Positions 1-64,000 of a stretch of 64,000 nt of DNA are shown piece by piece. The translations under genes and the position numbers were made by a program. The DNA is from Spirochaeta cellobiosiphila DSM 17781 (lineage in GTDB: Bacteria > Spirochaetota > Spirochaetia > DSM-17781): contig NZ_KE384555.1 of the NCBI RefSeq assembly GCF_000426705.1, forward strand, positions 158,362 to 222,361, given 5' to 3'. Each line of letters starts with the position of its first letter. Within the stretch, counting starts at the first letter, position 1. The notes beneath the pieces were generated by a model. It saw only the letters and a list, made by a program, of their open reading frames with translations. It ran no database searches and was not told the origin of the DNA.

Positions 1-110
1 TAACCACTGACGATGACAAAGTAACCACTGACGATGACAAAGTAAGCGACGACGATGATAAAGTAAGCGATGACGACGATGATAAAGTAAGCGATGACGA
101 CGATGATAAG
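1..110 (+). repeat. In-frame 21/24-bp tandem repeat coding V(S/T)..DDDK
   Basis: Five units are visible: two of 21 bp encoding VTTDDDK, one of 21 bp encoding VSDDDDK and two of 24 bp encoding VSDDDDDK. The array probably continues to the left of the window. Every unit length is a multiple of three, so gain or loss of units would keep the frame. The downstream paralogue has only a short acidic run (three AACGAT repeats, about 724-741) at the same place, which suggests the linker length has drifted by repeat slippage. Confidence 0.85.
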
Positions 111-530
111 GATTATAGCTATGTTGGAACTTGGATTTATTCATTTACAAATGAAGATGAAGATGAAACAGAATATGGGTATCAAAAGTTAACTTTAACA
201 AAAACTACTTTTGTAGCTGAAACTAACACTAGATATGTAGAAAATGATGGTTCTGTTTCAAGAGTAGATTCGCAAAAAGCATCGGGAACTATTCAAAATT
301 TAGGAGACTACACACTAAGACAAATACTTCTTAAACTTGAAATTGATGGAACTATGTACGATGTAAATAATGAGAGCGCATTTAGATCCGCATATGAAAA
401 AGAAAATGGAACTGAAACAGATTCTGAGTGGGCAGGGACCTATAAAAACTATACATTACCAAACGATGCTAAATACTCCATCTCTGGTAACAAAATGACA
501 ATTAGAGAAGCTGTATATACTAAACAATAG
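1..530 (+). CDS. Acidic-repeat lipoprotein paralogue, 5' end missing
   Basis: The reading frame is already open at the left edge (codons begin at base 3) and stops with TAG at 528-530, so the start and any signal peptide lie outside the window. The first 36 or so codons are an acidic tandem repeat (VTTDDDK twice, then VSDDDDK-like units). A roughly 140-residue domain follows, beginning DYSYVGTW and ending GNKMTIREAVYTKQ. That domain is closely similar to the complete gene just downstream, which has a lipoprotein signal, so this is most likely a surface or periplasmic lipoprotein with a repeat-expanded linker. The function of the domain is not recognised. The two copies clearly arose by tandem duplication, because the terminators match as well. 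Confidence is high that it is coding and low about any role. Confidence 0.8.
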   Translation, partial: TTDDDKVTTDDDKVSDDDDKVSDDDDDKVSDDDDDKDYSYVGTWIYSFTNEDEDETEYGYQKLTLTKTTFVAETNTRYVENDGSVSRVDSQKASGTIQNLGDYTLRQILLKLEIDGTMYDVNNESAFRSAYEKENGTETDSEWAGTYKNYTLPNDAKYSISGNKMTIREAVYTKQ

Positions 531-546
531 TATTTTGACACTAACC

Positions 547-574
547 CTCCCTTGCCAATGCAAGGGAGTCTTTC
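547..574 (+). terminator. Rho-independent terminator after first lipoprotein
   Basis: A perfect 9-bp stem (CTCCCTTGC with GCAAGGGAG, loop CAAT) is followed by TCTTT, 16 bases after the stop codon. The same stem recurs after the second paralogue. Confidence 0.8.
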
Positions 575-660
575 AATTAATCAGAGAAGTAAACACTATA
601 TTTATATGATTTCCATTAAACGTGACTATTACCATTGGAAATTTTTTTAAGGAGTTAAAT

Positions 661-1164
661 ATGAAAAAACTATTCTTATTAGGACTATTTTCTTTTTTTC
701 TTTTTACTGGATGTAATATTGTAAACGATAACGATAACGATGATGAAGTCGTCTACGATTATAGCTATGTTGGAACTTGGACTTATTCATGGGAATCTGG
801 AACAGAATATAAATCTATAAAGGCAATTTACACAAAAACCACTTATGTACTAGAATATTCCTCTAAATTTGTAAAACAGGATGGTGAGGTTACAAGAAAA
901 AGTTCGAGTAAATCATCAGGAACTATTCAAAATTTAGGAAACTACAAAATAAGACAAATACCTCTAAAACAAGAGATTGGTGGTACTATGTATGATGTAA
1001 GGGATGAGAGCACATTTAGATCTGCATATGAAAAAGAATTTGGAACTGAAACAGATTCTGCGTGGGCAGAGACCTATAATATCTATACATCATCACACGA
1101 TACTGAATACTCCATTTCTGGTAACAAAATGACAGTCGGAGAAACTGTATATACTAAACAATAG
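661..1164 (+). CDS. Putative lipoprotein, complete tandem paralogue
   Basis: The protein has 167 residues. I chose the ATG at 661 because AAGGAG lies 6 bases upstream and it puts a clean lipoprotein signal (MKKLFLLGLFSFFLFTGC) at the N-terminus, with the lipidated Cys at residue 18. An upstream in-frame ATG at 622 has no ribosome site. After the Cys comes a short acidic linker (NDNDNDDE), then the DYSYVGTW...GNKMTVGETVYTKQ domain shared with the preceding gene. The domain is rich in aromatic and beta-prone residues and may be a small lipocalin-like or beta-sandwich fold, but that is inference only. I do not recognise the family. Both paralogues have their own terminator, so they are probably transcribed separately. 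Confidence 0.8.
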   Translation: MKKLFLLGLFSFFLFTGCNIVNDNDNDDEVVYDYSYVGTWTYSWESGTEYKSIKAIYTKTTYVLEYSSKFVKQDGEVTRKSSSKSSGTIQNLGNYKIRQIPLKQEIGGTMYDVRDESTFRSAYEKEFGTETDSAWAETYNIYTSSHDTEYSISGNKMTVGETVYTKQ

Positions 1165-1181
1165 TATTTTTGAGACTGAAC

Positions 1182-1210
1182 CTCCCTTGCCAAGGCAAGG
1201 GAGTCTTTTA
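1182..1210 (+). terminator. Rho-independent terminator after second lipoprotein
   Basis: A stem of CTCCCTTGCC with GGCAAGGGAG is followed by TCTTTTA. It is a near-copy of the hairpin at 547-574, so the duplicated unit includes the terminator. Confidence 0.8.
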
Positions 1211-1265
1211 ATTACTTAGAAGTTTAAATAATATATATGTTAAAGACATAACTCTTCCTTTTAGA

Positions 1266-1439
1266 ATGGATTCATACGGGACCTTACTTTATATAGCTAA
1301 ATCTTGTGATAGTAATGAAATAATTAAGCACATATTAAAAGTACACGATATTTATTGCCTGGGAACTCGAAAGCGCCTCGAAAAGGAATACTCCTTACTT
1401 TTTTCACACCTTCCTCTCAATATTAGAAGAGCCTTCTAA
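1266..1439 (+). CDS. Small ORF, 57 aa, doubtful
   Basis: The stretch from 1205 to 1617 has no obvious gene. The only coding candidate runs from ATG 1266 to TAA 1439 (MDSYGTLLYIAKS... to ...PLNIRRAF). The frame is open back to 1212, which gives 76 codons without a stop, unusual for AT-rich intergenic DNA. There is no ribosome site before the ATG. It could be a gene remnant whose 5' end is lost, or chance. Its last codons lie inside the first palindrome of the array that follows. I do not recognise the sequence. Confidence 0.2.
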   Translation: MDSYGTLLYIAKSCDSNEIIKHILKVHDIYCLGTRKRLEKEYSLLFSHLPLNIRRAF

Positions 1440-1505
1440 CAACTTTAGAAAGACCAGCTAACTTTTTTAGAAGGGCCTTCTAAAACTTTTAGATAGTCCT
1501 TCTAA
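1423..1505. repeat. Palindrome array, four units, 22-bp period
   Basis: Four 17-bp units start at 1423, 1445, 1467 and 1489, exactly 22 bp apart and separated by 5-bp spacers (CAACT, CTTTT, AACTT). The best unit is the near-perfect palindrome TTAGAAGGGCCTTCTAA, and the second unit is degenerate. The array lies between convergent genes. A second array with the same consensus, period and spacers is at 46057-46117. The odd one-base centre is poor for an RNA hairpin, and the two-helical-turn period favours a DNA-binding array. The remainder of this gap (1506-1617) shows nothing further. Confidence 0.85.
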
Positions 1506-1617
1506 TAACCATTACAACGTTTGCTTAACAAAAGACAGCTACGACCTGAGGGGACAAAAAAGGCTCAAACAGTAGAGCTTAGGATGAGAAAAGAATTAGT
1601 TATCTAACGACAGAGGT

Positions 1618-3015
1618 CTAGACCATATCTTTCATCGGATCATCTACAAGCTGGTTGCGATATCCTTTAGGAAGGATGACATTAAGAATAATAGCCGTGA
1701 GACCTCCTGTTGTAATGGCAGAACCCAATACCCCTTTGAAGAAAGGTGGTAAAGCTTGAAGGATTTGCGGAACAAAAACCACCCCTAGTCCCATAGCAAA
1801 TGAGATGGCTATTATTAAAACACCACGTCGGTCCATAATATGAGAAGCAATTAACTTGATTCCAGAAGCGGCTACCGTCCCGAACATGATAATAGTAGCT
1901 CCCCCTAATACGGAATTAGGGATGATAGAAATAACTCCACCAACAACCGGAAATAATCCAAAGATAGCTAATAAACCGGCAATCCAATATCCAACATAAC
2001 GGCTAGCGACTCCAGTCATTTGAATCACACCATTGTTCTGGCTAAATGTCGTGTTAGGAAAAGTGTTAAAAACCGAGGCTAATGCAGAATTAATACCATC
2101 ACCTAAGATACCCGCAGAGATTCTCTTCATGTAAATTTCTCCTTTCACAGGTTCTCCGGATATCATGGAAGTGGCTGTTAAGTCTCCCATAGATTCTACA
2201 GTTGTTATTAAGTAAAGCAATGTCATAGGAAGGACATGAGGCCAGCTGATACCAAAACCAAACTTAAAAGGGACAGGAAGGGTAATGAGGCTAAGACGGG
2301 AAATCCTGCTAAAGTCCACTATTCCTAAACAAGCTGCGACCACATAACCTACTATTAAACCAATGACGATAGCCCCCATTCGAAGCCATTGGTTTTTACT
2401 TCTGTTGAAAACAATGATAATGGTGAGAACAATACCTGCCAGCATGAGGTTAACAGGGCTGGCGAAAAGCTCAGGTTTATTATTTAATAACCAGGAACCA
2501 CCCCCAACATCTGTTATGCCGGTCTTAATGAGGGATATACCTATAAGGGTGACAACAATACCGCTCACTAAGGGTGTGATGATTTTTTTAAGCATGGGGA
2601 TGAACCGGCTGAAGATCATCTCTACAGGGGAGGCAATCAATGCCGTACCAAAAATGGTTGCCAAGACTTCCCTTTCAGAACCTCCTACTGATTTAACAGA
2701 TAAACCAATACTGATGCAGAGGGATAAAAAGGTAAAACTAGTCCCCTGAATGCTTAGTAGTCCTGAACCGACAGGACCAAATTGGCGACATTGGATAAAT
2801 GTGGCGATACCGGAAACGAATAAAGACATACTTATTAAATAGGAAGAATATTCCATACTAAGCCCTACTGCTCCGGAGATGATGATAGCCGGAGTTACAA
2901 TGCCTATAAAGATGGCCATCAAATGCTGTAAAGAAGCCAAGAAGGCTTTGCCTGGACTAGGTCTATCATTCAACTTGAAGATCAAATCCCCGGTTCTCTG
3001 TTCGGTGCTAGACAT
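1618..3015 (-). CDS. NCS2-family purine (xanthine/urate) permease
   Basis: This 465-residue polytopic inner-membrane protein belongs to the nucleobase:cation symporter-2 family. It carries the family QH pair in the first membrane helix (residues 30-31, within LASLQHLMAIF), the QGTSF segment near residue 90, and the signature FPNTTFSQNNGVIQMTG around residues 313-330, which is the form found in xanthine and uric-acid transporters such as E. coli XanP and UacT rather than uracil permeases. Length matches XanP (463 aa). It is expected to import xanthine or a related purine with protons. The start ATG has CTCTCC on the plus strand (GGAGAG ribosome site) just upstream. It stands alone, without purine-catabolic genes nearby, so xanthine versus urate cannot be decided from context. 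Confidence 0.88.
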   Translation of the reverse strand: MSSTEQRTGDLIFKLNDRPSPGKAFLASLQHLMAIFIGIVTPAIIISGAVGLSMEYSSYLISMSLFVSGIATFIQCRQFGPVGSGLLSIQGTSFTFLSLCISIGLSVKSVGGSEREVLATIFGTALIASPVEMIFSRFIPMLKKIITPLVSGIVVTLIGISLIKTGITDVGGGSWLLNNKPELFASPVNLMLAGIVLTIIIVFNRSKNQWLRMGAIVIGLIVGYVVAACLGIVDFSRISRLSLITLPVPFKFGFGISWPHVLPMTLLYLITTVESMGDLTATSMISGEPVKGEIYMKRISAGILGDGINSALASVFNTFPNTTFSQNNGVIQMTGVASRYVGYWIAGLLAIFGLFPVVGGVISIIPNSVLGGATIIMFGTVAASGIKLIASHIMDRRGVLIIAISFAMGLGVVFVPQILQALPPFFKGVLGSAITTGGLTAIILNVILPKGYRNQLVDDPMKDMV

Positions 3016-3036
3016 AGGACTCTCCTTTGTGTCTTA

Positions 3037-3054
3037 ACCATTGCATTCAATGGT
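3037..3054 (-). promoter_or_regulatory. Inverted repeat in permease leader
   Basis: A perfect 7-bp inverted repeat (ACCATTG, loop CATT, CAATGGT) lies 22-39 bases before the permease start. It could be an operator or a leader hairpin. I see no purine-riboswitch core here, and the role is unknown. Confidence 0.3.
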
Positions 3055-3166
3055 GATCTCTTCTTAAGTCTAATCCTGCGGCTTTTAAATTGTAAAAGAT
3101 TCCTTACCCTTTTTTATCAAAAACGGGGGATAATCTGAATCGGAGAGCTGGATACTCGAAAAATAA

Positions 3167-4966
3167 TCAAGTCTTTCTTAATGACAGAGAACGTTCCTTC
3201 CACAGTTCTTCCAGTTGGGCTTTACTACAATCCTTCACCGATTCCCATTTAAAAGGAGGATTATAATAGTACTGCTTATTAATACTCTCAAATAAGTCTA
3301 GAACGGAAGCCAGTAAGGGCAGTTGTTTAACCAGGGACTGGTCCAGGCACCAGTCTCTGAGAGCCACTACAGCATCTTTCATTAATAATTCTAATACTAA
3401 AAGATGCTGAAGGAATAATTGGATGGCAGTATCAGTATCACCTAAGAGACAATACCATTTATACGCTATAACAAGGGGAGAAGAATAATGTCCTTTTCCC
3501 AATTGAATAGCAGTATTCAGGAGATCAAGTTTTTTCTCTATCATGCTTTGTTGGGTTGAACGATTATACTTAAGAACCAGGTTATCTACATATTCCAGAT
3601 AATGAATCAATAGAGACAGGTTACCCCTTACAATCTCGATGTTAGTTTCATAGATAGTTAAGGCCTGGGAGGAATAATGATGGCTGGCCTGGGAATCGAT
3701 AGAGCTATAGAGCTGACCAAGTCGTGAATAGATTTGGGATAGATAATATATCTCCATTTCACCTTGATTCTCATCACGTATCATTTGGAATAAACTAGCG
3801 GCCTTAAGGAGCAGTTCGGGAGAGTCCAACCGTTCTCCTTCAAAACGGAATATCTGTGCAGCAGAACTAATGTTATTTAAAGAGACATCCTTAGGATCCC
3901 AGTAGCGGGCTTTTTCAACCCATGAATTATAGAGCTTCCGATAAGGGAACTTGTCTTCTCCCCAATGACGATATAAACGCTGAAAAGCATCAACCACTTC
4001 CAAAGCCGTTTCTAAAGATTCTCCTTTACCAGCCAGGAGCTCAAATTCTTCACACAATAAATCAAAGTCAGGGGTATCATTCATAAGTGACAACGTTCTC
4101 GGGGATATGAGTGTCAAATAAGAATATAAACGAGAACTCTTTGCCTCCCCATGACTTAGTACGTATCCTGATCGCTGAAGAGCTTTGTTCCAGTAAAATG
4201 ATTCATGAGTGAAATCAAAGAGAATATGATAGGCGACAGCTATCAGCTCACTTATGGTCACATCATCTACTTCGCAATCACCTAAGAAATCTTTTTCAAG
4301 ACGAAGACATTTATCTAGATATTTCTTTTTCTGTTCCAGGGAAGAACTGTTTTCCAGCAAAATAATATAAGCCTCACAATACTCAGAGTAAGGCACAGCC
4401 TGTTGTAGTAGCTCCCATTGTTCTAATGGATAGAGAAGTTCAGACTCGGCAATAACAGGTAAATTTCCACAGGCATGATCATAGGCCCATTGATGAAAAA
4501 CAGAGAGATATCCTTCTGCGATGAGGGACTTAAACGTCAAATCCGAATGCTCATGATAGAGCTCAAAGATATGATCCAACTCTTTCAGATTTTCTTCATA
4601 CCCTAATTCTGACAGATAATCCTCTAGTAGTTCGCTATCATCAGGAGAAGGGTCGGAGGGATAATGGGGTAAGAGATCCATTTCATCCTCATGTCCCACA
4701 CTAATAAAGGTATTTCTACATAAATAGTCGACTCCAGATTTAGGAGTTCTTTTACTTTTAATCTGCCAATAACCAGGGAAATCAAAGTACTCAAACTTTG
4801 AAGTTTTACGAATGATTAGGGGGAAATGTTCAGGCTGTATCTCAACGAGGGAGGTTTTCATGTGAGCAGGAAAAGGATTGTCTTCCAAATACTGGGCTGC
4901 TTCGTCTTTTGTTCCTATAAAAGAGACCCAGTCAGCTTTATCAAAATGAACTTCAATACTAACCAC
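3167..4966 (-). CDS. Uncharacterised helical-repeat protein, 599 aa
   Basis: I place the start at the GTG at 4966, because AGGGGG lies 5 bases upstream and an extended -10 (TGT-TATACT) sits just before it. The open frame continues upstream to 5056 but would overlap the divergent gene. There is no signal peptide or membrane segment, so the protein should be cytosolic. Residues from about 150 to the end are almost wholly alpha-helical, with short amphipathic helices reminiscent of TPR or SEL1-like solenoids (for example LLKAASLFQMIRDENQGE). The first 120 residues look mixed alpha/beta and contain an acidic patch (SDPSPDDSELLEDYLSE). I do not recognise the family. It is divergent from a GNAT acetyltransferase, which offers no firm clue. 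Confidence 0.7.
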   Translation of the reverse strand: MVSIEVHFDKADWVSFIGTKDEAAQYLEDNPFPAHMKTSLVEIQPEHFPLIIRKTSKFEYFDFPGYWQIKSKRTPKSGVDYLCRNTFISVGHEDEMDLLPHYPSDPSPDDSELLEDYLSELGYEENLKELDHIFELYHEHSDLTFKSLIAEGYLSVFHQWAYDHACGNLPVIAESELLYPLEQWELLQQAVPYSEYCEAYIILLENSSSLEQKKKYLDKCLRLEKDFLGDCEVDDVTISELIAVAYHILFDFTHESFYWNKALQRSGYVLSHGEAKSSRLYSYLTLISPRTLSLMNDTPDFDLLCEEFELLAGKGESLETALEVVDAFQRLYRHWGEDKFPYRKLYNSWVEKARYWDPKDVSLNNISSAAQIFRFEGERLDSPELLLKAASLFQMIRDENQGEMEIYYLSQIYSRLGQLYSSIDSQASHHYSSQALTIYETNIEIVRGNLSLLIHYLEYVDNLVLKYNRSTQQSMIEKKLDLLNTAIQLGKGHYSSPLVIAYKWYCLLGDTDTAIQLFLQHLLVLELLMKDAVVALRDWCLDQSLVKQLPLLASVLDLFESINKQYYYNPPFKWESVKDCSKAQLEELWKERSLSLRKT

Positions 4967-4971
4967 GAATA

Positions 4972-4996
4972 CCCCCTGTATACCTACAGTATAACA
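4972..4996 (-). promoter_or_regulatory. Extended -10 promoter and SD of the 599-aa protein
   Basis: On the minus strand TGT-TATACT (4988-4996) is an extended -10 element, and AGGGGG (4972-4977) precedes the GTG start by 5 bases. No good -35 is visible, as expected for an extended -10 promoter. Confidence 0.4.
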
Positions 4997-5032
4997 CTTT
5001 ACATGCAAAGAAATCATTGGGATAATAGGAGA

Positions 5033-5803
5033 ATGATAAAATGCAAAGACGAACACAAAGAATTTCTATTAAAACATTTAAAAGAATCCCCTGCATTTAA
5101 CTGTTTCCTCATCGGGGATTTAGAAAACCATTCCCTGGAAGAAGACTATCTTGATATTTGGGTTGATAGTCTAAAAGAACCCCCTCAAGTCTATCTATTG
5201 AAGTACTTTGATAATTATGTAGTATCAGGGGAAGGGGATATGGCAGCGGCCTATGAAGTGTTAAAGACACAAGAACCCAGAATGCTATCAGGGCCGCAGA
5301 ACTCAGTTACTCTCCTCAATCAATACCTTAAATCAGATCAATTTCAAACTCTTTATCTGGCAGAAGCCAGGTCTACATCCGTGGAAAGACCCAAAGATAT
5401 ACATTCTCATTTAGCGACACCAGAGGATTTGGATGACTTATTTGATTTTCAAAAGAGTATCAAAGAGTTTTCTGGATCTTTAAGTAAGCGTGAACACTAC
5501 GGACAGGATATTCTTAAAGGATCTGGAAGAATTGCTTTCATACGAGATAAGGAACGTATCGTGTCAACAGCACAGATTTCTGCTGAGAACAGTATGAACG
5601 GGATGCTCATTGGAGTGGCTACTGATCCCCATTATCGCAAGAAGGGGTATGCAACAGTTAACATACTGGCCATTTGTGAAGACATGTTTAAAGAAGGCAA
5701 ATCAGCCATACTATTTTATGATAATCCAGAGGCAGGCAGGTTATATAAAAAGCTTGGATTCCAGGATATTGGATTATGGATGATGGGTAACCTATCTTCA
5801 TAA
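5033..5803 (+). CDS. GNAT-family N-acetyltransferase
   Basis: The protein has 256 residues, starting at the ATG with AGGAG immediately upstream (5027-5031). The C-terminal 130 residues carry the GNAT fold: GVATDPHYRKKGYATV is motif A, with the acetyl-CoA pyrophosphate loop R/Q-x-x-G-x-A (RKKGYA), and LFYDNPEAGRLYKKLGF is motif B. The N-terminal half (MIKCKDEHKEFLLKHLKESPAFNCFLIGDLEN) resembles the N-terminal domain of two-domain GNAT proteins of the GNAT_acetyltran/FR47 type. It transfers acetyl from acetyl-CoA to an amine or other small acceptor, but the substrate cannot be told. It is monocistronic, with a hairpin after it. Confidence 0.8.
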   Translation: MIKCKDEHKEFLLKHLKESPAFNCFLIGDLENHSLEEDYLDIWVDSLKEPPQVYLLKYFDNYVVSGEGDMAAAYEVLKTQEPRMLSGPQNSVTLLNQYLKSDQFQTLYLAEARSTSVERPKDIHSHLATPEDLDDLFDFQKSIKEFSGSLSKREHYGQDILKGSGRIAFIRDKERIVSTAQISAENSMNGMLIGVATDPHYRKKGYATVNILAICEDMFKEGKSAILFYDNPEAGRLYKKLGFQDIGLWMMGNLSS

Positions 5804-5810
5804 ATCAAAG

Positions 5811-5844
5811 AGCTTATTACCAGATTCTCATCTGGTAATAAGCT
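5811..5844. terminator. Bidirectional hairpin between convergent genes
   Basis: A perfect 14-bp stem (AGCTTATTACCAGA and its complement) with loop TTCTCA lies between the GNAT gene and the convergent aldo/keto reductase. Neither side has a strong U-tract, so it may act partly by blocking read-through and stabilising 3' ends. Confidence 0.6.
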
Positions 5845-5854
5845 GTATAGAGAA

Positions 5855-6700
5855 TTAGACAGCACCAAGACCTGTGATATATTCAACAGTCTTAGGATCT
5901 GCATGGGAAAAGAAAGCGCTTTCCTTTTCATCCAGCTGACTTATGGTCTTCATATCATCTTCTGTAAGAGTAAAATCAAAGACATTAAAGTTTTCAGCCA
6001 TACGTTCCTTGTGAGTAGATTTAGGAATGACGACGATCTCTTTCTGAATGAGGAATCTCAAGACAGCCTGTGCTACGGTTTTATCGTATTTATCCCCAAT
6101 GGCTTTAATAACGGGATTGTTGAATAAATCCTTCCGTCCCTCTGCAAAGGGGCCCCAGGACTCATGTTGAACGCCGTACTTTTTCATATACATCTGGGCA
6201 TCGCTCTGCTGATGAAAAGGGTGAGTCTCAATTTGGTTAACTGCAGGAACAACATCTGTGAACTTGCAAAAATCAACAAGTCTATCTGGATGAAAGTTAC
6301 TCACCCCAATGGCTTTGATTTTACCTTGTTCATAAGCTTCGACCATAGCCCGGTAAGTTCCATAATAATCATTAAAGGGCTGATGAATTAGCATAAGATC
6401 GATATAAGAGGTCTGTAGCTTATTCAGAGATTGCTCTATGGAAGCTTTCGCTTTATCATATCCCCCATTACTAATCCAGATTTTAGTAGTTAAGAATAAT
6501 TCTTCCCTGGCGATTCCACTCTTGGTGACAGCATTCCCCACCCCTTCTTCATTGCGATAAGCCTGAGCGGTATCAATGGATCTATAACCGACGTCTAAGG
6601 CGTCCGTTACACATCTTTCACATTCTTCAGGGGTTACTTGATAAACCCCATAACCTAAATAGGGCATCTTCACCCCATTATTTAATTGTACGTATTCCAT
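5855..6700 (-). CDS. Aldo/keto reductase (AKR5-like, diketogulonate reductase type)
   Basis: The protein has 281 residues. Start ATG 6700 has AAGGAG eight bases upstream. It is a NADPH-dependent cytosolic TIM-barrel reductase. The AKR tetrad is partly visible: D in SIDTAQAYRNEEGVG, Y in AQAYRNE, K in TTKIW. The position that normally holds His in LIHWP reads LIHQP, where the His is present but the Trp is Gln. IPKSTHKERMAENF is the cofactor-phosphate loop. It is the last gene of a minus-strand run AKR-ADH-AKR with 20- and 15-base gaps, headed by a MerR-type promoter. The set fits reduction of toxic aldehydes such as methylglyoxal, but the substrate is inferred from company only. Confidence 0.85.
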   Translation of the reverse strand: MEYVQLNNGVKMPYLGYGVYQVTPEECERCVTDALDVGYRSIDTAQAYRNEEGVGNAVTKSGIAREELFLTTKIWISNGGYDKAKASIEQSLNKLQTSYIDLMLIHQPFNDYYGTYRAMVEAYEQGKIKAIGVSNFHPDRLVDFCKFTDVVPAVNQIETHPFHQQSDAQMYMKKYGVQHESWGPFAEGRKDLFNNPVIKAIGDKYDKTVAQAVLRFLIQKEIVVIPKSTHKERMAENFNVFDFTLTEDDMKTISQLDEKESAFFSHADPKTVEYITGLGAV

Positions 6701-6720
6701 ACTTACTCCTTTCACTTGTA

Positions 6721-7770
6721 TTATAAGGTAGACATATCTATAACAAATCTATATTTAACATCACCCTTCTCTAATCGCTTAAATGCTTCATTGATTTGGG
6801 AGACATTAATTAATTCAATATCTGCCGTTATGTTATTCTCACCACAGAAATCAAGCATCTCTTGAGTTTCAGCGATTCCACCAATATTAGAACCGGACAA
6901 ACTACGTCGTCCATGAACCAAACTAAAAGCTCCCACTTCCAATGCCTCTGGGGGAAGACCAACCAGTACGATACTTCCATCAGGTCTAAGATAATTCAAA
7001 TAACTATTAATATTATGCTTAGCAGATATGGTATCTAAAATCATATCCAAAGGTAATCCAAAGTTTTTCATCTGTGATTCGTCTGTTGATAAGACGGCCT
7101 GATCCGCGCCTAAACGCAGGGTATCGTCTACTTTTGAAGGAGAGCTTGTAAAAACAACTACATGGGCCCCCATAGCTTTCGCTATTTTAATAGCAACATG
7201 ACCTAGACCACCAATCCCAAGGATTCCTACGACTTTTCCAGGTCCCACCTTCCAATGACGAAGGGGGGAATAGACAGTTATCCCTGCACATAATAAGGGA
7301 GCACCAGCAGCCAAATCGATTCCTTCGGGCATATGAAGAACATAACGAGAATCACAGACATAGCTTTGAGCAAAGCCACCATACGTAACGCCCCCTAAGT
7401 GTTTATCAGAGGAATTAAAAGAAATGGTAGCCCCTTCTTCACAAAACATTTCCAGATCATCTTCACAGTACTGGCAATGACCGCAGGAATCGGCAATGCA
7501 TCCAATAGCCGCTTTATCACCTATCTTAAAATCAGTAACATCTGTCCCGACTTTGGTAATTCGTCCTACGATTTCATGACCGGGAACGATGGGATAGGTC
7601 GTAGCACCAAAATCATCGTTGATCCAATGCAGGTCAGAATGACATATTCCACAATAGAGAATGTCCATCTCAATATCCAGAGCCCCCAAGGTTCTTCGAG
7701 GTATGGTCATATCTTTTAAAGGTTGGTTCTGGCCCTCTGTTCCATAAGCCTTTACAGTAATTGTTTCCAT
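6721..7770 (-). CDS. Zinc-dependent alcohol dehydrogenase (YahK/cinnamyl type)
   Basis: The protein has 349 residues, the same length as E. coli YahK, and is a medium-chain dehydrogenase/reductase. Catalytic zinc ligands are Cys in YCGICHSD (about residue 40) and His in PGHEIVG (about 65). The structural zinc site is the four-Cys cluster CGHCQYCEDDLEMFC (about 95-109). GILGIGGLGHVAIK is the Rossmann dinucleotide loop. It interconverts aldehydes and alcohols with NADP(H). It sits between two aldo/keto reductases and next to a MerR regulator of the AdhR sort, which in Bacillus controls adhA in response to carbonyl stress, so aldehyde detoxification is the most likely role. Confidence 0.88.
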   Translation of the reverse strand: METITVKAYGTEGQNQPLKDMTIPRRTLGALDIEMDILYCGICHSDLHWINDDFGATTYPIVPGHEIVGRITKVGTDVTDFKIGDKAAIGCIADSCGHCQYCEDDLEMFCEEGATISFNSSDKHLGGVTYGGFAQSYVCDSRYVLHMPEGIDLAAGAPLLCAGITVYSPLRHWKVGPGKVVGILGIGGLGHVAIKIAKAMGAHVVVFTSSPSKVDDTLRLGADQAVLSTDESQMKNFGLPLDMILDTISAKHNINSYLNYLRPDGSIVLVGLPPEALEVGAFSLVHGRRSLSGSNIGGIAETQEMLDFCGENNITADIELINVSQINEAFKRLEKGDVKYRFVIDMSTL

Positions 7771-7785
7771 ATATAGCTCCTTCTA

Positions 7786-8769
<984 letters not shown>

Positions 8770-8778
8770 TTATTTCTT

Positions 8779-8810
8779 GTTATAGGCTAATACTTGGAGT
8801 AAACTTCAAG
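8779..8810 (-). promoter_or_regulatory. MerR-type promoter of the AKR-ADH-AKR operon
   Basis: On the minus strand a -35 TTGAAG (8804-8809) and a -10 TATAAC (8779-8784) are separated by exactly 19 bp, the long spacer typical of promoters twisted open by MerR-family activators. The spacer and -35 hold the dyad CTTGGAGT-AA-ACTTCAAG (8793-8810), 7 of 8 positions symmetric. A MerR gene lies 16 bases beyond. Spacing and dyad are seen; activation by that MerR is inferred. Confidence 0.7.
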
Positions 8811-8825
8811 GCAAGAAAAAAAGCG

Positions 8826-9203
8826 TTATCCTAACAGTTTTTTTTCCTTTTCTATGAAGACCTTCTCATAATTATGAATCTTTTTATCAAGCCGCCCTAA
8901 GGTTTCCTTCATCTCATTGATACGATCATTAAGTTGATTTCTTTGTACCAATAATAAATTCTTACGTCTTTCTATGGTGCTGTCACCTTGTTCATATAGA
9001 CTAAGATATTCCGTTAAAACATCAATAGAAAGACCTGCATTCCGCATGCTTATTGCAAAATGAACCCAGTTAAGGTTCTCATCTGTATAGTCACGAATAC
9101 CTGATTTGGATCGATTCACATGGGGGATTAAACCAATACGTTCATAGTAACGTAAGGTATCAGTTGAAATATTGTATTTTTCACTAACATCACTAATAAG
9201 CAC
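8826..9203 (-). CDS. MerR-family transcriptional regulator (AdhR-like)
   Basis: The protein has 125 residues. The start is GTG 9203, with GGAG 8 bases upstream. The N-terminal winged helix-turn-helix is plain (LISDVSEKYNISTDTLRYYERIGLIP, then the wing SKSGIRDYTDENL), followed by the dimerising coiled coil (about residues 80-118). There is no C-terminal effector domain, and no Cys at all in the protein, so it cannot sense metals or thiols through cysteine as AdhR of Bacillus is thought to do. It most likely activates the adjacent AKR-ADH-AKR operon through the 19-bp-spacer promoter at 8779-8810, and probably itself. Confidence 0.85.
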   Translation of the reverse strand: MLISDVSEKYNISTDTLRYYERIGLIPHVNRSKSGIRDYTDENLNWVHFAISMRNAGLSIDVLTEYLSLYEQGDSTIERRKNLLLVQRNQLNDRINEMKETLGRLDKKIHNYEKVFIEKEKKLLG

Positions 9204-9223
9204 ATATAACTCCTCTGTTAAAC

Positions 9224-9251
9224 ATAATAGTTAGAGTTAGCTCAAAGTCAA
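9224..9251 (-). promoter_or_regulatory. Probable merR promoter with related dyad
   Basis: On the minus strand TTGACT (9246-9251) and TATTAT (9224-9229) are 16 bp apart. The spacer holds an imperfect dyad (TTAGAG-N4-CTCAAA, 9231-9246) with the same half-site spacing as the dyad at 8793-8810, suggesting autoregulation. Confidence 0.45.
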
Positions 9252-9294
9252 TGAAAAAGGCAAAGAATAGCTTCTTATTCCTTGCCTTATGTTA

Positions 9295-9591
9295 TTAGGA
9301 TATTTTTTTCATTAGGGTGTTTTCTGAAGGCCCTTCTGTATACTCCTGAAGTTCTGCCATAGTCTGTTTAAAGTTATCACTATCACCATGAGCTTTAAGA
9401 GCATCCTTGTTAGCCCATACCTCATAGAACACAAAAGATCTAGGATTAGCTAAGTCCTGATGAAGATCATATTTAATACATCCTTCTTCTGTTCTTGTAT
9501 GGTCAATTAGTTTTTGCAGTTTTGAGATAACAGTATCTACAGCGCCCTCTTTTACTGTGAACTTTGCACAGACTGAAATTTCTTCGTTCAT
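9295..9591 (-). CDS. ABM-domain monooxygenase (YgiN-like)
   Basis: The protein has 98 residues and a single ABM (antibiotic biosynthesis monooxygenase) ferredoxin-like domain: SVCAKFTVKEGAVD, the HTRTEEGCIKYDLHQDL segment typical of the family, and FVFYEVWANKDALKAH. Homologues such as E. coli YgiN are cofactor-free quinol monooxygenases that act as small dimers. It sits 12 bases downstream of a nitroreductase and shares its MarR-controlled operon, which fits handling of quinones or nitroaromatics in the cytosol. The actual substrate is unknown. Confidence 0.82.
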   Translation of the reverse strand: MNEEISVCAKFTVKEGAVDTVISKLQKLIDHTRTEEGCIKYDLHQDLANPRSFVFYEVWANKDALKAHGDSDNFKQTMAELQEYTEGPSENTLMKKIS

Positions 9592-9603
9592 CGTTATTCC
9601 TTA

Positions 9604-10344
9604 TTATTTATCGTTCTTAAAGCCTTGTTTAACCATGGTAGGATAGACTTCAGGATAGTAAACCATCTGATAAAGTCTTGCATTCAACTTGCTCCAATTA
9701 CCACTTTGTTCACGGCCAATTTCTTTGTAATAAGCTTCCATTTTTTCATCATACTCTTCGATAGCTTCAGGAAGAATATCTGCATTATAAACTTCATCAT
9801 GACGGAAAGTTCTCATAGGAAGTCGTGGTTTTTTATCAGAACTACCCTTTGGGTGTCCTATAGCTAAACCACAAAGAGGAAAGGTTTTCTCAGGCAGGTT
9901 AAGTAAATCAATAACACCTTGAGGATTTCTTCTAATACCCCCGATGGGAACAATACCTAACCCTAAAGACTCGGCAGCCACAATAGCACCCCCCAGATTT
10001 AATCCCGCATCCACAGCACCAACAACGGTACCTTCTATACTTTCATGAATGACTTGAGTGGCCTGATTCTTTGTTACACTTAGATCCGTTTTATAGAAGT
10101 CAGCAATAAATACAAGAAAAACAGGCGCTTCTACGATCCAGGGGTTTCCACCGGAAAGTTCAGCTAGTTTCTTTCTCGTTTCAAGATTTTTAACAACAAT
10201 AACGGATGTCTGCTGAGCATTTATAGAGTTAGGCATGGCCTGAGCAGCTGCGAGAATTTCGTCAATCATTTTATCATCAACAGCCTGATCTGTATAAGAT
10301 CTAATAGATCTGTGATTTTTAATTGTATCAATAGTACTATTCAA
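9604..10344 (-). CDS. NfsA/NfrA-family FMN nitroreductase
   Basis: The protein has 246 residues. It starts at TTG 10344, with GGAGG 8 bases upstream. The start IKNHRSIRSYTDQAVDD carries the FMN-phosphate Arg cluster (HRSIRSY), AAQAMPNSINAQQTSVIVV the next FMN loop, and GLGIVPIGGIRRNP the NfsA-type loop. The C-terminal extension (MEAYYKEIGREQSGNWSKLN) is the part that marks NfsA/NfrA-type NADPH oxidoreductases. It catalyses two-electron reduction of nitroaromatics, quinones or flavins. It lies directly behind a MarR regulator, a common pairing in which the repressor senses the enzyme's substrates. Confidence 0.88.
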   Translation of the reverse strand: MNSTIDTIKNHRSIRSYTDQAVDDKMIDEILAAAQAMPNSINAQQTSVIVVKNLETRKKLAELSGGNPWIVEAPVFLVFIADFYKTDLSVTKNQATQVIHESIEGTVVGAVDAGLNLGGAIVAAESLGLGIVPIGGIRRNPQGVIDLLNLPEKTFPLCGLAIGHPKGSSDKKPRLPMRTFRHDEVYNADILPEAIEEYDEKMEAYYKEIGREQSGNWSKLNARLYQMVYYPEVYPTMVKQGFKNDK

Positions 10345-10362
10345 GATTAGTACCTCCTTATC

Positions 10363-10791
10363 TTAAGTAATGTCTTTAATATTTGACAGCATACGGTTAA
10401 TTTGCTGTTCCATAAGTTCTCGTTCCTCTGGATCAAAACCTTCAAGCATTCTTTGAACAAACTCCTCTTCAAGAGCTAGCAATTGGGCCTGGATATCATG
10501 CCCCTTAGGGGTTAACCCTATCTCTACACAGCGTTTATCCAGACTATCCTCTTTAAGGATATAACCCTCTCCATAATAGCGGCTTAGTATGTCAGACAAG
10601 GATGACTTGGAGATTCCCCACTCTTCCTGTATGGATTTAAAGTGAAGGAGTTCACCATTCTTTGGGAGTAAAAAAAATAGAGGAATATGTTTTTTAGGTA
10701 AGGGTAAATCCAACTCACTAAAGTGATTAACAATATAATCACGCGCTTTAGTACTTATATCACCCATTTTGCTTAGAAGGCATCTTGCCAA
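10363..10791 (-). CDS. MarR-family transcriptional regulator
   Basis: The protein has 142 residues. I use the TTG at 10791, because GGGAG lies 8 bases upstream and the next in-frame ATG (10767) has no ribosome site. The winged helix-turn-helix is seen as LLHFKSIQEEWGISKSSLSDILSRYYGEGYILKEDSLDKRCVEIGLTPKG, with the wing D-x-R (DKR) typical of MarR. A Cys is present in the wing (RCVEI). It should be a dimeric repressor of its own operon (marR-nitroreductase-ABM). A perfect 20-bp inverted repeat directly upstream of the ribosome site is a good operator candidate. Confidence 0.85.
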   Translation of the reverse strand: MARCLLSKMGDISTKARDYIVNHFSELDLPLPKKHIPLFFLLPKNGELLHFKSIQEEWGISKSSLSDILSRYYGEGYILKEDSLDKRCVEIGLTPKGHDIQAQLLALEEEFVQRMLEGFDPEERELMEQQINRMLSNIKDIT

Positions 10792-10804
10792 TGGTACATC
10801 TCCC

Positions 10805-10824
10805 TTTGTTCGGTTTCGAACAAA
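10805..10824 (-). promoter_or_regulatory. Putative MarR operator
   Basis: A perfect inverted repeat with 8-bp arms (TTTGTTCG, 4-base centre GTTT, CGAACAAA) lies 14-33 bases upstream of the marR start. Position, length and symmetry are those of autoregulatory MarR sites. No co-crystal or known consensus is claimed. Confidence 0.6.
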
Positions 10825-10904
10825 TTAAACATAAGCCATTCAAGAGTCAATATAATTTACTATTATTTTATTTTGATAGGCTTAAGAATAGGGAGTAGAT
10901 AATC

Positions 10905-11365
10905 CCCAAAAGCCATTGTCAGTATAAAAAGTACCCAATACTCACCGTCCTTTGATTAAATCAGGAGTTTCCCTGATAACGACTCAAGTTTACTCTCATT
11001 AAAATACACTTTGAGGTGCATCTTCTAGGGAATAGGATATGAACTCCCATATGGTGGATGGTCCTAACCATATAACTGTGAAGATTCTTCACGGGAAGTC
11101 TTTATTCTCATTAGGTATACAGGAGTTGGGATTTATACAATGTTTGGATTATACGTTATAAAGTTTATGGCTTCACAATTCGCCCCTGTCGAGGCTGATA
11201 TAAACAAATGAGAGTGAATACTTGATAAAAGTTCCCCGGCAGGAACGATTATCAAGCATAGTCTGTATTGAGCAAGGCAAAAATGTAATAAGCTAAGCAT
11301 TACAAGAACATCCACTTCTATCCTCAGAGGGAAAGATTCATAGACCAGGAATCTTTCCCCTACTT
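10905..11365 (+). ncRNA. Candidate structured RNA, unidentified
   Basis: The stretch from 10825 to 11728 has no credible gene, but its middle is dense in complementary arms. In order: ATCAGG/CCTGAT (10960-10977), ATATGGT/ACCATAT (11049-11073), GTGAAG/CTTCAC (11078-11092), the two-part hairpin CTTGATAA...GTTCC/GGAAC...TTATCAAG with an AA/GA internal loop (11221-11256), TGTAAT/ATTACA (11284-11304), and a terminator-like stem (11329-11359). A long-range 9-bp match (10992-11000 with 11207-11215) could close the core. A weak promoter (TTGATA at 10873) lies before it. I looked for the conserved cores of tmRNA, RNase P, SRP, 6S and common riboswitches and did not find them. Confidence 0.3.
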
Positions 11366-11372
11366 ATTTAAG
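11329..11372 (+). terminator. Strong hairpin, possible end of the candidate RNA
   Basis: A perfect 11-bp stem (GGGAAAGATTC and complement, 9-base loop) is followed by CTACTTATTT, a weak U-tract. On the other strand no T-run follows, so the plus-strand reading is preferred. Confidence 0.45.
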
Positions 11373-11426
11373 AAGACATCACAAATATTCCCTTTGAACT
11401 TAAATCCATTGACTTTTTCTAAGCTC

Positions 11427-11525
11427 TTGTCAAAACGAAACACAATCCAAGATAAGACTCCCCTATAGGTGGGTAATTATGATACATAATACCTTGTCAA
11501 AAAGACACTATGTCAAAAAGAAACA
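11427..11525. promoter_or_regulatory. Three TGTCAAAA-type sites upstream of the sigma-54 promoter
   Basis: TTGTCAAAACGAAACA (from 11427), TTGTCAAAAAGACA (from 11494, a TGTC-N5-GACA dyad) and ATGTCAAAAAGAAACA (from 11510) are near-copies. They lie about 115-200 bp before the GG/GC sigma-54 promoter, the usual distance for enhancer-binding-protein sites. The last two are 16 bp apart. The activator is not in this window. Confidence 0.5.
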
Positions 11526-11623
11526 TATCCTTTAACTTAATTGATCAAACAAGACTAAATCATAAATAATATAATTACTTACAATATAAATATTTAAAAA
11601 TTATTAACTATTTTTACCAATTC

Positions 11624-11640
11624 TTGGCACGTTGATTGCT
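11624..11640 (+). promoter_or_regulatory. Sigma-54 (-24/-12) promoter of hsp20
   Basis: TTGGCACGTTGATTGCT matches the RpoN consensus closely. The invariant GG (11626-11627) and GC (11638-11639) are separated by exactly 10 bases. Transcription should begin near 11651, giving a leader of about 78 bases before hsp20. Confidence 0.8.
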
Positions 11641-11692
11641 TAATGATTAGTGAGCAGATGGCTCAGAGATTTTACAATAAAACAATTAGCTT

Positions 11693-11722
11693 GAGATCCT
11701 ATGAGAGGATCTCTACAGGAGG
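11693..11722 (+). promoter_or_regulatory. Leader hairpin next to the hsp20 ribosome site
   Basis: GAGATCCT and AGGATCTC (11693-11713, 5-base loop) form an 8-bp hairpin ending 3 bases before the ribosome site CAGGAGG (11716-11722). The TCCT in the left arm could instead pair with AGGA of the ribosome site, so a temperature-dependent switch is possible but unproven. Confidence 0.35.
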
Positions 11723-11728
11723 CAAATT

Positions 11729-12142
11729 ATGAGATATTTAGTTAGTTCAAACAATGGCTTAGATTGGTCAAGAGATGTTGAAAGAATGATGAACGGGCTA
11801 TGGGGAAACAACCTCAGCACTGCAAAACCAGCTGTTGACTTCATTGAAAAAGACAGTGAGTATCTATTGGTAGCAGACCTCCCAGGAATCGATCAGAAGG
11901 ATGTTAAACTTGAGGTCAAAGATAATCTATTGACGTTTTCTAATATAGAAAAAGAAGATAAGACAGAAGAAAAGCTATCTTATCTTCTTAGAGAAAGACG
12001 AAGCAACACCCTGTCCAGAAGCTTTAGACTTCCTAAGGACTCTGACCAAGACAATATCAAAGCAGAACTTAAGAATGGAATATTAACAATCAACATTGCT
12101 AAAAAACCAGAAGCAAGTCCTAAAAGAATTGCCATTGATTAA
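11729..12142 (+). CDS. hsp20: Small heat-shock protein, Hsp20 family
   Basis: The protein has 137 residues. It has a short N-terminal arm (MRYLVSSNNGLDWSRDVERMMNGLW), an alpha-crystallin domain from about residue 34 (VDFIEKDSEYLLVADLPGIDQKDV through LRERRSNTLSRSFRLP to LKNGILTINIAKK), and a C-terminal tail carrying an I-x-I/V-like anchoring motif (RIAID). These are ATP-independent holdase chaperones forming large oligomers in the cytosol. Start ATG follows CAGGAGG. It is monocistronic, with a sigma-54 promoter upstream and a strong terminator downstream. Control by sigma-54 rather than a heat-shock sigma or HrcA is the unusual part. Confidence 0.92.
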   Translation: MRYLVSSNNGLDWSRDVERMMNGLWGNNLSTAKPAVDFIEKDSEYLLVADLPGIDQKDVKLEVKDNLLTFSNIEKEDKTEEKLSYLLRERRSNTLSRSFRLPKDSDQDNIKAELKNGILTINIAKKPEASPKRIAID

Positions 12143-12173
12143 ACACAACTAGACCCAATAAGTGTTCACCCCG

Positions 12174-12199
12174 GGGCTGTCTTAGGACAGCCCTTTTTT
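12174..12199 (+). terminator. Rho-independent terminator of hsp20
   Basis: The 8-bp stem GGGCTGTC/GACAGCCC with loop TTAG is followed by six Ts. The T-run overlaps the stop codon of the convergent GH43 gene. Confidence 0.9.
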
Positions 12200-13754
12200 A
12201 TAGAATATGCCATGACCAATGAAGCAGGTTCAGATAAGCATGAGAGGAGTTAACATCATCCTTTTGGGAAAGGTATAATCCATTAACATTCCCCACAAAG
12301 CCTCCCGCTTCTTCAGTGCTCATAAAACTAGTATCATATTGTTCAATAAGAGTTACTTTTTCAGAACCCATCAGCCAATCGATATCCAATATGGTGCCTC
12401 GTTGTTTTATGTTTAGGGAAACAGTTTCCTTCTCTTTACTCTTTAATGTATTGAGTTTCTTTTCTACACCTTTACGAATTTCCTTCACATGAATAAACAA
12501 CTCTTCTGAGCTAACTTCCTGCTCTACTAATAACAGATTTTCATCTGATTGAATGATCATGAATCCACCTTTCAATCCAGGAGTTACCTCTTCTAAACGA
12601 AAAGATACGGCAAGATCATAATTGTGGCTTGTCTGTCGGCAGCCTAGAAAAGCAAGTTGTTTTTGATCTCCAGGATACCCAGAAGAAGGATAGAGCTTAA
12701 ACAGATTAGGATTATCATTATGGGCCTCATAAAAGGTGGTGGGAGGATTACGTAATCCTATCCATTCATGGGATAATCCTTGTTTGTTGATGTCAAAAGT
12801 AATGAAAGGCTCAGCCCCAACTTTTACTCTTCCTTCAAAATAATGATTCAAATTAGCAGGAACTAAGCCATCTACAGTATCAGGATAAGGCCAATCCTCT
12901 TCCCATCTTATGGGAGTCAGAAAGGTTTCCCGTCCTAGGGGACTGACTCCCTTTATTTGTCGTGATCCTAGACAAATAAGCCACCATTGTCCTTTATGAT
13001 CCTCAAAGAGATCACCATGACCAATTTTACAAAAAGGATGTCTGTGCCCTAAATGACGGTGAGTCAAGAAAGGATTTGATTTTCTACCTTCCCAGGGCCC
13101 TGTAAGATCAGTGGCCCTCGCTATGGTTAATGCATGATCCATTTCTGTCCCACCTTCTGATATAAGAAGGTAATAATAATCACCTATTTTATAGATATGA
13201 GGGCCTTCTGGCCAAACAGACTGACGTAGAGCCCCCCTCCATAAGGAATAGATAGGACCTGTAAGCTTATGTTTAACTAAATCCAGCTCTTGTAACCAAA
13301 TTTCATTCTCACCGGAATAGCTCTGATTTTCTATAGCTCTAGTCCCACAATACCAACACCGTCCCTCTTCATCGAAGAACAATGAAGGATCTATACCTTC
13401 TGCACCTTCTAACCAATAGACTTCAGACCAGGGGCCTTTAGGATCTTCTGCTGTTACGTAGAAGTTTCCTCCAGTAGTGACGTTAGTACATATCACATAA
13501 AAGAGACCTTCATGATAACGAATGGTAGGAGCAAACAGTCCTCCCGAATGCATAGCATCCTGAAGAGGTAATTGGTCATCCCTATCCAGGACATGGCCTA
13601 TCTGATTCCAATGAACAAGATCTTGAGACTTAAAAAGGGGTAATCCTGGGAAATAGGAGAAGGTAGAATTCACTAGATAGTAGTCCTCACCTACACGACA
13701 CAGGGATGGATCTGGGTAATAACCTGGCAATATGGGATTAGTAATATTTTTCAT
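12198..13754 (-). CDS. GH43 beta-xylosidase / arabinofuranosidase, cytosolic
   Basis: The protein has 518 residues and no signal peptide. The N-terminal five-bladed propeller has the GH43 triad visible: base Asp15 (GYYPDPS), pKa-modulating Asp122 (EGIDPSLFF) and acid Glu183 (WPEGPH). From about residue 325 comes a C-terminal beta-sandwich (XynB-type) with CRQTSHNYDLAVSF and the late loop typical of 500-residue GH43 xylosidases. It should trim xylose (and perhaps arabinose) from the non-reducing end of imported xylo-oligosaccharides. It is the last gene of a five-gene coupled operon and overlaps the SGNH esterase gene by 4 bases (ATGA). Confidence 0.9.
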   Translation of the reverse strand: MKNITNPILPGYYPDPSLCRVGEDYYLVNSTFSYFPGLPLFKSQDLVHWNQIGHVLDRDDQLPLQDAMHSGGLFAPTIRYHEGLFYVICTNVTTGGNFYVTAEDPKGPWSEVYWLEGAEGIDPSLFFDEEGRCWYCGTRAIENQSYSGENEIWLQELDLVKHKLTGPIYSLWRGALRQSVWPEGPHIYKIGDYYYLLISEGGTEMDHALTIARATDLTGPWEGRKSNPFLTHRHLGHRHPFCKIGHGDLFEDHKGQWWLICLGSRQIKGVSPLGRETFLTPIRWEEDWPYPDTVDGLVPANLNHYFEGRVKVGAEPFITFDINKQGLSHEWIGLRNPPTTFYEAHNDNPNLFKLYPSSGYPGDQKQLAFLGCRQTSHNYDLAVSFRLEEVTPGLKGGFMIIQSDENLLLVEQEVSSEELFIHVKEIRKGVEKKLNTLKSKEKETVSLNIKQRGTILDIDWLMGSEKVTLIEQYDTSFMSTEEAGGFVGNVNGLYLSQKDDVNSSHAYLNLLHWSWHIL

Positions 13755-14380
13755 AATTCTATTTCCTTTATAGCTTTGATTAGTTGGGGAGCTAATTTGT
13801 CATAACCTTTATCATTTAGGTGGAGTCCATCGGGCATGATGTCATAATCCACAGTAGCATCCGGATTAAGTAAATTAACCCCTGGGTCTATATAAAATAC
13901 AGGATCCCGTGACCAGAGTTTTAATTGCTCATTAATAATAGTAATACGGGACATATAATCCTGCCCCTCTTCTCCCTTACTTCTAGGATACAAGCCTTGT
14001 AATAGTATTCTGGCACTAGGACAAGAGCTGTGAATGGACATGACTACGTACTTTATTCCTTGAATAATATAATCATTGTCCTGAAGAGGAAGGTTATTCG
14101 TTCCCATGAGAAGGATAAATAAAGAAGGATTAAGATCTTGTAGCTCACCATTTTCAATACGCCACAGCATATTTTCTAAAGTATCACCACCTACTCCCAT
14201 ATTTAAGGCTTTTTTAGTACCCCAATATTTATTCCAAACATCGGGATAATCTTCCCAACGTCTGGTAAGAGAATCTCCAAAAAAGACAATATCAAAGTTT
14301 TCCTTCTGACTTAAACCCAGGAAATAATCATGTTTTTCCCGATGATGATCATCGCTTCTTTCCATAGCTCGCATGGTCAT
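13751..14380 (-). CDS. SGNH/GDSL hydrolase, probable acetylxylan esterase
   Basis: The protein has 209 residues and no signal peptide. The four SGNH blocks are visible: FFGDSLTRRW (nucleophile Ser), NMGVGGDT (Gly), LLMGTNNLP (Asn), and MPDGLHLNDKGY (catalytic Asp/His). In this position, coupled by 4-base ATGA overlaps to a GH10 xylanase upstream and a GH43 downstream, it most likely removes acetyl groups from xylo-oligosaccharides inside the cell. SGNH proteins are variable in substrate, so the deacetylase assignment rests on context. Confidence 0.85.
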   Translation of the reverse strand: MTMRAMERSDDHHREKHDYFLGLSQKENFDIVFFGDSLTRRWEDYPDVWNKYWGTKKALNMGVGGDTLENMLWRIENGELQDLNPSLFILLMGTNNLPLQDNDYIIQGIKYVVMSIHSSCPSARILLQGLYPRSKGEEGQDYMSRITIINEQLKLWSRDPVFYIDPGVNLLNPDATVDYDIMPDGLHLNDKGYDKLAPQLIKAIKEIEL

Positions 14381-15540
14381 AGACTATCCTTTGATAAACA
14401 AACGTTCTGTATCTTATCTTTAATGTTGAGAGAATAATCCCCCTCTGGTCCTGTTATATCCAGTTGACCTTTCTCATTGGTTACTAAAGTTTTTTGTGGA
14501 TATCCCCATTCTATATTGATCAATTCGTCCAGTTTTTGATAAGCAGGCTTAAGACTATAGTCTTTCCTAACTAAGCCAGAGGGAGCATTTAACCAATTGC
14601 CATCTTGTAAATCCCACCATATAAGGGCTTCCACCTGATCGGATTCATAGAGTAAGCGATACATTTCCTCTATTTGCTTGGCCTGTCTTTGTTCACCCTC
14701 TTCTGTACTTGGCCAATCGTTGCTATACGCATCATTCAAATCTTCAATAGCAGGATCAACCAATCTTCCTGATAGAAGAGTATTTTCTGTAAAATGAAGA
14801 GGTAATTTAAAAGTACCAAAAGTGTCAATTAATTCTTGTACCGCTTCCAGTCCTAAATACCCCTGGTGCTGATGTGTCTGTAGACCGATGACGTCGATAG
14901 GACATCCTCTATCTAGAAGTCTTGTTATGAGGTCTTTGTATTCTGATATTAATAGAAAATCATTTATTAATAATGTGGCATCAGGATTCACTTCTTTTGC
15001 TTTTTTAAAACAATCAAAGGCCAGGTTTTCTGCTCCGTATTCCCTTTGTAATCTTGAGATACCATTATCATATCGTTGAAATCTTGGTAGAATTACAACT
15101 TCATTGATAACATCCCACATATCAATAGTGCCCTTATAGTGGCTAACTTCTCTTTCAATCCTCGCCATGGTTTTGGAATAAATGGTTTTGGTATCATATT
15201 GAAGCATCCATTCTGGCCATAAAGTATGCCAACAAAGGGGATGCCCTTTGAGAATTATTCCCTCATTAGAAGCCCAATGAGATGCGGCACTGAGCTCCTT
15301 TTCCTTAGTTTTTCCTTCTTTTGGTTCGTATTGAGCTAAATAAAAGGGTAAGGTAGCCATATTAAAAAGCTTGGTAAAAAGGGTTTTATATTGTTCTGTT
15401 TCCTCTTTGGTTTCCAGACCGATAAAACCAAATCCATTACAACCAAATAAAAACTTATGTTTTTGGAAGCTAACTTCTACTTCACAATTCTTATAGGAAG
15501 GACCTAAATCTACTGTGAAGGTATTGTGTTTATAACTCAT
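14377..15540 (-). CDS. GH10 endo-beta-1,4-xylanase, intracellular
   Basis: The protein has 387 residues and no signal peptide or binding module. The TIM barrel carries the GH10 catalytic pair: acid/base Glu147 (MWDVINE) and nucleophile Glu252 (LPLHFTEN, where most families read ITELD). The substrate-site motif KGHPLCWH (98-105) is also present. A roughly 40-residue C-terminal tail after the barrel is not assigned. An intracellular GH10 next to an LplABC importer cleaves imported (glucurono)xylo-oligosaccharides, as in Paenibacillus aldouronate-utilisation operons. It overlaps the preceding permease gene by ATGA, so translation is coupled. Confidence 0.9.
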   Translation of the reverse strand: MSYKHNTFTVDLGPSYKNCEVEVSFQKHKFLFGCNGFGFIGLETKEETEQYKTLFTKLFNMATLPFYLAQYEPKEGKTKEKELSAASHWASNEGIILKGHPLCWHTLWPEWMLQYDTKTIYSKTMARIEREVSHYKGTIDMWDVINEVVILPRFQRYDNGISRLQREYGAENLAFDCFKKAKEVNPDATLLINDFLLISEYKDLITRLLDRGCPIDVIGLQTHQHQGYLGLEAVQELIDTFGTFKLPLHFTENTLLSGRLVDPAIEDLNDAYSNDWPSTEEGEQRQAKQIEEMYRLLYESDQVEALIWWDLQDGNWLNAPSGLVRKDYSLKPAYQKLDELINIEWGYPQKTLVTNEKGQLDITGPEGDYSLNIKDKIQNVCLSKDSL

Positions 15541-16436
15541 CCTTTTACCCCACCGATGGTAAGACCACTGACAAAGTATTTTTGAAGAAAGGGATAGGCC
15601 ATAATAATAGGTAAACTAACCACGATGGTCATAGCTGCTCTTAATGATTTAGGAGTTACCGAATTACCACTCTGATTACTGGCATTAGAATACACATCAG
15701 ACATACTGGTATTAGAAATAGCCGCATTAGCAGACTGAATCTTTTTCATTAACTCATACTGTAAGGTAGTTAGATTGATCTTGGCTGAATTAAAGATAAA
15801 GGTATCAAACCATGTGTTCCATTGCCAAACAGAGGTAAATAAGACAATAGTAGCTAAAACAGGGGTAGATAAAGGAAGAATGATTTTTCTAAAAATCATA
15901 AAGTCACCAGCCCCTTCCAGCTTCGCACTTTCAACGAGAGATTCTGGCAAACCTCGCATATAAGTTCGAATGACCATCATATTCCAAGCTGTTGTAAGTC
16001 CTGGTAACCAATAGACATGGAAACTATTCACTAAATGAAGTTTTCTATACAGAAAATAAGTAGGAATCAACCCACCATCTATATACATGGTAATAACATA
16101 AATAATAGCAATGGGAACACGAAGAGAGAATTCTTTCCTACTCAAGGTATACGCAACCATTGCTGTACAATAGGTCTGTACCAAAGCTGATATCACTGTT
16201 CTTAATAGGGAATTACGAAATGCTATCCCAATAAATTCATCATATATAATATCTTTAAAATTACTAAATGTTAGAATCCTTGGCCAAATGCCAATGCCTC
16301 CCTTTAAGGAATCCATAGGATCATTTAAGGCAATGGCTAGTGTATTTAAAAAAGGATATAATGTTACGACACATAAAAAGAGTATCATAATAATCTTAAT
16401 TGTATCGAATATAACGTCTCCGCGAGTCTTTCTCAT
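15537..16436 (-). CDS. ABC sugar permease, LplC/YtcP type
   Basis: The protein has 299 residues and six membrane helices. The EAA loop that docks the ATPase is seen as SAKLEGAGDFMIFRKIILPLSTPVL (about 188-212). The C-terminus FLQKYFVSGLTIGGVKG is characteristic of LplC/YtcP permeases of oligosaccharide importers. It partners the LplB-like permease 10 bases upstream and the binding protein before it. No ATPase gene is in the cluster, so a shared MsmX/MalK-like ATPase from elsewhere is presumed. The substrate is inferred from adjoining xylanolytic enzymes. Confidence 0.9.
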   Translation of the reverse strand: MRKTRGDVIFDTIKIIMILFLCVVTLYPFLNTLAIALNDPMDSLKGGIGIWPRILTFSNFKDIIYDEFIGIAFRNSLLRTVISALVQTYCTAMVAYTLSRKEFSLRVPIAIIYVITMYIDGGLIPTYFLYRKLHLVNSFHVYWLPGLTTAWNMMVIRTYMRGLPESLVESAKLEGAGDFMIFRKIILPLSTPVLATIVLFTSVWQWNTWFDTFIFNSAKINLTTLQYELMKKIQSANAAISNTSMSDVYSNASNQSGNSVTPKSLRAAMTIVVSLPIIMAYPFLQKYFVSGLTIGGVKG

Positions 16437-16446
16437 TACTAAGCTC

Positions 16447-17376
16447 CTACATTAATGATTCTTGATCGAGTTTTTTAGCTATAAGGTTTGCTGCTAAAAG
16501 CAAAGTTATACTAACAAGTGATTTAAAGATTCCTGCAGCAGCCGCAAAGGAAAAACGATAAAATTCAAAGGCATAGCGTAAAACATATATGGTAAAGACC
16601 TCAGAATAATTCATAACAAGAGAGTTCTGAAGTAGATACTGCTGTTCAAAACCAGCATCCAAAAGATGTCCTATATCCATAATCAATAAGATAATAATAG
16701 TTGGTTTAATGCTTGGTAATGTGATAGCCGTGATCTTACGAAGACGACTACAACCGTCGATGTCAGCGGCTTCATATAATTGTGGATCAATAGCAGTCAT
16801 CGCTGCCAAATATATGATGGCTCCGAACCCTACAGATTTCCAAACATGGGACCACCCGATTATCCACCAAAAGAAATGAGGCTTCCCCATCCACAGAATA
16901 GGCTTTTTAATGGCACCCATTCCCACTAATAGTTGATTGATGATTCCTGTTGGAGAAAGAACTTCCAACACGATATTAGCTGCAACAACCCAAGACACAA
17001 AGTGTGGCAGGTAAGATATGGTTTGAACGCTTCGTTTAAAACCATGATGCCGTGTTTCATTAATTAGCACAGCCGTGAGTATGGCAAAAAAAGTTCCCAA
17101 TACAAGCTTTATAGTAGCCATAGCAAGGGTATTTCTAATGACATAGTAAAAATTAGCATCCCCTAGTAGATCTTTAAAATGTTTTAATCCCACAAACTTT
17201 TGCTTGAAAAAAGGGATTGCTGGTTTATAATCCTCAAATCCCATGATCCAGCCACCTACAGGGATATAACGAAAAATAATAATGTGGACAACAAATGGCA
17301 GGGTCATCAGCAAAAGAATCTTTTGGGAATTAAGCTTACGAGAGAAACCCTTTAATTTGCTGGTATTATTGGACAT
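16447..17376 (-). CDS. ABC sugar permease, LplB type
   Basis: The protein has 309 residues with about six membrane helices and a cytosolic N-terminus of some 20 residues. It has FRYIPVGGWIMGFEDYKP after helix 1, as in LplB-type permeases, and the EAA loop AADIDGCSRLRKITAITLPSIKPT (about 199-222). It pairs with the LplC-type permease to import (glucurono)xylo-oligosaccharides. Ribosome site GAGGAG lies 6 bases before ATG. The gene follows the binding protein after a stem-loop that probably lowers expression relative to it. Confidence 0.9.
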   Translation of the reverse strand: MSNNTSKLKGFSRKLNSQKILLLMTLPFVVHIIIFRYIPVGGWIMGFEDYKPAIPFFKQKFVGLKHFKDLLGDANFYYVIRNTLAMATIKLVLGTFFAILTAVLINETRHHGFKRSVQTISYLPHFVSWVVAANIVLEVLSPTGIINQLLVGMGAIKKPILWMGKPHFFWWIIGWSHVWKSVGFGAIIYLAAMTAIDPQLYEAADIDGCSRLRKITAITLPSIKPTIIILLIMDIGHLLDAGFEQQYLLQNSLVMNYSEVFTIYVLRYAFEFYRFSFAAAAGIFKSLVSITLLLAANLIAKKLDQESLM

Positions 17377-17420
17377 GACTGTCTCCTCAATATGTTAAAA
17401 ATGGACAAATAATGAATTAG

Positions 17421-17444
17421 GATCCGGCTTTTACAAGCCGGATC
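17421..17444 (-). terminator. Intercistronic stem-loop after binding-protein gene
   Basis: A perfect 10-bp stem (GATCCGGCTT/AAGCCGGATC, loop TTAC) lies between the binding-protein stop and the permease start. There is no long U-tract on the minus strand. It most likely attenuates transcription or protects the 3' end of the binding-protein message. Confidence 0.6.
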
Positions 17445-17454
17445 AGTGAGATGA

Positions 17455-19113
17455 TTAATATCCGCCGTTTATTTCAACTCTTTTATCAATTTCTTTTTGT
17501 AAATAATTCATAACACTATCTCTGTCTGCTTTAGGAATAGCATTGTATTCAGCTAAGTAAGCTTTCCAGATTTTGTCATATTCCCCGGGAGCAGCCATGA
17601 TTAATTTTGGAGTATACTCTCTACGTACATCAGTAATTTTTTGATCTGTAATGGCGATATCACTACCGGTAGGATAATTAATAGACCAAGCGGGGTAGTA
17701 AGAAGCTCTTCTTTGATCAGGTTTGTTGAACAACTCATAGAAGGTATCCACACCAAGAGCCTCTAATGCTTCTAATTCACCAGGTCGAAGTTTCGCTTTA
17801 TATATGGAAGGCTGGTTTTTAGGAGCAACAGAGTTTTTGCCATCGGAATAGAAGTTTGCAGAATCAGGTCTAATCATATTTGCCCAATAATCTGCACCAA
17901 ATTCTTTCTTAACCCAATCCTGGTCATTGAAACGTTGGATCATTTCAGCATTTCTGTAGAAATAACCATCTTCATCAACCAAGTAATCAGTCCCTTCACG
18001 ACCCCAATGTCTCATTATTTCAGTAGATTCTTTGGCTAAGAAATTAAGATACTTAATAGCACCTACGGGATCTTTACAATTCACAGATATTCCTACACCT
18101 TCTGTAGATTGAGGTTCGATAGGTCCTTCATAACTTTCAGGATAGCCAGCAAGAACGGTTGGTGTGGGAACATACCATCGACCTTGTCCCTGTTCTTTCA
18201 ATAAGGTATTAGGTTGATCAAAATTCCACCATTGGTCATAAAAAGCAAGAATGGAACCTGTTGTAAGCTTGGCCGTGTATTGGTCATAACTCATTACAAA
18301 AGATTCTTCATCATACAAGCCTGCGTTATATATCTTGTTATATAATTTGTAGGTTTTATAAGCAGCTTCATCAAATCCAATAGGAGATACAGTCCAACGA
18401 CCGTTTACCATGTCGACGTTAGCCTTTCCATCATTAGGGTGTCCAGAAAACAAACTAGGAGTATTGAGGTAAGCATATTCCCGCCATCCATCAGTTAACG
18501 CTGTAAAGGCAAAGGTTTTATTACCATTGATTTCTGGGAATTTTTGAGCATACCCAATAAGCATATCAACGGCTTCTTCTAAGTTTTCAGGTAGTTTGTA
18601 ATCATAATATTCCAAGACAGCCTTCTGAATATAAAGACCTTGAGCTTCCTGGCTCTTACGAACTTTGTCACCATAGGGCATGGTTTGAGGAAGCCAATAG
18701 ATATGACCATCATCCTGACGAAGTAACTTGATATTATCTCCCCATAAAGCCAGGAGATCCTGTCCATATTGATCTAATAAATCATCAAGAGGAATAAAGG
18801 CACCAGCTTCGTATAAAACGTGAGTTTGATTACGACCGGCAATTAGATCAGGATAGTCACCTGATGCTGCCATGATTCCTATTTTTTGCTTTAAATCACC
18901 AACCAAAATGTCCCATTCCAATTTGACTCCAGTTTGTTCTTCAAGCCAATTCCCGAAAATAGTACCTTTAGTTGGATAGTTTTCCTTTTCGTATCCAAGG
19001 AAAATAGTGTAGGTCCTCTTGCCGTTTGAAGACGTACCTTCCTGAGTACCATTAGCACTAACCATTCCTAGCATTACCAGAAACATAATTAGTACTGTAG
19101 TAATCCTTTTCAT
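17455..19113 (-). CDS. LplA-type solute-binding protein for oligosaccharides
   Basis: The protein has 552 residues, the length of LplA/YtcQ proteins. A signal peptide (MKRITTVLIMFLVMLGMVSANGTQEG) has no lipobox Cys; the mature end ANGTQEG is typical of spirochaete periplasmic binding proteins. Further along, GNWLEEQTGVKLEWDILVGD and KIGIMAASGDYPDLIAG are the cluster-1-like segments, and GVGISVNCKDPVGAIKYLNFLAKES is the usual C-lobe region. It delivers xylo-oligosaccharides or aldouronates to the two permeases downstream. Strong ribosome site AAAGGAGG. A 166-base gap before it presumably holds its own promoter, but I see no convincing -35/-10. Confidence 0.9.
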   Translation of the reverse strand: MKRITTVLIMFLVMLGMVSANGTQEGTSSNGKRTYTIFLGYEKENYPTKGTIFGNWLEEQTGVKLEWDILVGDLKQKIGIMAASGDYPDLIAGRNQTHVLYEAGAFIPLDDLLDQYGQDLLALWGDNIKLLRQDDGHIYWLPQTMPYGDKVRKSQEAQGLYIQKAVLEYYDYKLPENLEEAVDMLIGYAQKFPEINGNKTFAFTALTDGWREYAYLNTPSLFSGHPNDGKANVDMVNGRWTVSPIGFDEAAYKTYKLYNKIYNAGLYDEESFVMSYDQYTAKLTTGSILAFYDQWWNFDQPNTLLKEQGQGRWYVPTPTVLAGYPESYEGPIEPQSTEGVGISVNCKDPVGAIKYLNFLAKESTEIMRHWGREGTDYLVDEDGYFYRNAEMIQRFNDQDWVKKEFGADYWANMIRPDSANFYSDGKNSVAPKNQPSIYKAKLRPGELEALEALGVDTFYELFNKPDQRRASYYPAWSINYPTGSDIAITDQKITDVRREYTPKLIMAAPGEYDKIWKAYLAEYNAIPKADRDSVMNYLQKEIDKRVEINGGY

Positions 19114-19279
19114 AATTGTCCTCCTTTTACTTTGTACATCAAACTATCATGGTTTTTTTAAAACCCGATACAGGACAAAGTAAAGAAAAGAACAGGAGAT
19201 TCTAAAGCATATGGGTCATAAATGCCTTATATATAATTATTTATAGAAATAATACCGATAACATCGTAGGAGTTTTCAC

Positions 19280-20791
19280 CTATAAAGATCGAAACTTGGC
19301 AGGAGAAACTCCTGTGTGTTTTACGAATTGTTCAGAGAAATAATCACTGTCAGAATATCCTACCGCATGGGCTACTTCATAGACTTTTAAATCGCTTGAA
19401 GCTAATAACTTTTGTGCTTCCTCCATACGTATTTGGCATAAATATTTTTTATAACTTACGCTATAGGTCTTCTTAAATAATTGACCTAAATACACTGGAT
19501 TTATGGAATAGATCTGACCTAGTTCCTTTAGAGACAGGGACTCCTGATAATGCTCCTGTACGTATTTTGCCACACTCATAATGACACCTGCTTTATTAAG
19601 GCGCTTTAGTTCTTGAATCACTTGAGAGGCTTCCTGAGAGTATTGCTCCATATAATCAAACACATTTTTTCGATAACATAAATCTTCAATATATGAAGGA
19701 TCACGAAAGTGAGCCATAAAACCATCTACAGATCCATCCAACTCAAGAATAATGCGGGTTACATCCATAACAATACACTGTATCCAGTCATGGAGAGCGA
19801 GAAGAGAGATCTTTCTTGCATATGCCCATAAACGTATTTGCTGTAATTGTTTAGTAATCTCTAACTGGTCCCCCCGCTCGATACTATTAAGTAATTCAGG
19901 GAAGAAAAGGGCTTCTTTTAATGGAGTCTTTACAGAGTAGATATCCTGGGTCTGATCAGTCCAATAGAATAAGCCAGCTGTCTCTGTATAAGGAAGACAG
20001 GCGAGGGAATTTATAATACCCTGGAAACTGGATCTAAGAGCCTCCTTAGTATTAAGTACTGGACTTAAAAGGATATATGGTTCAGCTTTGAACTCACGCT
20101 TAGAGCAATGGATGAGCTTGGATAAAACCTCTTTTGATGAGCAGAGGCTGTCTTCCAATAGAAAACCAGTTTTATATGGGGACAATCTAATAAAGGATTG
20201 TTTGGTTAAGGGGACATTGAACTTATTCAAGAGTGTACACAGGACTTCTTCTTGATCAGGTTGTTCCTGTCGCATCATAAACTGCATATAACGTAGATTA
20301 CGAAATAAAGGAAGAACCTCATTAAGATGAGAATCATCATAGATTTTATGATTAATGATAAGCTGCCTAAAGCTTCGTGTTGAGCTATCCATCTGTCTAT
20401 GATCAGAATGAAATTGAGATTCTTTACGTATTTGCTCAAGGGCCAGTTTTATTTCCTCTGGATCCACGGGCTTGAGAAGATAGTGCTTAACCCCGAATTT
20501 CATGGCCTGCTGAGCAAAAGCAAAATCACTATACCCACTCAATATTATCCAATGAGGATGGTAGTTTTGAAGAGAATTAACTTTATCAATAAGGTTCAGA
20601 CCATCTAACTTAGGCATACGAATATCGGATATAATAATATCCGGCCGTACTCCATCAATAAGTTTATAGGCATTTTCCCCGTCATAGGCCATCCCTACTT
20701 TGGATATGCCCCACTGTTCCCAATTCATTAATTTATCCAAACCTTGATGAAGATAACGCTCATCATCGACTGTGATTAGTTTAAGATTCAA
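19280..20791 (-). CDS. AraC-type response regulator (YesN-like)
   Basis: The protein has 503 residues. I start it at TTG 20791, which has GGGAGG 6 bases upstream and overlaps the kinase end by 11 bases. The receiver domain holds the acidic pair (ITVDDE), phospho-acceptor Asp (IIISDIRMPKLDG) and Lys (YLLKPVDPEE). A roughly 260-residue linker region follows, then two AraC helix-turn-helix motifs at the end (LSLKELGQIYSINPVYLGQLFKKTY and VYEVAHAVGYSDSDYFSEQFVKHTGVSPAKFRSL). With the YesM-like kinase it should control the adjoining importer and xylanolytic operon on oligosaccharide sensing. Confidence 0.9.
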   Translation of the reverse strand: MNLKLITVDDERYLHQGLDKLMNWEQWGISKVGMAYDGENAYKLIDGVRPDIIISDIRMPKLDGLNLIDKVNSLQNYHPHWIILSGYSDFAFAQQAMKFGVKHYLLKPVDPEEIKLALEQIRKESQFHSDHRQMDSSTRSFRQLIINHKIYDDSHLNEVLPLFRNLRYMQFMMRQEQPDQEEVLCTLLNKFNVPLTKQSFIRLSPYKTGFLLEDSLCSSKEVLSKLIHCSKREFKAEPYILLSPVLNTKEALRSSFQGIINSLACLPYTETAGLFYWTDQTQDIYSVKTPLKEALFFPELLNSIERGDQLEITKQLQQIRLWAYARKISLLALHDWIQCIVMDVTRIILELDGSVDGFMAHFRDPSYIEDLCYRKNVFDYMEQYSQEASQVIQELKRLNKAGVIMSVAKYVQEHYQESLSLKELGQIYSINPVYLGQLFKKTYSVSYKKYLCQIRMEEAQKLLASSDLKVYEVAHAVGYSDSDYFSEQFVKHTGVSPAKFRSL

Positions 20792-22487
20792 AAAAATCCT
20801 CCCTATATGGAATCTGAATCCGGACATAGGTTCCTGTCTCTATAGAGCTATGAATATGAAGCAGATGATCTTTCTGGTAATATAAATCAAGACGCTTTTT
20901 TAAATTAGATAATCCGATACCATCTGGAACATGGGTCAAATCAAACCCCTCACCATTATCCTTTACTTCAATTATCAGAAAGTCATTTTCTTCAAACACT
21001 CTAATAATGAGAGACCCCTGTTGTAATACATTTTCCAATCCATGCATACAGGCATTTTCCACTATTCCCTGAATGGTTATCCGTGGAATAAGCCAATAGT
21101 CCGGCCTATAATCTGTATAGATTTCATATTTCAATCTGTCCTCAAAGCGATACTTCTGGATATCCAAATACTCACTAGTAAAGGCTAACTCCGACTCTAA
21201 TGGTATCAGATCATGATCCCATTCCACCATACGCCGGAAAAGACGGGATAGCTTTAGAATAACATCAGCAGTCTCATATTCATCTTTGATGACGGACTTC
21301 ATTCGAATGGATTCCAGTACATTATTAAGAAAATGAGGATTAATTTGGCTCTGTAGGTTATCTAGTTCTGCTTGTTTTTTGGTTAACTCCAGTTTATTTC
21401 TTTCTATATCCTGTCTATAAACCTTGTTGATCAAGTAATTAATATGTTGGGCCATCAGATTAAAATCATTAAGTAAAGTGGCTATCTCATCATGACCGAA
21501 GGCCCCTATAGTAATAGGAGAGAAATCCTCTTTCTCCACCTTTTTCATATGTTTTGATAGTAGTTTAAGACGAGAAGTAATAGATAAATTAACCAAGTAA
21601 ACAAAAATACTAGCCAGTCCCAGACTGAGAATAAGGACTAGAACGTATTTAAGAAAACTAAAACGATCTCCCACAGTCGGGTTCATACTGGCGACCATAC
21701 CGGATATTCTTAGATCATATCCCAAGTCTAATTCTGGTTTGACTTCCAATAATCTATCTTGTCTGCTTAATCTTTCTATACTGAGCCACTGGGTTAAAAT
21801 ATGTCCAGAGCCATCTCTTAATTGAAGATTCCCCTTTAAGGGAGAACTAGAGAGAATAGACTTAAGAATAGAGACAGACATATCCATTCGAAGAATGACT
21901 TCGTACTTACTGGGATAGGAGGGATTACTTATATATTTATAAAGACTCAAGTAAGGACCTTGATGGAGACTTAATCTCCTGTCCTCTTCTTTATGCATGA
22001 GTAGTAACTGCCTGGAAGGAGTCTTTTTAATGAGCTTATACCAGGTACTGTTAAGATTGTCCTCATTCAAAGTCACATAACCGGATGAAACACCAATAGA
22101 AGGATTACTGACATAGAAAAGAATTTTTTCAATTCCATTATATCCCGCTATATACTTGTTAAGCTCTGGCCATAAATAGGAAGAGTGGACTTCTTGGTAC
22201 TTTTGCTTCTGAGGATACTCATCCAGTAATAAACGATAAATTACAGAATCAGCAACAATGGCCTTTGATATCAGAGAAAAAGAGTCTATGTAGTTCTCCA
22301 AATCATCAGTCACAGCTTTTAAGGATTCTTTCAAATAGCTATCTTCCTGAACCTGCCCTGCCTGGATCAACTCATATGTAAAATAAGAGACCACAAGAAT
22401 CAGAGGAAGAAAAAAACCTCCAAAATAGACCAAGACTAACTTACGGCCAATAGGAATATCCAGGAACCACTTTATGAATATATTCAT
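20781..22487 (-). CDS. YesM-type sensor histidine kinase
   Basis: The protein has 568 residues. I take ATG 22487 as start; a GTG 36 bases upstream is possible, and neither has a strong ribosome site. Membrane helix 1 is near residues 15-38. An extracytoplasmic sensor of about 240 residues, membrane helix 2, a HAMP segment and a coiled linker follow. Then comes the His_kinase domain with phospho-His in SQINPHFLNNVLESIRMKS and ATP-binding boxes IVENACMHGLEN, DNGEGFD and GIGLSNLKKRLDLYY. It is the partner of the downstream AraC-type regulator and probably senses xylan-derived sugars outside the membrane. Confidence 0.9.
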   Translation of the reverse strand: MNIFIKWFLDIPIGRKLVLVYFGGFFLPLILVVSYFTYELIQAGQVQEDSYLKESLKAVTDDLENYIDSFSLISKAIVADSVIYRLLLDEYPQKQKYQEVHSSYLWPELNKYIAGYNGIEKILFYVSNPSIGVSSGYVTLNEDNLNSTWYKLIKKTPSRQLLLMHKEEDRRLSLHQGPYLSLYKYISNPSYPSKYEVILRMDMSVSILKSILSSSPLKGNLQLRDGSGHILTQWLSIERLSRQDRLLEVKPELDLGYDLRISGMVASMNPTVGDRFSFLKYVLVLILSLGLASIFVYLVNLSITSRLKLLSKHMKKVEKEDFSPITIGAFGHDEIATLLNDFNLMAQHINYLINKVYRQDIERNKLELTKKQAELDNLQSQINPHFLNNVLESIRMKSVIKDEYETADVILKLSRLFRRMVEWDHDLIPLESELAFTSEYLDIQKYRFEDRLKYEIYTDYRPDYWLIPRITIQGIVENACMHGLENVLQQGSLIIRVFEENDFLIIEVKDNGEGFDLTHVPDGIGLSNLKKRLDLYYQKDHLLHIHSSIETGTYVRIQIPYREDFFES

Positions 22488-22530
22488 TCCGCAAACATTA
22501 TACGGTGCATATTCTAGGGGCACAAGTTTT

Positions 22531-23316
22531 TTAATCCCGAGGAGGCAGCTTACCTTTCCTAAGGGATTGACGGTAATCTTTGGGGCTTATGCCAGTTTTT
22601 TTCTTAAATATTTTACTGAAATGGTATTCATCAGAAAAACCAAAAAGCGTGGCTAGCTCCTTATTTACATAGTCATGACTCTCCAGTAAATAGCAAGCAG
22701 CATCTACTTTTAAGCGTAAAAAATAATCGATAGGAGAACGACCTGTCCTTTCTTTAAACAAATGACTAAGTCGGGATGGGGTTAAATTAACGAGAGAAGC
22801 CAAATCTTCCAGAGTAATTTTTCGATTTAGATTCTGGTCCATATAATACATAACATCCATTAAGGGATCTGTAATGTCCACACTATAGCTTGGATCAGAG
22901 GGAATACTTAGTTCACTCAATAAAGCCATAACCCCATACCACACAGTTCTTTGAACTTCTTTATTAGGGATATTAGAGAGTACTCGATATCGTTTCCATT
23001 CATAACTTCTGGGGGAAGATAATAGGAATCCTCCTTGATCACGACAGAGAACACACAGGGCATTCAAGAAATCCCTTTCCCCTCCTGGTTCATGAATACG
23101 CACAATATGAAAAGCTAATTCATCTTGAACATAGAGACGATGCTCTTCATGGGGAGGACTTATTGTCAATAAATGTGGTTCGATTATGTATTGGAACCCT
23201 GCTCCAACGAGGGTTCCCTTCCCCTTATAGAATAGATGCATCTCATAAAAGCTATCTGAATGGAGGGGGAAATCATTCACAAGAAATCCTGAACCAAAAT
23301 CTATCGCCTTTTTCAT
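22531..23316 (-). CDS. AraC-family transcriptional regulator
   Basis: The protein has 261 residues. The N-terminal cupin-like sensor (FYKGKGTLVGAGFQYIIEPHLLTISPPHEEHRL) is followed by the two-HTH AraC domain (ITLEDLASLVNLTPSRLSHLFKERTGRSPIDYFLRLKVDAACYLLES, then VNKELATLFGFSDEYHFSKIFKKKTGISPKDYR). Unlike the YesN-type protein it has no receiver, so it should bind a small ligand directly. It is divergent from the GH115 gene (96-base shared intergenic region) and sits 44 bases before the kinase, so it probably controls one or both arms of the xylan locus. Confidence 0.85.
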   Translation of the reverse strand: MKKAIDFGSGFLVNDFPLHSDSFYEMHLFYKGKGTLVGAGFQYIIEPHLLTISPPHEEHRLYVQDELAFHIVRIHEPGGERDFLNALCVLCRDQGGFLLSSPRSYEWKRYRVLSNIPNKEVQRTVWYGVMALLSELSIPSDPSYSVDITDPLMDVMYYMDQNLNRKITLEDLASLVNLTPSRLSHLFKERTGRSPIDYFLRLKVDAACYLLESHDYVNKELATLFGFSDEYHFSKIFKKKTGISPKDYRQSLRKGKLPPRD

Positions 23317-23411
23317 TAGCAGTATTGTACAAGAATATTATGGTAATGAACATTGGTTCTAAGGAGGAGCTATCCCTAATATCTTAAGTAAAATAGGAGT
23401 GTACAGCAATT

Positions 23412-26159
23412 ATGACTATTTTATCACACAAAGAATCAATACTATCCTGTAAACCTCAGGTAGATTATCTAACAATTTATGACGGGAATCCCTCCCTAAC
23501 CCTAATTCAGCCTTCTCAGGAAGGACTCCAATGGGGAGTCAAACAGTTCCAGGAAGATCTTCTCGGTATAACGAATATGACCTTTCCCTTAAGCTCGTCT
23601 TCTCAGAAGGCTTCCAACCCTATTCTTGAAATAAAGCTGATAGGAGAGGATTCTTCTGACTCAAAACAGGAATACCATGCACTCAAAGACAAATGGGACT
23701 CCTATATTATCGAGGTGTCTGACAAAGCTATTTCCATAATAGGTAGTAATATAAGGGGAGCGCTTTATGGGATATTTGATTTATCCCGTCAGTTAGGTGT
23801 TTCCCCCTGGCACTGGTGGGCGGATGTACCTCATCCAAAGCATAATTACATAGCTATCAAAAAAGGAACCTTCACCTCGGGAGAGCCTGCTATCAGATAT
23901 AGGGGCTTTTTCATTAACGATGAATACCCCTGTTTAGGTAATTGGGCCCATGAAAAATTTGAAAGTCTTAATCATGAATTCTATGAACACGTGTTTGACC
24001 TGCTCCTCCGCTTACGTGGGAATTATCTCTGGCCAGCCATGTGGGATGATTGTTTTTATGATGACGATCCTCAGAATCACATTCTAGCAGATAAGTTAGG
24101 TATCATCATGGGAACAAGTCACCATGAACCAATGATGCGTAATTGGAAAGAATGGGGACGTTATGGTGAAGGAGAATGGGATTTTAATAAAAACCTGGAA
24201 CAGTTAAAGCAATACTGGACCCAAAGTATTAAACGGATGGGCTCATATGAAAGTCTCGTCACAGTTGGGATGAGAGGGGACGGAGATGAACCACTTACCA
24301 ATGATAAACAGGCAGATCTGTTAGAGAAAATCATTAAAACCCAAAGAGACATTCTTCAGGAAGTCACCCATAAAAAACCACAGGATATTCCTCAAATGTG
24401 GGCTGTATATAAAGAAGTACAAGATGTATATGAGCAAGGTTTTGAGATACCGGAAGATATCATCATTATGTTATGTGATGATAACTGGGGAAATCTCAGA
24501 ATCATTCCCCCCAAAGATAAACAGAAACACAAAGCAGGTTATGGTCTGTATTATCACTTTGATTATGTAGGTGGTCCTCGTAATTACAAATGGATTAGTT
24601 CTACGAATCTAAGCAGAACCTGGGAGCAACTCACCCTGGCTTATAATTCGGGAATACAAAGTCTATGGATCGTGAATGGAGGCGATATTAAATTCCAGGA
24701 ACTCCCTTTAAGCTTTTTTATGGATATGGCCTGGAATCCTGAGGATATTAAATCTGATGAGATAGCAAATTATCTTAAGAGATGGACCTATGAACAATTC
24801 GGAATCAAAGATACAGACCTATCCCAATTGATAGAAGATTACCTTCTATACAGCAGCCGCCGGAGACCAGAACTACTGGACAAGGATACCTATACAAATA
24901 AAGTCTTTAATGAAAGGGATAGGATACAGAAGGAATCCATAGAATTGCAATCAAGACTTAAGCAATTAAAAACAACGATTCCTGAATCTTATCAGGATAG
25001 TTTCTATCAATTAATTGAATACCCCCTCATGGCTTTAAGCAATTTACATTTAATGTACATCTATCAAAAACAAAATGAAGACTATAGTTTACAAGAAAGA
25101 TCTTCTACAAATGCTTATGCTTATAAAGTCATGGAATGCTATGTCAAAGATAAAGCTTTAACCAATCAATATCATAGTCTCAGAGAGGGAAAGTGGAATC
25201 ACATGGCCAGTCAAAATCATATTAGCTATACCTACTGGCAGCAACCTGAAATCGATTTATGTCCTGAGACAAAGCTCCTACCTATCCAAGAGAATGTGGA
25301 TATACAGATTGATACAAAAAAGATAGTAATAGAATCTCAACAACAGGAACCTAGTTATATTGATATCTATAATCGGGGATGTCGAGATCAGAGCTATCAA
25401 ATAAAATGTGAAGTAGATTGGCTAAAACTTGCTTCACAAGAAGGGATCATCCATGAGCAAGTACAAATACCTATTGAAATCCACTGGGATCAAGTTGATC
25501 AGGAAGAATTGGAAACCAGTATAATCATCACTGCTGGTATAAAAGAATGGGAAGTCAAGCTTGTTGTTCGTAAAAAAGATTACCCCACATCCTTACCAAA
25601 AGGGACCTTCCTACCATATAAAGGTATCACCTCAATTAAAGCCAAGAATTTTAAAGCATCCTATAAGAGACAGCAAATTGAATGGAAAGTCATCCCTGGC
25701 ATAGGAAGAGAAGGATCGGGAATAACAACATTTCCCATCGGAGCGTCCTGCTCTAATACCAATATTTTAGAGCACCCCTCTGTCGTTTATGATCTTTATC
25801 TGGATCAAATAGGGGAATATTGGATCTATATTCAGGTAGCACCTAGTAATGATTTCCTCAATAAAGGAGGACTTTGTTATGGAATCAGCTGGAATCAGGA
25901 AGAGCCCCGTGTCATTAATATACATGAGAAGGCAACTAAAGAGGATTGGTTCAATCCAGTAACAACAAACGATGATTGGAATAAGGCCGTAGGGAATAAT
26001 ATCCGTACCCAAGAAATAAGAAAGGAAATCAATAAAACTGGTATACACCAGCTCCAAATATGGATGATTGATCCAGGGATTGTGATCCAAAACATAGTGC
26101 TTAGTCAAAAAGATCTAGGGTCATGGTCCTTAAGCCCTACAGAAAGCCGACGTTCTTAA
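23412..26159 (+). CDS. GH115 alpha-glucuronidase, cytosolic
   Basis: The protein has 915 residues and no signal peptide. GH115 hallmarks are plain: AIRYRGFFINDEYPCLGNWAHEKF (about 160-183), NYLWPAMWDDCFYDDDPQN (204-222), GIIMGTSHHEPMMRNWKEW (230-248), MLCDDNWGNLRIIPP (about 355-370), and a long C-terminal region ending in a beta-sandwich. The family removes (4-O-methyl-)glucuronic acid from xylan, including internal residues. Glucuronoxylo-oligosaccharide importing loci more often carry GH67, so this is an alternative solution. AGGAG precedes the ATG by 11 bases, so the start may be slightly off. It heads a plus-strand run with the exporter genes 13 bases behind. Confidence 0.9.
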   Translation: MTILSHKESILSCKPQVDYLTIYDGNPSLTLIQPSQEGLQWGVKQFQEDLLGITNMTFPLSSSSQKASNPILEIKLIGEDSSDSKQEYHALKDKWDSYIIEVSDKAISIIGSNIRGALYGIFDLSRQLGVSPWHWWADVPHPKHNYIAIKKGTFTSGEPAIRYRGFFINDEYPCLGNWAHEKFESLNHEFYEHVFDLLLRLRGNYLWPAMWDDCFYDDDPQNHILADKLGIIMGTSHHEPMMRNWKEWGRYGEGEWDFNKNLEQLKQYWTQSIKRMGSYESLVTVGMRGDGDEPLTNDKQADLLEKIIKTQRDILQEVTHKKPQDIPQMWAVYKEVQDVYEQGFEIPEDIIIMLCDDNWGNLRIIPPKDKQKHKAGYGLYYHFDYVGGPRNYKWISSTNLSRTWEQLTLAYNSGIQSLWIVNGGDIKFQELPLSFFMDMAWNPEDIKSDEIANYLKRWTYEQFGIKDTDLSQLIEDYLLYSSRRRPELLDKDTYTNKVFNERDRIQKESIELQSRLKQLKTTIPESYQDSFYQLIEYPLMALSNLHLMYIYQKQNEDYSLQERSSTNAYAYKVMECYVKDKALTNQYHSLREGKWNHMASQNHISYTYWQQPEIDLCPETKLLPIQENVDIQIDTKKIVIESQQQEPSYIDIYNRGCRDQSYQIKCEVDWLKLASQEGIIHEQVQIPIEIHWDQVDQEELETSIIITAGIKEWEVKLVVRKKDYPTSLPKGTFLPYKGITSIKAKNFKASYKRQQIEWKVIPGIGREGSGITTFPIGASCSNTNILEHPSVVYDLYLDQIGEYWIYIQVAPSNDFLNKGGLCYGISWNQEEPRVINIHEKATKEDWFNPVTTNDDWNKAVGNNIRTQEIRKEINKTGIHQLQIWMIDPGIVIQNIVLSQKDLGSWSLSPTESRRS

Positions 26160-26172
26160 TAAGGAAGTATTC

Positions 26173-27924
26173 ATGTTAAAATTGCTAAAAAAGCTATTTC
26201 CCTTCCTTAAACCTTATAAGGGAAATCTTGTAATAGCAGTCCTATTTATGGTTTTACTCGATGTTACTGAGTATCTCCTGCCTTTGGTAGTGAAGTTACT
26301 TACAGATGATGTATTTGTTAATATCCAAATGGAGGGCATGGTTCACAAACTAATATGGCTGTGTTCCATTCTCTTCGGAGCAGCCCTCTTTAGGGGAATA
26401 TTCGCTAATATAATGATTCAACAATATTGGATCATTGGGGAATCTGTTGTGCGGGACATGCGTAATGCCTTATACGACAAGATTCAAAACATGGAATTAC
26501 TATCCTATGACAAGATGCAAGTAGGAGATCTTATGTCTCGGCTTACATCAGACATACATATATTACGTAACCTGTTCGCTTGGGGACTGGAACATCGTTT
26601 AAGAATTATTTTTATCACAACAGCAGTCTTTATCCTAATGATGCTATTAAGCTGGAAATTAACTCTTCTGGTCTTTGTCATTATTCCAATATTTCTGGGA
26701 ACGATTCTCTTCTTTAGTGGAAAAATGCGGAGGGCTGTAGAGAGACAGCAAAGAAGATTAGGACTCTTTGTATCAGGAATACAACAGAACATTACTGGAA
26801 TGCGAACCGTTAAAGCCTTCTCTGCGGAAGAAGAAGAGATAAGGAAACTTCACAACTTAAATGCCAAATTAAAAAACGAAGAAACCAACTTGGCAACCTT
26901 ACAAGCAGTCTTTAATCCTCTGATACTTGTAGTAAATGGTGTAGGAACTTTGATAGTCCTCCTCTACGGAGGATACCAGGTTATGATGGGACAATTGTCT
27001 TTAGGAATACTGTTAGCCTTCATAACCTATATGGGCATCATGCGATGGCCCATATCCTTATTAGCACCCAATACCTCCCTATTTAATATGGCCTTGGGAG
27101 CAATCACCCGTATAGAAGAGATCTTTAACCTTCCTGACCAAAAACATGCAGAAACAGGATCCTTTAAAAAGGAAATCAAAGGGGCTATCCAGTTTGAAAA
27201 GGTCTGTTTTGCTTATACAGAAGAGGATTCGGTCCTTGAGAACATTAGCTTTAGTATTAACCCTGGAGAAAAGGTTATGCTCTTCGGTCTTACTGGGGCA
27301 GGAAAAAGCACACTCATCTCTTTAATTCCCAGGTTCTATTATCCCACATCAGGAAATATCACCATTGATGAAACCCCTCTTCAGGACTGGCATCGAGAAA
27401 CCTTACGAAGGCAAATTGGATTTGTCCATCAGGAAACCTTTCTTTTCTCTGCTACCATAGGTGATAACATTCGCTATGGAAAACCTACAGCTACTCAGGC
27501 TGAGGTTGAAGAAGCGGCTAGCCACGCTCAAATCCATGAGTTTATAAAAGAATTGCCAGAAGGTTACAATACGATGATAGGAGAATATGGAGTGGGCTTA
27601 TCAGGAGGGCAACGACAGAGAATATCTATCGCCAGAACCATACTCCAAGACCCTAAAATCCTTATCCTGGATGATTGTACTTCAAGTCTTGATTCTGTGA
27701 CGGAATTCAAAATACAGCAACAGCTTAAAGAACTCATGAAGGGACGAACTAGTATTATCATCGCCCAACGGATGGGAGCCGTATCGGATGTAGACAAAAT
27801 CATAGTATTGAATAGAAAACGTATTGAAGGTCTGGATAGTCATCGAAATTTATTAAAGTACAACAGCTTATACAGGGATAGCTATTATTCCCTGTACCAG
27901 CAATTGCCTCAGGAGGAAGTATAG
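26173..27924 (+). CDS. Heterodimeric ABC exporter, subunit with degenerate ATP site
   Basis: The protein has 583 residues: six membrane helices (about 1-310) then an ABC ATPase. Walker A is GLTGAGKST (about 372-380) and the signature LSGGQRQRISIAR is intact. Walker B reads ILILDDCTSSLD, with Asp in place of the catalytic Glu, and the switch His is Gln (IIAQRMG). These are the changes that mark the degenerate-site half of heterodimeric exporters such as TM287/288 and BmrCD. The next gene begins directly after its stop codon and supplies the other half. The transported compound is unknown; its place inside a xylan locus is unexplained. Confidence 0.9.
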   Translation: MLKLLKKLFPFLKPYKGNLVIAVLFMVLLDVTEYLLPLVVKLLTDDVFVNIQMEGMVHKLIWLCSILFGAALFRGIFANIMIQQYWIIGESVVRDMRNALYDKIQNMELLSYDKMQVGDLMSRLTSDIHILRNLFAWGLEHRLRIIFITTAVFILMMLLSWKLTLLVFVIIPIFLGTILFFSGKMRRAVERQQRRLGLFVSGIQQNITGMRTVKAFSAEEEEIRKLHNLNAKLKNEETNLATLQAVFNPLILVVNGVGTLIVLLYGGYQVMMGQLSLGILLAFITYMGIMRWPISLLAPNTSLFNMALGAITRIEEIFNLPDQKHAETGSFKKEIKGAIQFEKVCFAYTEEDSVLENISFSINPGEKVMLFGLTGAGKSTLISLIPRFYYPTSGNITIDETPLQDWHRETLRRQIGFVHQETFLFSATIGDNIRYGKPTATQAEVEEAASHAQIHEFIKELPEGYNTMIGEYGVGLSGGQRQRISIARTILQDPKILILDDCTSSLDSVTEFKIQQQLKELMKGRTSIIIAQRMGAVSDVDKIIVLNRKRIEGLDSHRNLLKYNSLYRDSYYSLYQQLPQEEV

Positions 27925-29637
27925 ATGATTAAGAGATTACTTAGTTATTTTAAAGAATCTAAATGGCCCATTGTTGGGATGTATATTTTCAGTTTCATCT
28001 TTGCCGGAGCTTCTGTACTGGTCCCCTACCTCACCAAAATCATGATGGATAGGTACATTATTCCTAAACAGTTTGATGGAATGTTTTTTATGGCAGCCTT
28101 GATTATGGGAGACCTGGTCCTTATGTATTTTTCAGGACGTTGGCAGGGTATACTGGTCTCAAAGATCAGTTACCAATTCCTATCCTCATTGCGAAAAGAT
28201 TTATATGTAAAACTTCAAAAACTCCCTATACCCTATTTTGATAAAAATAAAACAGGGGAGACTATCTCTATAGTAACCAATGATGTTCAAGTTCTGGAAC
28301 AATTATTACAAGGAGGTTTAGCAGGCCTTTTTGTGAACATATTCCTCTTGATAGGAATATTGATCATGATGTTGTTCATTGACTTACGACTAAGTTCAAT
28401 ACTCCTGATAACTGTGCCATTATTCATCTTGCTAGTAGTGGTCGTAAAAGAAAAAATGCTTGCAGTAGCCAGGAGTAGCCAGAAAGAACTAGGACACGTT
28501 AATGGCTTCCTTAATGAATCCATCAGTGGAATGAAAGTCATCCGCTCCTTTTCCAAAGAAAAAGAAAACATCAAAGAATTTCATGATAGGAATGAACAAT
28601 ACTACAGTATTACAAGACGATTTATCCCTCTCAACTCTTTTTTCTGGCAATCCGTTACTACGATCAACTTAGGAAGTCAAACTTTGGTACTACTTTTTGG
28701 TGGATTACTGTTATGGAAAGGGTGGACAACTATTGGAATAATCACCGCCTTCATGGGATATATTGTACAATTCTTCAACCCTATTCAACAGATTAGTAAC
28801 TTAATCAATGAATTCTCCAGAAGCATTGCTTCCTGCGAAAGAATTTTTGGGATCATTGATCAGGATGAAGAAATCTATGCTACACCTGAACAAGATAGAG
28901 AAGTTCCTTTACAGGCGCACAAGATGGCTTTCAAAGACCTTCATTTTGAATACAAGAGTAATGAACCCATTCTCAAGGGAATAAGCTTCGAATCCCTGAG
29001 AGGAACAACCACAGCTATTGTGGGACATACAGGATCTGGTAAATCAACAATGATGAATCTCCTCTGTCGTTTTTATGCCCCCCAGGGAGGACAAATCCTC
29101 ATGGACAATAAGGATATCTCTCAGATGGGCTTAAAAGAGTACCGTCAGATGATATCTATTGTGATGCAGGAACCTATTCTATTTACAGGGGATGTAGCCG
29201 CTAACTTACAACTTGGTAATGACTTAAACTTAGAGCGAATAAAAACAAAGATGTCTGAACTCGGCCTGTCTGATATTGTTGATAAGCTCCCCCATGGTTA
29301 TCAGACCAAGGCAGGAGCCAGGGGAAATAATCTATCCCTGGGAGAGAGACAGTTATTATCATTAGGGAGAGCTCTAGTGAAAGAACCTCAAGTCCTTATC
29401 CTGGATGAAGCAACCGCTTACATAGATACCTTAACAGAAGAGATTATCCAACAAGCCTTAAGTGTCCAAAAAGAAGATCGCTTTACCTTTGTTATTGCTC
29501 ATAGATTATCTACTATCAAAGGAGCAGATAATATTCTTGTCCTGGATGATGGCAAAATCGTTGAATCCGGCAACCATCAGGAATTATTAGCTCAAAACGG
29601 CCATTATGCAGGTTTGGTTAACAGTCAATTTTCATAA
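27925..29637 (+). CDS. Heterodimeric ABC exporter, subunit with intact Walker B
   Basis: The protein has 570 residues: six membrane helices, then an ATPase with Walker A GHTGSGKST (about 366-374), Walker B VLILDEATAYID with the catalytic Glu, and switch His (VIAHRLST). Its signature motif is altered, LSLGERQ instead of LSGGQ. In the dimer that signature faces the Asp/Gln-bearing site of the partner, so the degenerate features of the two chains fall together in one ATP site, exactly as expected for a working heterodimer. Start ATG abuts the TAG stop of the previous gene, with AGGAGG just before. Confidence 0.9.
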   Translation: MIKRLLSYFKESKWPIVGMYIFSFIFAGASVLVPYLTKIMMDRYIIPKQFDGMFFMAALIMGDLVLMYFSGRWQGILVSKISYQFLSSLRKDLYVKLQKLPIPYFDKNKTGETISIVTNDVQVLEQLLQGGLAGLFVNIFLLIGILIMMLFIDLRLSSILLITVPLFILLVVVVKEKMLAVARSSQKELGHVNGFLNESISGMKVIRSFSKEKENIKEFHDRNEQYYSITRRFIPLNSFFWQSVTTINLGSQTLVLLFGGLLLWKGWTTIGIITAFMGYIVQFFNPIQQISNLINEFSRSIASCERIFGIIDQDEEIYATPEQDREVPLQAHKMAFKDLHFEYKSNEPILKGISFESLRGTTTAIVGHTGSGKSTMMNLLCRFYAPQGGQILMDNKDISQMGLKEYRQMISIVMQEPILFTGDVAANLQLGNDLNLERIKTKMSELGLSDIVDKLPHGYQTKAGARGNNLSLGERQLLSLGRALVKEPQVLILDEATAYIDTLTEEIIQQALSVQKEDRFTFVIAHRLSTIKGADNILVLDDGKIVESGNHQELLAQNGHYAGLVNSQFS

Positions 29638-29702
29638 TCAAAATAGGGATCCTTAGTTCATCCTCCTAAGAATTAGGGATCCTTTCTATAAGGAGATCAG
29701 CA

Positions 29703-30332
29703 ATGAATAAGAAATACTGTGCCCTGACTTTTGATGATGGACCAGATCGTGACAAAACGTCTCTGGTATTAGACATATTAGAAAGGGAACAGATCCCTGC
29801 TTCGTTTTTTGTTATAGGACAATTAATCAATCAAACCACACAAAAAACCATAGAACGCTGTCTATCTTTAGGATGTGAAATCCATAATCATTCCTGGGGA
29901 TGGGACAGTTTGGATAGGATGACAGAAGAGGAAATAAAACAGTCCATTACTAAGACTAGTGAGCAAATCCGGCAATTTGCGCCAGAACAAACTCTTTTTT
30001 TCAGACCCCCTAATCTGGCCATAAGTACACTAATGTCACAAACAATAAACCTACCTTTCATGGGTGGGATAGCCTGCAATGACTGGATTAGTACAACAAG
30101 TGATGAAGAGCGGGTTCAAATGATCCTGAATCAGGTCCAAGATGGATCCATCATACTGCTTCATGATGTACAGCCTCATCAGACACATCAAAGCTTAAAC
30201 CTTCTCATACAACAACTTAAAGAAAAGAATTATCATTTTGTCACTCTCACACAATTATTTCAACAAAAGTCTGTAGATCCTTATTCAAGGCCGGGAAAAT
30301 TGTGGATTAATGTGAACAAAGAACAAGCATAA
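29703..30332 (+). CDS. CE4 polysaccharide deacetylase-like protein, atypical metal site
   Basis: The protein has 209 residues and no signal peptide. The NodB-type domain shows motif 1 TFDDGPD (catalytic Asp11, metal Asp12), motif 3 RPPN (101-104), motif 4 CNDWIS (126-131) and motif 5 ILLHD (His154). Motif 2 reads NHSWGWDSL: the first His (63) is there, but the second metal His of the usual HxxxH is Trp67. Activity may be changed or lost, or a nearby residue may serve. In this locus it would deacetylate xylo-oligosaccharides in the cytosol. It lies 65 bases behind the exporter and is probably the last gene of the plus-strand unit. Confidence 0.8.
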   Translation: MNKKYCALTFDDGPDRDKTSLVLDILEREQIPASFFVIGQLINQTTQKTIERCLSLGCEIHNHSWGWDSLDRMTEEEIKQSITKTSEQIRQFAPEQTLFFRPPNLAISTLMSQTINLPFMGGIACNDWISTTSDEERVQMILNQVQDGSIILLHDVQPHQTHQSLNLLIQQLKEKNYHFVTLTQLFQQKSVDPYSRPGKLWINVNKEQA

Positions 30333-30436
30333 AAAGAACATTTTTGCTCACTAATCTATTTCTCATAAACTCCTATTGGCGATAAAAACTAAGGAGTACT
30401 AAACTTAAGCAAACAAACCTGTATTGATCTTAGGTG

Positions 30437-30493
30437 TTGATTTCTTGATATTTATTTAGTACACTATGTTTAGTATTCAATATATCAATACTA
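30437..30493 (+). promoter_or_regulatory. Promoter and TAGTATT dyad before the betaine importer
   Basis: TTGATT (30437-30442), a 17-bp gap and TACACT (30460-30465) form a good sigma-70-type promoter. Just downstream is a perfect inverted repeat TAGTATT/AATACTA (30471-30493, 9-base centre). The word TTTAGTATTC (30469-30478) recurs before the binding-protein gene at 32670. An operator around the start point would suit a repressor of osmoprotectant uptake. Confidence 0.5.
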
Positions 30494-30533
30494 GTATCAA
30501 ACACAGATATTATTTCTTTAGGAGTTTATATAT

Positions 30534-31784
30534 ATGGCATTAGTCGAGGTTAAAGATTTATATAAAATCTTCGGCCCCAACCCAAGGCGCGCTATTCCCA
30601 TGATCAAAGAAGGGAAGAGTAAACAGGAGATCAAAAAAAAGACCGGTTGTACCATCGCCATCAACGGTGCTACCTTTGATATCCACAGAAAAGAAACCTT
30701 TGTCGTTATGGGTTTATCAGGAAGCGGAAAATCAACTTTTATCCGCTGTCTAAACCGTCTAATCAGACCAACTGCAGGAGCAATCCTTATAGACGGACAA
30801 GACATTATGAAAATGAACAAAGAGGAATTACAGAAACTAAGACGATACAAAATGTCGATGGTTTTTCAGAATTTTGGATTACTTCCTCACCGTAATGTAG
30901 TGGACAACGTAGAGTTTGGTCTTGAAATAGGTGGAATGGGAAAAGAAGAAAGACGGGCGAAAGCCTTTGAGGCACTGAAACTAGTAGGATTAGAAAGTTT
31001 TGAATTTAGCATGCCCCATGAACTATCCGGTGGTATGCAACAAAGAGTCGGCCTGGCACGGGCAATGGCAAATGATCCAGAAATCCTTTTAATGGACGAA
31101 GCGTTCAGCGCTTTAGATCCCCTCATCCGTTCACAAATGCAAGATGAATTACTAGAACTACAATCCAAGATGCACAAAACGATTATCTTTATCACCCACG
31201 ATTTAGATGAAGCCTTAAAGCTTGGTGATCGTATTGCCATCCTCGGTCCTGATGGGAAGGTAAGACAAATCGGTACCCCCGAAGAGATTTTATCAGCACC
31301 AGCGGACACTTATGTAGAGAAGTTTGTTCAGAATGTTGACAGAACCAGGGTCATAACAGCAGGAGCGATTGTTCACCGGACACCACAGGTTAACCTGGTA
31401 AAAGACGGCCCAGAATCTGCCTTAAGGTTAATGGAAAAAGAAAGATTACCTCATGCTTTTGTTGTTGATGCTGAACGAGTTTTACAAGGGATTATATCTA
31501 TTGAAGACGTTGTTCGGCTTAAGAAGGAAAAGAAAAAAGACCTTAAAGAGATCATAAATGCTGAAGTGTACACGACTTCCATGGATACAGCCATCTCTGA
31601 TTTATTAGCAACAGCAGTTGAAAGCCCCTATCCTATCGCAGTCATCACTGAAGGAAAGTTCCATGGTATCGTCGACAGAGCGGCTATAATAGCCGAAGTC
31701 AATGAGGGAATAAAAGACTCAGAAAGTCCAACTGTTCTTAGTGATGTGCTCAATGAAGACAATACAGAGCAGGAGGATAGATAA
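30534..31784 (+). CDS. opuAA: Glycine betaine/proline ABC importer ATPase
   Basis: The protein has 416 residues. The N-terminal ABC domain has Walker A GLSGSGKST, signature LSGGMQQRVGLARA and Walker B ILLMDEAFSALDPLIR, the last being typical of ProV/OpuAA. It also has the IYKIFG-like start and the insertion KSKQEIKKKTGCTIAI found in quaternary-amine ATPases. Two C-terminal CBS domains (about 280-400) would sense ionic strength or nucleotides. The family (also called proV) drives uptake of glycine betaine or proline betaine under osmotic stress. First gene of an ATPase-permease-binding-protein operon. Confidence 0.92.
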   Translation: MALVEVKDLYKIFGPNPRRAIPMIKEGKSKQEIKKKTGCTIAINGATFDIHRKETFVVMGLSGSGKSTFIRCLNRLIRPTAGAILIDGQDIMKMNKEELQKLRRYKMSMVFQNFGLLPHRNVVDNVEFGLEIGGMGKEERRAKAFEALKLVGLESFEFSMPHELSGGMQQRVGLARAMANDPEILLMDEAFSALDPLIRSQMQDELLELQSKMHKTIIFITHDLDEALKLGDRIAILGPDGKVRQIGTPEEILSAPADTYVEKFVQNVDRTRVITAGAIVHRTPQVNLVKDGPESALRLMEKERLPHAFVVDAERVLQGIISIEDVVRLKKEKKKDLKEIINAEVYTTSMDTAISDLLATAVESPYPIAVITEGKFHGIVDRAAIIAEVNEGIKDSESPTVLSDVLNEDNTEQEDR

Positions 31785-31786
31785 AC

Positions 31787-32638
31787 ATGGATTTTATTAA
31801 AAGTATTTTAGATATAGGTGCTATATTCGAAGCTATCATCGATTGGATGACTAAGAATATGGACTGGTTTTTTGATGCTATTTCTGCGGTAGTTGAAGGC
31901 TTTCTTAATCTTATACAAGGGTTATTTCACCTTCCACCAGCCTTTATCTTTATTCCCCTATTAGCTTTGTTAGCTTGGTGGATTGCAGGTAGAGGAGTGG
32001 GGATTTTCGGATTAATAGGTTTTAGCCTTATTGCCTATATGGGATACTGGGATCAGACAATGGATACATTATCCTTGGTTTTTTCCGCTGTTGTTTTTGG
32101 ATTGCTTATTGGGTTGCCCTTAGGAATATGGGCTTCGAAATCAGATTCTGCCTGGAAGATCCTGCGTCCAACCCTGGACTTTATGCAGACCCTGCCCGCC
32201 TTCGTTTACTTAATACCAGCTGTACTTTTATTTAAACTGGGTCCAGTTCCAGGTGTTATTGCAACGTTGATCTTTTCATTACCTCCTTCAGTTCGTTTGA
32301 CAAACTTGGGGATTAGACAGGTACCAAAAGAAATCAAAGAAGCTTGCCGCTCCTTCGGAGCAACTCCACGGCAAATGTTATTGAAGGCAGAGCTACCTGT
32401 AGCCATGCCAACCATCATGGCCGGGGTAAACCAAACCATCATGTTAGCCTTATCTATGGTTGTTATATCAGGGATGATCGGTGCTGGTGGATTAGGGAAT
32501 GTCGTTCTTAAAGGGATTACACAGCTTAAAATCGATATGGGATTTGAAGGTGGAATTGCTATTGTAATTTTGGCTATCTACTTAGACAGAGTTACACAAG
32601 CACTCAGTGACAATACCCGTAAAAAGAAAAATGTTTAG
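31787..32638 (+). CDS. opuAB: Glycine betaine/proline ABC importer permease
   Basis: The protein has 283 residues, the ProW/OpuAB family. An N-terminal amphipathic segment (DWMTKNMDWFFDAISAVVEGFL) precedes the membrane domain. The EAA loop is KEACRSFGATPRQMLLKAELPVAMPTI, followed by GVNQTIMLALSMVVISGMIGAGGLG, which is highly conserved in these permeases. It begins two bases after the ATPase stop with its own ribosome site (AGGAGG). The start GGAGATC of the next gene follows a small hairpin. Confidence 0.92.
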   Translation: MDFIKSILDIGAIFEAIIDWMTKNMDWFFDAISAVVEGFLNLIQGLFHLPPAFIFIPLLALLAWWIAGRGVGIFGLIGFSLIAYMGYWDQTMDTLSLVFSAVVFGLLIGLPLGIWASKSDSAWKILRPTLDFMQTLPAFVYLIPAVLLFKLGPVPGVIATLIFSLPPSVRLTNLGIRQVPKEIKEACRSFGATPRQMLLKAELPVAMPTIMAGVNQTIMLALSMVVISGMIGAGGLGNVVLKGITQLKIDMGFEGGIAIVILAIYLDRVTQALSDNTRKKKNV

Positions 32639-32669
32639 TTATTTATTCTCTCGTTGAGAGATTATTATA

Positions 32670-32685
32670 TTTAGTATTCTAAATA
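32670..32685 (+). promoter_or_regulatory. TTTAGTATTC palindrome before the betaine-binding gene
   Basis: ATTTAG-TATT-CTAAAT (32669-32684) is a palindrome containing TTTAGTATTC, also seen at 30469-30478. A small hairpin (TCTCTC/GAGAGA, 32647-32661) with a T-rich tail lies before it. Together these may give the binding-protein gene its own level of expression. Confidence 0.4.
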
Positions 32686-32706
32686 CAAAATTATATAGGA
32701 GACACA

Positions 32707-33597
32707 ATGAAAAAGATTGTTTTAGCAGCCTTAACGCTAACTTTATTATTACCATCTATTACTTTTGCTAATGGACAAAAAGATTCTGGTGAAGCTAAAA
32801 AAACAGCTAACCTGGTTTATGCTAACTGGGAAGAAGGAATCGCTTATACCAACTTGGCTAAAGTCGTTTTGGAAGACAAGATGGGATATGATGTAACAAT
32901 TACGGCTTCAGACGTAGCTCCTGCCTACGCAAGTGTTGCCGCCGGGGATCAAGATGCTTTTATGGAATCTTGGCTTCCTGTACTACATAAGGATTATAAC
33001 GAACAATATGCTGAAAATATTGTTGATTTAGGACATGTCTACGAAGGCACTCTTAGTGGACTAGCCGTACCTAATTATATGTATGAAGCTGGAGTTAAGA
33101 CTATCTCTGACTTAACAAAACCAGAAGTTATGGACAAACTAGATTCAACCATTACCGGTATTGATGCTGGTGCGGGTATCATGAAAACTACTGAAGAAAA
33201 TGTTTTCCCTGCTTATGGATTAGACAAAGCAGGATATAAGCTATTAGCTTCTTCAGGACCTGCAATGATGGCAGCTTTAAAAGACGCTTATCAGTCAGAA
33301 GAATGGATTGTAGTAACAGCATGGAAACCACATTCAATGTTTGGTTATTTTGGTATGACCTTCCTTGAACAGGATAAAGACGTTGTATGGGGTGCTGGTA
33401 ACATTCATATTATCGGACGTAAAACAATCAGCGAAGATAAGCCTGAGTTAGCTCAGTTCTTAAACAACATGTTCCTAACTACTGACGAAGTAGGATCTTT
33501 GATGGTTGCTATTAGTGAAGCTGATGGTAGTGAAGAAGATGCAGCAAGAGCATGGTTAGCTGATAACGAAGACGTTGTAGCTGACTGGATCCCATAA
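32707..33597 (+). CDS. opuAC: Glycine betaine-binding protein
   Basis: The protein has 296 residues, the OpuAC/ProX family. The signal peptide (MKKIVLAALTLTLLLPSITFA) ends in the spirochaete-style mature end NGQKDSGE. Ligand-site features of the family are visible: NWEEGIAYTNLAKVVLEDKMGYDV, AFMESWLPVLHKDY and VVTAWKPHSMFGYF, whose Trp residues form the aromatic box that holds the trimethylammonium group. Periplasmic; delivers betaine to the permease. A strong terminator follows. Confidence 0.92.
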   Translation: MKKIVLAALTLTLLLPSITFANGQKDSGEAKKTANLVYANWEEGIAYTNLAKVVLEDKMGYDVTITASDVAPAYASVAAGDQDAFMESWLPVLHKDYNEQYAENIVDLGHVYEGTLSGLAVPNYMYEAGVKTISDLTKPEVMDKLDSTITGIDAGAGIMKTTEENVFPAYGLDKAGYKLLASSGPAMMAALKDAYQSEEWIVVTAWKPHSMFGYFGMTFLEQDKDVVWGAGNIHIIGRKTISEDKPELAQFLNNMFLTTDEVGSLMVAISEADGSEEDAARAWLADNEDVVADWIP

Positions 33598-33630
33598 TTT
33601 AACAGACTATAATTAATTTTATACATCGAA

Positions 33631-33660
33631 GACTAGATCATTCTGATCTAGTCTTTTTTT
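33631..33660 (+). terminator. Terminator of the betaine importer operon
   Basis: A perfect 10-bp stem (GACTAGATCA and complement, loop TTC) is followed by seven Ts. Confidence 0.92.
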
Positions 33661-33724
33661 ATATTCTTTACTTATATCCGATTGAACATTACTCTTTTAC
33701 TAAAACATAAAAGGATTATTAACC

Positions 33725-34360
33725 TTGCTTTGGAAGACCATAGTAATACTATATGAGCGCTGGGATTTCTTCAGTCAACTACTAATCGAACATCTTAGAA
33801 TTTGTGCCTTGGCTATTTTATTTGCCTCTCTCCTAGGTTTATTCCTGGGTATCATCATCACAGAATATCAAAAGTTATATAGAATCGTGACAAGCATATC
33901 TAATGTAGTCTATACGATTCCATCCATATCCATGCTAGGATTTCTCCTCCCTTTTACAGGCATCGGGGATACAACGGCCATTATAGCCCTGTCCTTGTAC
34001 GGCTTACTTCCTATAGTGGGCAACACAGCTACGGGAATTCGTAATATAGATCCCAAAATAATAGAAGCAGCCAAAGGAATGGGTAGCTCCCGCTGGAATA
34101 TTCTTGTCCACATCAAGCTTCCCCTAGCCCTCCCTGTCATCATGACTGGCTTGCGCACTATGGTTGTAATGACTATTGCTTTAGCAGGTATAGCCTCCTT
34201 CATTGGTGCGGGAGGATTGGGAGTGGCCATATATAGAGGGATTACAACGAATAACATGGCCGTTACCTTAGGAGGAAGTCTACTCATAGCTCTCATGGCC
34301 ATACTTATGGACCTTATCCTTCACCTATTACAATCACGCATTCCCTGGAAAGAACAATGA
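33725..34360 (+). CDS. OpuC-type osmoprotectant ABC permease
   Basis: The protein has 211 residues. It starts at TTG 33725, with AAAGG about 10 bases upstream. It is the small permease of OpuBC/OpuCB or YehW/YehY type: EHLRICALAILFASLLGLFLGI, TIPSISMLGFLLPFTGIG, EAA loop IIEAAKGMGSSRWNILVHIKLPLALPVIMTGLRT, and IASFIGAGGLGVAIYRGI. It pairs with the ATPase whose ATG overlaps its stop. The usual second permease gene is missing, so it must act as a homodimer. The matching binding protein appears to be the gene at 40775, 6.4 kb downstream. Confidence 0.88.
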   Translation: MLWKTIVILYERWDFFSQLLIEHLRICALAILFASLLGLFLGIIITEYQKLYRIVTSISNVVYTIPSISMLGFLLPFTGIGDTTAIIALSLYGLLPIVGNTATGIRNIDPKIIEAAKGMGSSRWNILVHIKLPLALPVIMTGLRTMVVMTIALAGIASFIGAGGLGVAIYRGITTNNMAVTLGGSLLIALMAILMDLILHLLQSRIPWKEQ

Positions 34361-35097
34361 CAAACACCACAGCTATAGAACTAAAACACATCAATAAAAG
34401 CTATGGGGACGTCCCAGTACTAAGAGATTTTAATCTGGAAATTCAAAAGGGTGACTTGGTGACAGCCATTGGAAGTTCTGGATGTGGAAAAACAACAGTA
34501 CTCAAGCTCATGAACGGCTTACTCTCACCTGATTCAGGACAGGTACTGATAGAAGGACAGGACATTGCCCGAATAGAGCAGGATGATTTAAGACAGCATA
34601 TGGGATATGTCATACAGGGAATAGGATTATTCCCTCATATGAAAATCAAAGACAACCTGGCCTATGTCCTAAAACTTCAAAAAAGAGATCATCCTTTCAT
34701 CAAGCAGAGAATTAGGGAACTATTAGATTTAGTCCATTTATCTGAGGACCTACTTCATCGTTATCCCCATGAGTTATCAGGAGGGCAGCGACAGAGAGTC
34801 GGTTTAGGGAGGGCTTTAGCGGCCAAGCCGGAGATTATTCTCATGGACGAACCCTTAGGGGCGGTTGATGAGATAACCAAACATGAATTACAGACAGAAA
34901 TCCTTAACATCCATCAAGCAACGAGGACAACCATTTTTTTTATCACCCATGACATACAGGAAGCCCTTACTTTAGGTTCTAAACTTATGGTGATGAAAGA
35001 CGGAACCATTCATCAATATGACGAACCAGAATATATAGTTAAGAATCCTTCAACAGATTTTACAGCAAAACTCATTGGACAAGCCTATGGACAATAA
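34357..35097 (+). CDS. OpuC-type osmoprotectant ABC ATPase
   Basis: The protein has 246 residues. Walker A GSSGCGKTT, signature LSGGQRQRVGLGRALA, Walker B IILMDEPLGAVDEITK and switch His (FITHD) are all intact. The family resemblance is to OpuCA/ProV ATPases, but the C-terminal CBS pair is absent, so ionic-strength gating as proposed for OpuA would have to lie elsewhere. It overlaps the permease stop by 4 bases and the following response regulator by 11 bases, which puts transporter and regulator in one transcript. Confidence 0.88.
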   Translation: MTNTTAIELKHINKSYGDVPVLRDFNLEIQKGDLVTAIGSSGCGKTTVLKLMNGLLSPDSGQVLIEGQDIARIEQDDLRQHMGYVIQGIGLFPHMKIKDNLAYVLKLQKRDHPFIKQRIRELLDLVHLSEDLLHRYPHELSGGQRQRVGLGRALAAKPEIILMDEPLGAVDEITKHELQTEILNIHQATRTTIFFITHDIQEALTLGSKLMVMKDGTIHQYDEPEYIVKNPSTDFTAKLIGQAYGQ

Positions 35098-35800
35098 AAC
35101 AATCCATGTCCTTATAATAGAAGATGATAGAGAGATATCCCAACTCATAGGCTTGCATATAAAAGACCTGGGTTATAAAGCAGAATATGCCTATGATGGA
35201 AACACAGGCTTAACGAAAGCATTGAGTGGGCAATATGATCTGGTCATATTAGACATAATGCTACCTCAGAAAGACGGACTCAGTCTCTGTAAAGAATTAA
35301 GAAGTCAAAATAATAATGTCCCCCTTCTTATGCTGACAGCTAAAGCGGAGGAAATAGATAGAGTTCTCGGACTGGAATTGGGAGCCGACGATTATCTTAC
35401 CAAACCCTTTAGTATACGAGAACTCATTGCCCGGATAAAAGCACTCCTGCGACGCTCTCATATACAGCAGCCTCCCCTGACCGAGAATGAATTGGTTCTG
35501 GGAGAGCTCGTTATCAATGAAGGAAAAAGGAGGGCGACCTTAAAAGGGAACATTCTCGATTTAACAGCAAAAGAATTTGAACTCCTCACCCTTTTTAGCA
35601 AAAACCCCGGGAGAGCCTATAGCCGAAGAGACCTCCTTAATATTATTTGGGGATATGACTTCGACGGTTATGAGCATACAGTCAATACCCACATCAATCG
35701 GTTAAGAAACAAAATAGAGTCTGACCTAAATCATCCTCGCTACCTTATAACCGTATGGGGTGTAGGCTACCGTTTTGCAGAAGAGAGGGAATTAAAATAA
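35087..35800 (+). CDS. OmpR/PhoB-family response regulator
   Basis: The protein has 237 residues. ATG 35087 is preferred over an in-frame TTG at 35075; neither has a clear ribosome site, and the gene overlaps the ATPase end, so translation is probably coupled. The receiver has acidic residues in LIIEDDREI, phospho-Asp in LVILDIMLPQKDG, Thr in LLMLTAKAEE and Lys in DYLTKPFS. The winged-helix DNA-binding half follows (LDLTAKEFELLTLFSKNPGRAYSRRDLLNIIWGYDF to VWGVGYRF). It pairs with the kinase that follows and is a candidate regulator of the methionine-sulfoxide operon and the OpuC-type importer. Confidence 0.9.
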   Translation: MDNKTIHVLIIEDDREISQLIGLHIKDLGYKAEYAYDGNTGLTKALSGQYDLVILDIMLPQKDGLSLCKELRSQNNNVPLLMLTAKAEEIDRVLGLELGADDYLTKPFSIRELIARIKALLRRSHIQQPPLTENELVLGELVINEGKRRATLKGNILDLTAKEFELLTLFSKNPGRAYSRRDLLNIIWGYDFDGYEHTVNTHINRLRNKIESDLNHPRYLITVWGVGYRFAEERELK

Positions 35801-37254
35801 TGATATTAAAAACTTTCTATGGACGACTATCCATACTATTTTTGCTCATGATACTGGCCTTTGGAGGCATTAGTTTATTAATAGCCTTCCAATCATCAAA
35901 ACATTTATTTGATGAAGTAGAGCAACTTCTTAACAGGGAATATGCGGCGGATATAGCCAATGAATTACAACCCCTGGTTCAAGGGGGATTCTCTCAGGAC
36001 GGCATCAAAGAAGCCATTCACTATATGATGGTTCTTAATCCCATGGTGGAAATCTACCTATTAGATGGATCAGGAGCTATATTGGCCTATTTTACTCATC
36101 CTCATGATCAACTCCTCCATACCCGGATCGATATACAGCCCGTCATCGATTTTATTAATGCAAATGGGCTAGTCCCCCTCCTGGGGCAAGACCCTCGAAG
36201 TGAAAACAGGAATAAACCCTTCTCCGCTGCGGAATTGCGGATGGGGTCAGACTTGGGCTATGTCTATGTCATCCTCAGAGGTCAGGGTTATGATAGATCT
36301 TTAGCTATGGTTAGCAATAACTACTACCTCAGATCAGGCATTATAACCTTCCTGATAGCCCTCTTGGCAACAGCCATTGTAGGACTGTCTCTTTTCTTCA
36401 TTATTACAAGACGCATCACCCATCTCGGAACCAGTGTACGGATGTTTGAGAAAGGGAATTACCATCATCGTATCCCTGTCACAGGGAATGATGATATAGG
36501 TCGCTTAGAACAGACATTCAATGATATGGCACAATCTATCAAATCAGCTTGGGAAGCAAAGGAAGATGCGGAAAAGCAGCGTTCAGATTTAATCGCCAAT
36601 ATATCCCATGATCTACGTAGTCCTTTGACCTCCATACGTGGTTATTTAGAAACGATACTCATGAAAGAATCCTCCCTATCCCAAAAAGAGAGCCAGGAAT
36701 ATCTTCATACGATCATGAAAAACGTTACCAGTCTCCAATCTCTCGTCCAAGAATTATTCGATTTAGCCAAACTGGAAGCCAAACAAATCTCCCTGCATAA
36801 GGAGACTATCAATCTGGCCGAACTCATTCAGGATGTCATACTCAAGGAAAAACCCCAAAGTGATCTCAAAAAGATAAGCATTAACTACCAACCGCCCCAA
36901 GGAGATTCCAGTCTGGAAGGTGATCTCCCACTCCTGGAAAGGGTAATCACAAACATCCTTGAAAACGCTATTCTCCACACACCAGAAGAGGGACACATAG
37001 AAATATCCATCGCAACAGAAGACAACAAACGGATCATTTCCCTCCTCGACTCTGGCTCTGGTATTGCAGAAGAAGATCTTCCCCATATCTTTGAAAGGTT
37101 CTACAGGGCGGACAAAAGCCGCAACCGTTCCCTTCCAGGGACAGGTTTAGGTCTTTCTATCGCAAAAGAAATCGTTCTTCTTCACGAAGGAACGATCCAA
37201 GCCTCTAAAGGACCAGAGAAAGGAGCCCTCTTTACTATCTCCTTTAATGTTTAA
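35800..37254 (+). CDS. Sensor histidine kinase, HAMP-HisKA type
   Basis: The protein has 484 residues. The start ATG shares its A with the TAA stop of the regulator; AGAGGGA lies upstream. Membrane helix 1 is about residues 9-30. A roughly 150-residue periplasmic sensor follows, then helix 2 about 180-202 and HAMP. HisKA has the phospho-His in IANISHDLRSPLTSIRGY, and HATPase has NILENAILH, LDSGSGI and GTGLGLSIAKEIV. The periplasmic domain is not recognised. Its place before a periplasmic methionine-sulfoxide repair operon suggests it may sense oxidants or envelope damage. Confidence 0.9.
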   Translation: MILKTFYGRLSILFLLMILAFGGISLLIAFQSSKHLFDEVEQLLNREYAADIANELQPLVQGGFSQDGIKEAIHYMMVLNPMVEIYLLDGSGAILAYFTHPHDQLLHTRIDIQPVIDFINANGLVPLLGQDPRSENRNKPFSAAELRMGSDLGYVYVILRGQGYDRSLAMVSNNYYLRSGIITFLIALLATAIVGLSLFFIITRRITHLGTSVRMFEKGNYHHRIPVTGNDDIGRLEQTFNDMAQSIKSAWEAKEDAEKQRSDLIANISHDLRSPLTSIRGYLETILMKESSLSQKESQEYLHTIMKNVTSLQSLVQELFDLAKLEAKQISLHKETINLAELIQDVILKEKPQSDLKKISINYQPPQGDSSLEGDLPLLERVITNILENAILHTPEEGHIEISIATEDNKRIISLLDSGSGIAEEDLPHIFERFYRADKSRNRSLPGTGLGLSIAKEIVLLHEGTIQASKGPEKGALFTISFNV

Positions 37255-37338
37255 AGTTTACAAATCTTTTCCTATTTTGTGATTCTTTTGTGACATTTAT
37301 TGTTTATCTTCTTAGTAATGAATAAAGGAGGTAAGCAT

Positions 37339-37815
37339 ATGAAAATGTTTACAATTGTATTATTAGGATTACTGTTAGCTTCTACAAACCTATTTGCCGG
37401 GGGACAGAAGGACGATTCTATGATGATGTCAGAAGACGAACACATGGAAGCAGATCATGCTGATTCCATGATGATGATGTCCTCTGACATGTCAGAAATG
37501 ACAGGTCTGATTGATCCCTATCCCGATTTTATGGATTTGGAAGGAGCCCAGCTAATGGCACAATCCGAACCAACAGTACTCTTCTTCTATGCCACGTGGT
37601 GTCCTACTTGTCAAGAAGCTAAGAAAGAGCTTCAAAGCCGAGTTGATGACCTAAAAGGGATCAACCTACTCATAGTAGATTATGATAACTCTGATGATCT
37701 TCAAAAGATGTACGGAGTCACTTACCAACATACCTTTGTACAAATAGACTCAGAAGGCAAAGCCATAAAGAAATGGAATGGCGGTTCTGTAGATAAAATA
37801 TTGGAGATGATGTAA
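37339..37815 (+). CDS. Periplasmic thioredoxin-like protein with Met-rich linker
   Basis: The protein has 158 residues. ATG 37339 is chosen for its GGAGG site. The signal peptide (MKMFTIVLLGLLLASTNLFA) is followed by the spirochaete-type GGQKDD mature end. Residues 28-54 form a low-complexity linker in which 10 of 27 residues are Met (MMMSEDEHMEADHADSMMMM...). The rest is a thioredoxin fold with active site WCPTC (Cys88, Cys91). It probably carries electrons from the CcdA-Trx protein encoded next to the two exported Msr enzymes. The Met-rich linker could serve as oxidant sink, sensor or metal ligand; this is inference. Confidence 0.85.
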   Translation: MKMFTIVLLGLLLASTNLFAGGQKDDSMMMSEDEHMEADHADSMMMMSSDMSEMTGLIDPYPDFMDLEGAQLMAQSEPTVLFFYATWCPTCQEAKKELQSRVDDLKGINLLIVDYDNSDDLQKMYGVTYQHTFVQIDSEGKAIKKWNGGSVDKILEMM

Positions 37816-39497
37816 TGATCATTCTCTCTTTTTTCGCCTTTCTGTCAGGGATAGTTACCATACTATCCCCTTGTATTCTCCCGGTTCTGCCCCTTGTCTT
37901 GTCAGGAAGTGTCGGAGGAAAGAGAAAACCAATCGGTGTGATCATCGGATTCATCCTAAGCTTTAGCTTCTTCACCCTCCTCCTCTCCACTTTGGTACAG
38001 ACACTGAATATCCCCCCTGAAGCATTACGCTGGGTTGCCATAGCTATCATCTTTATCTTTGGGATTATGCTGATCTTTCCTACCATCCTGGGAGTATTTG
38101 AGACCTTCTTATCCAGAATCATCAAAATAAAGCCCCAATCGAAATCTCAGGGATTAGGAGGAGGAATCCTTCTGGGCAGTAGTCTCGGTTTAATATGGAC
38201 CCCCTGTGTAGGCCCTATTATGGCCTCTGTTATCAGCTTAGCCATTAGTCAGCAGGTAAAAGGATCAAGCATAGTCTTAATTATAGCCTATGCCCTGGGA
38301 ACATCTATTCCTATGATTGCCATCATGCTGGGAGGACGAAAACTCATCAATGCCCTACCTTTTATCAAGCATTCCGCCTCTTCGATCCAAAGGGTCTTCG
38401 GGGTCATTATGATCTTTCTTGCCCTGGCTATCGGTCTGGGATGGGATCGTCAATTCCAAAGCTATGTTCTGAATAAGTTTCCCCAATATGGCACAGGACT
38501 GACGAGTTTTGAGAACACCAAGATTGTTCAGAAGGAGTTGAACAAACAAAGGGAATCCACTAGTTCCCTGTCCTGGCAGAATCCCCCTCAAGGCGGCCTC
38601 TTGGGCCAATACGGATCAGCTCCGGACTTTATCTCTAACAGCACCTGGCTTAATTCAGAACCTTTGGACTGGGATAGTTTAAAAGGCAAGGTTGTCCTTA
38701 TAGATTTTTGGACGTACAGCTGTATCAACTGTGTACGTACCATTCCCCATCTTCAGAACTGGTATGACAAATACAAGGATCAAGGACTTGTCATCATTGG
38801 AGTACACGCTCCTGAATTTGCTTTTGAAAGAAATAGGAACAATGTCATGACTGCCATGGAAGAATTAGGAGTTACCTGGCCTGTTGTTCAAGATAATAAT
38901 TTCCAATTATGGAACGACTATAACAATAGATTCTGGCCTGCCCATTACTTTGTAGATGCCCGGGGACAGATCCGCTATTACCACTTTGGTGAAGGGGGTA
39001 CAGAGACTTCAGAAAAGGTCATACAAAAACTGTTAAAGGAAGCTGGCTATTCTGTTAAGGAAAGCATTGATAAAGAGACTAAGAATACCAAAAGCAGGAT
39101 TACTAAAGAAACCTATCTCGGTTATGGAAGAGCAGATGCCTATAAAGGATCAATCATCACTCAGGAAGAACAAAAGACTTACCAGCCTGACTCGACCTTA
39201 CAGGAAGGAGAATGGACACTGGAAGGTTCATGGACAGTACGAAAAGACTTCATTGAAACAGAAGGGGATAGCCAGATTAAGCTCTCTTTTACAGCAAAGA
39301 ATGTCTACATGGTAGTGGATCCTTTAGAGGAAGAACCGAGTATCACTATCACAATAGACGGCTCAGAGCAGACCTCGACTCTAGAACCTACAGAAAGCAA
39401 GCTATACCAGCTCGTCCAGTTGGACAAAACCGGATCTCATATACTAACTCTAACCATCAAAGGAAAGGTACGTTTCTATACCTTTACCTTTGGATAA
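37815..39497 (+). CDS. DipZ-like CcdA-thioredoxin fusion
   Basis: The protein has 560 residues. The N-terminal CcdA domain (about 1-225, six or seven helices) has the two redox Cys in helices: ILSPCILPVLP (Cys20) and LIWTPCVGP (Cys131). The periplasmic thioredoxin-like domain (about 255-410) has active site TYSCINC (Cys303, Cys306). A beta-rich C-terminal domain (about 430-560) resembles the extra module of mycobacterial DipZ. It moves reducing equivalents from cytosolic thioredoxin across the membrane, here most likely to the Met-rich thioredoxin and the Msr pair. ATG overlaps the preceding stop (TAATG). Confidence 0.9.
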   Translation: MIILSFFAFLSGIVTILSPCILPVLPLVLSGSVGGKRKPIGVIIGFILSFSFFTLLLSTLVQTLNIPPEALRWVAIAIIFIFGIMLIFPTILGVFETFLSRIIKIKPQSKSQGLGGGILLGSSLGLIWTPCVGPIMASVISLAISQQVKGSSIVLIIAYALGTSIPMIAIMLGGRKLINALPFIKHSASSIQRVFGVIMIFLALAIGLGWDRQFQSYVLNKFPQYGTGLTSFENTKIVQKELNKQRESTSSLSWQNPPQGGLLGQYGSAPDFISNSTWLNSEPLDWDSLKGKVVLIDFWTYSCINCVRTIPHLQNWYDKYKDQGLVIIGVHAPEFAFERNRNNVMTAMEELGVTWPVVQDNNFQLWNDYNNRFWPAHYFVDARGQIRYYHFGEGGTETSEKVIQKLLKEAGYSVKESIDKETKNTKSRITKETYLGYGRADAYKGSIITQEEQKTYQPDSTLQEGEWTLEGSWTVRKDFIETEGDSQIKLSFTAKNVYMVVDPLEEEPSITITIDGSEQTSTLEPTESKLYQLVQLDKTGSHILTLTIKGKVRFYTFTFG

Positions 39498-39517
39498 ATC
39501 CCTAAGGAGGAAAAACA

Positions 39518-40063
39518 ATGAAATACATAATGATCATCTTAATGCTTCAAGCGGGACTCTTAATAGCTCAGGATATCAGGGAAGGAACAATACCTCCTCC
39601 CCAATTAACAAACAGTACCTATCAGAAACCATCAGATAAGGAACTGAAAAAACAACTCACCCCTCTCCAGTATAAAGTCACCCAGCATGAAGGCACAGAA
39701 AGGGCTTTCCAAAACGAATACTGGAATAACCATGAAGAGGGCATCTATGTGGATATCGTATCAGGGGAACCTCTCTTTAGTTCCACTGATAAATATGACT
39801 CTCGCACAGGTTGGCCCAGCTTCACCAAACCCTTAGCTGACGGCAATATTCAATATAACAAAGACAGTTCCTGGGGAATGGTACGTACAGAAGTACGAAG
39901 TACCTACGGTGATAATCACCTGGGTCATCTATTCAATGATGGACCAAAGCCTACAGGACTGCGTTACTGCATCAATTCTGCTTCACTAAGGTTTATTCCA
40001 AAAACCCGAATGAAACAGGAAGGCTACGGAAATCTACTCTATCTCTTTGGAGAAATGAAATGA
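39518..40063 (+). CDS. msrB: Exported methionine-R-sulfoxide reductase
   Basis: The protein has 181 residues. An N-terminal signal peptide ([18 protein letters not shown]) places it in the periplasm. MsrB motifs follow: [50 protein letters not shown] and catalytic [12 protein letters not shown] (Cys151). The two CxxC zinc pairs of zinc-type MsrB are absent, and Cys151 is the only Cys in the protein, so there is no resolving Cys. The sulfenic acid must be reduced by a partner thiol, plausibly the thioredoxin domains encoded just upstream. Ribosome site AAGGAGG. Confidence 0.93.
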
Positions 40064-40704
40064 AATATCTATCTACCATTATCTTATTATTAACAGCTGT
40101 CTTAACGGGCAGCTTATGGAGTCAAGGATCACCGGAATTACGAGGACCTCTACCGGAATGGAAAGACCAATACACCATGGATCAAGTGGAGACAGCCGTC
40201 TTCGCAGGAGGATGCTTTTGGGGAGTGGAAGGAGTCTATGAACAACTAAAAGGGGTATTGGATGTTCATTCAGGCTATGCGGGAGGTAGTGAGAAGACCG
40301 CCCACTACAATATGGTCAGCTCCGGAGCTACGGGACATGCCGAATCTGTTCAGATCATCTATGATCCTTCCATCATAAGCTACAAAACCCTCTTGGAAGT
40401 CTTCTTTACTGTAGCTCATGATCCCACACAGCTGAATTATCAAGGTCCAGATAGAGGAACCCAATACCGGTCAGCCATATTCTACGTGAATGAACAGCAG
40501 CGACAGGAAGCAGAAAGATATATCAAAGCGGATAAGAGAGACATAGTAACCCTAGTCAGCCCTTTAAAGAAGTTCTACATGGCAGAAAAATACCATCAGG
40601 ACTTTATGCGTCTAAATCCTGACTACCCCTATATCAGGTATTGGGACTTACCTAAAATCGTAGAACTAAAGGCTCAGTATCCAGAGCTACTGGCCCAACC
40701 CTAA
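40060..40704 (+). CDS. msrA: Exported methionine-S-sulfoxide reductase
   Basis: The protein has 214 residues. A signal peptide ([22 protein letters not shown]) precedes the MsrA domain: [21 protein letters not shown] (catalytic Cys52), [49 protein letters not shown], and EKYHQDFM. Cys52 is the only Cys, so this too is a one-Cys enzyme needing an external reductant. It overlaps msrB by 4 bases (ATGA). With MsrB it covers both sulfoxide diastereomers in the periplasm. Confidence 0.93.
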
Positions 40705-40713
40705 TCAGGAATT

Positions 40714-40742
40714 TTGTCTTTCCCAAAGCTTATACTTATACT
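40714..40742 (+). promoter_or_regulatory. Promoter of the OpuC-type binding lipoprotein
   Basis: TTGTCT (40714-40719) and TATACT (40737-40742) are exactly 17 bp apart. Transcription would start about 25 bases before the ATG, so the gene can be expressed separately from the msr operon. Confidence 0.65.
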
Positions 40743-40774
40743 AAAAGGGTAAAGCCAATAAAGGGAGTTCAATA

Positions 40775-41683
40775 ATGAAAAAGAGCACTATGACAATCAT
40801 CCTCATGGCAGGACTGTTATCACTCAGTCTACTCACAAGTTGTCAGGGAAAAGCAGAGGACAACCTTGTCAAAATCGCCACAAAACCTATGACAGAACAA
40901 TTCCTGTTAGGAGAGATGTTGGCCCAACTCATTGAAAGCCGGAGTGACATTAGGGTGGAACTCATCAAAGGGATTGGAGGAGGGACTTCCAATATTCATC
41001 CAGGTTTAATCAAAGGTGAGTTTGATATGTATCCGGAATACACAGGAACAGGATGGAGCTTTGTTCTCAAAAAAGAAGGAATTCCTGATGATCAGACTCT
41101 CTATACCCAATTAGTTAAAGACTACAAAGACCAATATAACCTGGAATGGGTGGGCCTCTATGGGTTCAATAACACCTATGGCTTAGTCATTCGAAAGGAT
41201 TTAGCCCAACAATACGGTATCAAAACCTATTCAGACCTGGCGAACTATGATGATCAGTTAAGCTTTGGAGCAGAGTATGACTTCTACGAAAGGGAAGACG
41301 GATACAAGGCCCTCTGTGCAGAATACGGACTTGAGTTCCAAAAACATGTCGACCTCGATATAGGACTCAAATACAACGCTATCAATAGTAAGCAAATTGA
41401 TGTGATGAATATATTTACCACAGATGGTCAATTGAGTGTATCTGACACAACCGTTCTCAAGGATGATAAAAACTTCTACCAGACCTACTACTGTGGAACT
41501 GTTGTACGCTCAGAGACTTTGGAACGCTACCCCGAATTAAAGCCCATCCTTTTATTGATGGATAATATTCTGGATGACCAGACTATGGCCGACCTGAATT
41601 ATCAAGTAGAAGGAGAACATAAGAGCGATAAAGAGGTAGCGACCCAGTTCCTCCTATCTAAAGGGCTTCTGACAGAATCCTAA
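40775..41683 (+). CDS. OpuC/OsmF-type osmoprotectant-binding lipoprotein
   Basis: The protein has 302 residues. Lipoprotein signal (LLSLSLLTSCQG, lipidated Cys about 23). The QAT-family binding-protein body is clear: KIATKPMTEQFLLGEMLAQLIE, KGIGGGTSNIHPGLIKGEFDMYPEYTGTGW (the hallmark YPEYTGT) and NAINSKQIDVMNIFTTDGQL. It should present choline, betaine or a related compatible solute to the permease/ATPase pair at 33725-35097, with which no other binding protein is encoded. It has its own promoter and converges on the phosphoesterase, overlapping its end by 4 bases. Confidence 0.88.
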   Translation: MKKSTMTIILMAGLLSLSLLTSCQGKAEDNLVKIATKPMTEQFLLGEMLAQLIESRSDIRVELIKGIGGGTSNIHPGLIKGEFDMYPEYTGTGWSFVLKKEGIPDDQTLYTQLVKDYKDQYNLEWVGLYGFNNTYGLVIRKDLAQQYGIKTYSDLANYDDQLSFGAEYDFYEREDGYKALCAEYGLEFQKHVDLDIGLKYNAINSKQIDVMNIFTTDGQLSVSDTTVLKDDKNFYQTYYCGTVVRSETLERYPELKPILLLMDNILDDQTMADLNYQVEGEHKSDKEVATQFLLSKGLLTES

Positions 41684-42984
41684 AGATTGAGTTCTATATA
41701 CAGATCATTATCAGGAGGAGTCCCATCCTCCTTGATACTGTCTAGATAATTCTCCAGAAAAGGATTTATCCAGGAACGGGCTTTCTCATCTATCCCAGGA
41801 ATATCAATGGGAGTCTCCCCTTCCCTTCCTGCAAAGAAATCAGCATTAGATTCTCCTGTCCATTTCTTAATTTCCTCTAATGTCTCCTCATCAATCGCAT
41901 CTGTATTCACCGATTTATCAACCATCAGATTAGATAGTTTAATAAAGAAATCCCGGGAGTATTGGGGAAAATTCCGTAATTGATCATCCTCAATATCATT
42001 TTCTTTAGCCCAGGTTTCAACGTCTACAGGATGAGCTTCGTAATGCCAGGCGGAAGGACCAAAGCTGATACGTCCATACTGATGAGGATAAACAGATAAG
42101 GCATTAGTAGCCACATCATAAATTTTCCTATCCCCTAGAGACTTCTGAATTATATCCTGAATATGAATGTGTCCTGTAAGTACCATGGGGATATTCCAAT
42201 CAAGGAACTGCTCTTGAAGCTTGTCACTATCATCAATAGTAAAGCCCTCACTCACCATAGGATTATGCTTAATCAAACTATGATGCATAGCAACAAATAT
42301 TTGCTTATTGTCTCCGTGCGCTTTAGCAACAAGATCCCCCATCCAGGCTAAAGTAGAAGGACGGATAAAGCCGCCCTGAACGGGATTACCTAAGACTTTA
42401 TTGTTAGAATATTTATTAGAATCCACCATCAAGACCTGAATACCTTCTATAGGTTCAATCAAATAACTCAGAGAATCCTTATCATAGGATAAAGCCCCCT
42501 TATAACCAAAATCCTTGTAGATTTTCTTAAAATCATAGGGGGTTATAGATTTTGAAGGGAAAGCCTTATCCTTATAGAAAGTCAAGGCTCTGGGATTATT
42601 GATATCATGATTACCAGGAATCACATAAACTTGAGTCCCCCCCTCTTCAACTTCCTTGAAGTAATCAGCCAAATCTTTATGACTTCTCTTGGCTCCATTA
42701 AAAGTTAAGTCCCCTGTTACAAGTAAAACTTTTGGTTTATCCCTTTCAATGGTAGATTTGAGGGCCGCTAATAAGGGAGCTTGAACATACATATTCTTTC
42801 CATCCCCCTCTTCCACCAGCTCAGTATAAAGGGAGCCCTCATCGTGTAATTTATCAGCCAGGTAGTGTATATCGCTTACAACAAATAAAGAGGTCTGATT
42901 CAGATTAAACTTCTCCTTATTGCCACAGGACATAAGGAGTAATGGTAGGACCAATAATAAAAAAAGTATTTTTCGTAAGAACAT
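41680..42984 (-). CDS. Metallophosphoesterase lipoprotein
   Basis: The protein has 434 residues. Lipoprotein signal (MFLRKILFLLLVLPLLLMSCGN, Cys20). The calcineurin-like two-metal core is complete: FVVSDIHY (about 34-41), LLVTGDLTFNG, VIPGNHDI, VAMHHSLI and LTGHIHIQD. The C-terminal third (about 300-434) is not recognised. It hydrolyses phosphomono- or diesters outside the cytoplasmic membrane; the substrate is unknown. Ribosome site TAGGAG. It is the last gene of a minus-strand group with the macrodomain and DUF1848 genes. Confidence 0.85.
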   Translation of the reverse strand: MFLRKILFLLLVLPLLLMSCGNKEKFNLNQTSLFVVSDIHYLADKLHDEGSLYTELVEEGDGKNMYVQAPLLAALKSTIERDKPKVLLVTGDLTFNGAKRSHKDLADYFKEVEEGGTQVYVIPGNHDINNPRALTFYKDKAFPSKSITPYDFKKIYKDFGYKGALSYDKDSLSYLIEPIEGIQVLMVDSNKYSNNKVLGNPVQGGFIRPSTLAWMGDLVAKAHGDNKQIFVAMHHSLIKHNPMVSEGFTIDDSDKLQEQFLDWNIPMVLTGHIHIQDIIQKSLGDRKIYDVATNALSVYPHQYGRISFGPSAWHYEAHPVDVETWAKENDIEDDQLRNFPQYSRDFFIKLSNLMVDKSVNTDAIDEETLEEIKKWTGESNADFFAGREGETPIDIPGIDEKARSWINPFLENYLDSIKEDGTPPDNDLYIELNL

Positions 42985-42993
42985 TTTACGCTC

Positions 42994-43803
42994 CTAGGAT
43001 ATCAAAAGAGCCCGATAGATATTCCAATCAAGCTCTGTAAAGACATTAAAAATTATCCTATCAAAACTAACAGGATACTTATCAAGGTAATGAATAACCG
43101 TGTCTAAGGCAATTTCTGCGGCCCGTTGCTGGGGAAAATGGAACACTCCTGTGGATATGCAGCAAAAGGCAAGGGTCCTGATTCCTTTCTTGATAGCCCC
43201 TTCCAGACAGGAGACATAGCACTTATTCAGCATAAACTCGTCCTCTTCTGTTAGATCCCCCTCTATAATGGGGCCAACCGTATGGAGAACATAACGGGAG
43301 GGAAGGTTATAAGCTTTGGTTATCTTCACATCCCCTGTAGATTCTTCATGACCTTGAGCCATCATAATATCCCAGCACTCATCCCTTAACTGAAGCCCTG
43401 CCCCTGAATGAATGACATTATCAATACACTCATGGCCCGGGGTAAAACAGCCTAGCAAACGACTATTCGCTGCATTGACAATACCATCCACTTTTAATCG
43501 AGTGATATCCCCCCGCCAAAGAGAGAGAAGTGAGGCGTTTTTCAATGGAGAATGAAACTCCTCCTTTGCATGAGGAATGTCTGATAAGGTCACAACACCC
43601 TTCTTCTCAAGGAGATGCTGCAAGAGGGCATCCTGTTTATCCCAATAAGAATCAGGAAGAACCTTACCCGGATATCGTTCATTCATTAATCCCCGGAATA
43701 CCTTATATTTGCTATCAAAATCCCCCCATTCTTTTAGCTGGGGTTTGAGCTTATCATTAAGAGTTAGAATCAGATCATCCAATGTTGTTAGTATATCTTC
43801 CAT
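42994..43803 (-). CDS. Zinc macrodomain protein-ADP-ribose hydrolase
   Basis: The protein has 269 residues, matching the length of the SirTM-associated macrodomain hydrolases of Staphylococcus and Streptococcus. The helical N-terminal extension is followed by the macro fold: LWRGDITRLKVDGIVNAANSRLLG (about 95-118), the zinc-binding signature CFTPGHECIDNVIH (Cys119, His124, Cys126), HTVGPII and FCCISTGVFHFP (ADP-ribose loop). It removes mono-ADP-ribose from proteins. The usual neighbours (sirtuin SirTM, GcvH-L, lipoate ligase) are not in view; instead it is 11 bases behind a DUF1848 gene. Confidence 0.88.
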   Translation of the reverse strand: MEDILTTLDDLILTLNDKLKPQLKEWGDFDSKYKVFRGLMNERYPGKVLPDSYWDKQDALLQHLLEKKGVVTLSDIPHAKEEFHSPLKNASLLSLWRGDITRLKVDGIVNAANSRLLGCFTPGHECIDNVIHSGAGLQLRDECWDIMMAQGHEESTGDVKITKAYNLPSRYVLHTVGPIIEGDLTEEDEFMLNKCYVSCLEGAIKKGIRTLAFCCISTGVFHFPQQRAAEIALDTVIHYLDKYPVSFDRIIFNVFTELDWNIYRALLIS

Positions 43804-43814
43804 CGGGTAGCCTC

Positions 43815-44744
43815 CTAGAACAATCCAAGTTGTTCATCAATATAACTCATTTGTTTTGATTTTCTTATACGATCTCCCGGCTCTCTATGACCTATCAACA
43901 AGGGAGAAAAGGGATCATGTTTCTTATAACTGTTCAGGACTAAGCCCCTACTATAATTAGCATAACAATACAGACAACCATGGGGACAGGAATTATAGAC
44001 GCCTATCTCATTTTCCAGAAGACATTGGCAGTGTTCCCGTTTGGAGGGCTTTTTGGGAATCTTATATTTTTTGCCCGTCATAGCTTCCCAGTCCTTTTGG
44101 ATAAAACAACCATCCCTATTAAGAGCAAGGGAATCTAATGAGGCTAAAGGTTCAGCACAAGTCTTGATAGTCATCCCATACTGCGCTGCGATTTCTACCA
44201 TGGCAGCCGCACATTCTAATTGCTGCTCAGGAGTGACCTCCCTTATTCCCGGCATATTCTTAACGGTCTTATTGTAAAGATCCACAAAGCTAATAACACA
44301 AACTTCCGTATAAGTTACTAAAGACCGGGCGATCCTTTCGAACTGAGCCAAATGATAGGGCATATCATATTTATCCGTTATAATAATAGGATCATAACGC
44401 CATCCTACCCTATGAGAACCCAAGGTATGACTCAATTGATAAAAGCTATGGAGAACAGATTCAAAGGGAGGGACAAAGGGTTCAATGTCCTTATCATATC
44501 CAGTGATGGTGACATACCAATACTGATCAAAGGAATCGATTAGGGATATGTCCGACAGCATAGGCTGTGGATTCTTGGTACAGAAAAAGAGCAGATCCAC
44601 GACCTTCGGGTCTAAATCATAATGGGTCACATCATGGTAGTTATAAGGATTCCTCACATACACAAAACCTTCTGCTATCCGATGATAGAACCACTTACTG
44701 TAGAAGGCTGGAATGTCGGTCCTATTGCCCACATTAATAATCAT
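43815..44744 (-). CDS. DUF1848 protein with C-terminal CX3CX2C motif
   Basis: The protein has 309 residues, starting MIINVGNRTDIPAFYSKWF as DUF1848 proteins do. The body looks like an alpha/beta barrel (DLLFFCTKNPQPM, VTITGYDKDIEPFVPP, GWRYDPI). Near the C-terminus CPHGCLYC (Cys253, 257, 260) has the CX3CX2C spacing of radical-SAM iron-sulfur sites, with two more Cys at 239 and 241. Radical-SAM proteins normally carry this near the N-terminus. The function is unknown. It is directly before and probably co-translated with the zinc macrodomain gene. The start has no evident ribosome site. Confidence 0.82.
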   Translation of the reverse strand: MIINVGNRTDIPAFYSKWFYHRIAEGFVYVRNPYNYHDVTHYDLDPKVVDLLFFCTKNPQPMLSDISLIDSFDQYWYVTITGYDKDIEPFVPPFESVLHSFYQLSHTLGSHRVGWRYDPIIITDKYDMPYHLAQFERIARSLVTYTEVCVISFVDLYNKTVKNMPGIREVTPEQQLECAAAMVEIAAQYGMTIKTCAEPLASLDSLALNRDGCFIQKDWEAMTGKKYKIPKKPSKREHCQCLLENEIGVYNSCPHGCLYCYANYSRGLVLNSYKKHDPFSPLLIGHREPGDRIRKSKQMSYIDEQLGLF

Positions 44745-44789
44745 AAATGTAAGATGCCATTCATAAGATTTCCTATTACTATGGAGTAT

Positions 44790-46019
44790 ATGATTAATCT
44801 AACACCAACAGAAGCCATTCACTACCTCTTAAGCTATCAAAATATTAATACAAAAAGCCCTTATACTAAAGATGAAGAGATACAAGACTTCATACGTAAG
44901 GTAGGGTGCATCCAATATGATCCCCTAAGCAGAATCGCCAAGAATGCAGATCTGGTGTTAAACAACCGTGTCAAAAATTACAAAGAAAAACGCCTGGATA
45001 AGCTTCTTTACAAAGATAGAGTCCTCTTCGACGGCTGGGATAAAAATATGTCCATTATGGCCTTGGATGACTGGAAGCAATTCAACTGGAGTCGAGACAA
45101 GTACAAGAGTCATTATAAGGACAGAGCCAAACAGTGGGAAGAAGCGGCTAATCAGATATTTCACTACTTGGAAAAGCATGAATACCTATGCTCAAGTGAC
45201 ATCAAAACAGACATCACCGTTGACTGGGCCTGGGCCCCCACTAATGGGGTACGGGCTGCCCTGGAAAGCCTCTATCATACAGGGCATCTTGGCATTCATC
45301 ACAGAAAAGGAACACGAAAATACTATGGTCTCATAAAAGATCTCTATCCCGAAGAGGCTCTAGGGGAAGAAAAATATTCCTATGGCACAGAAGATTTCAA
45401 TGATTGGTATGTTAGACGAAGAATTAATTCCCTGGGATTACTATGGGACAGGGGCAGTGATGTTTGGCTGGGCTGTCCCTTGAAGAAAGCAGATAGAGAG
45501 GAGGGCTTCCATCGTCTTATCGAAAAACAAATCCTAGAACCTGTAACCGTCAGAGGTATTAATGCCCAATTCTATGTAGATAAGCATCGTTTTGACCAAC
45601 AACAAAAAGGGGACATCAAGGGAAAGACATCCTTCATTGCCCCCTTGGATAATCTCATATGGGATAGAAAGCTCGTCCAGGAACTATGGGGGTTTCACTA
45701 TAAATGGGAAGTCTATACGCCCCTTCCTGAGCGGAAATATGCCTATTATGTTCTGCCCGTCTTATATAAGGATCGTTTTGTAGGACGATTTGAACCCATT
45801 CGCAATGGGAAGGATAAAGAACTCCTCATCCAAAACTGGTGGTGGGAAGATCACATCAAACCTACCAAAGCCATGAAGGAATCCATCATCAGAGAGATAA
45901 AATCCTTTATGAAATTCCTGGAATTAAAGAGTTTAAGCATTGGTGATCCTGTAGAAGAAAGCTGGCTGAGAAGCTTTGCCACCTCAGGGTTCACAGCTAG
46001 TTCCCGTGCAGATAAATAA
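44790..46019 (+). CDS. ycaQ: YcaQ/AlkX-type crosslink-repair DNA glycosylase
   Basis: The protein has 409 residues from ATG 44790 (410 in E. coli YcaQ). An in-frame ATG at 44781 is an alternative, and the ribosome site is weak. The HTH_42 family of tandem winged helices is recognised from IRKVGCIQYDPLSRIAKNADLVL (about 30-52), where QYD is the Q-x-D catalytic motif of the AlkX branch. Other segments are DWAWAPTNGVRAALESLYHTGHL and SFIAPLDNLIWDRKLVQELWGFHYKWEVYTP. It excises alkylated or crosslinked bases. Divergent from DUF1848 with 45 bases between starts. Confidence 0.85.
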   Translation: MINLTPTEAIHYLLSYQNINTKSPYTKDEEIQDFIRKVGCIQYDPLSRIAKNADLVLNNRVKNYKEKRLDKLLYKDRVLFDGWDKNMSIMALDDWKQFNWSRDKYKSHYKDRAKQWEEAANQIFHYLEKHEYLCSSDIKTDITVDWAWAPTNGVRAALESLYHTGHLGIHHRKGTRKYYGLIKDLYPEEALGEEKYSYGTEDFNDWYVRRRINSLGLLWDRGSDVWLGCPLKKADREEGFHRLIEKQILEPVTVRGINAQFYVDKHRFDQQQKGDIKGKTSFIAPLDNLIWDRKLVQELWGFHYKWEVYTPLPERKYAYYVLPVLYKDRFVGRFEPIRNGKDKELLIQNWWWEDHIKPTKAMKESIIREIKSFMKFLELKSLSIGDPVEESWLRSFATSGFTASSRADK

Positions 46020-46056
46020 GAGATACAAGGGATGTTTTGTGCACTTGAAAATTATA

Positions 46057-46117
46057 TTAGAAGGACCTTCTAACTTTTTTAGAAGGGCTTTCTAAAAGTT
46101 TTAGAAGGGCCTTCTAA
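46057..46117. repeat. Palindrome array, three units, 22-bp period
   Basis: TTAGAAGGACCTTCTAA (46057), TTAGAAGGGCTTTCTAA (46079) and TTAGAAGGGCCTTCTAA (46101) are spaced exactly 22 bp, with spacers CTTTT and AAGTT. Consensus, period and spacer order match units 2-4 of the array at 1423-1505. It lies 38 bases after ycaQ and about 110 before the next gene on the same strand, so here it could be a promoter-proximal site. The remainder of the gap (46118-46226) shows nothing clear. Confidence 0.85.
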
Positions 46118-46226
46118 TTTCTTATTCAAGCGTGAAGAGAGGTGTCGATGACCAGGAAAAGGGAACAATTGATTAACTAAGCCAGGAAGAACTTGAAGGG
46201 GACAGGATATTTCTATAATCTCAGTT

Positions 46227-47036
46227 ATGATTATGCGCACAAAGATATTTGTTATTACTATGATAGGTCTCTTAGCTTATTCCTCCTTTGGAGAGAATCC
46301 AGAAGAGCTTCTTACCAGCTTTCAAGTGCAGGAAAACTATCCTTTAGTGAAAGTCCTATTCCACACAGAAAATAAAGATCTCCTCGATTGGAGTGTCATG
46401 AATACTGTAGCAGCTAATATCAATGCCCATAAAGAAGCAGAGGAATATGTTCATCTCTATGGAAGGTATTCCTTTTTTACCATTGATTTTTTACAAAAGA
46501 CAGAACGAAGGGGTACAGAGTATCTTAGCTATACTCATTCCCTCAGTGATTTAAGTTTGTCCAGGAATGATTCCAACTTCCCCTATGCCATGGGTGTTCA
46601 ATCCAATAGTAATGGGGATGTCGCTTTTTCAGCCTTCCTTCTCTCTGCCTATTTGCAGGAGAAATTCCCTCAGATAAAGAAAAATGATGATATTTTTGTA
46701 GATATAGAACCTAAAGAAATGTCCAGATTGGTAGCAAACCTCATCATATCTCCTGGTCGGGCCGTATCCTATCTTAGTGAGGACAATCCTTTTGCCAAGG
46801 AACATTATCGAATTAGTGCGTTCCTTCTCTATGCTTTAGATACGCTTATAGTGGCCCCTCTGTTGTACTCTCCTTTCATGGAAGGGGACAACAATACAAA
46901 ATGGGGAGTTGCTGCTGCCAGTTTTACCTCCCTTAGCCTGAATAGGGTATTTTGGTATTTTGTATTTAAGAACGACGTGAAGCGTTACAATGATATTGCC
47001 AATTCTTCCTATCGAATTCCAAGGTTTTTACAATGA
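46227..47036 (+). CDS. Uncharacterised exported protein
   Basis: The protein has 269 residues. A signal peptide is likely (MIMRTKIFVITMIGLLAYSSFGE); ATG 46233 is an equally possible start, and neither has a good ribosome site. The mature part begins ENPEELLTSFQVQENYPLVKVLFHTENKDLLDW, and a hydrophobic stretch near 205-222 (ISAFLLYALDTLIVAPLLY) may be a membrane or buried helix. I do not recognise the family. It overlaps the GNAT gene that follows by 4 bases (ATGA), so it belongs to an operon with GNAT and the HAD phosphatase, and it is the first gene behind the palindrome array. Confidence 0.65.
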   Translation: MIMRTKIFVITMIGLLAYSSFGENPEELLTSFQVQENYPLVKVLFHTENKDLLDWSVMNTVAANINAHKEAEEYVHLYGRYSFFTIDFLQKTERRGTEYLSYTHSLSDLSLSRNDSNFPYAMGVQSNSNGDVAFSAFLLSAYLQEKFPQIKKNDDIFVDIEPKEMSRLVANLIISPGRAVSYLSEDNPFAKEHYRISAFLLYALDTLIVAPLLYSPFMEGDNNTKWGVAAASFTSLSLNRVFWYFVFKNDVKRYNDIANSSYRIPRFLQ

Positions 47037-47488
47037 ACATTATAATTGATGATTTGAGCTCTATAGAGATTCGCTCCCTTATCACTCATCACTTAAGTGA
47101 GATGAAAGCCGGCAGTCCTCCCGACAGTGTTCATGCCCTCGACCTAAACGCCCTCCAGGATAGCTCGGTAACAGTATGGAGTGTCTGGGAAGGGAATCAG
47201 ATTGCCGGTTGTGGAGCACTAAAAGAACTATCCCCGACATGGGGAGAACTCAAGTCTATGAGAACAGCTCCTTCTTTTTTACGAAAGGGAATAGCCTCTC
47301 TTCTCTTAGATCATATGATAGATACAGCCAGGGAAAGGGGGTATACAAGGTTAAGTCTGGAGACGGGCTCTGATTCCTCCTTTATACCTGCTCATAAATT
47401 ATACCAGAGGAAAGGTTTTCATTTCTGCCGCCCCTTCGGGGAGTATAAGGAAGATCCTCATAGCTATTACATGACCAAGGAATTATAA
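47033..47488 (+). CDS. GNAT-family N-acetyltransferase
   Basis: The protein has 151 residues, a single GNAT domain. VWSVWEGNQIAGCGALKEL forms the central strands, LKSMRTAPSFLRKGIASLLLDHMIDTAR is motif A with the acetyl-CoA loop RKGIAS, and LSLETGSDSSFIPAHKLYQRKGFHFCRPFGEY matches the YsnE-type subgroup. The acceptor is unknown. It is in an operon between the exported protein and a HAD nucleotidase, overlapping the former by 4 bases. Confidence 0.85.
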   Translation: MNIIIDDLSSIEIRSLITHHLSEMKAGSPPDSVHALDLNALQDSSVTVWSVWEGNQIAGCGALKELSPTWGELKSMRTAPSFLRKGIASLLLDHMIDTARERGYTRLSLETGSDSSFIPAHKLYQRKGFHFCRPFGEYKEDPHSYYMTKEL

Positions 47489-48181
47489 ATGAAGTATAAC
47501 ACTGTATTGTTTGATGTAGATAATACCCTTTTTGATTTCACAGCGGCCGAATTGGAGGCCCTATCAAAGCTCTTACAACACTATGGAGCCGAGGCTAATG
47601 AGGAGAATATTGCCGTATATCATCGGATTAATAACAAGCTCTGGAAGGATCTGGAAGATAAGAAAACCACAGCAAAGGATCTAAAGCTTAGGCGTTTTGA
47701 ACTTTGTTTTGACGAATTAAACATTCACACTAGTGATACCATTGACAGAATTAGCCAACAATACATTGAATACTTAGGGCAGGGGCGTCAACTCATGCCC
47801 TATGCAGAAGAATTGTGTCGAACCCTCTATGAGAACCAAATAGAGATTATAATCGCCACCAATGGTCTCACTCAAGTTCAATATAGTCGCTTAGAAGGAT
47901 CTCCCATAAAAGATTTTATCAAGACTATCATTATCTCAGAAGAGATCGGCTATGCAAAACCGGAGTTAGCCTATTTTGAGTACGCCCTTGGGAAAAGTAC
48001 AACGAAGCATCCCGGGGAATGTCTAATGGTAGGAGATAAGCTTAGTGCGGATATATTAGGTGGCTTAAGGGCAGGAATGGATACCTGTTGGTATAATCCT
48101 GAAGGAGTCCCTAACGAATCTGATATTAAGCCCCATTATGAAGTAAAAGATTTGAGGGACATCCTTAAGATTTGCCTTTAA
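47489..48181 (+). CDS. HAD hydrolase, YjjG-type pyrimidine 5'-nucleotidase
   Basis: The protein has 230 residues. HAD motifs: I LFDVDNTLFDF (nucleophile and acid Asp), II IIATNGLTQVQ, III Lys in GYAKPELAYF, IV MVGDKLSADILGGLRAGMDTCWYNP. The cap type and the DVDNTLFDF start are those of YjjG, a house-cleaning phosphatase for non-canonical pyrimidine nucleotides. ATG follows the previous stop directly. The message ends near a hairpin whose T-run serves the opposite strand. Confidence 0.85.
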   Translation: MKYNTVLFDVDNTLFDFTAAELEALSKLLQHYGAEANEENIAVYHRINNKLWKDLEDKKTTAKDLKLRRFELCFDELNIHTSDTIDRISQQYIEYLGQGRQLMPYAEELCRTLYENQIEIIIATNGLTQVQYSRLEGSPIKDFIKTIIISEEIGYAKPELAYFEYALGKSTTKHPGECLMVGDKLSADILGGLRAGMDTCWYNPEGVPNESDIKPHYEVKDLRDILKICL

Positions 48182-48217
48182 AAAAATACTGATCTTAGGA
48201 ATAGACCTAAGATCAGT
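48181..48217 (-). terminator. Terminator of the M3 peptidase gene
   Basis: A perfect 12-bp stem (ACTGATCTTAGG and complement, 6-base loop) is followed on the minus strand by ATTTTTTT. It sits between convergent genes, and the stem may also end plus-strand messages. Confidence 0.88.
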
Positions 48218-48242
48218 AAATGATTAGTTGCTTAGAAAAGAA

Positions 48243-50279
48243 TTAATCTATTAAGCCTCTATGTCTTAACAAAGGAGTGATATCAGGATCTGCTCCTCGG
48301 AAATCACGGAAGAATTGATTAAGATCACCACTATTTCCACGGGATAGTATAAGTTCTCTAAACCGCTGTCCATTCTCTCTTGAGAGGCCGCCATTCTCTT
48401 CAAACCATTGGAAGGCGTCTGTATCTAACATTTCCGCCCATAAATAGGCATAATAACCGGCAGAATAACCGTGTCCCCATATATGGAGGAAATAACTGGA
48501 CCTGTACCGGGGAAGGATTTGAGGAAGCTCAGAAACGAACTCTTTTAGAGCATTGTTTTCAAATTCTTTTACATCCTTGACTGTTGTTCCCACACTTAAG
48601 CTATGCCATTCCTGATCTAATAAGGCGGCTTGTAGAAATTCACTTAATGCGTAACCCTGGTTGAATTTGGATGATTTCTTAACCTTATCCACTAAAGCCT
48701 GGGGCATTAGCTCCCCTGTTTTATAGTGTTTGGCATAGTTAGCAAAGACTTGAGGATGAAGGGCCCAGTGCTCATTGATCTGGGAAGGTAATTCTACAAA
48801 GTCTCTGGGAACATTTGTTCCTGACAAACTGGGGTAATGCTGATCTGCAAAGAAGCCGTGTAAAGCATGACCAAACTCATGGAACATGGTCTCTACATTA
48901 TCAAAGGAGAGAAGACTTGGGTCTGTTCCTTTGGGTTGGGGGAAATTACATATATTGTAGATAACTGGTTTATGCCCTAGTAGATGGGATTGCTCTATAA
49001 CATTCCCCATCCAGGCGCCGCCCCCTTTTTCATCCCTTTTGAACAAGTCAACATAGAATAAACCAATAGCACTATCATCTTCATTGAATAATTCAAAGAC
49101 CCGTACGTCTTTATGATAGACAGGAATGTCAAAGCGTTCTTTACAGCTAATGCCATATAGTTCCTTTGCCGCATAGAAGACCCCATCCTCTAATACTTTG
49201 TTTGCTTCAAAGTAAGGTCGGATGTCCTTTTCTTCTAAACCGTACTTTTCTTTCCTTAAGAACTCAGCATAATAATTCCAGTCCCATCCTTCCAGAGTAA
49301 GACTATCCCCCTGGGCCGCTACCGTCTTTTGGAGGTCTTCTGCTTCCTGTTTGGCTTTGGGAATGGCCGGTGTGGTTAACTTGGCTAATAAACCTCTGGC
49401 CGCTTCTGGTGTCTTAGCCATTTGGTCCTGTAATTGCCATTCAGCAAAGGTCTTATAGCCCATGAGCTGGGCTTGTTCTGCCCGGATCTCTGCTATACGG
49501 ATGAGGATCTTCTGGGTATCATATTCATCCCCTTTTTCCGTACGAGTGATTGACTTCTCATATAGTTTTTTACGAGTTTCTCTCTTGGATAGAGAAGCCA
49601 TATCTGGTTGTTGAGTGGTATTAAGAAGGGGGATGTAATAACTGGTTTTCCCGGCGTCTTCTTTTTTATAAGCTTCAATATCCTGTTCTGATAGTCCGGC
49701 CAGGTCTGCAGAATCACTTACCTCCAGTCCCCCCTTTTGATTAGCAATAAGCAGTTTATTCTCGAATTGGGCACAGAGCAGAGCTTCTTCTTCGTTCAAA
49801 GTTTTCATTCGTTCTTTTTGTTCAGGACTTAACTCAGCCCCTGCTAGAACAAATTTTTGATAATAATATTCTACTAAACGAATAGATTCCTCGTCTAAGG
49901 AAAGGGTATTCCGTTGTTCATAGATTTGTTTCACTCGACCAAAGATCTGGTCATTGAGGAATAAAGTGTCAGAGAGATTGGCTAACTTGGGAGCCATTTC
50001 TTCTTCTAAGTTCTGTATTTCCGTATTGGTATGGGCACCAGCCAGGAGATAAAAAGGTCCTTGCACCCGGTTAAGTAATTGACCACTCTTCTCTAAGGCA
50101 ACAAAGGTGTTCTCAAAAGTTGCTTCTTCAGAGTTCTGTGCAATAGCCTCTATATCTTTGAGTTGCTCTTGAATACCTAGCTCCAGGGCTGGTTTAAAAT
50201 GTTCCGTTTTGATGAGTCCAAAATCAGGAGCTCCATAAGCTAAGGAACTTTCATTCAAGAGAGGATTCTGTTCAGACAT
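48243..50279 (-). CDS. dcp: M3-family metallopeptidase (dipeptidyl carboxypeptidase type)
   Basis: The protein has 678 residues and no signal peptide, hence cytosolic. The zinc motif is HEFGH in ETMFHEFGHALHGFF (about 460), with the third ligand downstream. The start NPLLNESSLAYGAPDFGLIKTEHFKPALE is typical of Dcp/OpdA oligopeptidases, and the end HIWGHGYSAGYYAYLWAEMLDTDAFQWFEENG is diagnostic of the family. It releases dipeptides from, or cleaves, short peptides. Dcp versus oligopeptidase A is not settled by sequence reading alone. Monocistronic. Confidence 0.9.
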   Translation of the reverse strand: MSEQNPLLNESSLAYGAPDFGLIKTEHFKPALELGIQEQLKDIEAIAQNSEEATFENTFVALEKSGQLLNRVQGPFYLLAGAHTNTEIQNLEEEMAPKLANLSDTLFLNDQIFGRVKQIYEQRNTLSLDEESIRLVEYYYQKFVLAGAELSPEQKERMKTLNEEEALLCAQFENKLLIANQKGGLEVSDSADLAGLSEQDIEAYKKEDAGKTSYYIPLLNTTQQPDMASLSKRETRKKLYEKSITRTEKGDEYDTQKILIRIAEIRAEQAQLMGYKTFAEWQLQDQMAKTPEAARGLLAKLTTPAIPKAKQEAEDLQKTVAAQGDSLTLEGWDWNYYAEFLRKEKYGLEEKDIRPYFEANKVLEDGVFYAAKELYGISCKERFDIPVYHKDVRVFELFNEDDSAIGLFYVDLFKRDEKGGGAWMGNVIEQSHLLGHKPVIYNICNFPQPKGTDPSLLSFDNVETMFHEFGHALHGFFADQHYPSLSGTNVPRDFVELPSQINEHWALHPQVFANYAKHYKTGELMPQALVDKVKKSSKFNQGYALSEFLQAALLDQEWHSLSVGTTVKDVKEFENNALKEFVSELPQILPRYRSSYFLHIWGHGYSAGYYAYLWAEMLDTDAFQWFEENGGLSRENGQRFRELILSRGNSGDLNQFFRDFRGADPDITPLLRHRGLID

Positions 50280-50429
50280 ATCTATTTCCTTATTTATTAA
50301 AAATGTACGTATTAGGGTGATAACATACTACTGTATGGCCCATTAGACAATAATAGTTTCAACTATGGCAATTAGAGAATCTGAGCATTAGACTCATAAG
50401 TATCAATACTAATATTTATGAGGGTTTCA

Positions 50430-52301
50430 ATGCTAAAAAACATGAAGATACGTACTAAGCTAATACTGATTACGTCCCTACTCCTTGGAATCAGTATGGT
50501 TTTCATCTCAGTTATTTTGCTAACTCAGTCAAAAGCTTTGTACCAGGAACAAACGATACAACGAATAGAACAGTTAGCTAAAGCACACTCTTCAGACTTT
50601 AGTAATAAACTAAACCCTATTATCACAAAACTGTTTTCCTTAAGTTATGTGTTTCAAGCTAATATAGAGACCCCTCAAGATAAAACAGGAGCCCATTTAC
50701 ATAAGACCTTGATTCGTTTTTTTGACGATAGTGATAGCCTATTAGCTTTTAACCAATGGTGTATTGTTATGCCGGGATATATCAATGATCATGATTTAAG
50801 AGGAACGGATGAAGATATCTATTCAAATTGGTTCGACTCTGGAGTAAGGCGATGGGAGGGGGAGGAATTAATTACCAATAGTATTGATTATGATCCTTTC
50901 ATGTATGATAGTTGGTGGACTATCCCTTTCAATACCCAGGAGTTAACCATAACGGAACCTTATCATTGGGACTATGGAGGAGCTATCGGAGACGTTTTTG
51001 AGACATCCCTATGCCTGGCAATAACCTATGAAGGGAAGAGTGTCGGTGTTTTGGGTTACTCTATGGATTTGAATTATTATCAGGAAGAAATAGATAAGAT
51101 CAATCCTTATAAGGATAGTTTTGCCTATCTCACAACGAGAAAAGGAACCATAGTTGGCTATCAACCTAATCAGTTGGGCCAGAACATTCATGATGTCTTT
51201 CCTTTTTTTGATTCTACCAATATAGAAGATTTTCGATTACTGGAAAATGATGGTTATTGGCATATATCTGTGCCTTTAAACATTAATTATCTAGAGGAAC
51301 AATGGCTTCTCACATTAGCCATACCGGAAAAGGAAGTGTTCGCTCCCTTTCAAAGGATGCAGTGGCTTGTCATTTTTATTGTGGTGGTTGCACTGGTCAT
51401 TATCATTACCGCTATATTTTTTATTAGCGCGACTATTTCAAAACCCATTACCCAGGTAGCTAAGATGGCAACTTTGTTATCAGAAGGAGATCTTACTCAG
51501 CAAATCAGATTACGTTCAGGAAAGGATGAGGTTAGCGAATTAGTGAAAGCAATGAAAACCATGGGGGATAAACTAAAAGATATCGTTGAAAACATCGTAT
51601 CCTCTGTTGATTATGTAAGCAAAGGAAGCGCCCAAATCAGTGAGAGTGCTCAATACGTTTCTCAGGGAAGCATCTCTCAGGCAACGGGAGCAGAAGAGGT
51701 ATCAGCCTCCATTGAAGAAATCACGGCCAGTATACAGAATAATACTGAGGATGCCTTAAAAACAAAGAGAATAGCCATAGATGTCTATAACGATGCCCAA
51801 CAAACGGAACAAGCTATCATGCAGACAGTCAATTCTATGAAGAACATTGCTCAAAAGATAAATATTATTGAAGAAATAGCAAGACAGACAAACTTATTAG
51901 CTCTTAATGCAGCCATTGAAGCCGCTAGAGCAGGAGAGTTTGGAAAAGGTTTTGCCGTCGTGGCTGGAGAAGTCAGAAAGCTCTCAGAAAAAAGTGCAGA
52001 GGCGGCAGGAGAGATAGGTTCTCTGAGTATAGAATCCCTTGATATCGCTGAAAAGACAGGAGAGTTGTTAAATAAACTGACCCCGGATATTAGGACAACA
52101 AAAACATTAGTGGAACAAATCAGTATCGCCAGTGGTGAACAGAAAATTGGAGTGGAACAGATTAATATGGCGATCCAGCAGCTGGATGAGGTCATCCAGC
52201 AAAACTCTTCTTCTTCAGAAGAATTAGCCGCTACGGCAGAAGAGCTATCCTCCCAGGCTTTGGAACTCCAGGATATGGTACGGTATTTTAAAATCAAGTA
52301 G
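50430..52301 (+). CDS. Methyl-accepting chemotaxis protein, dCache type
   Basis: The protein has 623 residues. ATG 50430 has GAGGG 5 bases upstream. Membrane helix 1 is about 8-30, and a large periplasmic Cache-like sensor about 35-295 contains [41 protein letters not shown]. Helix 2 is about 296-320, then HAMP and the signalling hairpin, whose tip is [42 protein letters not shown]. It should signal to CheA/CheW to steer motility; the ligand is probably a small molecule bound by the Cache domain. It ends inside a hairpin shared with the convergent gene. Confidence 0.92.
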
Positions 52302-52324
52302 GGTTATGATGGCCTACTTGATTT
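52291..52324. terminator. Terminator hairpin built from two convergent gene ends
   Basis: AAATCAAGTAGG (52291-52302) and CCTACTTGATTT (52313-52324) are perfect complements with a 10-base loop. Each arm is coding: the last codons of the MCP and of the YitT gene both use the same complementary bases. Minus-strand read-out continues into TTTTAAAA. Confidence 0.65.
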
Positions 52325-53207
52325 GCTGAAAAACAAAACGCCCTTGAATATTATCTATTTCATGGTGATAGATAAAATTATTGCCCTCCAGCTGGGAGAC
52401 TTCATTCATAATATGTGGCAGTTCTTCCTGTGTAACAATCACATTGATAATGGTTCGACGTCTTTGGGAGAATCCTCCTATGACCGTAGACTTAGTAAAA
52501 GTACGATCCGGAAAAATCTGCTGGAGAATCCGGATCACATCAAAAGGCCTATTAGTATTGATCGTGACATTAGAGAAGCGATACCGTTTATAGATTTCAT
52601 TAACAGTTGATGCTCCTACAAATACAAAGATAACCGTATAGATTAAGGTATTAGCTAACTCACCTACATCATGATACTTGAGATAATTAAGTAGCAAACC
52701 ATAGGACATAGAAATTATTCCTGCCACTATGCTGATTGTACCTACAGGTTTACGAAGTTTTTCTGAAAAATACACGCCAATAATATCTTCATCACCAGTG
52801 GACCCTCTATTCATCAAGGAGAGTGCTTTTCCTATACCTGAGACAATAGCTCCAAAGAGAACGAGGACAAGACGTTCATTTTCCGGTTCTGGAGAAGCCA
52901 CTTCCAGAGAGGGTAAAAAGATTAGTAATAAGGAGACCGTCACTAAGGTTAACATAGTTTTGATACTAAAGATCTTACCTATTTTGACAAAAGAGAATAT
53001 CAATAGAAGGAATTGAAAGATAATGTACAATAGGATGAATAAGCGATCCGATTCAAAGAAATAGGAACTAGCCAGGGCTATCCCTTCTGTCCCTGTCATA
53101 ATGATCCCTGAAGGCATGATAAAGTATTTGATAGCAAAAGCATAAATAACTCCTGCGACAATAGGTATGACACAGGTTTTAATACGCTGAGAATGTTGTT
53201 TAAGCAT
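52314..53207 (-). CDS. YitT-family membrane protein
   Basis: The protein has 297 residues. The N-terminal membrane domain has about five or six helices (IVAGVIYAFAIKYFIMPSGIIMTGTEGIALASSYFF is the conserved YitT start, with GSTGDEDIIGVYFSEKL after helix 4). A C-terminal soluble DUF2179 domain follows (about 210-297: FSNVTINTNRPFDVIRILQQIFPDRTFTKSTVIGGFSQRRRTIINVIVTQEELP), a small ferredoxin-like fold. The transported or sensed compound is unknown. It may form a transcription unit with the kinase behind it (11-base gap). Confidence 0.85.
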   Translation of the reverse strand: MLKQHSQRIKTCVIPIVAGVIYAFAIKYFIMPSGIIMTGTEGIALASSYFFESDRLFILLYIIFQFLLLIFSFVKIGKIFSIKTMLTLVTVSLLLIFLPSLEVASPEPENERLVLVLFGAIVSGIGKALSLMNRGSTGDEDIIGVYFSEKLRKPVGTISIVAGIISMSYGLLLNYLKYHDVGELANTLIYTVIFVFVGASTVNEIYKRYRFSNVTINTNRPFDVIRILQQIFPDRTFTKSTVIGGFSQRRRTIINVIVTQEELPHIMNEVSQLEGNNFIYHHEIDNIQGRFVFQQIK

Positions 53208-53218
53208 AAAAAACGTCC

Positions 53219-54667
53219 TTAGTGGTGAACGGGAATGTTGAAATAAAAAGTACTACCTTCCCCTACTGTTGACTCTACCCAAAGTTGTCCTTTATGTCGA
53301 TTGGCTATCTTCGTACAAATAGCTAATCCTAAGCCATTACCGTCATATTCTGACTTACCATGGAGGCGTTGAAAGATTATGAATATTTTTTCCTGATACT
53401 CCTTACTGATTCCAATGCCATTGTCTTTTACATAAAAAGTATATTGATCCGCCTCCTCTGTATAACCGACTTCTATAACAGGTTTACGATCAGGAGCTTG
53501 AAACTTCATGGCATTGCCTATGAGGTTTTGATAAAGCTGAGTTAGCATGGAAGCCATGCCCAGAACCATAGGGAGGTCCTTTTTAACGATCCTGGTTTTG
53601 CTTTCCTTGATTTTTACATCCAGTTGTGTGAGGGCCGCCGTAAGAACCTCATTCATATCTACAATCTCTAGTTCTATCTGATTATTCATTATCCGGGAAT
53701 AACTTAAAAGATCCCGGATAAGGTTCTGCATCCTCATAGCCCCATCGGTAATATAATAAATATATCGCTTAGCCTTTTCATCTTCTATGTCCACAAATTT
53801 CTTACTGAAGAGTTCTGTAAAGTTTAGGATTTTACGAAGAGGTTCCTGTAAATCGTGGGAGGCGACATAGGCAAATTGCTCTAGATCACTATTGGACTTC
53901 TGGAGTCCATCCATTGTATTTAAAAGTTGCTTTTGAATCTCTTCCTCCTTTTCTATTTGCTGGTTAATGTCATCAAGCATCTGATTGAAGCTATTAACAA
54001 GGACACCTAATTCATCCTCTCGCTTAATTGAGCTTCTATGTTCCAGATGCCCCTTTCCCACCTCCCGGGATAAAGCAACTAATTCAAAGAGCGGCTTAAA
54101 AATACTTTTGTTAATATAATAATAAGTACCTATAGATAAACAGAGCAAAGCAATAGTTATAAATATTACTGTGATCACAATGCGGCTCTGAAGAATATCA
54201 ACCCTATCTATCATGAGGTAAACATAGGATTGGGCATTATTAGACATATCCTGAGATAAATTCAAAAACATAACTGTCAGATGGGTTAAATAATCCTGAG
54301 AATCCTTAGTGGGAGTGATCCGATAAGTAATGATTTGTTCAAACAAATTTTTTAAAATCGGCATTTGATCTTTGAACTTACGAAGGGCATATTCCGGATT
54401 TGGATCTTTAAGAAGTAATAACTCACTCTGATCAAACTCATCATAAAGAAGAAACCATCGATTGATAGAACTTTTGGTTTTGGTAGCCGAGTATTCAAAA
54501 GCCAGTATGGTCAAATTTCGAATGTTCTTTTCGATTTCAAGGGCTTCCTTTTTGTATATACGCCATTTTTCTACAGAATGAAAAGCAAATGCCATATAAA
54601 AGGCCGCTGTAATGAGGAGGAGGAATTCACAAATACCAAGAAGGAGAAACTTTTTTTTGAGTGTCAT
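53219..54667 (-). CDS. Sensor histidine kinase paired with a binding lipoprotein
   Basis: The protein has 482 residues. Membrane helices are near 5-27 and 165-187, flanking a helical periplasmic domain of about 135 residues. HAMP follows, with a short coiled coil, then HisKA with phospho-His in FAYVASHDLQEPLRKILNF (the phytochrome-like subgroup) and an ATPase with NLIGNAMKF, DNGIGIS and GNGLGLAICTKIANRH. It has no receiver domain. Its ribosome site lies inside the last codons of the binding-lipoprotein gene 3 bases upstream, so the two are translationally coupled. The divergent Rcp1-like regulator at 55778 is the likely phospho-acceptor. Confidence 0.9.
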   Translation of the reverse strand: MTLKKKFLLLGICEFLLLITAAFYMAFAFHSVEKWRIYKKEALEIEKNIRNLTILAFEYSATKTKSSINRWFLLYDEFDQSELLLLKDPNPEYALRKFKDQMPILKNLFEQIITYRITPTKDSQDYLTHLTVMFLNLSQDMSNNAQSYVYLMIDRVDILQSRIVITVIFITIALLCLSIGTYYYINKSIFKPLFELVALSREVGKGHLEHRSSIKREDELGVLVNSFNQMLDDINQQIEKEEEIQKQLLNTMDGLQKSNSDLEQFAYVASHDLQEPLRKILNFTELFSKKFVDIEDEKAKRYIYYITDGAMRMQNLIRDLLSYSRIMNNQIELEIVDMNEVLTAALTQLDVKIKESKTRIVKKDLPMVLGMASMLTQLYQNLIGNAMKFQAPDRKPVIEVGYTEEADQYTFYVKDNGIGISKEYQEKIFIIFQRLHGKSEYDGNGLGLAICTKIANRHKGQLWVESTVGEGSTFYFNIPVHH

Positions 54668-54670
54668 ATA

Positions 54671-55654
54671 CTATTCCCTTATTATTGTAACCCCCTGAGG
54701 ATTAACTTCATTTAACCAGGAATCATCTATAATGCTTTTAAAATCAAGATCAACCTTTTTGTCATGTCTATTAATCCAGCGGAGTTGATTCTCCATAGCA
54801 AAAACAAGCGATTGAGGTAAGGAAAGAGTATAAAAATGTCTGGTCCAGCTATAATCCATATAAGCTTCATCTAAATGGAAACGTTCCATCAGAATTGATT
54901 TACTGGATTTTTCATTATTTCTTAAATACTCAACGCCCTTTTTAATAGCACTTAGTAATGATATTGTTTGCTTATGATGGGTATCCAACCATCCTTTATC
55001 AGCAATCAATAGAAAGTAAAAGGGGTTACCCCTTTGCCCTTCCAGTATCGTATAATCGCCCTTCCAGTCCTGGGCAAGATTGTAAATATTGGGATTCCAG
55101 GAATAGACAGCGTCCACATTATCCGCTAGAAGGTTAGCTTCCATCTCTGGGGGATTCATATCGATTAGCTCTACTTGATCCATGGTTATCCCATTGAGAA
55201 GAAGATGACTTTCTAAGATATACTCTGAAGCACTGCCTCTGGTCGTACCAATGCGATGACCTAATAGGTCATTTATAGTATTGATGTCTGGATCATAGGG
55301 TATAAAGAATTCAATAATCTCAGCCGTACTTAGAACAGCAAGGATTCGAACATTATCAGCATAATTAGGATTCGAGAGAATAACTGAGTCTGAGGCTGTA
55401 GTAATTTTGGTATTTCCCGCTTTTAAGTCTTCAAAGGCTAATTTACCAGAATCAAACTCAATGAATCGAAGCTTCAAACCTTCCTCATTCATATATCCTA
55501 GTTGATCAGCGACATAGATAGGAGCTGATACCTCACCTTTGTATAGGGATATTTCCAGGATATCCATCTCATTTGGTTTCTTTTGACATCCTAAGACAAG
55601 CATAAATAGTAAAGTAAAAGTCATTAACTTTGATATGAATTTATACTTTTTCAT
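54671..55654 (-). CDS. NMT1/SsuA-type substrate-binding lipoprotein
   Basis: The protein has 327 residues from ATG 55654; no clear ribosome site. Lipobox LFMLVLGCQ (Cys23). The body has the NMT1/SsuA binding fold: ISLYKGEVSAPIYVADQLGYMNEEGLKLRFIEFDSGK, ITTASDSVILSNP, GHRIGTTRGSASEYILESHLLLNG, LIDMNPPEMEANLLADNVDAVYSWNPNIYNLAQ. The fold usually serves importers of sulfonates, nitrate or thiamine precursors, but no permease or ATPase is nearby. Coupled to a histidine kinase, it more likely acts as a periplasmic ligand detector for that kinase. Confidence 0.85.
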   Translation of the reverse strand: MKKYKFISKLMTFTLLFMLVLGCQKKPNEMDILEISLYKGEVSAPIYVADQLGYMNEEGLKLRFIEFDSGKLAFEDLKAGNTKITTASDSVILSNPNYADNVRILAVLSTAEIIEFFIPYDPDINTINDLLGHRIGTTRGSASEYILESHLLLNGITMDQVELIDMNPPEMEANLLADNVDAVYSWNPNIYNLAQDWKGDYTILEGQRGNPFYFLLIADKGWLDTHHKQTISLLSAIKKGVEYLRNNEKSSKSILMERFHLDEAYMDYSWTRHFYTLSLPQSLVFAMENQLRWINRHDKKVDLDFKSIIDDSWLNEVNPQGVTIIRE

Positions 55655-55777
55655 AAGCCAATTATAGGATCTCAATATTTATTTTGCAAAATATCAAAAA
55701 TATTTGATTTTCTCCAATACATGCATATACTCAAAATTATACATGTTTTGTTCTCTTTCTGTTAAGGAGTTATAACT

Positions 55778-56212
55778 ATGGATACTGGACAAATTAATGT
55801 CCTATTAGCCGATGATGATGAAGCAGATGTGGAACTTATGATTGATTTATTTGAAGAGTCAAAAATCAAACTTAATCTTTCTGTTGTGTCCGATGGTGTA
55901 CAAGTCATGAACTTCGTTAGAAAAGTGGATCAGTATATTGATAGTAGTACCCCAGATCTAATTTTGCTAGATCTGAATATGCCTCGTAAAAGCGGAAGAG
56001 AAACACTTGAAGAGATTAAATCTGATTCTAAGCTCAGACATATTCCTGTTGTCATACTAACCACTTCAGATTCTAATATTGATATAGTAAAAAGTTATAC
56101 ATCTGGAGCCAGTTGCTATATAACCAAACCAGTAGGTTTGGAACAGCTAAGACAAGTGGTATCCTCTATAGAAAATTTTTGGTTTTCTATTGTTAAGTAT
56201 CCACAACCTTAA
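55778..56212 (+). CDS. Single-domain response regulator (Rcp1-like)
   Basis: The protein has 144 residues, one receiver domain with no output. Acidic pair in LLADDDEADVELM, phospho-Asp in LILLDLNMPRKSGRET, Thr in VVILTTSDSN and Lys in CYITKPVG. The ADDDEAD start and long alpha-1 are those of Rcp1-type regulators that partner phytochrome-like kinases, matching the kinase type at 53219. It is divergent from the lipoprotein-kinase pair (about 120-base intergenic region) and 10 bases ahead of a second regulator-kinase protein. Ribosome site AAGGAG. Confidence 0.9.
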   Translation: MDTGQINVLLADDDEADVELMIDLFEESKIKLNLSVVSDGVQVMNFVRKVDQYIDSSTPDLILLDLNMPRKSGRETLEEIKSDSKLRHIPVVILTTSDSNIDIVKSYTSGASCYITKPVGLEQLRQVVSSIENFWFSIVKYPQP

Positions 56213-56222
56213 GGAAAGTAAA

Positions 56223-57554
56223 ATGGTTGTTGTAGATGAGAGACAGAATTTAGAGATCCTCCTTATAGATGACGATCAGGGAGATATATTCTTCTTAGAA
56301 GAAACCCTTTCAGAGATTCCCAATTACTCCTTTAAGGTACAATCTGCAGACTCTTTGAGCTCAGGGCTTCAAATCCTTCAATCAGCACCTATTCAATTGG
56401 TCTTTCTTGATTTACTACTCCCTGATTCGCAAAATCTGACATCCATTAAAAAGATTCGGGAAATATCTGATGATATCCCCATAATTGTGACCACAGGTAT
56501 GGATAACTTATCCCTTTCCATGACAGCTATGGACGAAGGAGCCCAGTTCTATCTTGTTAAAGACAAGATTAATGTTGAACTATTGCTTCAGTCTATAACC
56601 TTTGCTTTAAATGCCAAGGAAACCTATCTCAACAGTCGACTCAACAATCAAATCAAACATCTAATGGATCAAAGCCTGGATGGTCAACTAGTCGTAGGAC
56701 ATGATAAAAGAATTGCCTATATGAATCCTGCCGCTACCAATATATCCCTCCAGGCAGATATTAATTTTGATACTTTGATAGAAGAGATCAAGAACAAGAC
56801 TGTGGACAATCAATTGGAAGTACTAAATCATTATGGTGATAATCATATTTATGAGCTAAAAGAAGATAATATCGTTTGGGATGGAGCAGATGCCACCATG
56901 TATTCCTTAAGAGATGTCACTGAGCATATTCAGCAGAAAAGGCAATTGGCAGAGGCCCTGGACATGAATAAAAAACTTCTAAGAGAATTGAAGCATAGAG
57001 TCATTAACAGCTTTACCTTATTATCCAGTATGGTAAGTATTATGATGACGGATAAGAATTCTGCAGAAGCCAATTCCCCATTAGCAGAAATTGAAAAACG
57101 AATTGATGCGATGGCAGAACTCTACCATATCGTCTATATAAGCGATGATATTACATCCATGAGCCTTTACTTATATATGGATAATCTGACTAAACATATG
57201 ACAGAGGATAGGGTTCAATTAACGAATCATACAGAAGATATTAACATTTCCTCAGCCAAAGCTTTATTGCTGGGATTAATATTCGTCGAACTCTTCACCA
57301 ACTCTGTTAAACATGGTTTTCCCGATGGTCAAAAAGGTCATATTCATATCAATATTACCCAACAGGATGATAATGTGCATATCCTGTATAAAGATGATGG
57401 AATCGGATTACCTGAAGACTTTAACCCGGAAGAATCAGACTCTTATGGTATGACCGTCATCAGTGGTTTAACAAAGCAGCTAGAAGGGGAACATCAAATG
57501 TATAATGATAAAGGATTAACCTTTAAAATGAGTTTCCCCCTCCAGACAGATTAG
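56223..57554 (+). CDS. Receiver-PAS-like-HisKA_2 hybrid kinase
   Basis: The protein has 443 residues. ATG 56223 follows AAGGAAAG. The N-terminal receiver has LLIDDDQGDIFFLEE, phospho-Asp in LVFLDLLLPDSQ and Lys in FYLVKDKI. A short PAS-like middle (about 155-245) includes MDQSLDGQLVVGHDKRIAYMNPAA. Then comes a HisKA_2/HWE-type kinase with phospho-His in LLRELKHRVINSFTLLSSMVSIMM and ATPase boxes VELFTNSVKHGFPDG and DDGIGLPEDF. With a receiver before the kinase it is probably driven by another kinase's phosphate. It ends by overlapping the convergent GH43 gene by 4 bases. Confidence 0.9.
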   Translation: MVVVDERQNLEILLIDDDQGDIFFLEETLSEIPNYSFKVQSADSLSSGLQILQSAPIQLVFLDLLLPDSQNLTSIKKIREISDDIPIIVTTGMDNLSLSMTAMDEGAQFYLVKDKINVELLLQSITFALNAKETYLNSRLNNQIKHLMDQSLDGQLVVGHDKRIAYMNPAATNISLQADINFDTLIEEIKNKTVDNQLEVLNHYGDNHIYELKEDNIVWDGADATMYSLRDVTEHIQQKRQLAEALDMNKKLLRELKHRVINSFTLLSSMVSIMMTDKNSAEANSPLAEIEKRIDAMAELYHIVYISDDITSMSLYLYMDNLTKHMTEDRVQLTNHTEDINISSAKALLLGLIFVELFTNSVKHGFPDGQKGHIHINITQQDDNVHILYKDDGIGLPEDFNPEESDSYGMTVISGLTKQLEGEHQMYNDKGLTFKMSFPLQTD

Positions 57555-58510
57555 GGATCCATCAAAGATATACTGCCATCACTGTTATAGAAAAACTCTC
57601 TTACCTTAACATTACGTTTGTGGTTTATTCCTCCAGATAGCTCACAATCATGATAGAAGAGGTACCATCTATTCTGGAATTCCACTATGGAATGGTGAGT
57701 TGTCCAGCCTAACACAGGATTCAGTATTCGTCCTCTGTAAGTAAAAGGACCTAAAGGATTAGTACTGGTAGCGTAAACCAAATAATGAGTTGTCCCTGTG
57801 CTATAGGAGAGATAATACAAATCTTTATATTTATGAACCCAGGGATCTTCAAAATAACGTCGATCCTCATCACCTGCTTTGAGAGGATTACCCTCTTCAT
57901 CAAGAATTTGAATAGGAACAGGTGAATGAGCGACTTCCAGCATATTGTCTTTTAATTTAGCACCGATAGGACATAGTGCTTTTTCTTCAGGGCCTGGTTC
58001 TTTGTCGTCTGGATTAAAAGAGCCACTCCTCCAGTTTTCTAGTTGTCCCCCCCATAATCCTCCAGAATAGAGATATACAGATTTATCATCATCTTTAAAT
58101 ACAGCAGGATCAATAGAATACATTTCTTTAATAGGCTCTGGTTCTGCCTTAAAAGGTCCTCCAGGTTGGTCTGAAACAGCAACACCTACTCTAAATATAT
58201 CTTCCTTATCTTTGGCTGGAAAATACAAATAATATTTGCCATCCTTCTCCATAGCATCTGGTGCCCACATTTGTTTTGTAGCCCAGGGAACTTGATCAAC
58301 ATGAAGAGCCAAGCCATGATCGACAACTTCTCCTGGAATGGAGTCCATACTAAAAACATGGTAATCTTCCATTTCATATTGAGTACCCAGGTCATCTTGA
58401 TCTTTATCGATATCTCTATCATGGGATGGATATAAATAGACCCTACCCTGAAAAACCTTGGCAGAAGGATCTGCTGTGTACATATGAGTAATAAGGGGTT
58501 TATCTTGCAT
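57551..58510 (-). CDS. GH43 beta-xylosidase, compact form, cytosolic
   Basis: The protein has 319 residues and no signal peptide. A single five-bladed propeller has MYTADPSAKVFQGRVYLYPSHD at the start (catalytic base Asp in TADPS), MYSIDPAVFKDD with the second Asp, and RRYFEDPWVHKY with the acid Glu. GWTTHHSIVEF holds the His that binds the central metal in this group. It resembles short, metal-dependent GH43 xylosidases rather than the 518-residue enzyme at 12198. It belongs with the regulator, kinase and ABC importer next to it in a second xylo-oligosaccharide locus. Confidence 0.88.
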   Translation of the reverse strand: MQDKPLITHMYTADPSAKVFQGRVYLYPSHDRDIDKDQDDLGTQYEMEDYHVFSMDSIPGEVVDHGLALHVDQVPWATKQMWAPDAMEKDGKYYLYFPAKDKEDIFRVGVAVSDQPGGPFKAEPEPIKEMYSIDPAVFKDDDKSVYLYSGGLWGGQLENWRSGSFNPDDKEPGPEEKALCPIGAKLKDNMLEVAHSPVPIQILDEEGNPLKAGDEDRRYFEDPWVHKYKDLYYLSYSTGTTHYLVYATSTNPLGPFTYRGRILNPVLGWTTHHSIVEFQNRWYLFYHDCELSGGINHKRNVKVREFFYNSDGSISLMDP

Positions 58511-58660
58511 TAAGCCTCTCCTGATTCAAATAGAATAAAGCTAGTGTAAAAAGGATTGGCTAAGGTATATAGCGGTTAAAGAACCTCTTTGACTCTGGTG
58601 TTTTGCCTGTTCTGATCCTAGGGTAGTTCAACTATTAGTCACTAGGTATTTTCCCCTATG

Positions 58661-59329
58661 CTAGACCTTATTAGATAGTTTCCATTGTATGGCAAATTGT
58701 CTTAATTCACTAGAGGAGCGTAAGTTAAGCTTATTTTTCAAATGATCTTTATGGGTTTCAATGGTTTTTACTGATAGATTCAGCTTTTCGGCTATCTCCC
58801 GGGAACTGTAGCCAAATCCTATTAACTCAAAGACATGAAACTCTCTGTCACTCAAATCACTAACATCGGAAGGACTGTCCCTGGTTGAACTAGAAATCAT
58901 CCGTTCCAATAAACGTTCCTTCACATCATCACTCACATATATCTTGCCTAGAAGAATTGATTCAATAGCATCAAATATCTTAGTGGGGGCAGCTTGCTTC
59001 ATAACATACCCCTTAGCACCAGCATGAAGGGCTCTTTCAGCATAAAAGCTTTCATCATGCATCGACAGAACCAGGATCTTCAAATGGGGAAACTCCCTTA
59101 ACAAGTCTTTGATAAGATCAAGACCATTAGAATCTTGTAAGCTTATATCAACTAGTATGATATCCGGAATCTCACGACGTACAACGGCCAAGGCTTCCCA
59201 GGAAGAGGCTACTTCTCCTAATATTCGCCAGTTCTCGACACTTTTAATTAGTTGTACAAGACCAGCTCTGAAAATAGGATGATCTTCAACGATAAGGATC
59301 TGTTTAATTAGATTGGAATAAGTGCTCAT
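58661..59329 (-). CDS. NarL/FixJ-type response regulator
   Basis: The protein has 222 residues. Receiver: LIVEDHPIFRAG, phospho-Asp in IILVDISLQDSNG, Lys in GYVMKQAAP. The C-terminal LuxR-type HTH is LSDREFHVFELIGFGYSSREIAEKLNLSVKTIETHKDHLKNKLNLRSSSELRQFAI. ATG follows AAGGAG within the end of the kinase gene (26-base overlap), so the pair is co-translated. It likely activates the GH43 gene just downstream and perhaps the divergent sugar importer. The 150-base gap between it and GH43 probably holds the GH43 promoter, but I see no clear site. Confidence 0.92.
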   Translation of the reverse strand: MSTYSNLIKQILIVEDHPIFRAGLVQLIKSVENWRILGEVASSWEALAVVRREIPDIILVDISLQDSNGLDLIKDLLREFPHLKILVLSMHDESFYAERALHAGAKGYVMKQAAPTKIFDAIESILLGKIYVSDDVKERLLERMISSSTRDSPSDVSDLSDREFHVFELIGFGYSSREIAEKLNLSVKTIETHKDHLKNKLNLRSSSELRQFAIQWKLSNKV

Positions 59330-61703
59330 ACGGCTCTCCTTTAGGTTTAATACAGGTAATTATGGTGCCTTCACCTTCTTGACTGTGGATATGAAGATAA
59401 GCCCCCAAAGCTTCAGCTCTATGACGCATAGAATGAAATCCTATCCCTTGAATATTCTTGATACTTTTTGTCTCAAAACCACAACCATCATCACTAATGG
59501 ATAACTTAATATGGAATTCCGTTTCACTAATCTCTACCAGAATAGATTGGGAATGGCTATGTTTAATGGCATTTTGTAGCGCCTCTTGAGTGATTCGATA
59601 GAGATTAAGGCAATCAGACTCGTTGAGACGAGGTGAGATATCTTCCTGATAAAACTTTGTTACTACAGGAATCCCATATTGAATACTGACTTTCTGACAT
59701 AGCTCCTCAATACCATATTGGAGACCACTCTCAGATAAAACTGTGGGAAATAAACTATGTGATACTTTACGGGTAATATCCAGGGTCTCATCCATCAACT
59801 GGGATATTCTCAAGGCATCATCTGCTAATTTGTTGTCCTGTTTGGCTAAGGTTCTTCCCAAGACTTGTGTCAACATGGACACCCCCCCCATACGCTGGCA
59901 GATATCGTCATGAAGCTCCTGACCGAATAAACGTCGCTCCCTGTCTGTAATTTGGAGAGTCAGGGCCTGGAGATCCTTATTTCTGTTGATTTCCTGTCTT
60001 AATTGATCGTTGAGGTATTTCAGTTCTTTGGTTCTCTCCTGGACTTTTTTTTCAAGAACCATACGAAAATCCTCTTTATGCTGGATAAACTGAATGCTAT
60101 TAATAGCACTGCGAAGCTGTTGAGTCACAGCTAACAAATTCGATACAGGGATATGTTCTTTCTTCAGATAGACAACATATCCGAAGTGACTTGTTCCATG
60201 AAATAAGGACATAACCACTAAAGGATGGGTCATGGATCGATTTATCATTTCAGGGGGAAGTAGCTTTGTAGAGTCAAATAATTGGTTTATATAGGAAGCC
60301 CCTAAGGTATTATTTGTCTCATGTACATATATTAACTGAGATTGCGTTTGGGATATAGCCTTAACGATATACAATTCATCAATCATTAACTTGGATAACT
60401 GATCATCCAAAATAGCATAAAGACAGGGAAAATCAAAAGAAGTTAAGAGTTCACTAGTAGTTGAGAGAAGATTGCTAATATTGGTTTGATTAACTTCCAG
60501 CCTTTTTATGAGATTCTTATGATGAGCTTGATTTACCTGCCTCATCCAGCACTTTAAATAATCACTTAATACCTGGTAATTACCAGAGTGATACCTTTTT
60601 AACAGATCATCAAGTAAGTCATTTAGACTATATAGATCAAAGGGAATATCACTGAGCTTCCAATAATCAATTAATAAGTGTTCTAATTGGCTAAAGAGGT
60701 CCTTTACTTCAACGAGAGATAAGGATGAAGAGGTCATCTCCAGTGTTATTTTTATCAGATTACGACTGGTTAGAGAAAGATCTACTCTGTCATGCCAGTA
60801 ATCAAGGATTTGTCTGGTAAAACTATCCTCACTGGAATGATTTAGACAACCACAGGATCTTCTAAGAAATAATTCAGATTCTAAAAGGATAAGATTATCG
60901 GGCATTTGGCCTTCATCAATCCAGTTAATCATGGCCTGAGCTGCTTCATGTCCCATAAGATAACAAGGTTGGGCTACCGTCGTAAGCTTAGGTTCATTTA
61001 ATCGGGATTCTTCACTGTTATCGTATCCACATAGAGATATATCTTCTGGAACTCGATAACCTTTTTCTAAAAGAACATTCAATGCTCCCAAAGCCATATC
61101 ATCGTTAGCCCCGATCACCCCATCAAAGGATACTTTTTTCTCTAGTATTTTAACCATTGCCTCAGCCCCAGAGGAGGAAAGGAAATTCCCATTTTTAACA
61201 ACTAATGCCTCATTATATGGTAACTGATGCTTAATGAGAGCCTGTTTATACCCAGAAAGTCGATCTTGAGCCTCTTGATGTTTATCAGGACCAGATAAAA
61301 AAGCAATGTTTCTCCGCCCATGGTCCTCTATCAGATGCGTCACAATCTGCTCAATACTTCGGGCATTATCAGAGACAAGAGATGGGATACCAGGGACCGC
61401 CCCCCCTATACTTATGGTGGGTATATTCTGGGGAAAGGACGAATAGAAATCTCTTATGTACTCGATACTTGCAAAAGTACTTAAAGATCCTGTTATACCT
61501 ATAATACCATCAAGTTCAGCTTCTCTGGCTAAGTCATACAGAAAGTTTGATTGTTGATCGAGAACCTGAGGAGAATCAATTCGTTCGCCTAAAAAATATA
61601 TTAAAGATATACTGGACTTCTTAAAAGCACCTTCAATCCCTTTGCTGACAGTATATTGGTAATGTTCGTCAGGACTAGCTGAAAATACCCCCACCCTTTT
61701 CAT
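59304..61703 (-). CDS. LacI-like sensor fused to NarX-type histidine kinase
   Basis: The protein has 799 residues from ATG 61703; no strong ribosome site. Residues 1 to about 280 form a periplasmic-binding-protein fold of the LacI/GalR regulator type (RVGVFSASPDEHYQYTVSKGIEGAF, GRRNIAFLSGPDKHQEAQDRLSGYKQAL, FDGVIGANDDMALGALNVL, DISLCGYDNSEESRL) but without the DNA-binding headpiece. There is no signal peptide or membrane helix. A linker/GAF-like middle leads into HisKA_3 (RRLFGQELHDDICQRMGG, phospho-His) and ATPase (QNAIKHSHS, DDGCGFE, GIGFHSMRHRAEALGA). It should sense a sugar in the cytosol. Confidence 0.9.
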   Translation of the reverse strand: MKRVGVFSASPDEHYQYTVSKGIEGAFKKSSISLIYFLGERIDSPQVLDQQSNFLYDLAREAELDGIIGITGSLSTFASIEYIRDFYSSFPQNIPTISIGGAVPGIPSLVSDNARSIEQIVTHLIEDHGRRNIAFLSGPDKHQEAQDRLSGYKQALIKHQLPYNEALVVKNGNFLSSSGAEAMVKILEKKVSFDGVIGANDDMALGALNVLLEKGYRVPEDISLCGYDNSEESRLNEPKLTTVAQPCYLMGHEAAQAMINWIDEGQMPDNLILLESELFLRRSCGCLNHSSEDSFTRQILDYWHDRVDLSLTSRNLIKITLEMTSSSLSLVEVKDLFSQLEHLLIDYWKLSDIPFDLYSLNDLLDDLLKRYHSGNYQVLSDYLKCWMRQVNQAHHKNLIKRLEVNQTNISNLLSTTSELLTSFDFPCLYAILDDQLSKLMIDELYIVKAISQTQSQLIYVHETNNTLGASYINQLFDSTKLLPPEMINRSMTHPLVVMSLFHGTSHFGYVVYLKKEHIPVSNLLAVTQQLRSAINSIQFIQHKEDFRMVLEKKVQERTKELKYLNDQLRQEINRNKDLQALTLQITDRERRLFGQELHDDICQRMGGVSMLTQVLGRTLAKQDNKLADDALRISQLMDETLDITRKVSHSLFPTVLSESGLQYGIEELCQKVSIQYGIPVVTKFYQEDISPRLNESDCLNLYRITQEALQNAIKHSHSQSILVEISETEFHIKLSISDDGCGFETKSIKNIQGIGFHSMRHRAEALGAYLHIHSQEGEGTIITCIKPKGEPYEHLFQSN

Positions 61704-61853
61704 GAGCAAATTGTATAGTGGTTATGGCTACAACACAAGAAGAAATCAAACTATTCCCTTATCAGTGAAATAACCTATAGATAAACCAGAACTTTTGCCA
61801 ATTATCAAATCCGCAAAAGGGTTGAACAATAAGTCATCAATATTAGGAGGCTT

Positions 61854-63146
61854 ATGGTGAAAAGATTACTATTATTCACACTTATCCTAAGTTTTACTGT
61901 CCTTACCAGTCCTTTAATGGCTGAAGGGCAACAGGATAAAAACAGTGGAAAAACAACCATAACATGGTGGGCTCTCTCTGGCGGCGGAGGAGCTGATGAT
62001 GTTAGGGAAAAATGGAGAAAAGAACTTATTAGCACTTATGAAGCGTCTCATCCCAATGTCAACATAGAACTAACTATGATGGATGTGGAATCTTTCAAGC
62101 AAAAGATCCAGGTAGCTATCCCTGCGGGAAATGCTCCTGACCTATTTGCTTCTTGGGGTGGAGGGGTAATGAATGAGTATGCAAAAGCTGGTGCTTTAAA
62201 AGACATAACACCCTATGTAAAGAAAGAGCTAGCCCCTTACATTGGTGCTGGAGCTTTATCAGTATATAGCTATCAAGGTCATTATTATGGCGCTCCCTAT
62301 GATATGGGTGCTGTAGGAATGTGGTACAACAAGAAAATTTTTAAAGAATTAGGCGTTGACGTTCCCAAAACCTGGCCTGAATTATTAAACATTGTCAAAA
62401 AAGCAAAAGCGGCTGGATATGTACCTGTTGCTTTAGGTGGTGGAGACAGATGGCCAACTCATTACTGGTGGGTATACCTTGCTATGAGAATGGGAGGTCA
62501 AGAAGCCTTTGATAGAGTGGTAAGCGGTCAAGGTTCCTTTAATGACAAATCCTTTGTTCAGGCAGGAGAAAAACTTCTCGAATTAGCAGCCCTAGATCCT
62601 TTTCAGGAAGGTTATTTAGGATCCACTTATGATAACGAATCAGCTCTTATGGGTAATGGTAAAGCAGCAATGGAACTTATGGGACAATGGGCTCCCGGTG
62701 TTCAAGAAGCTAACTCTGAAACTGGAAAAGGCTTAGGAGATGACTTAGGCTGGTTTAACTTCCCATCTATACCAGGAGGTAAAGGTAAGAACACTGATGT
62801 TATGGGAGGTGGCGGCGGTTATGTTCTTAGTGCTGATGCACCAGAAGAAGCCAAAGATTTCCTCAAGTTCTTTTTAACTAAAGAAAACAACATGGCAGCA
62901 TACGAAGTGGAAGGAGTTATTCCGGTTGTTAAAGGTGCAGAAGCTGCCCTTGAAGGACAACCTAATGCTCAGAAGATAGTTCAAGCTGTACAAGGTGCTG
63001 ATTATTATCAGCTGTACTATGATCAATATCTTCCCCCAGCTGTGGGTGAAGCAGTCAAGGATGCCGCAACTGGTATACTAGCAGGTTTATATACACCTGC
63101 AGAAGCTGCAGCACTTATTGATGCTACATGGCAATCGGAAAAGTAA
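61854..63146 (+). CDS. Family-1 sugar-binding protein of ABC importer
   Basis: The protein has 430 residues. The signal peptide (MVKRLLLFTLILSFTVLTSPLMA) is followed by EGQQDKNSG, the spirochaete-style mature end; no lipobox. Typical family-1 body: TWWALSGGGGADDVREKWRKELISTYEASHPNVNIELTMMD, IPAGNAPDLFASWGG, GHYYGAPYDMGAVGMWYNKKIFKELGVDVPKTWPELL, MGNGKAAMELMGQWAPG. AGGAGG is only 3 bases from ATG 61854, so GTG 61857 could be the true start. It is divergent from the sensor kinase and delivers an oligosaccharide, probably xylo-oligosaccharide, to the permease that follows. Confidence 0.92.
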   Translation: MVKRLLLFTLILSFTVLTSPLMAEGQQDKNSGKTTITWWALSGGGGADDVREKWRKELISTYEASHPNVNIELTMMDVESFKQKIQVAIPAGNAPDLFASWGGGVMNEYAKAGALKDITPYVKKELAPYIGAGALSVYSYQGHYYGAPYDMGAVGMWYNKKIFKELGVDVPKTWPELLNIVKKAKAAGYVPVALGGGDRWPTHYWWVYLAMRMGGQEAFDRVVSGQGSFNDKSFVQAGEKLLELAALDPFQEGYLGSTYDNESALMGNGKAAMELMGQWAPGVQEANSETGKGLGDDLGWFNFPSIPGGKGKNTDVMGGGGGYVLSADAPEEAKDFLKFFLTKENNMAAYEVEGVIPVVKGAEAALEGQPNAQKIVQAVQGADYYQLYYDQYLPPAVGEAVKDAATGILAGLYTPAEAAALIDATWQSEK

Positions 63147-63152
63147 TATTAT

Positions 63153-63179
63153 AAGAGCGGAATTCTATTCCGCTCTTTT
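63153..63179 (+). terminator. Intercistronic terminator/attenuator after the sugar-binding gene
   Basis: A perfect 11-bp stem (AAGAGCGGAAT and complement, loop TCT) has a short T-run. It lies between binding-protein and permease genes, where partial termination gives excess binding protein. Confidence 0.75.
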
Positions 63180-63199
63180 CTAACAAAAGGGAACAATTC

Positions 63200-64000
63200 A
63201 TGACACTACAAGATTCGACTTGGGATACTATCAAAAAGTATGGAGTAGTTATCATATTGGTAGGGCCAGCCTTAGTATTATTCACAAGCTTAGTGGTCTT
63301 TCCTGTGATTCAAGCTAGTTACTACTCATTATTCAAATGGAAGGGTTTAGGTCCTTTATCAGACTTTAGGGGAATTCAGAATTTCATCCGCATGTTTAAG
63401 GATCCCATCTTTATTAAGGCCTTATGGAACAATGTGTTAATTGTTGGTTTTTCTTTAGTCGTTCAACTGCCAATAGCCTTCACATTAGCGTTACTAATTG
63501 GAAGAGAATCTTATCCTACGGCTATTATTCACAGGGGAATATTCTTCTTTCCTTATATCCTGGCAGAGATAGCCATTGGGGTTATTTGGAAATTTATCTA
63601 TGATCCAGAGTTTGGGATTCCTACTATCATTGCGAGTCTAATCTTTGGAGAAGGAACAAAGATCGGTCTACTGGGTAATTTGGATACAGCTTTTATGGCT
63701 ATTTTCCTGGTTATCTTTTGGAAATATGTGGGATTCCACATGATCCTCTATGTAGCAGGATTACAAAACGTTCCTATTGAATTGGAAGAAGCTGCTCTCA
63801 TTGATGGGGCTAGTAAAGCTCAAATTATCGGGAATGTTATTATTCCTTGTATGAAAGGAACCATTATCATTTCGGCTTTTCTATCAGTTGTGGGAGCTTT
63901 TAATATATTCGATGTGGTATGGGCTATGGGTCAAGGTGGTCCAGCTCATTCAACGGAAACACTCGTTACATACTTATATAACTTCGGCTTTAAGAGATTT
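63200..64000 (+). CDS. ABC sugar permease, MalF type, 3' end missing
   Basis: The reading frame starts at ATG 63200 (AAAGGGA upstream) and is open to the right edge: 267 codons seen. The protein begins MTLQDSTWDTIKKYGVVIILVGPALVLF, with helix 1, then FPVIQASYYSLFKWKGLGPLSDFRGIQNFIRMF, the usual segment after helix 1 in sugar permeases such as MsmF/LacF. The EAA loop is ELEEAALIDGASKAQIIGNVIIPCMKGT (about 194-221). The last residues visible are YLYNFGFKRF; only about 30-40 residues should be missing. It partners the binding protein upstream; a second permease should follow outside the window. Confidence 0.9.
   Translation, partial: MTLQDSTWDTIKKYGVVIILVGPALVLFTSLVVFPVIQASYYSLFKWKGLGPLSDFRGIQNFIRMFKDPIFIKALWNNVLIVGFSLVVQLPIAFTLALLIGRESYPTAIIHRGIFFFPYILAEIAIGVIWKFIYDPEFGIPTIIASLIFGEGTKIGLLGNLDTAFMAIFLVIFWKYVGFHMILYVAGLQNVPIELEEAALIDGASKAQIIGNVIIPCMKGTIIISAFLSVVGAFNIFDVVWAMGQGGPAHSTETLVTYLYNFGFKRF

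Follow-up and report, generated by a model that had tools for sequence, protein, structure and literature searches.

Predicted sigma-54 control of hsp20 through a conserved upstream palindrome and an Rrp2-type activator in Spirochaetia

Bacterial heat-shock genes are usually placed under sigma-32, HrcA, CtsR or HspR. The closest described relative of the system reported here is the HK2-Rrp2-RpoN-RpoS cascade of Borrelia burgdorferi (PMC1976401, PMC12472547), which has the same activator type, the same gene neighbourhood and a soluble PAS-type kinase; HK2 itself is a cytoplasmic kinase (PMC12472547). Borrelia Rrp2 is essential for a function that does not involve RpoN; no target is known for its HTH domain, and an rrp2 mutant shows changes in heat-shock genes (PMC12472547, PMC1976401). 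Only one gene, rpoS, is known to be under sigma-54 in B. burgdorferi, where Rrp2 requires no enhancer (PMC1976401); in the spirochaetes examined here, by contrast, chaperone genes appear to be direct targets and a conserved enhancer is predicted. Two further precedents link small heat-shock genes to sigma-54. For E. coli, sigma-54 transcription of ibpB has been reported (cited in PMC4370416); in that species ibpAB as a whole is transcribed by sigma-32 and ibpB alone by sigma-54, whereas at the present locus the sigma-54 promoter is conserved and no sigma-32 promoter is implied. In a survey of sigma-54 regulons, IbpA/Hsp20 (COG0071) appears with other chaperones in the groups predicted to be linked to sigma-54, and enrichment is described for Planctomycetota and Bacteroidota; that passage names no spirochaete hsp20, enhancer or activator (PMC12316311). 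Our search of the open-access literature returned no paper joining hsp20, sigma54 and spirochete.

The hsp20 gene considered here lies in a 64-kb stretch of the Spirochaeta cellobiosiphila genome (the window; its coordinates are used below, and all features are on the forward strand). It encodes a small heat-shock protein of 137 aa (11729-12142) that belongs to the Hsp20 family by its alpha-crystallin domain (Pfam PF00011, 5e-22). A Shine-Dalgarno sequence, AGGAGG, occupies 11717-11722, and an intrinsic terminator at 12173-12194 is consistent with a single-gene transcript. Upstream, TTGGCACGTTGATTGCT (11624-11640) matches the full -24/-12 consensus TGGCAC-N5-TTGCW, with GG at 11626-11627 and GC at 11638-11639 (GG-N10-GC). 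It is the sole exact match in the window, where 0.02 are expected, and the 3.95-Mb genome, which also carries rpoN, has five in all. The predicted transcription start, 11650-11652, assumes the usual spacing of some 12 bp downstream of the -12 GC. The leader contains a stable hairpin, GAGATCC/GGATCTC, at 11693-11713, directly 5′ of the Shine-Dalgarno sequence, and the intergenic region of about 0.94 kb (10792-11728) also holds an inverted repeat, GGGAAAGATTC/GAATCTTTCCC, near 11329-11360; Rfam gave no matches between 10700 and 12300.

The preliminary description of this locus had proposed an upstream enhancer built from three TGTC repeats with TGTC-N5-GACA symmetry. The repeats are real: TGTCAAAAMGA at 11428, 11495 and 11511 accounts for all copies in the window, with 0.11 expected. 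They are, however, only pieces of a 17-bp palindrome, TGTRTCA-N3-TGAYACA, which we consider the putative enhancer unit and within which the proposed symmetry is retained. We scored the window with a 17-bp matrix trained only on regions from other genomes, taking p values from dinucleotide shuffles. The strongest predicted site, TGGGTAATTATGATACA (11470-11486; 18.4 bits, p<0.001), had been overlooked; its centre lies 146 bp upstream of the -24 element. Two further predicted sites, CTTGTCAAAAAGACACT (11493-11509; 11.5 bits) and TATGTCAAAAAGAAACA (11509-11525; 13.2 bits), are centred 123 and 107 bp upstream, and a weak fourth copy, CTTGTCAAAACGAAACA (11426-11442; 10.0 bits), includes the first TGTC repeat. 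An exact TGTC-N5-GACA is found at 11495-11507, inside the CTTGTCAAAAAGACACT site; one such match in the window is not significant. The TGTCAAAAMGA 11-mer was rejected as a regulon motif, as its 13 sites genome-wide compare with 10 for the reversed pattern and show no enrichment. Enhancers of NtrC are likewise 17-bp palindromes.

Relatives of hsp20 are present in 312 of 393 spirochaete genomes. We scored 103 upstream regions for a -24/-12 promoter, including the three from S. cellobiosiphila, with weights of our own choosing and a threshold of at least 14.5 of 16.5. Promoters were found in 94 of these 103 regions, a sample that is non-random because it was picked by similarity to the window gene; after shuffling, 0.8% of regions reached the threshold, as did 3 of the 103 opposite strands. 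By our count of kinship, 85 of 87 regions from the same class, Spirochaetia, pass, as do 9 of 16 from outside it. The full consensus promoter and its conservation in relatives thus uphold, as a prediction, the earlier proposal that sigma-54 controls hsp20, and the comparison of about 100 loci shows that sigma-54, judged from promoter sequence, is the usual way of running heat-shock genes in spirochaetes. An EM motif search started without a seed was drawn towards base composition and was replaced by counting gapped palindromes. This seedless count recovered GTCA-N3-TGAC in 14 regions and TGTC-N5-GACA in 9, with none expected for either, as well as TGTATC-N5-GATACA far above shuffles; the three overlap as TGTRTCA-N3-TGAYACA. 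With each family held out in turn, the element reaches at least 8 bits in 90 of 93 hsp20 regions (5.7 expected), its centres lying mostly 80-230 bp upstream and often being multiple. The predicted enhancer is not confined to S. cellobiosiphila but is the rule in class Spirochaetia.

Within the S. cellobiosiphila genome (G000; contigs C2, C3, C24, C26, C27 and C28 are mentioned here), a tandem hsp20 pair has an exact sigma-54 promoter in front (C2:1897-1912) and the fourth hsp20 (C3:118541) has a near match, so that every hsp20 locus of this genome has a sigma-54 promoter. At the C2 locus the element centres lie 147, 124 and 108 bp upstream, compared with 146, 123 and 107 bp in the window. At the third locus, on C3, the best site is weak (8.8 bits, p=0.04). 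It scores much like the best matches at nifH (9.4 bits, p=0.03) and at C27:63211 (10.1 bits, p=0.015), which may have arisen by chance. Matrix scoring did not find the element at the nifV, amt or C28 promoters, and matches in rpoB and a large hydrolase gene were rejected as background, as they fall within coding sequence. A sigma-factor gene at C24:640k combines a sigma-54 promoter with an element of 18.9 bits, one position off the exact pattern; its product scores below every NCBIfam equivalog cut-off listed, including those for RpoD, RpoS and RpoH. This list of regulon members in the genome is incomplete. A scan of genome contigs for hsp20 gave one distant match only. Sigma-54 promoters also accompany the nitrogen-fixation genes nifH, nifI1, nifI2 and nifD and a NifA-like activator at C3:132-145 kb (L062), and several sigma-54-like promoters adjoin a second kinase/response-regulator activator pair at C26:235-241 kb (L067).

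Scanning all 393 genomes for the exact palindrome gave 52 sites in 43 genomes, compared with 4 sites for the reversed control. We classified these sites ourselves from gene neighbourhoods and hsp20 coordinates. Forty-four of the 52 adjoin hsp20, the gene of an alternative sigma-70-family factor, clpB, groEL or groES, and almost all of these are accompanied by a sigma-54 promoter: 20 are at hsp20, 20 at the sigma-factor gene, whose product is about 280-305 aa long, whose S. cellobiosiphila homologue is the C24:640k gene and which has a sigma-54 promoter in nearly every case, two at clpB (ClpB identity confirmed by NCBIfam), one at groEL and one at groES, the last with no obvious sigma-54 promoter. 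Two more are at the murG-rrp2 operon and six are unassigned. Such targets agree with the stress regulon that had been suggested from the window, and they suggest that the activator may sense stress.

The S. cellobiosiphila genome encodes six sigma-54 activators. The most likely candidate is an NtrC-type Rrp2 orthologue on C24 (about 648.7-650.0 kb), whose gene immediately follows that of a soluble, HK2-like PAS histidine kinase; neither gene is beside hsp20. The protein has a receiver domain, a Sigma54_activat domain with the GAFTGA loop and an HTH_8 domain, and the kinase combines PAS_4, HisKA and HATPase domains and, like HK2, shows no strongly hydrophobic stretch. Compared with NtrC and AtoC, the Rrp2 orthologue shares the receiver, the AAA+ domain with GAFTGA and the Fis-type HTH_8, but its predicted recognition sequence and its heat-shock targets differ, and its score stays under all NCBIfam equivalog cut-offs listed. 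The gene order murG-cvpA-holB-HK-EBP is common to this genome and to families f5 and f9, and the protein is 56% identical to the f5 and 59% to the f9 Rrp2-like protein. From features including a single activator and this gene order, f5 is very likely Borreliaceae; B. burgdorferi has the same order. Four f9 genomes (G149, G318, G266 and G238) encode one sigma-54 activator each and carry promoter and element at hsp20. In a phylogenetic tree, one 100/100 clade unites the activators of three of these genomes with the C24 protein and with the only activator of G134, an f5 genome; the fourth f9 activator, which was dropped by an ORF filter, has the same Fis-type C-terminus and adjoins a histidine kinase gene. 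The element also lies directly before murG, the first gene of the operon, in G149, G318, G266, G387 and G312; the rrp2 operon of S. cellobiosiphila lacks it there, as do several relatives. The Rrp2-type assignment follows from elimination through the single f9 activators, together with the element at the activator's own operon. At L276, L287, L288, L277 and L278 the palindrome at the head of murG stands without a sigma-54 promoter, and murG-cvpA-holB-HK-rrp2 may be autoregulated. In genome G364, whose assembly is 91% complete, hsp20 has element-like half-sites and no Rrp2-type gene was found. An unknown activator, as first supposed, is probably not involved; an orthologue of Borrelia Rrp2 with an adjoining HK2-like kinase is the better candidate.

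Another of the six activators might bind a genuine promoter and enhancer, for example the GAF-domain protein C24:69671 or the second response regulator, C26:240293. NorR is a GAF-type activator with a site like GTCA-N3-TGAC, which gives this idea some appeal. The f9 genomes nevertheless have element and promoter with an Rrp2-type activator only, and in family f12 the elements are strong although the best matches to the GAF protein reach only the level of other activators, the f12 activators in the tree not being its orthologues. The GAF protein was accordingly set aside in this phylum-wide test and, given also the element at the rrp2 operon in five genomes, we regard a different activator as unlikely. 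It is more doubtful still that the palindrome serves a separate heat-shock repressor or activator, in an HrcA-like role, as its operator and lies upstream of sigma-54 promoters by coincidence. The groES site and the head of the rrp2 operon, where the element lacks an obvious sigma-54 promoter, imply that the protein may also repress, but at hsp20 the element lies further upstream than a classical operator would and is often repeated, as enhancers typically are, and CIRCE (TTAGCACTC-N9-GAGTGCTAA, up to 3 mismatches) was found neither in the window nor in the S. cellobiosiphila loci examined (L060-L070). A chance -24/-12 look-alike beside three A-rich repeats in AT-rich intergenic DNA, which the unenriched 11-mer and the lone TGTC-N5-GACA might have suggested, is hardly credible and already refuted by conservation over many families and the phylum-wide excess of sites.

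We therefore favour, with a probability of roughly 0.83, sigma-54 control of hsp20 by the Rrp2 orthologue acting on upstream palindromes, as part of a protein-folding regulon shared within Spirochaetia. Sigma-54 RNA polymerase would transcribe hsp20 from 11624-11640; phosphorylated dimers of the Rrp2 orthologue would bind the palindrome cluster 107-146 bp upstream, reach the polymerase through DNA looping and trigger promoter opening, and hsp20 would be induced by stress. The same element and activator would drive hsp20 copies and the alternative sigma-70-family factor across Spirochaetia, with clpB, groEL and groES joining the regulon in some lineages. What the comparison shows, as predictions from genome sequences, is the promoter and the element, the conservation of the two together, the set of targets and the assignment of the activator to the Rrp2 type.

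As in the Borrelia cascade, sigma-54 would here drive the gene of a sigma-70-family factor. The f5 rpoS-like gene has a sigma-54 promoter and lies behind flagellar genes; in S. cellobiosiphila, a sigma-70-family gene at C24:612984 (L068 8118-9017) lies behind flagellar basal-body genes, has an exact sigma-54 promoter and encodes a protein 40% identical to the f5 one. This gene, in the same neighbourhood, has no significant element (6.4 bits, p=0.10). The shared neighbourhood suggests that the sigma-54 to RpoS step may be older than Borrelia. Among the seven f5 hsp20 regions, three reach a -24/-12 score of 14 or more, and by eye none of the seven has the element, which fits enhancer-independent Rrp2 there (PMC1976401). 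A Borrelia-type enhancer-independent pathway does not fit the window hsp20, where the predicted enhancer is present.

A whole bacterial class thus appears to place heat-shock genes under sigma-54, which requires an ATP-driven activator and permits little basal leak. The ancestral job of HK2-Rrp2-RpoN in spirochaetes may have been a response to protein damage (heat shock) served by a dedicated enhancer and a sigma-factor relay; we give this idea even odds. The Borrelia virulence cascade would then be a reduced remnant that lost the enhancer and kept temperature responsiveness. With a defined enhancer and a list of targets, the DNA target of Rrp2 becomes open to direct test.
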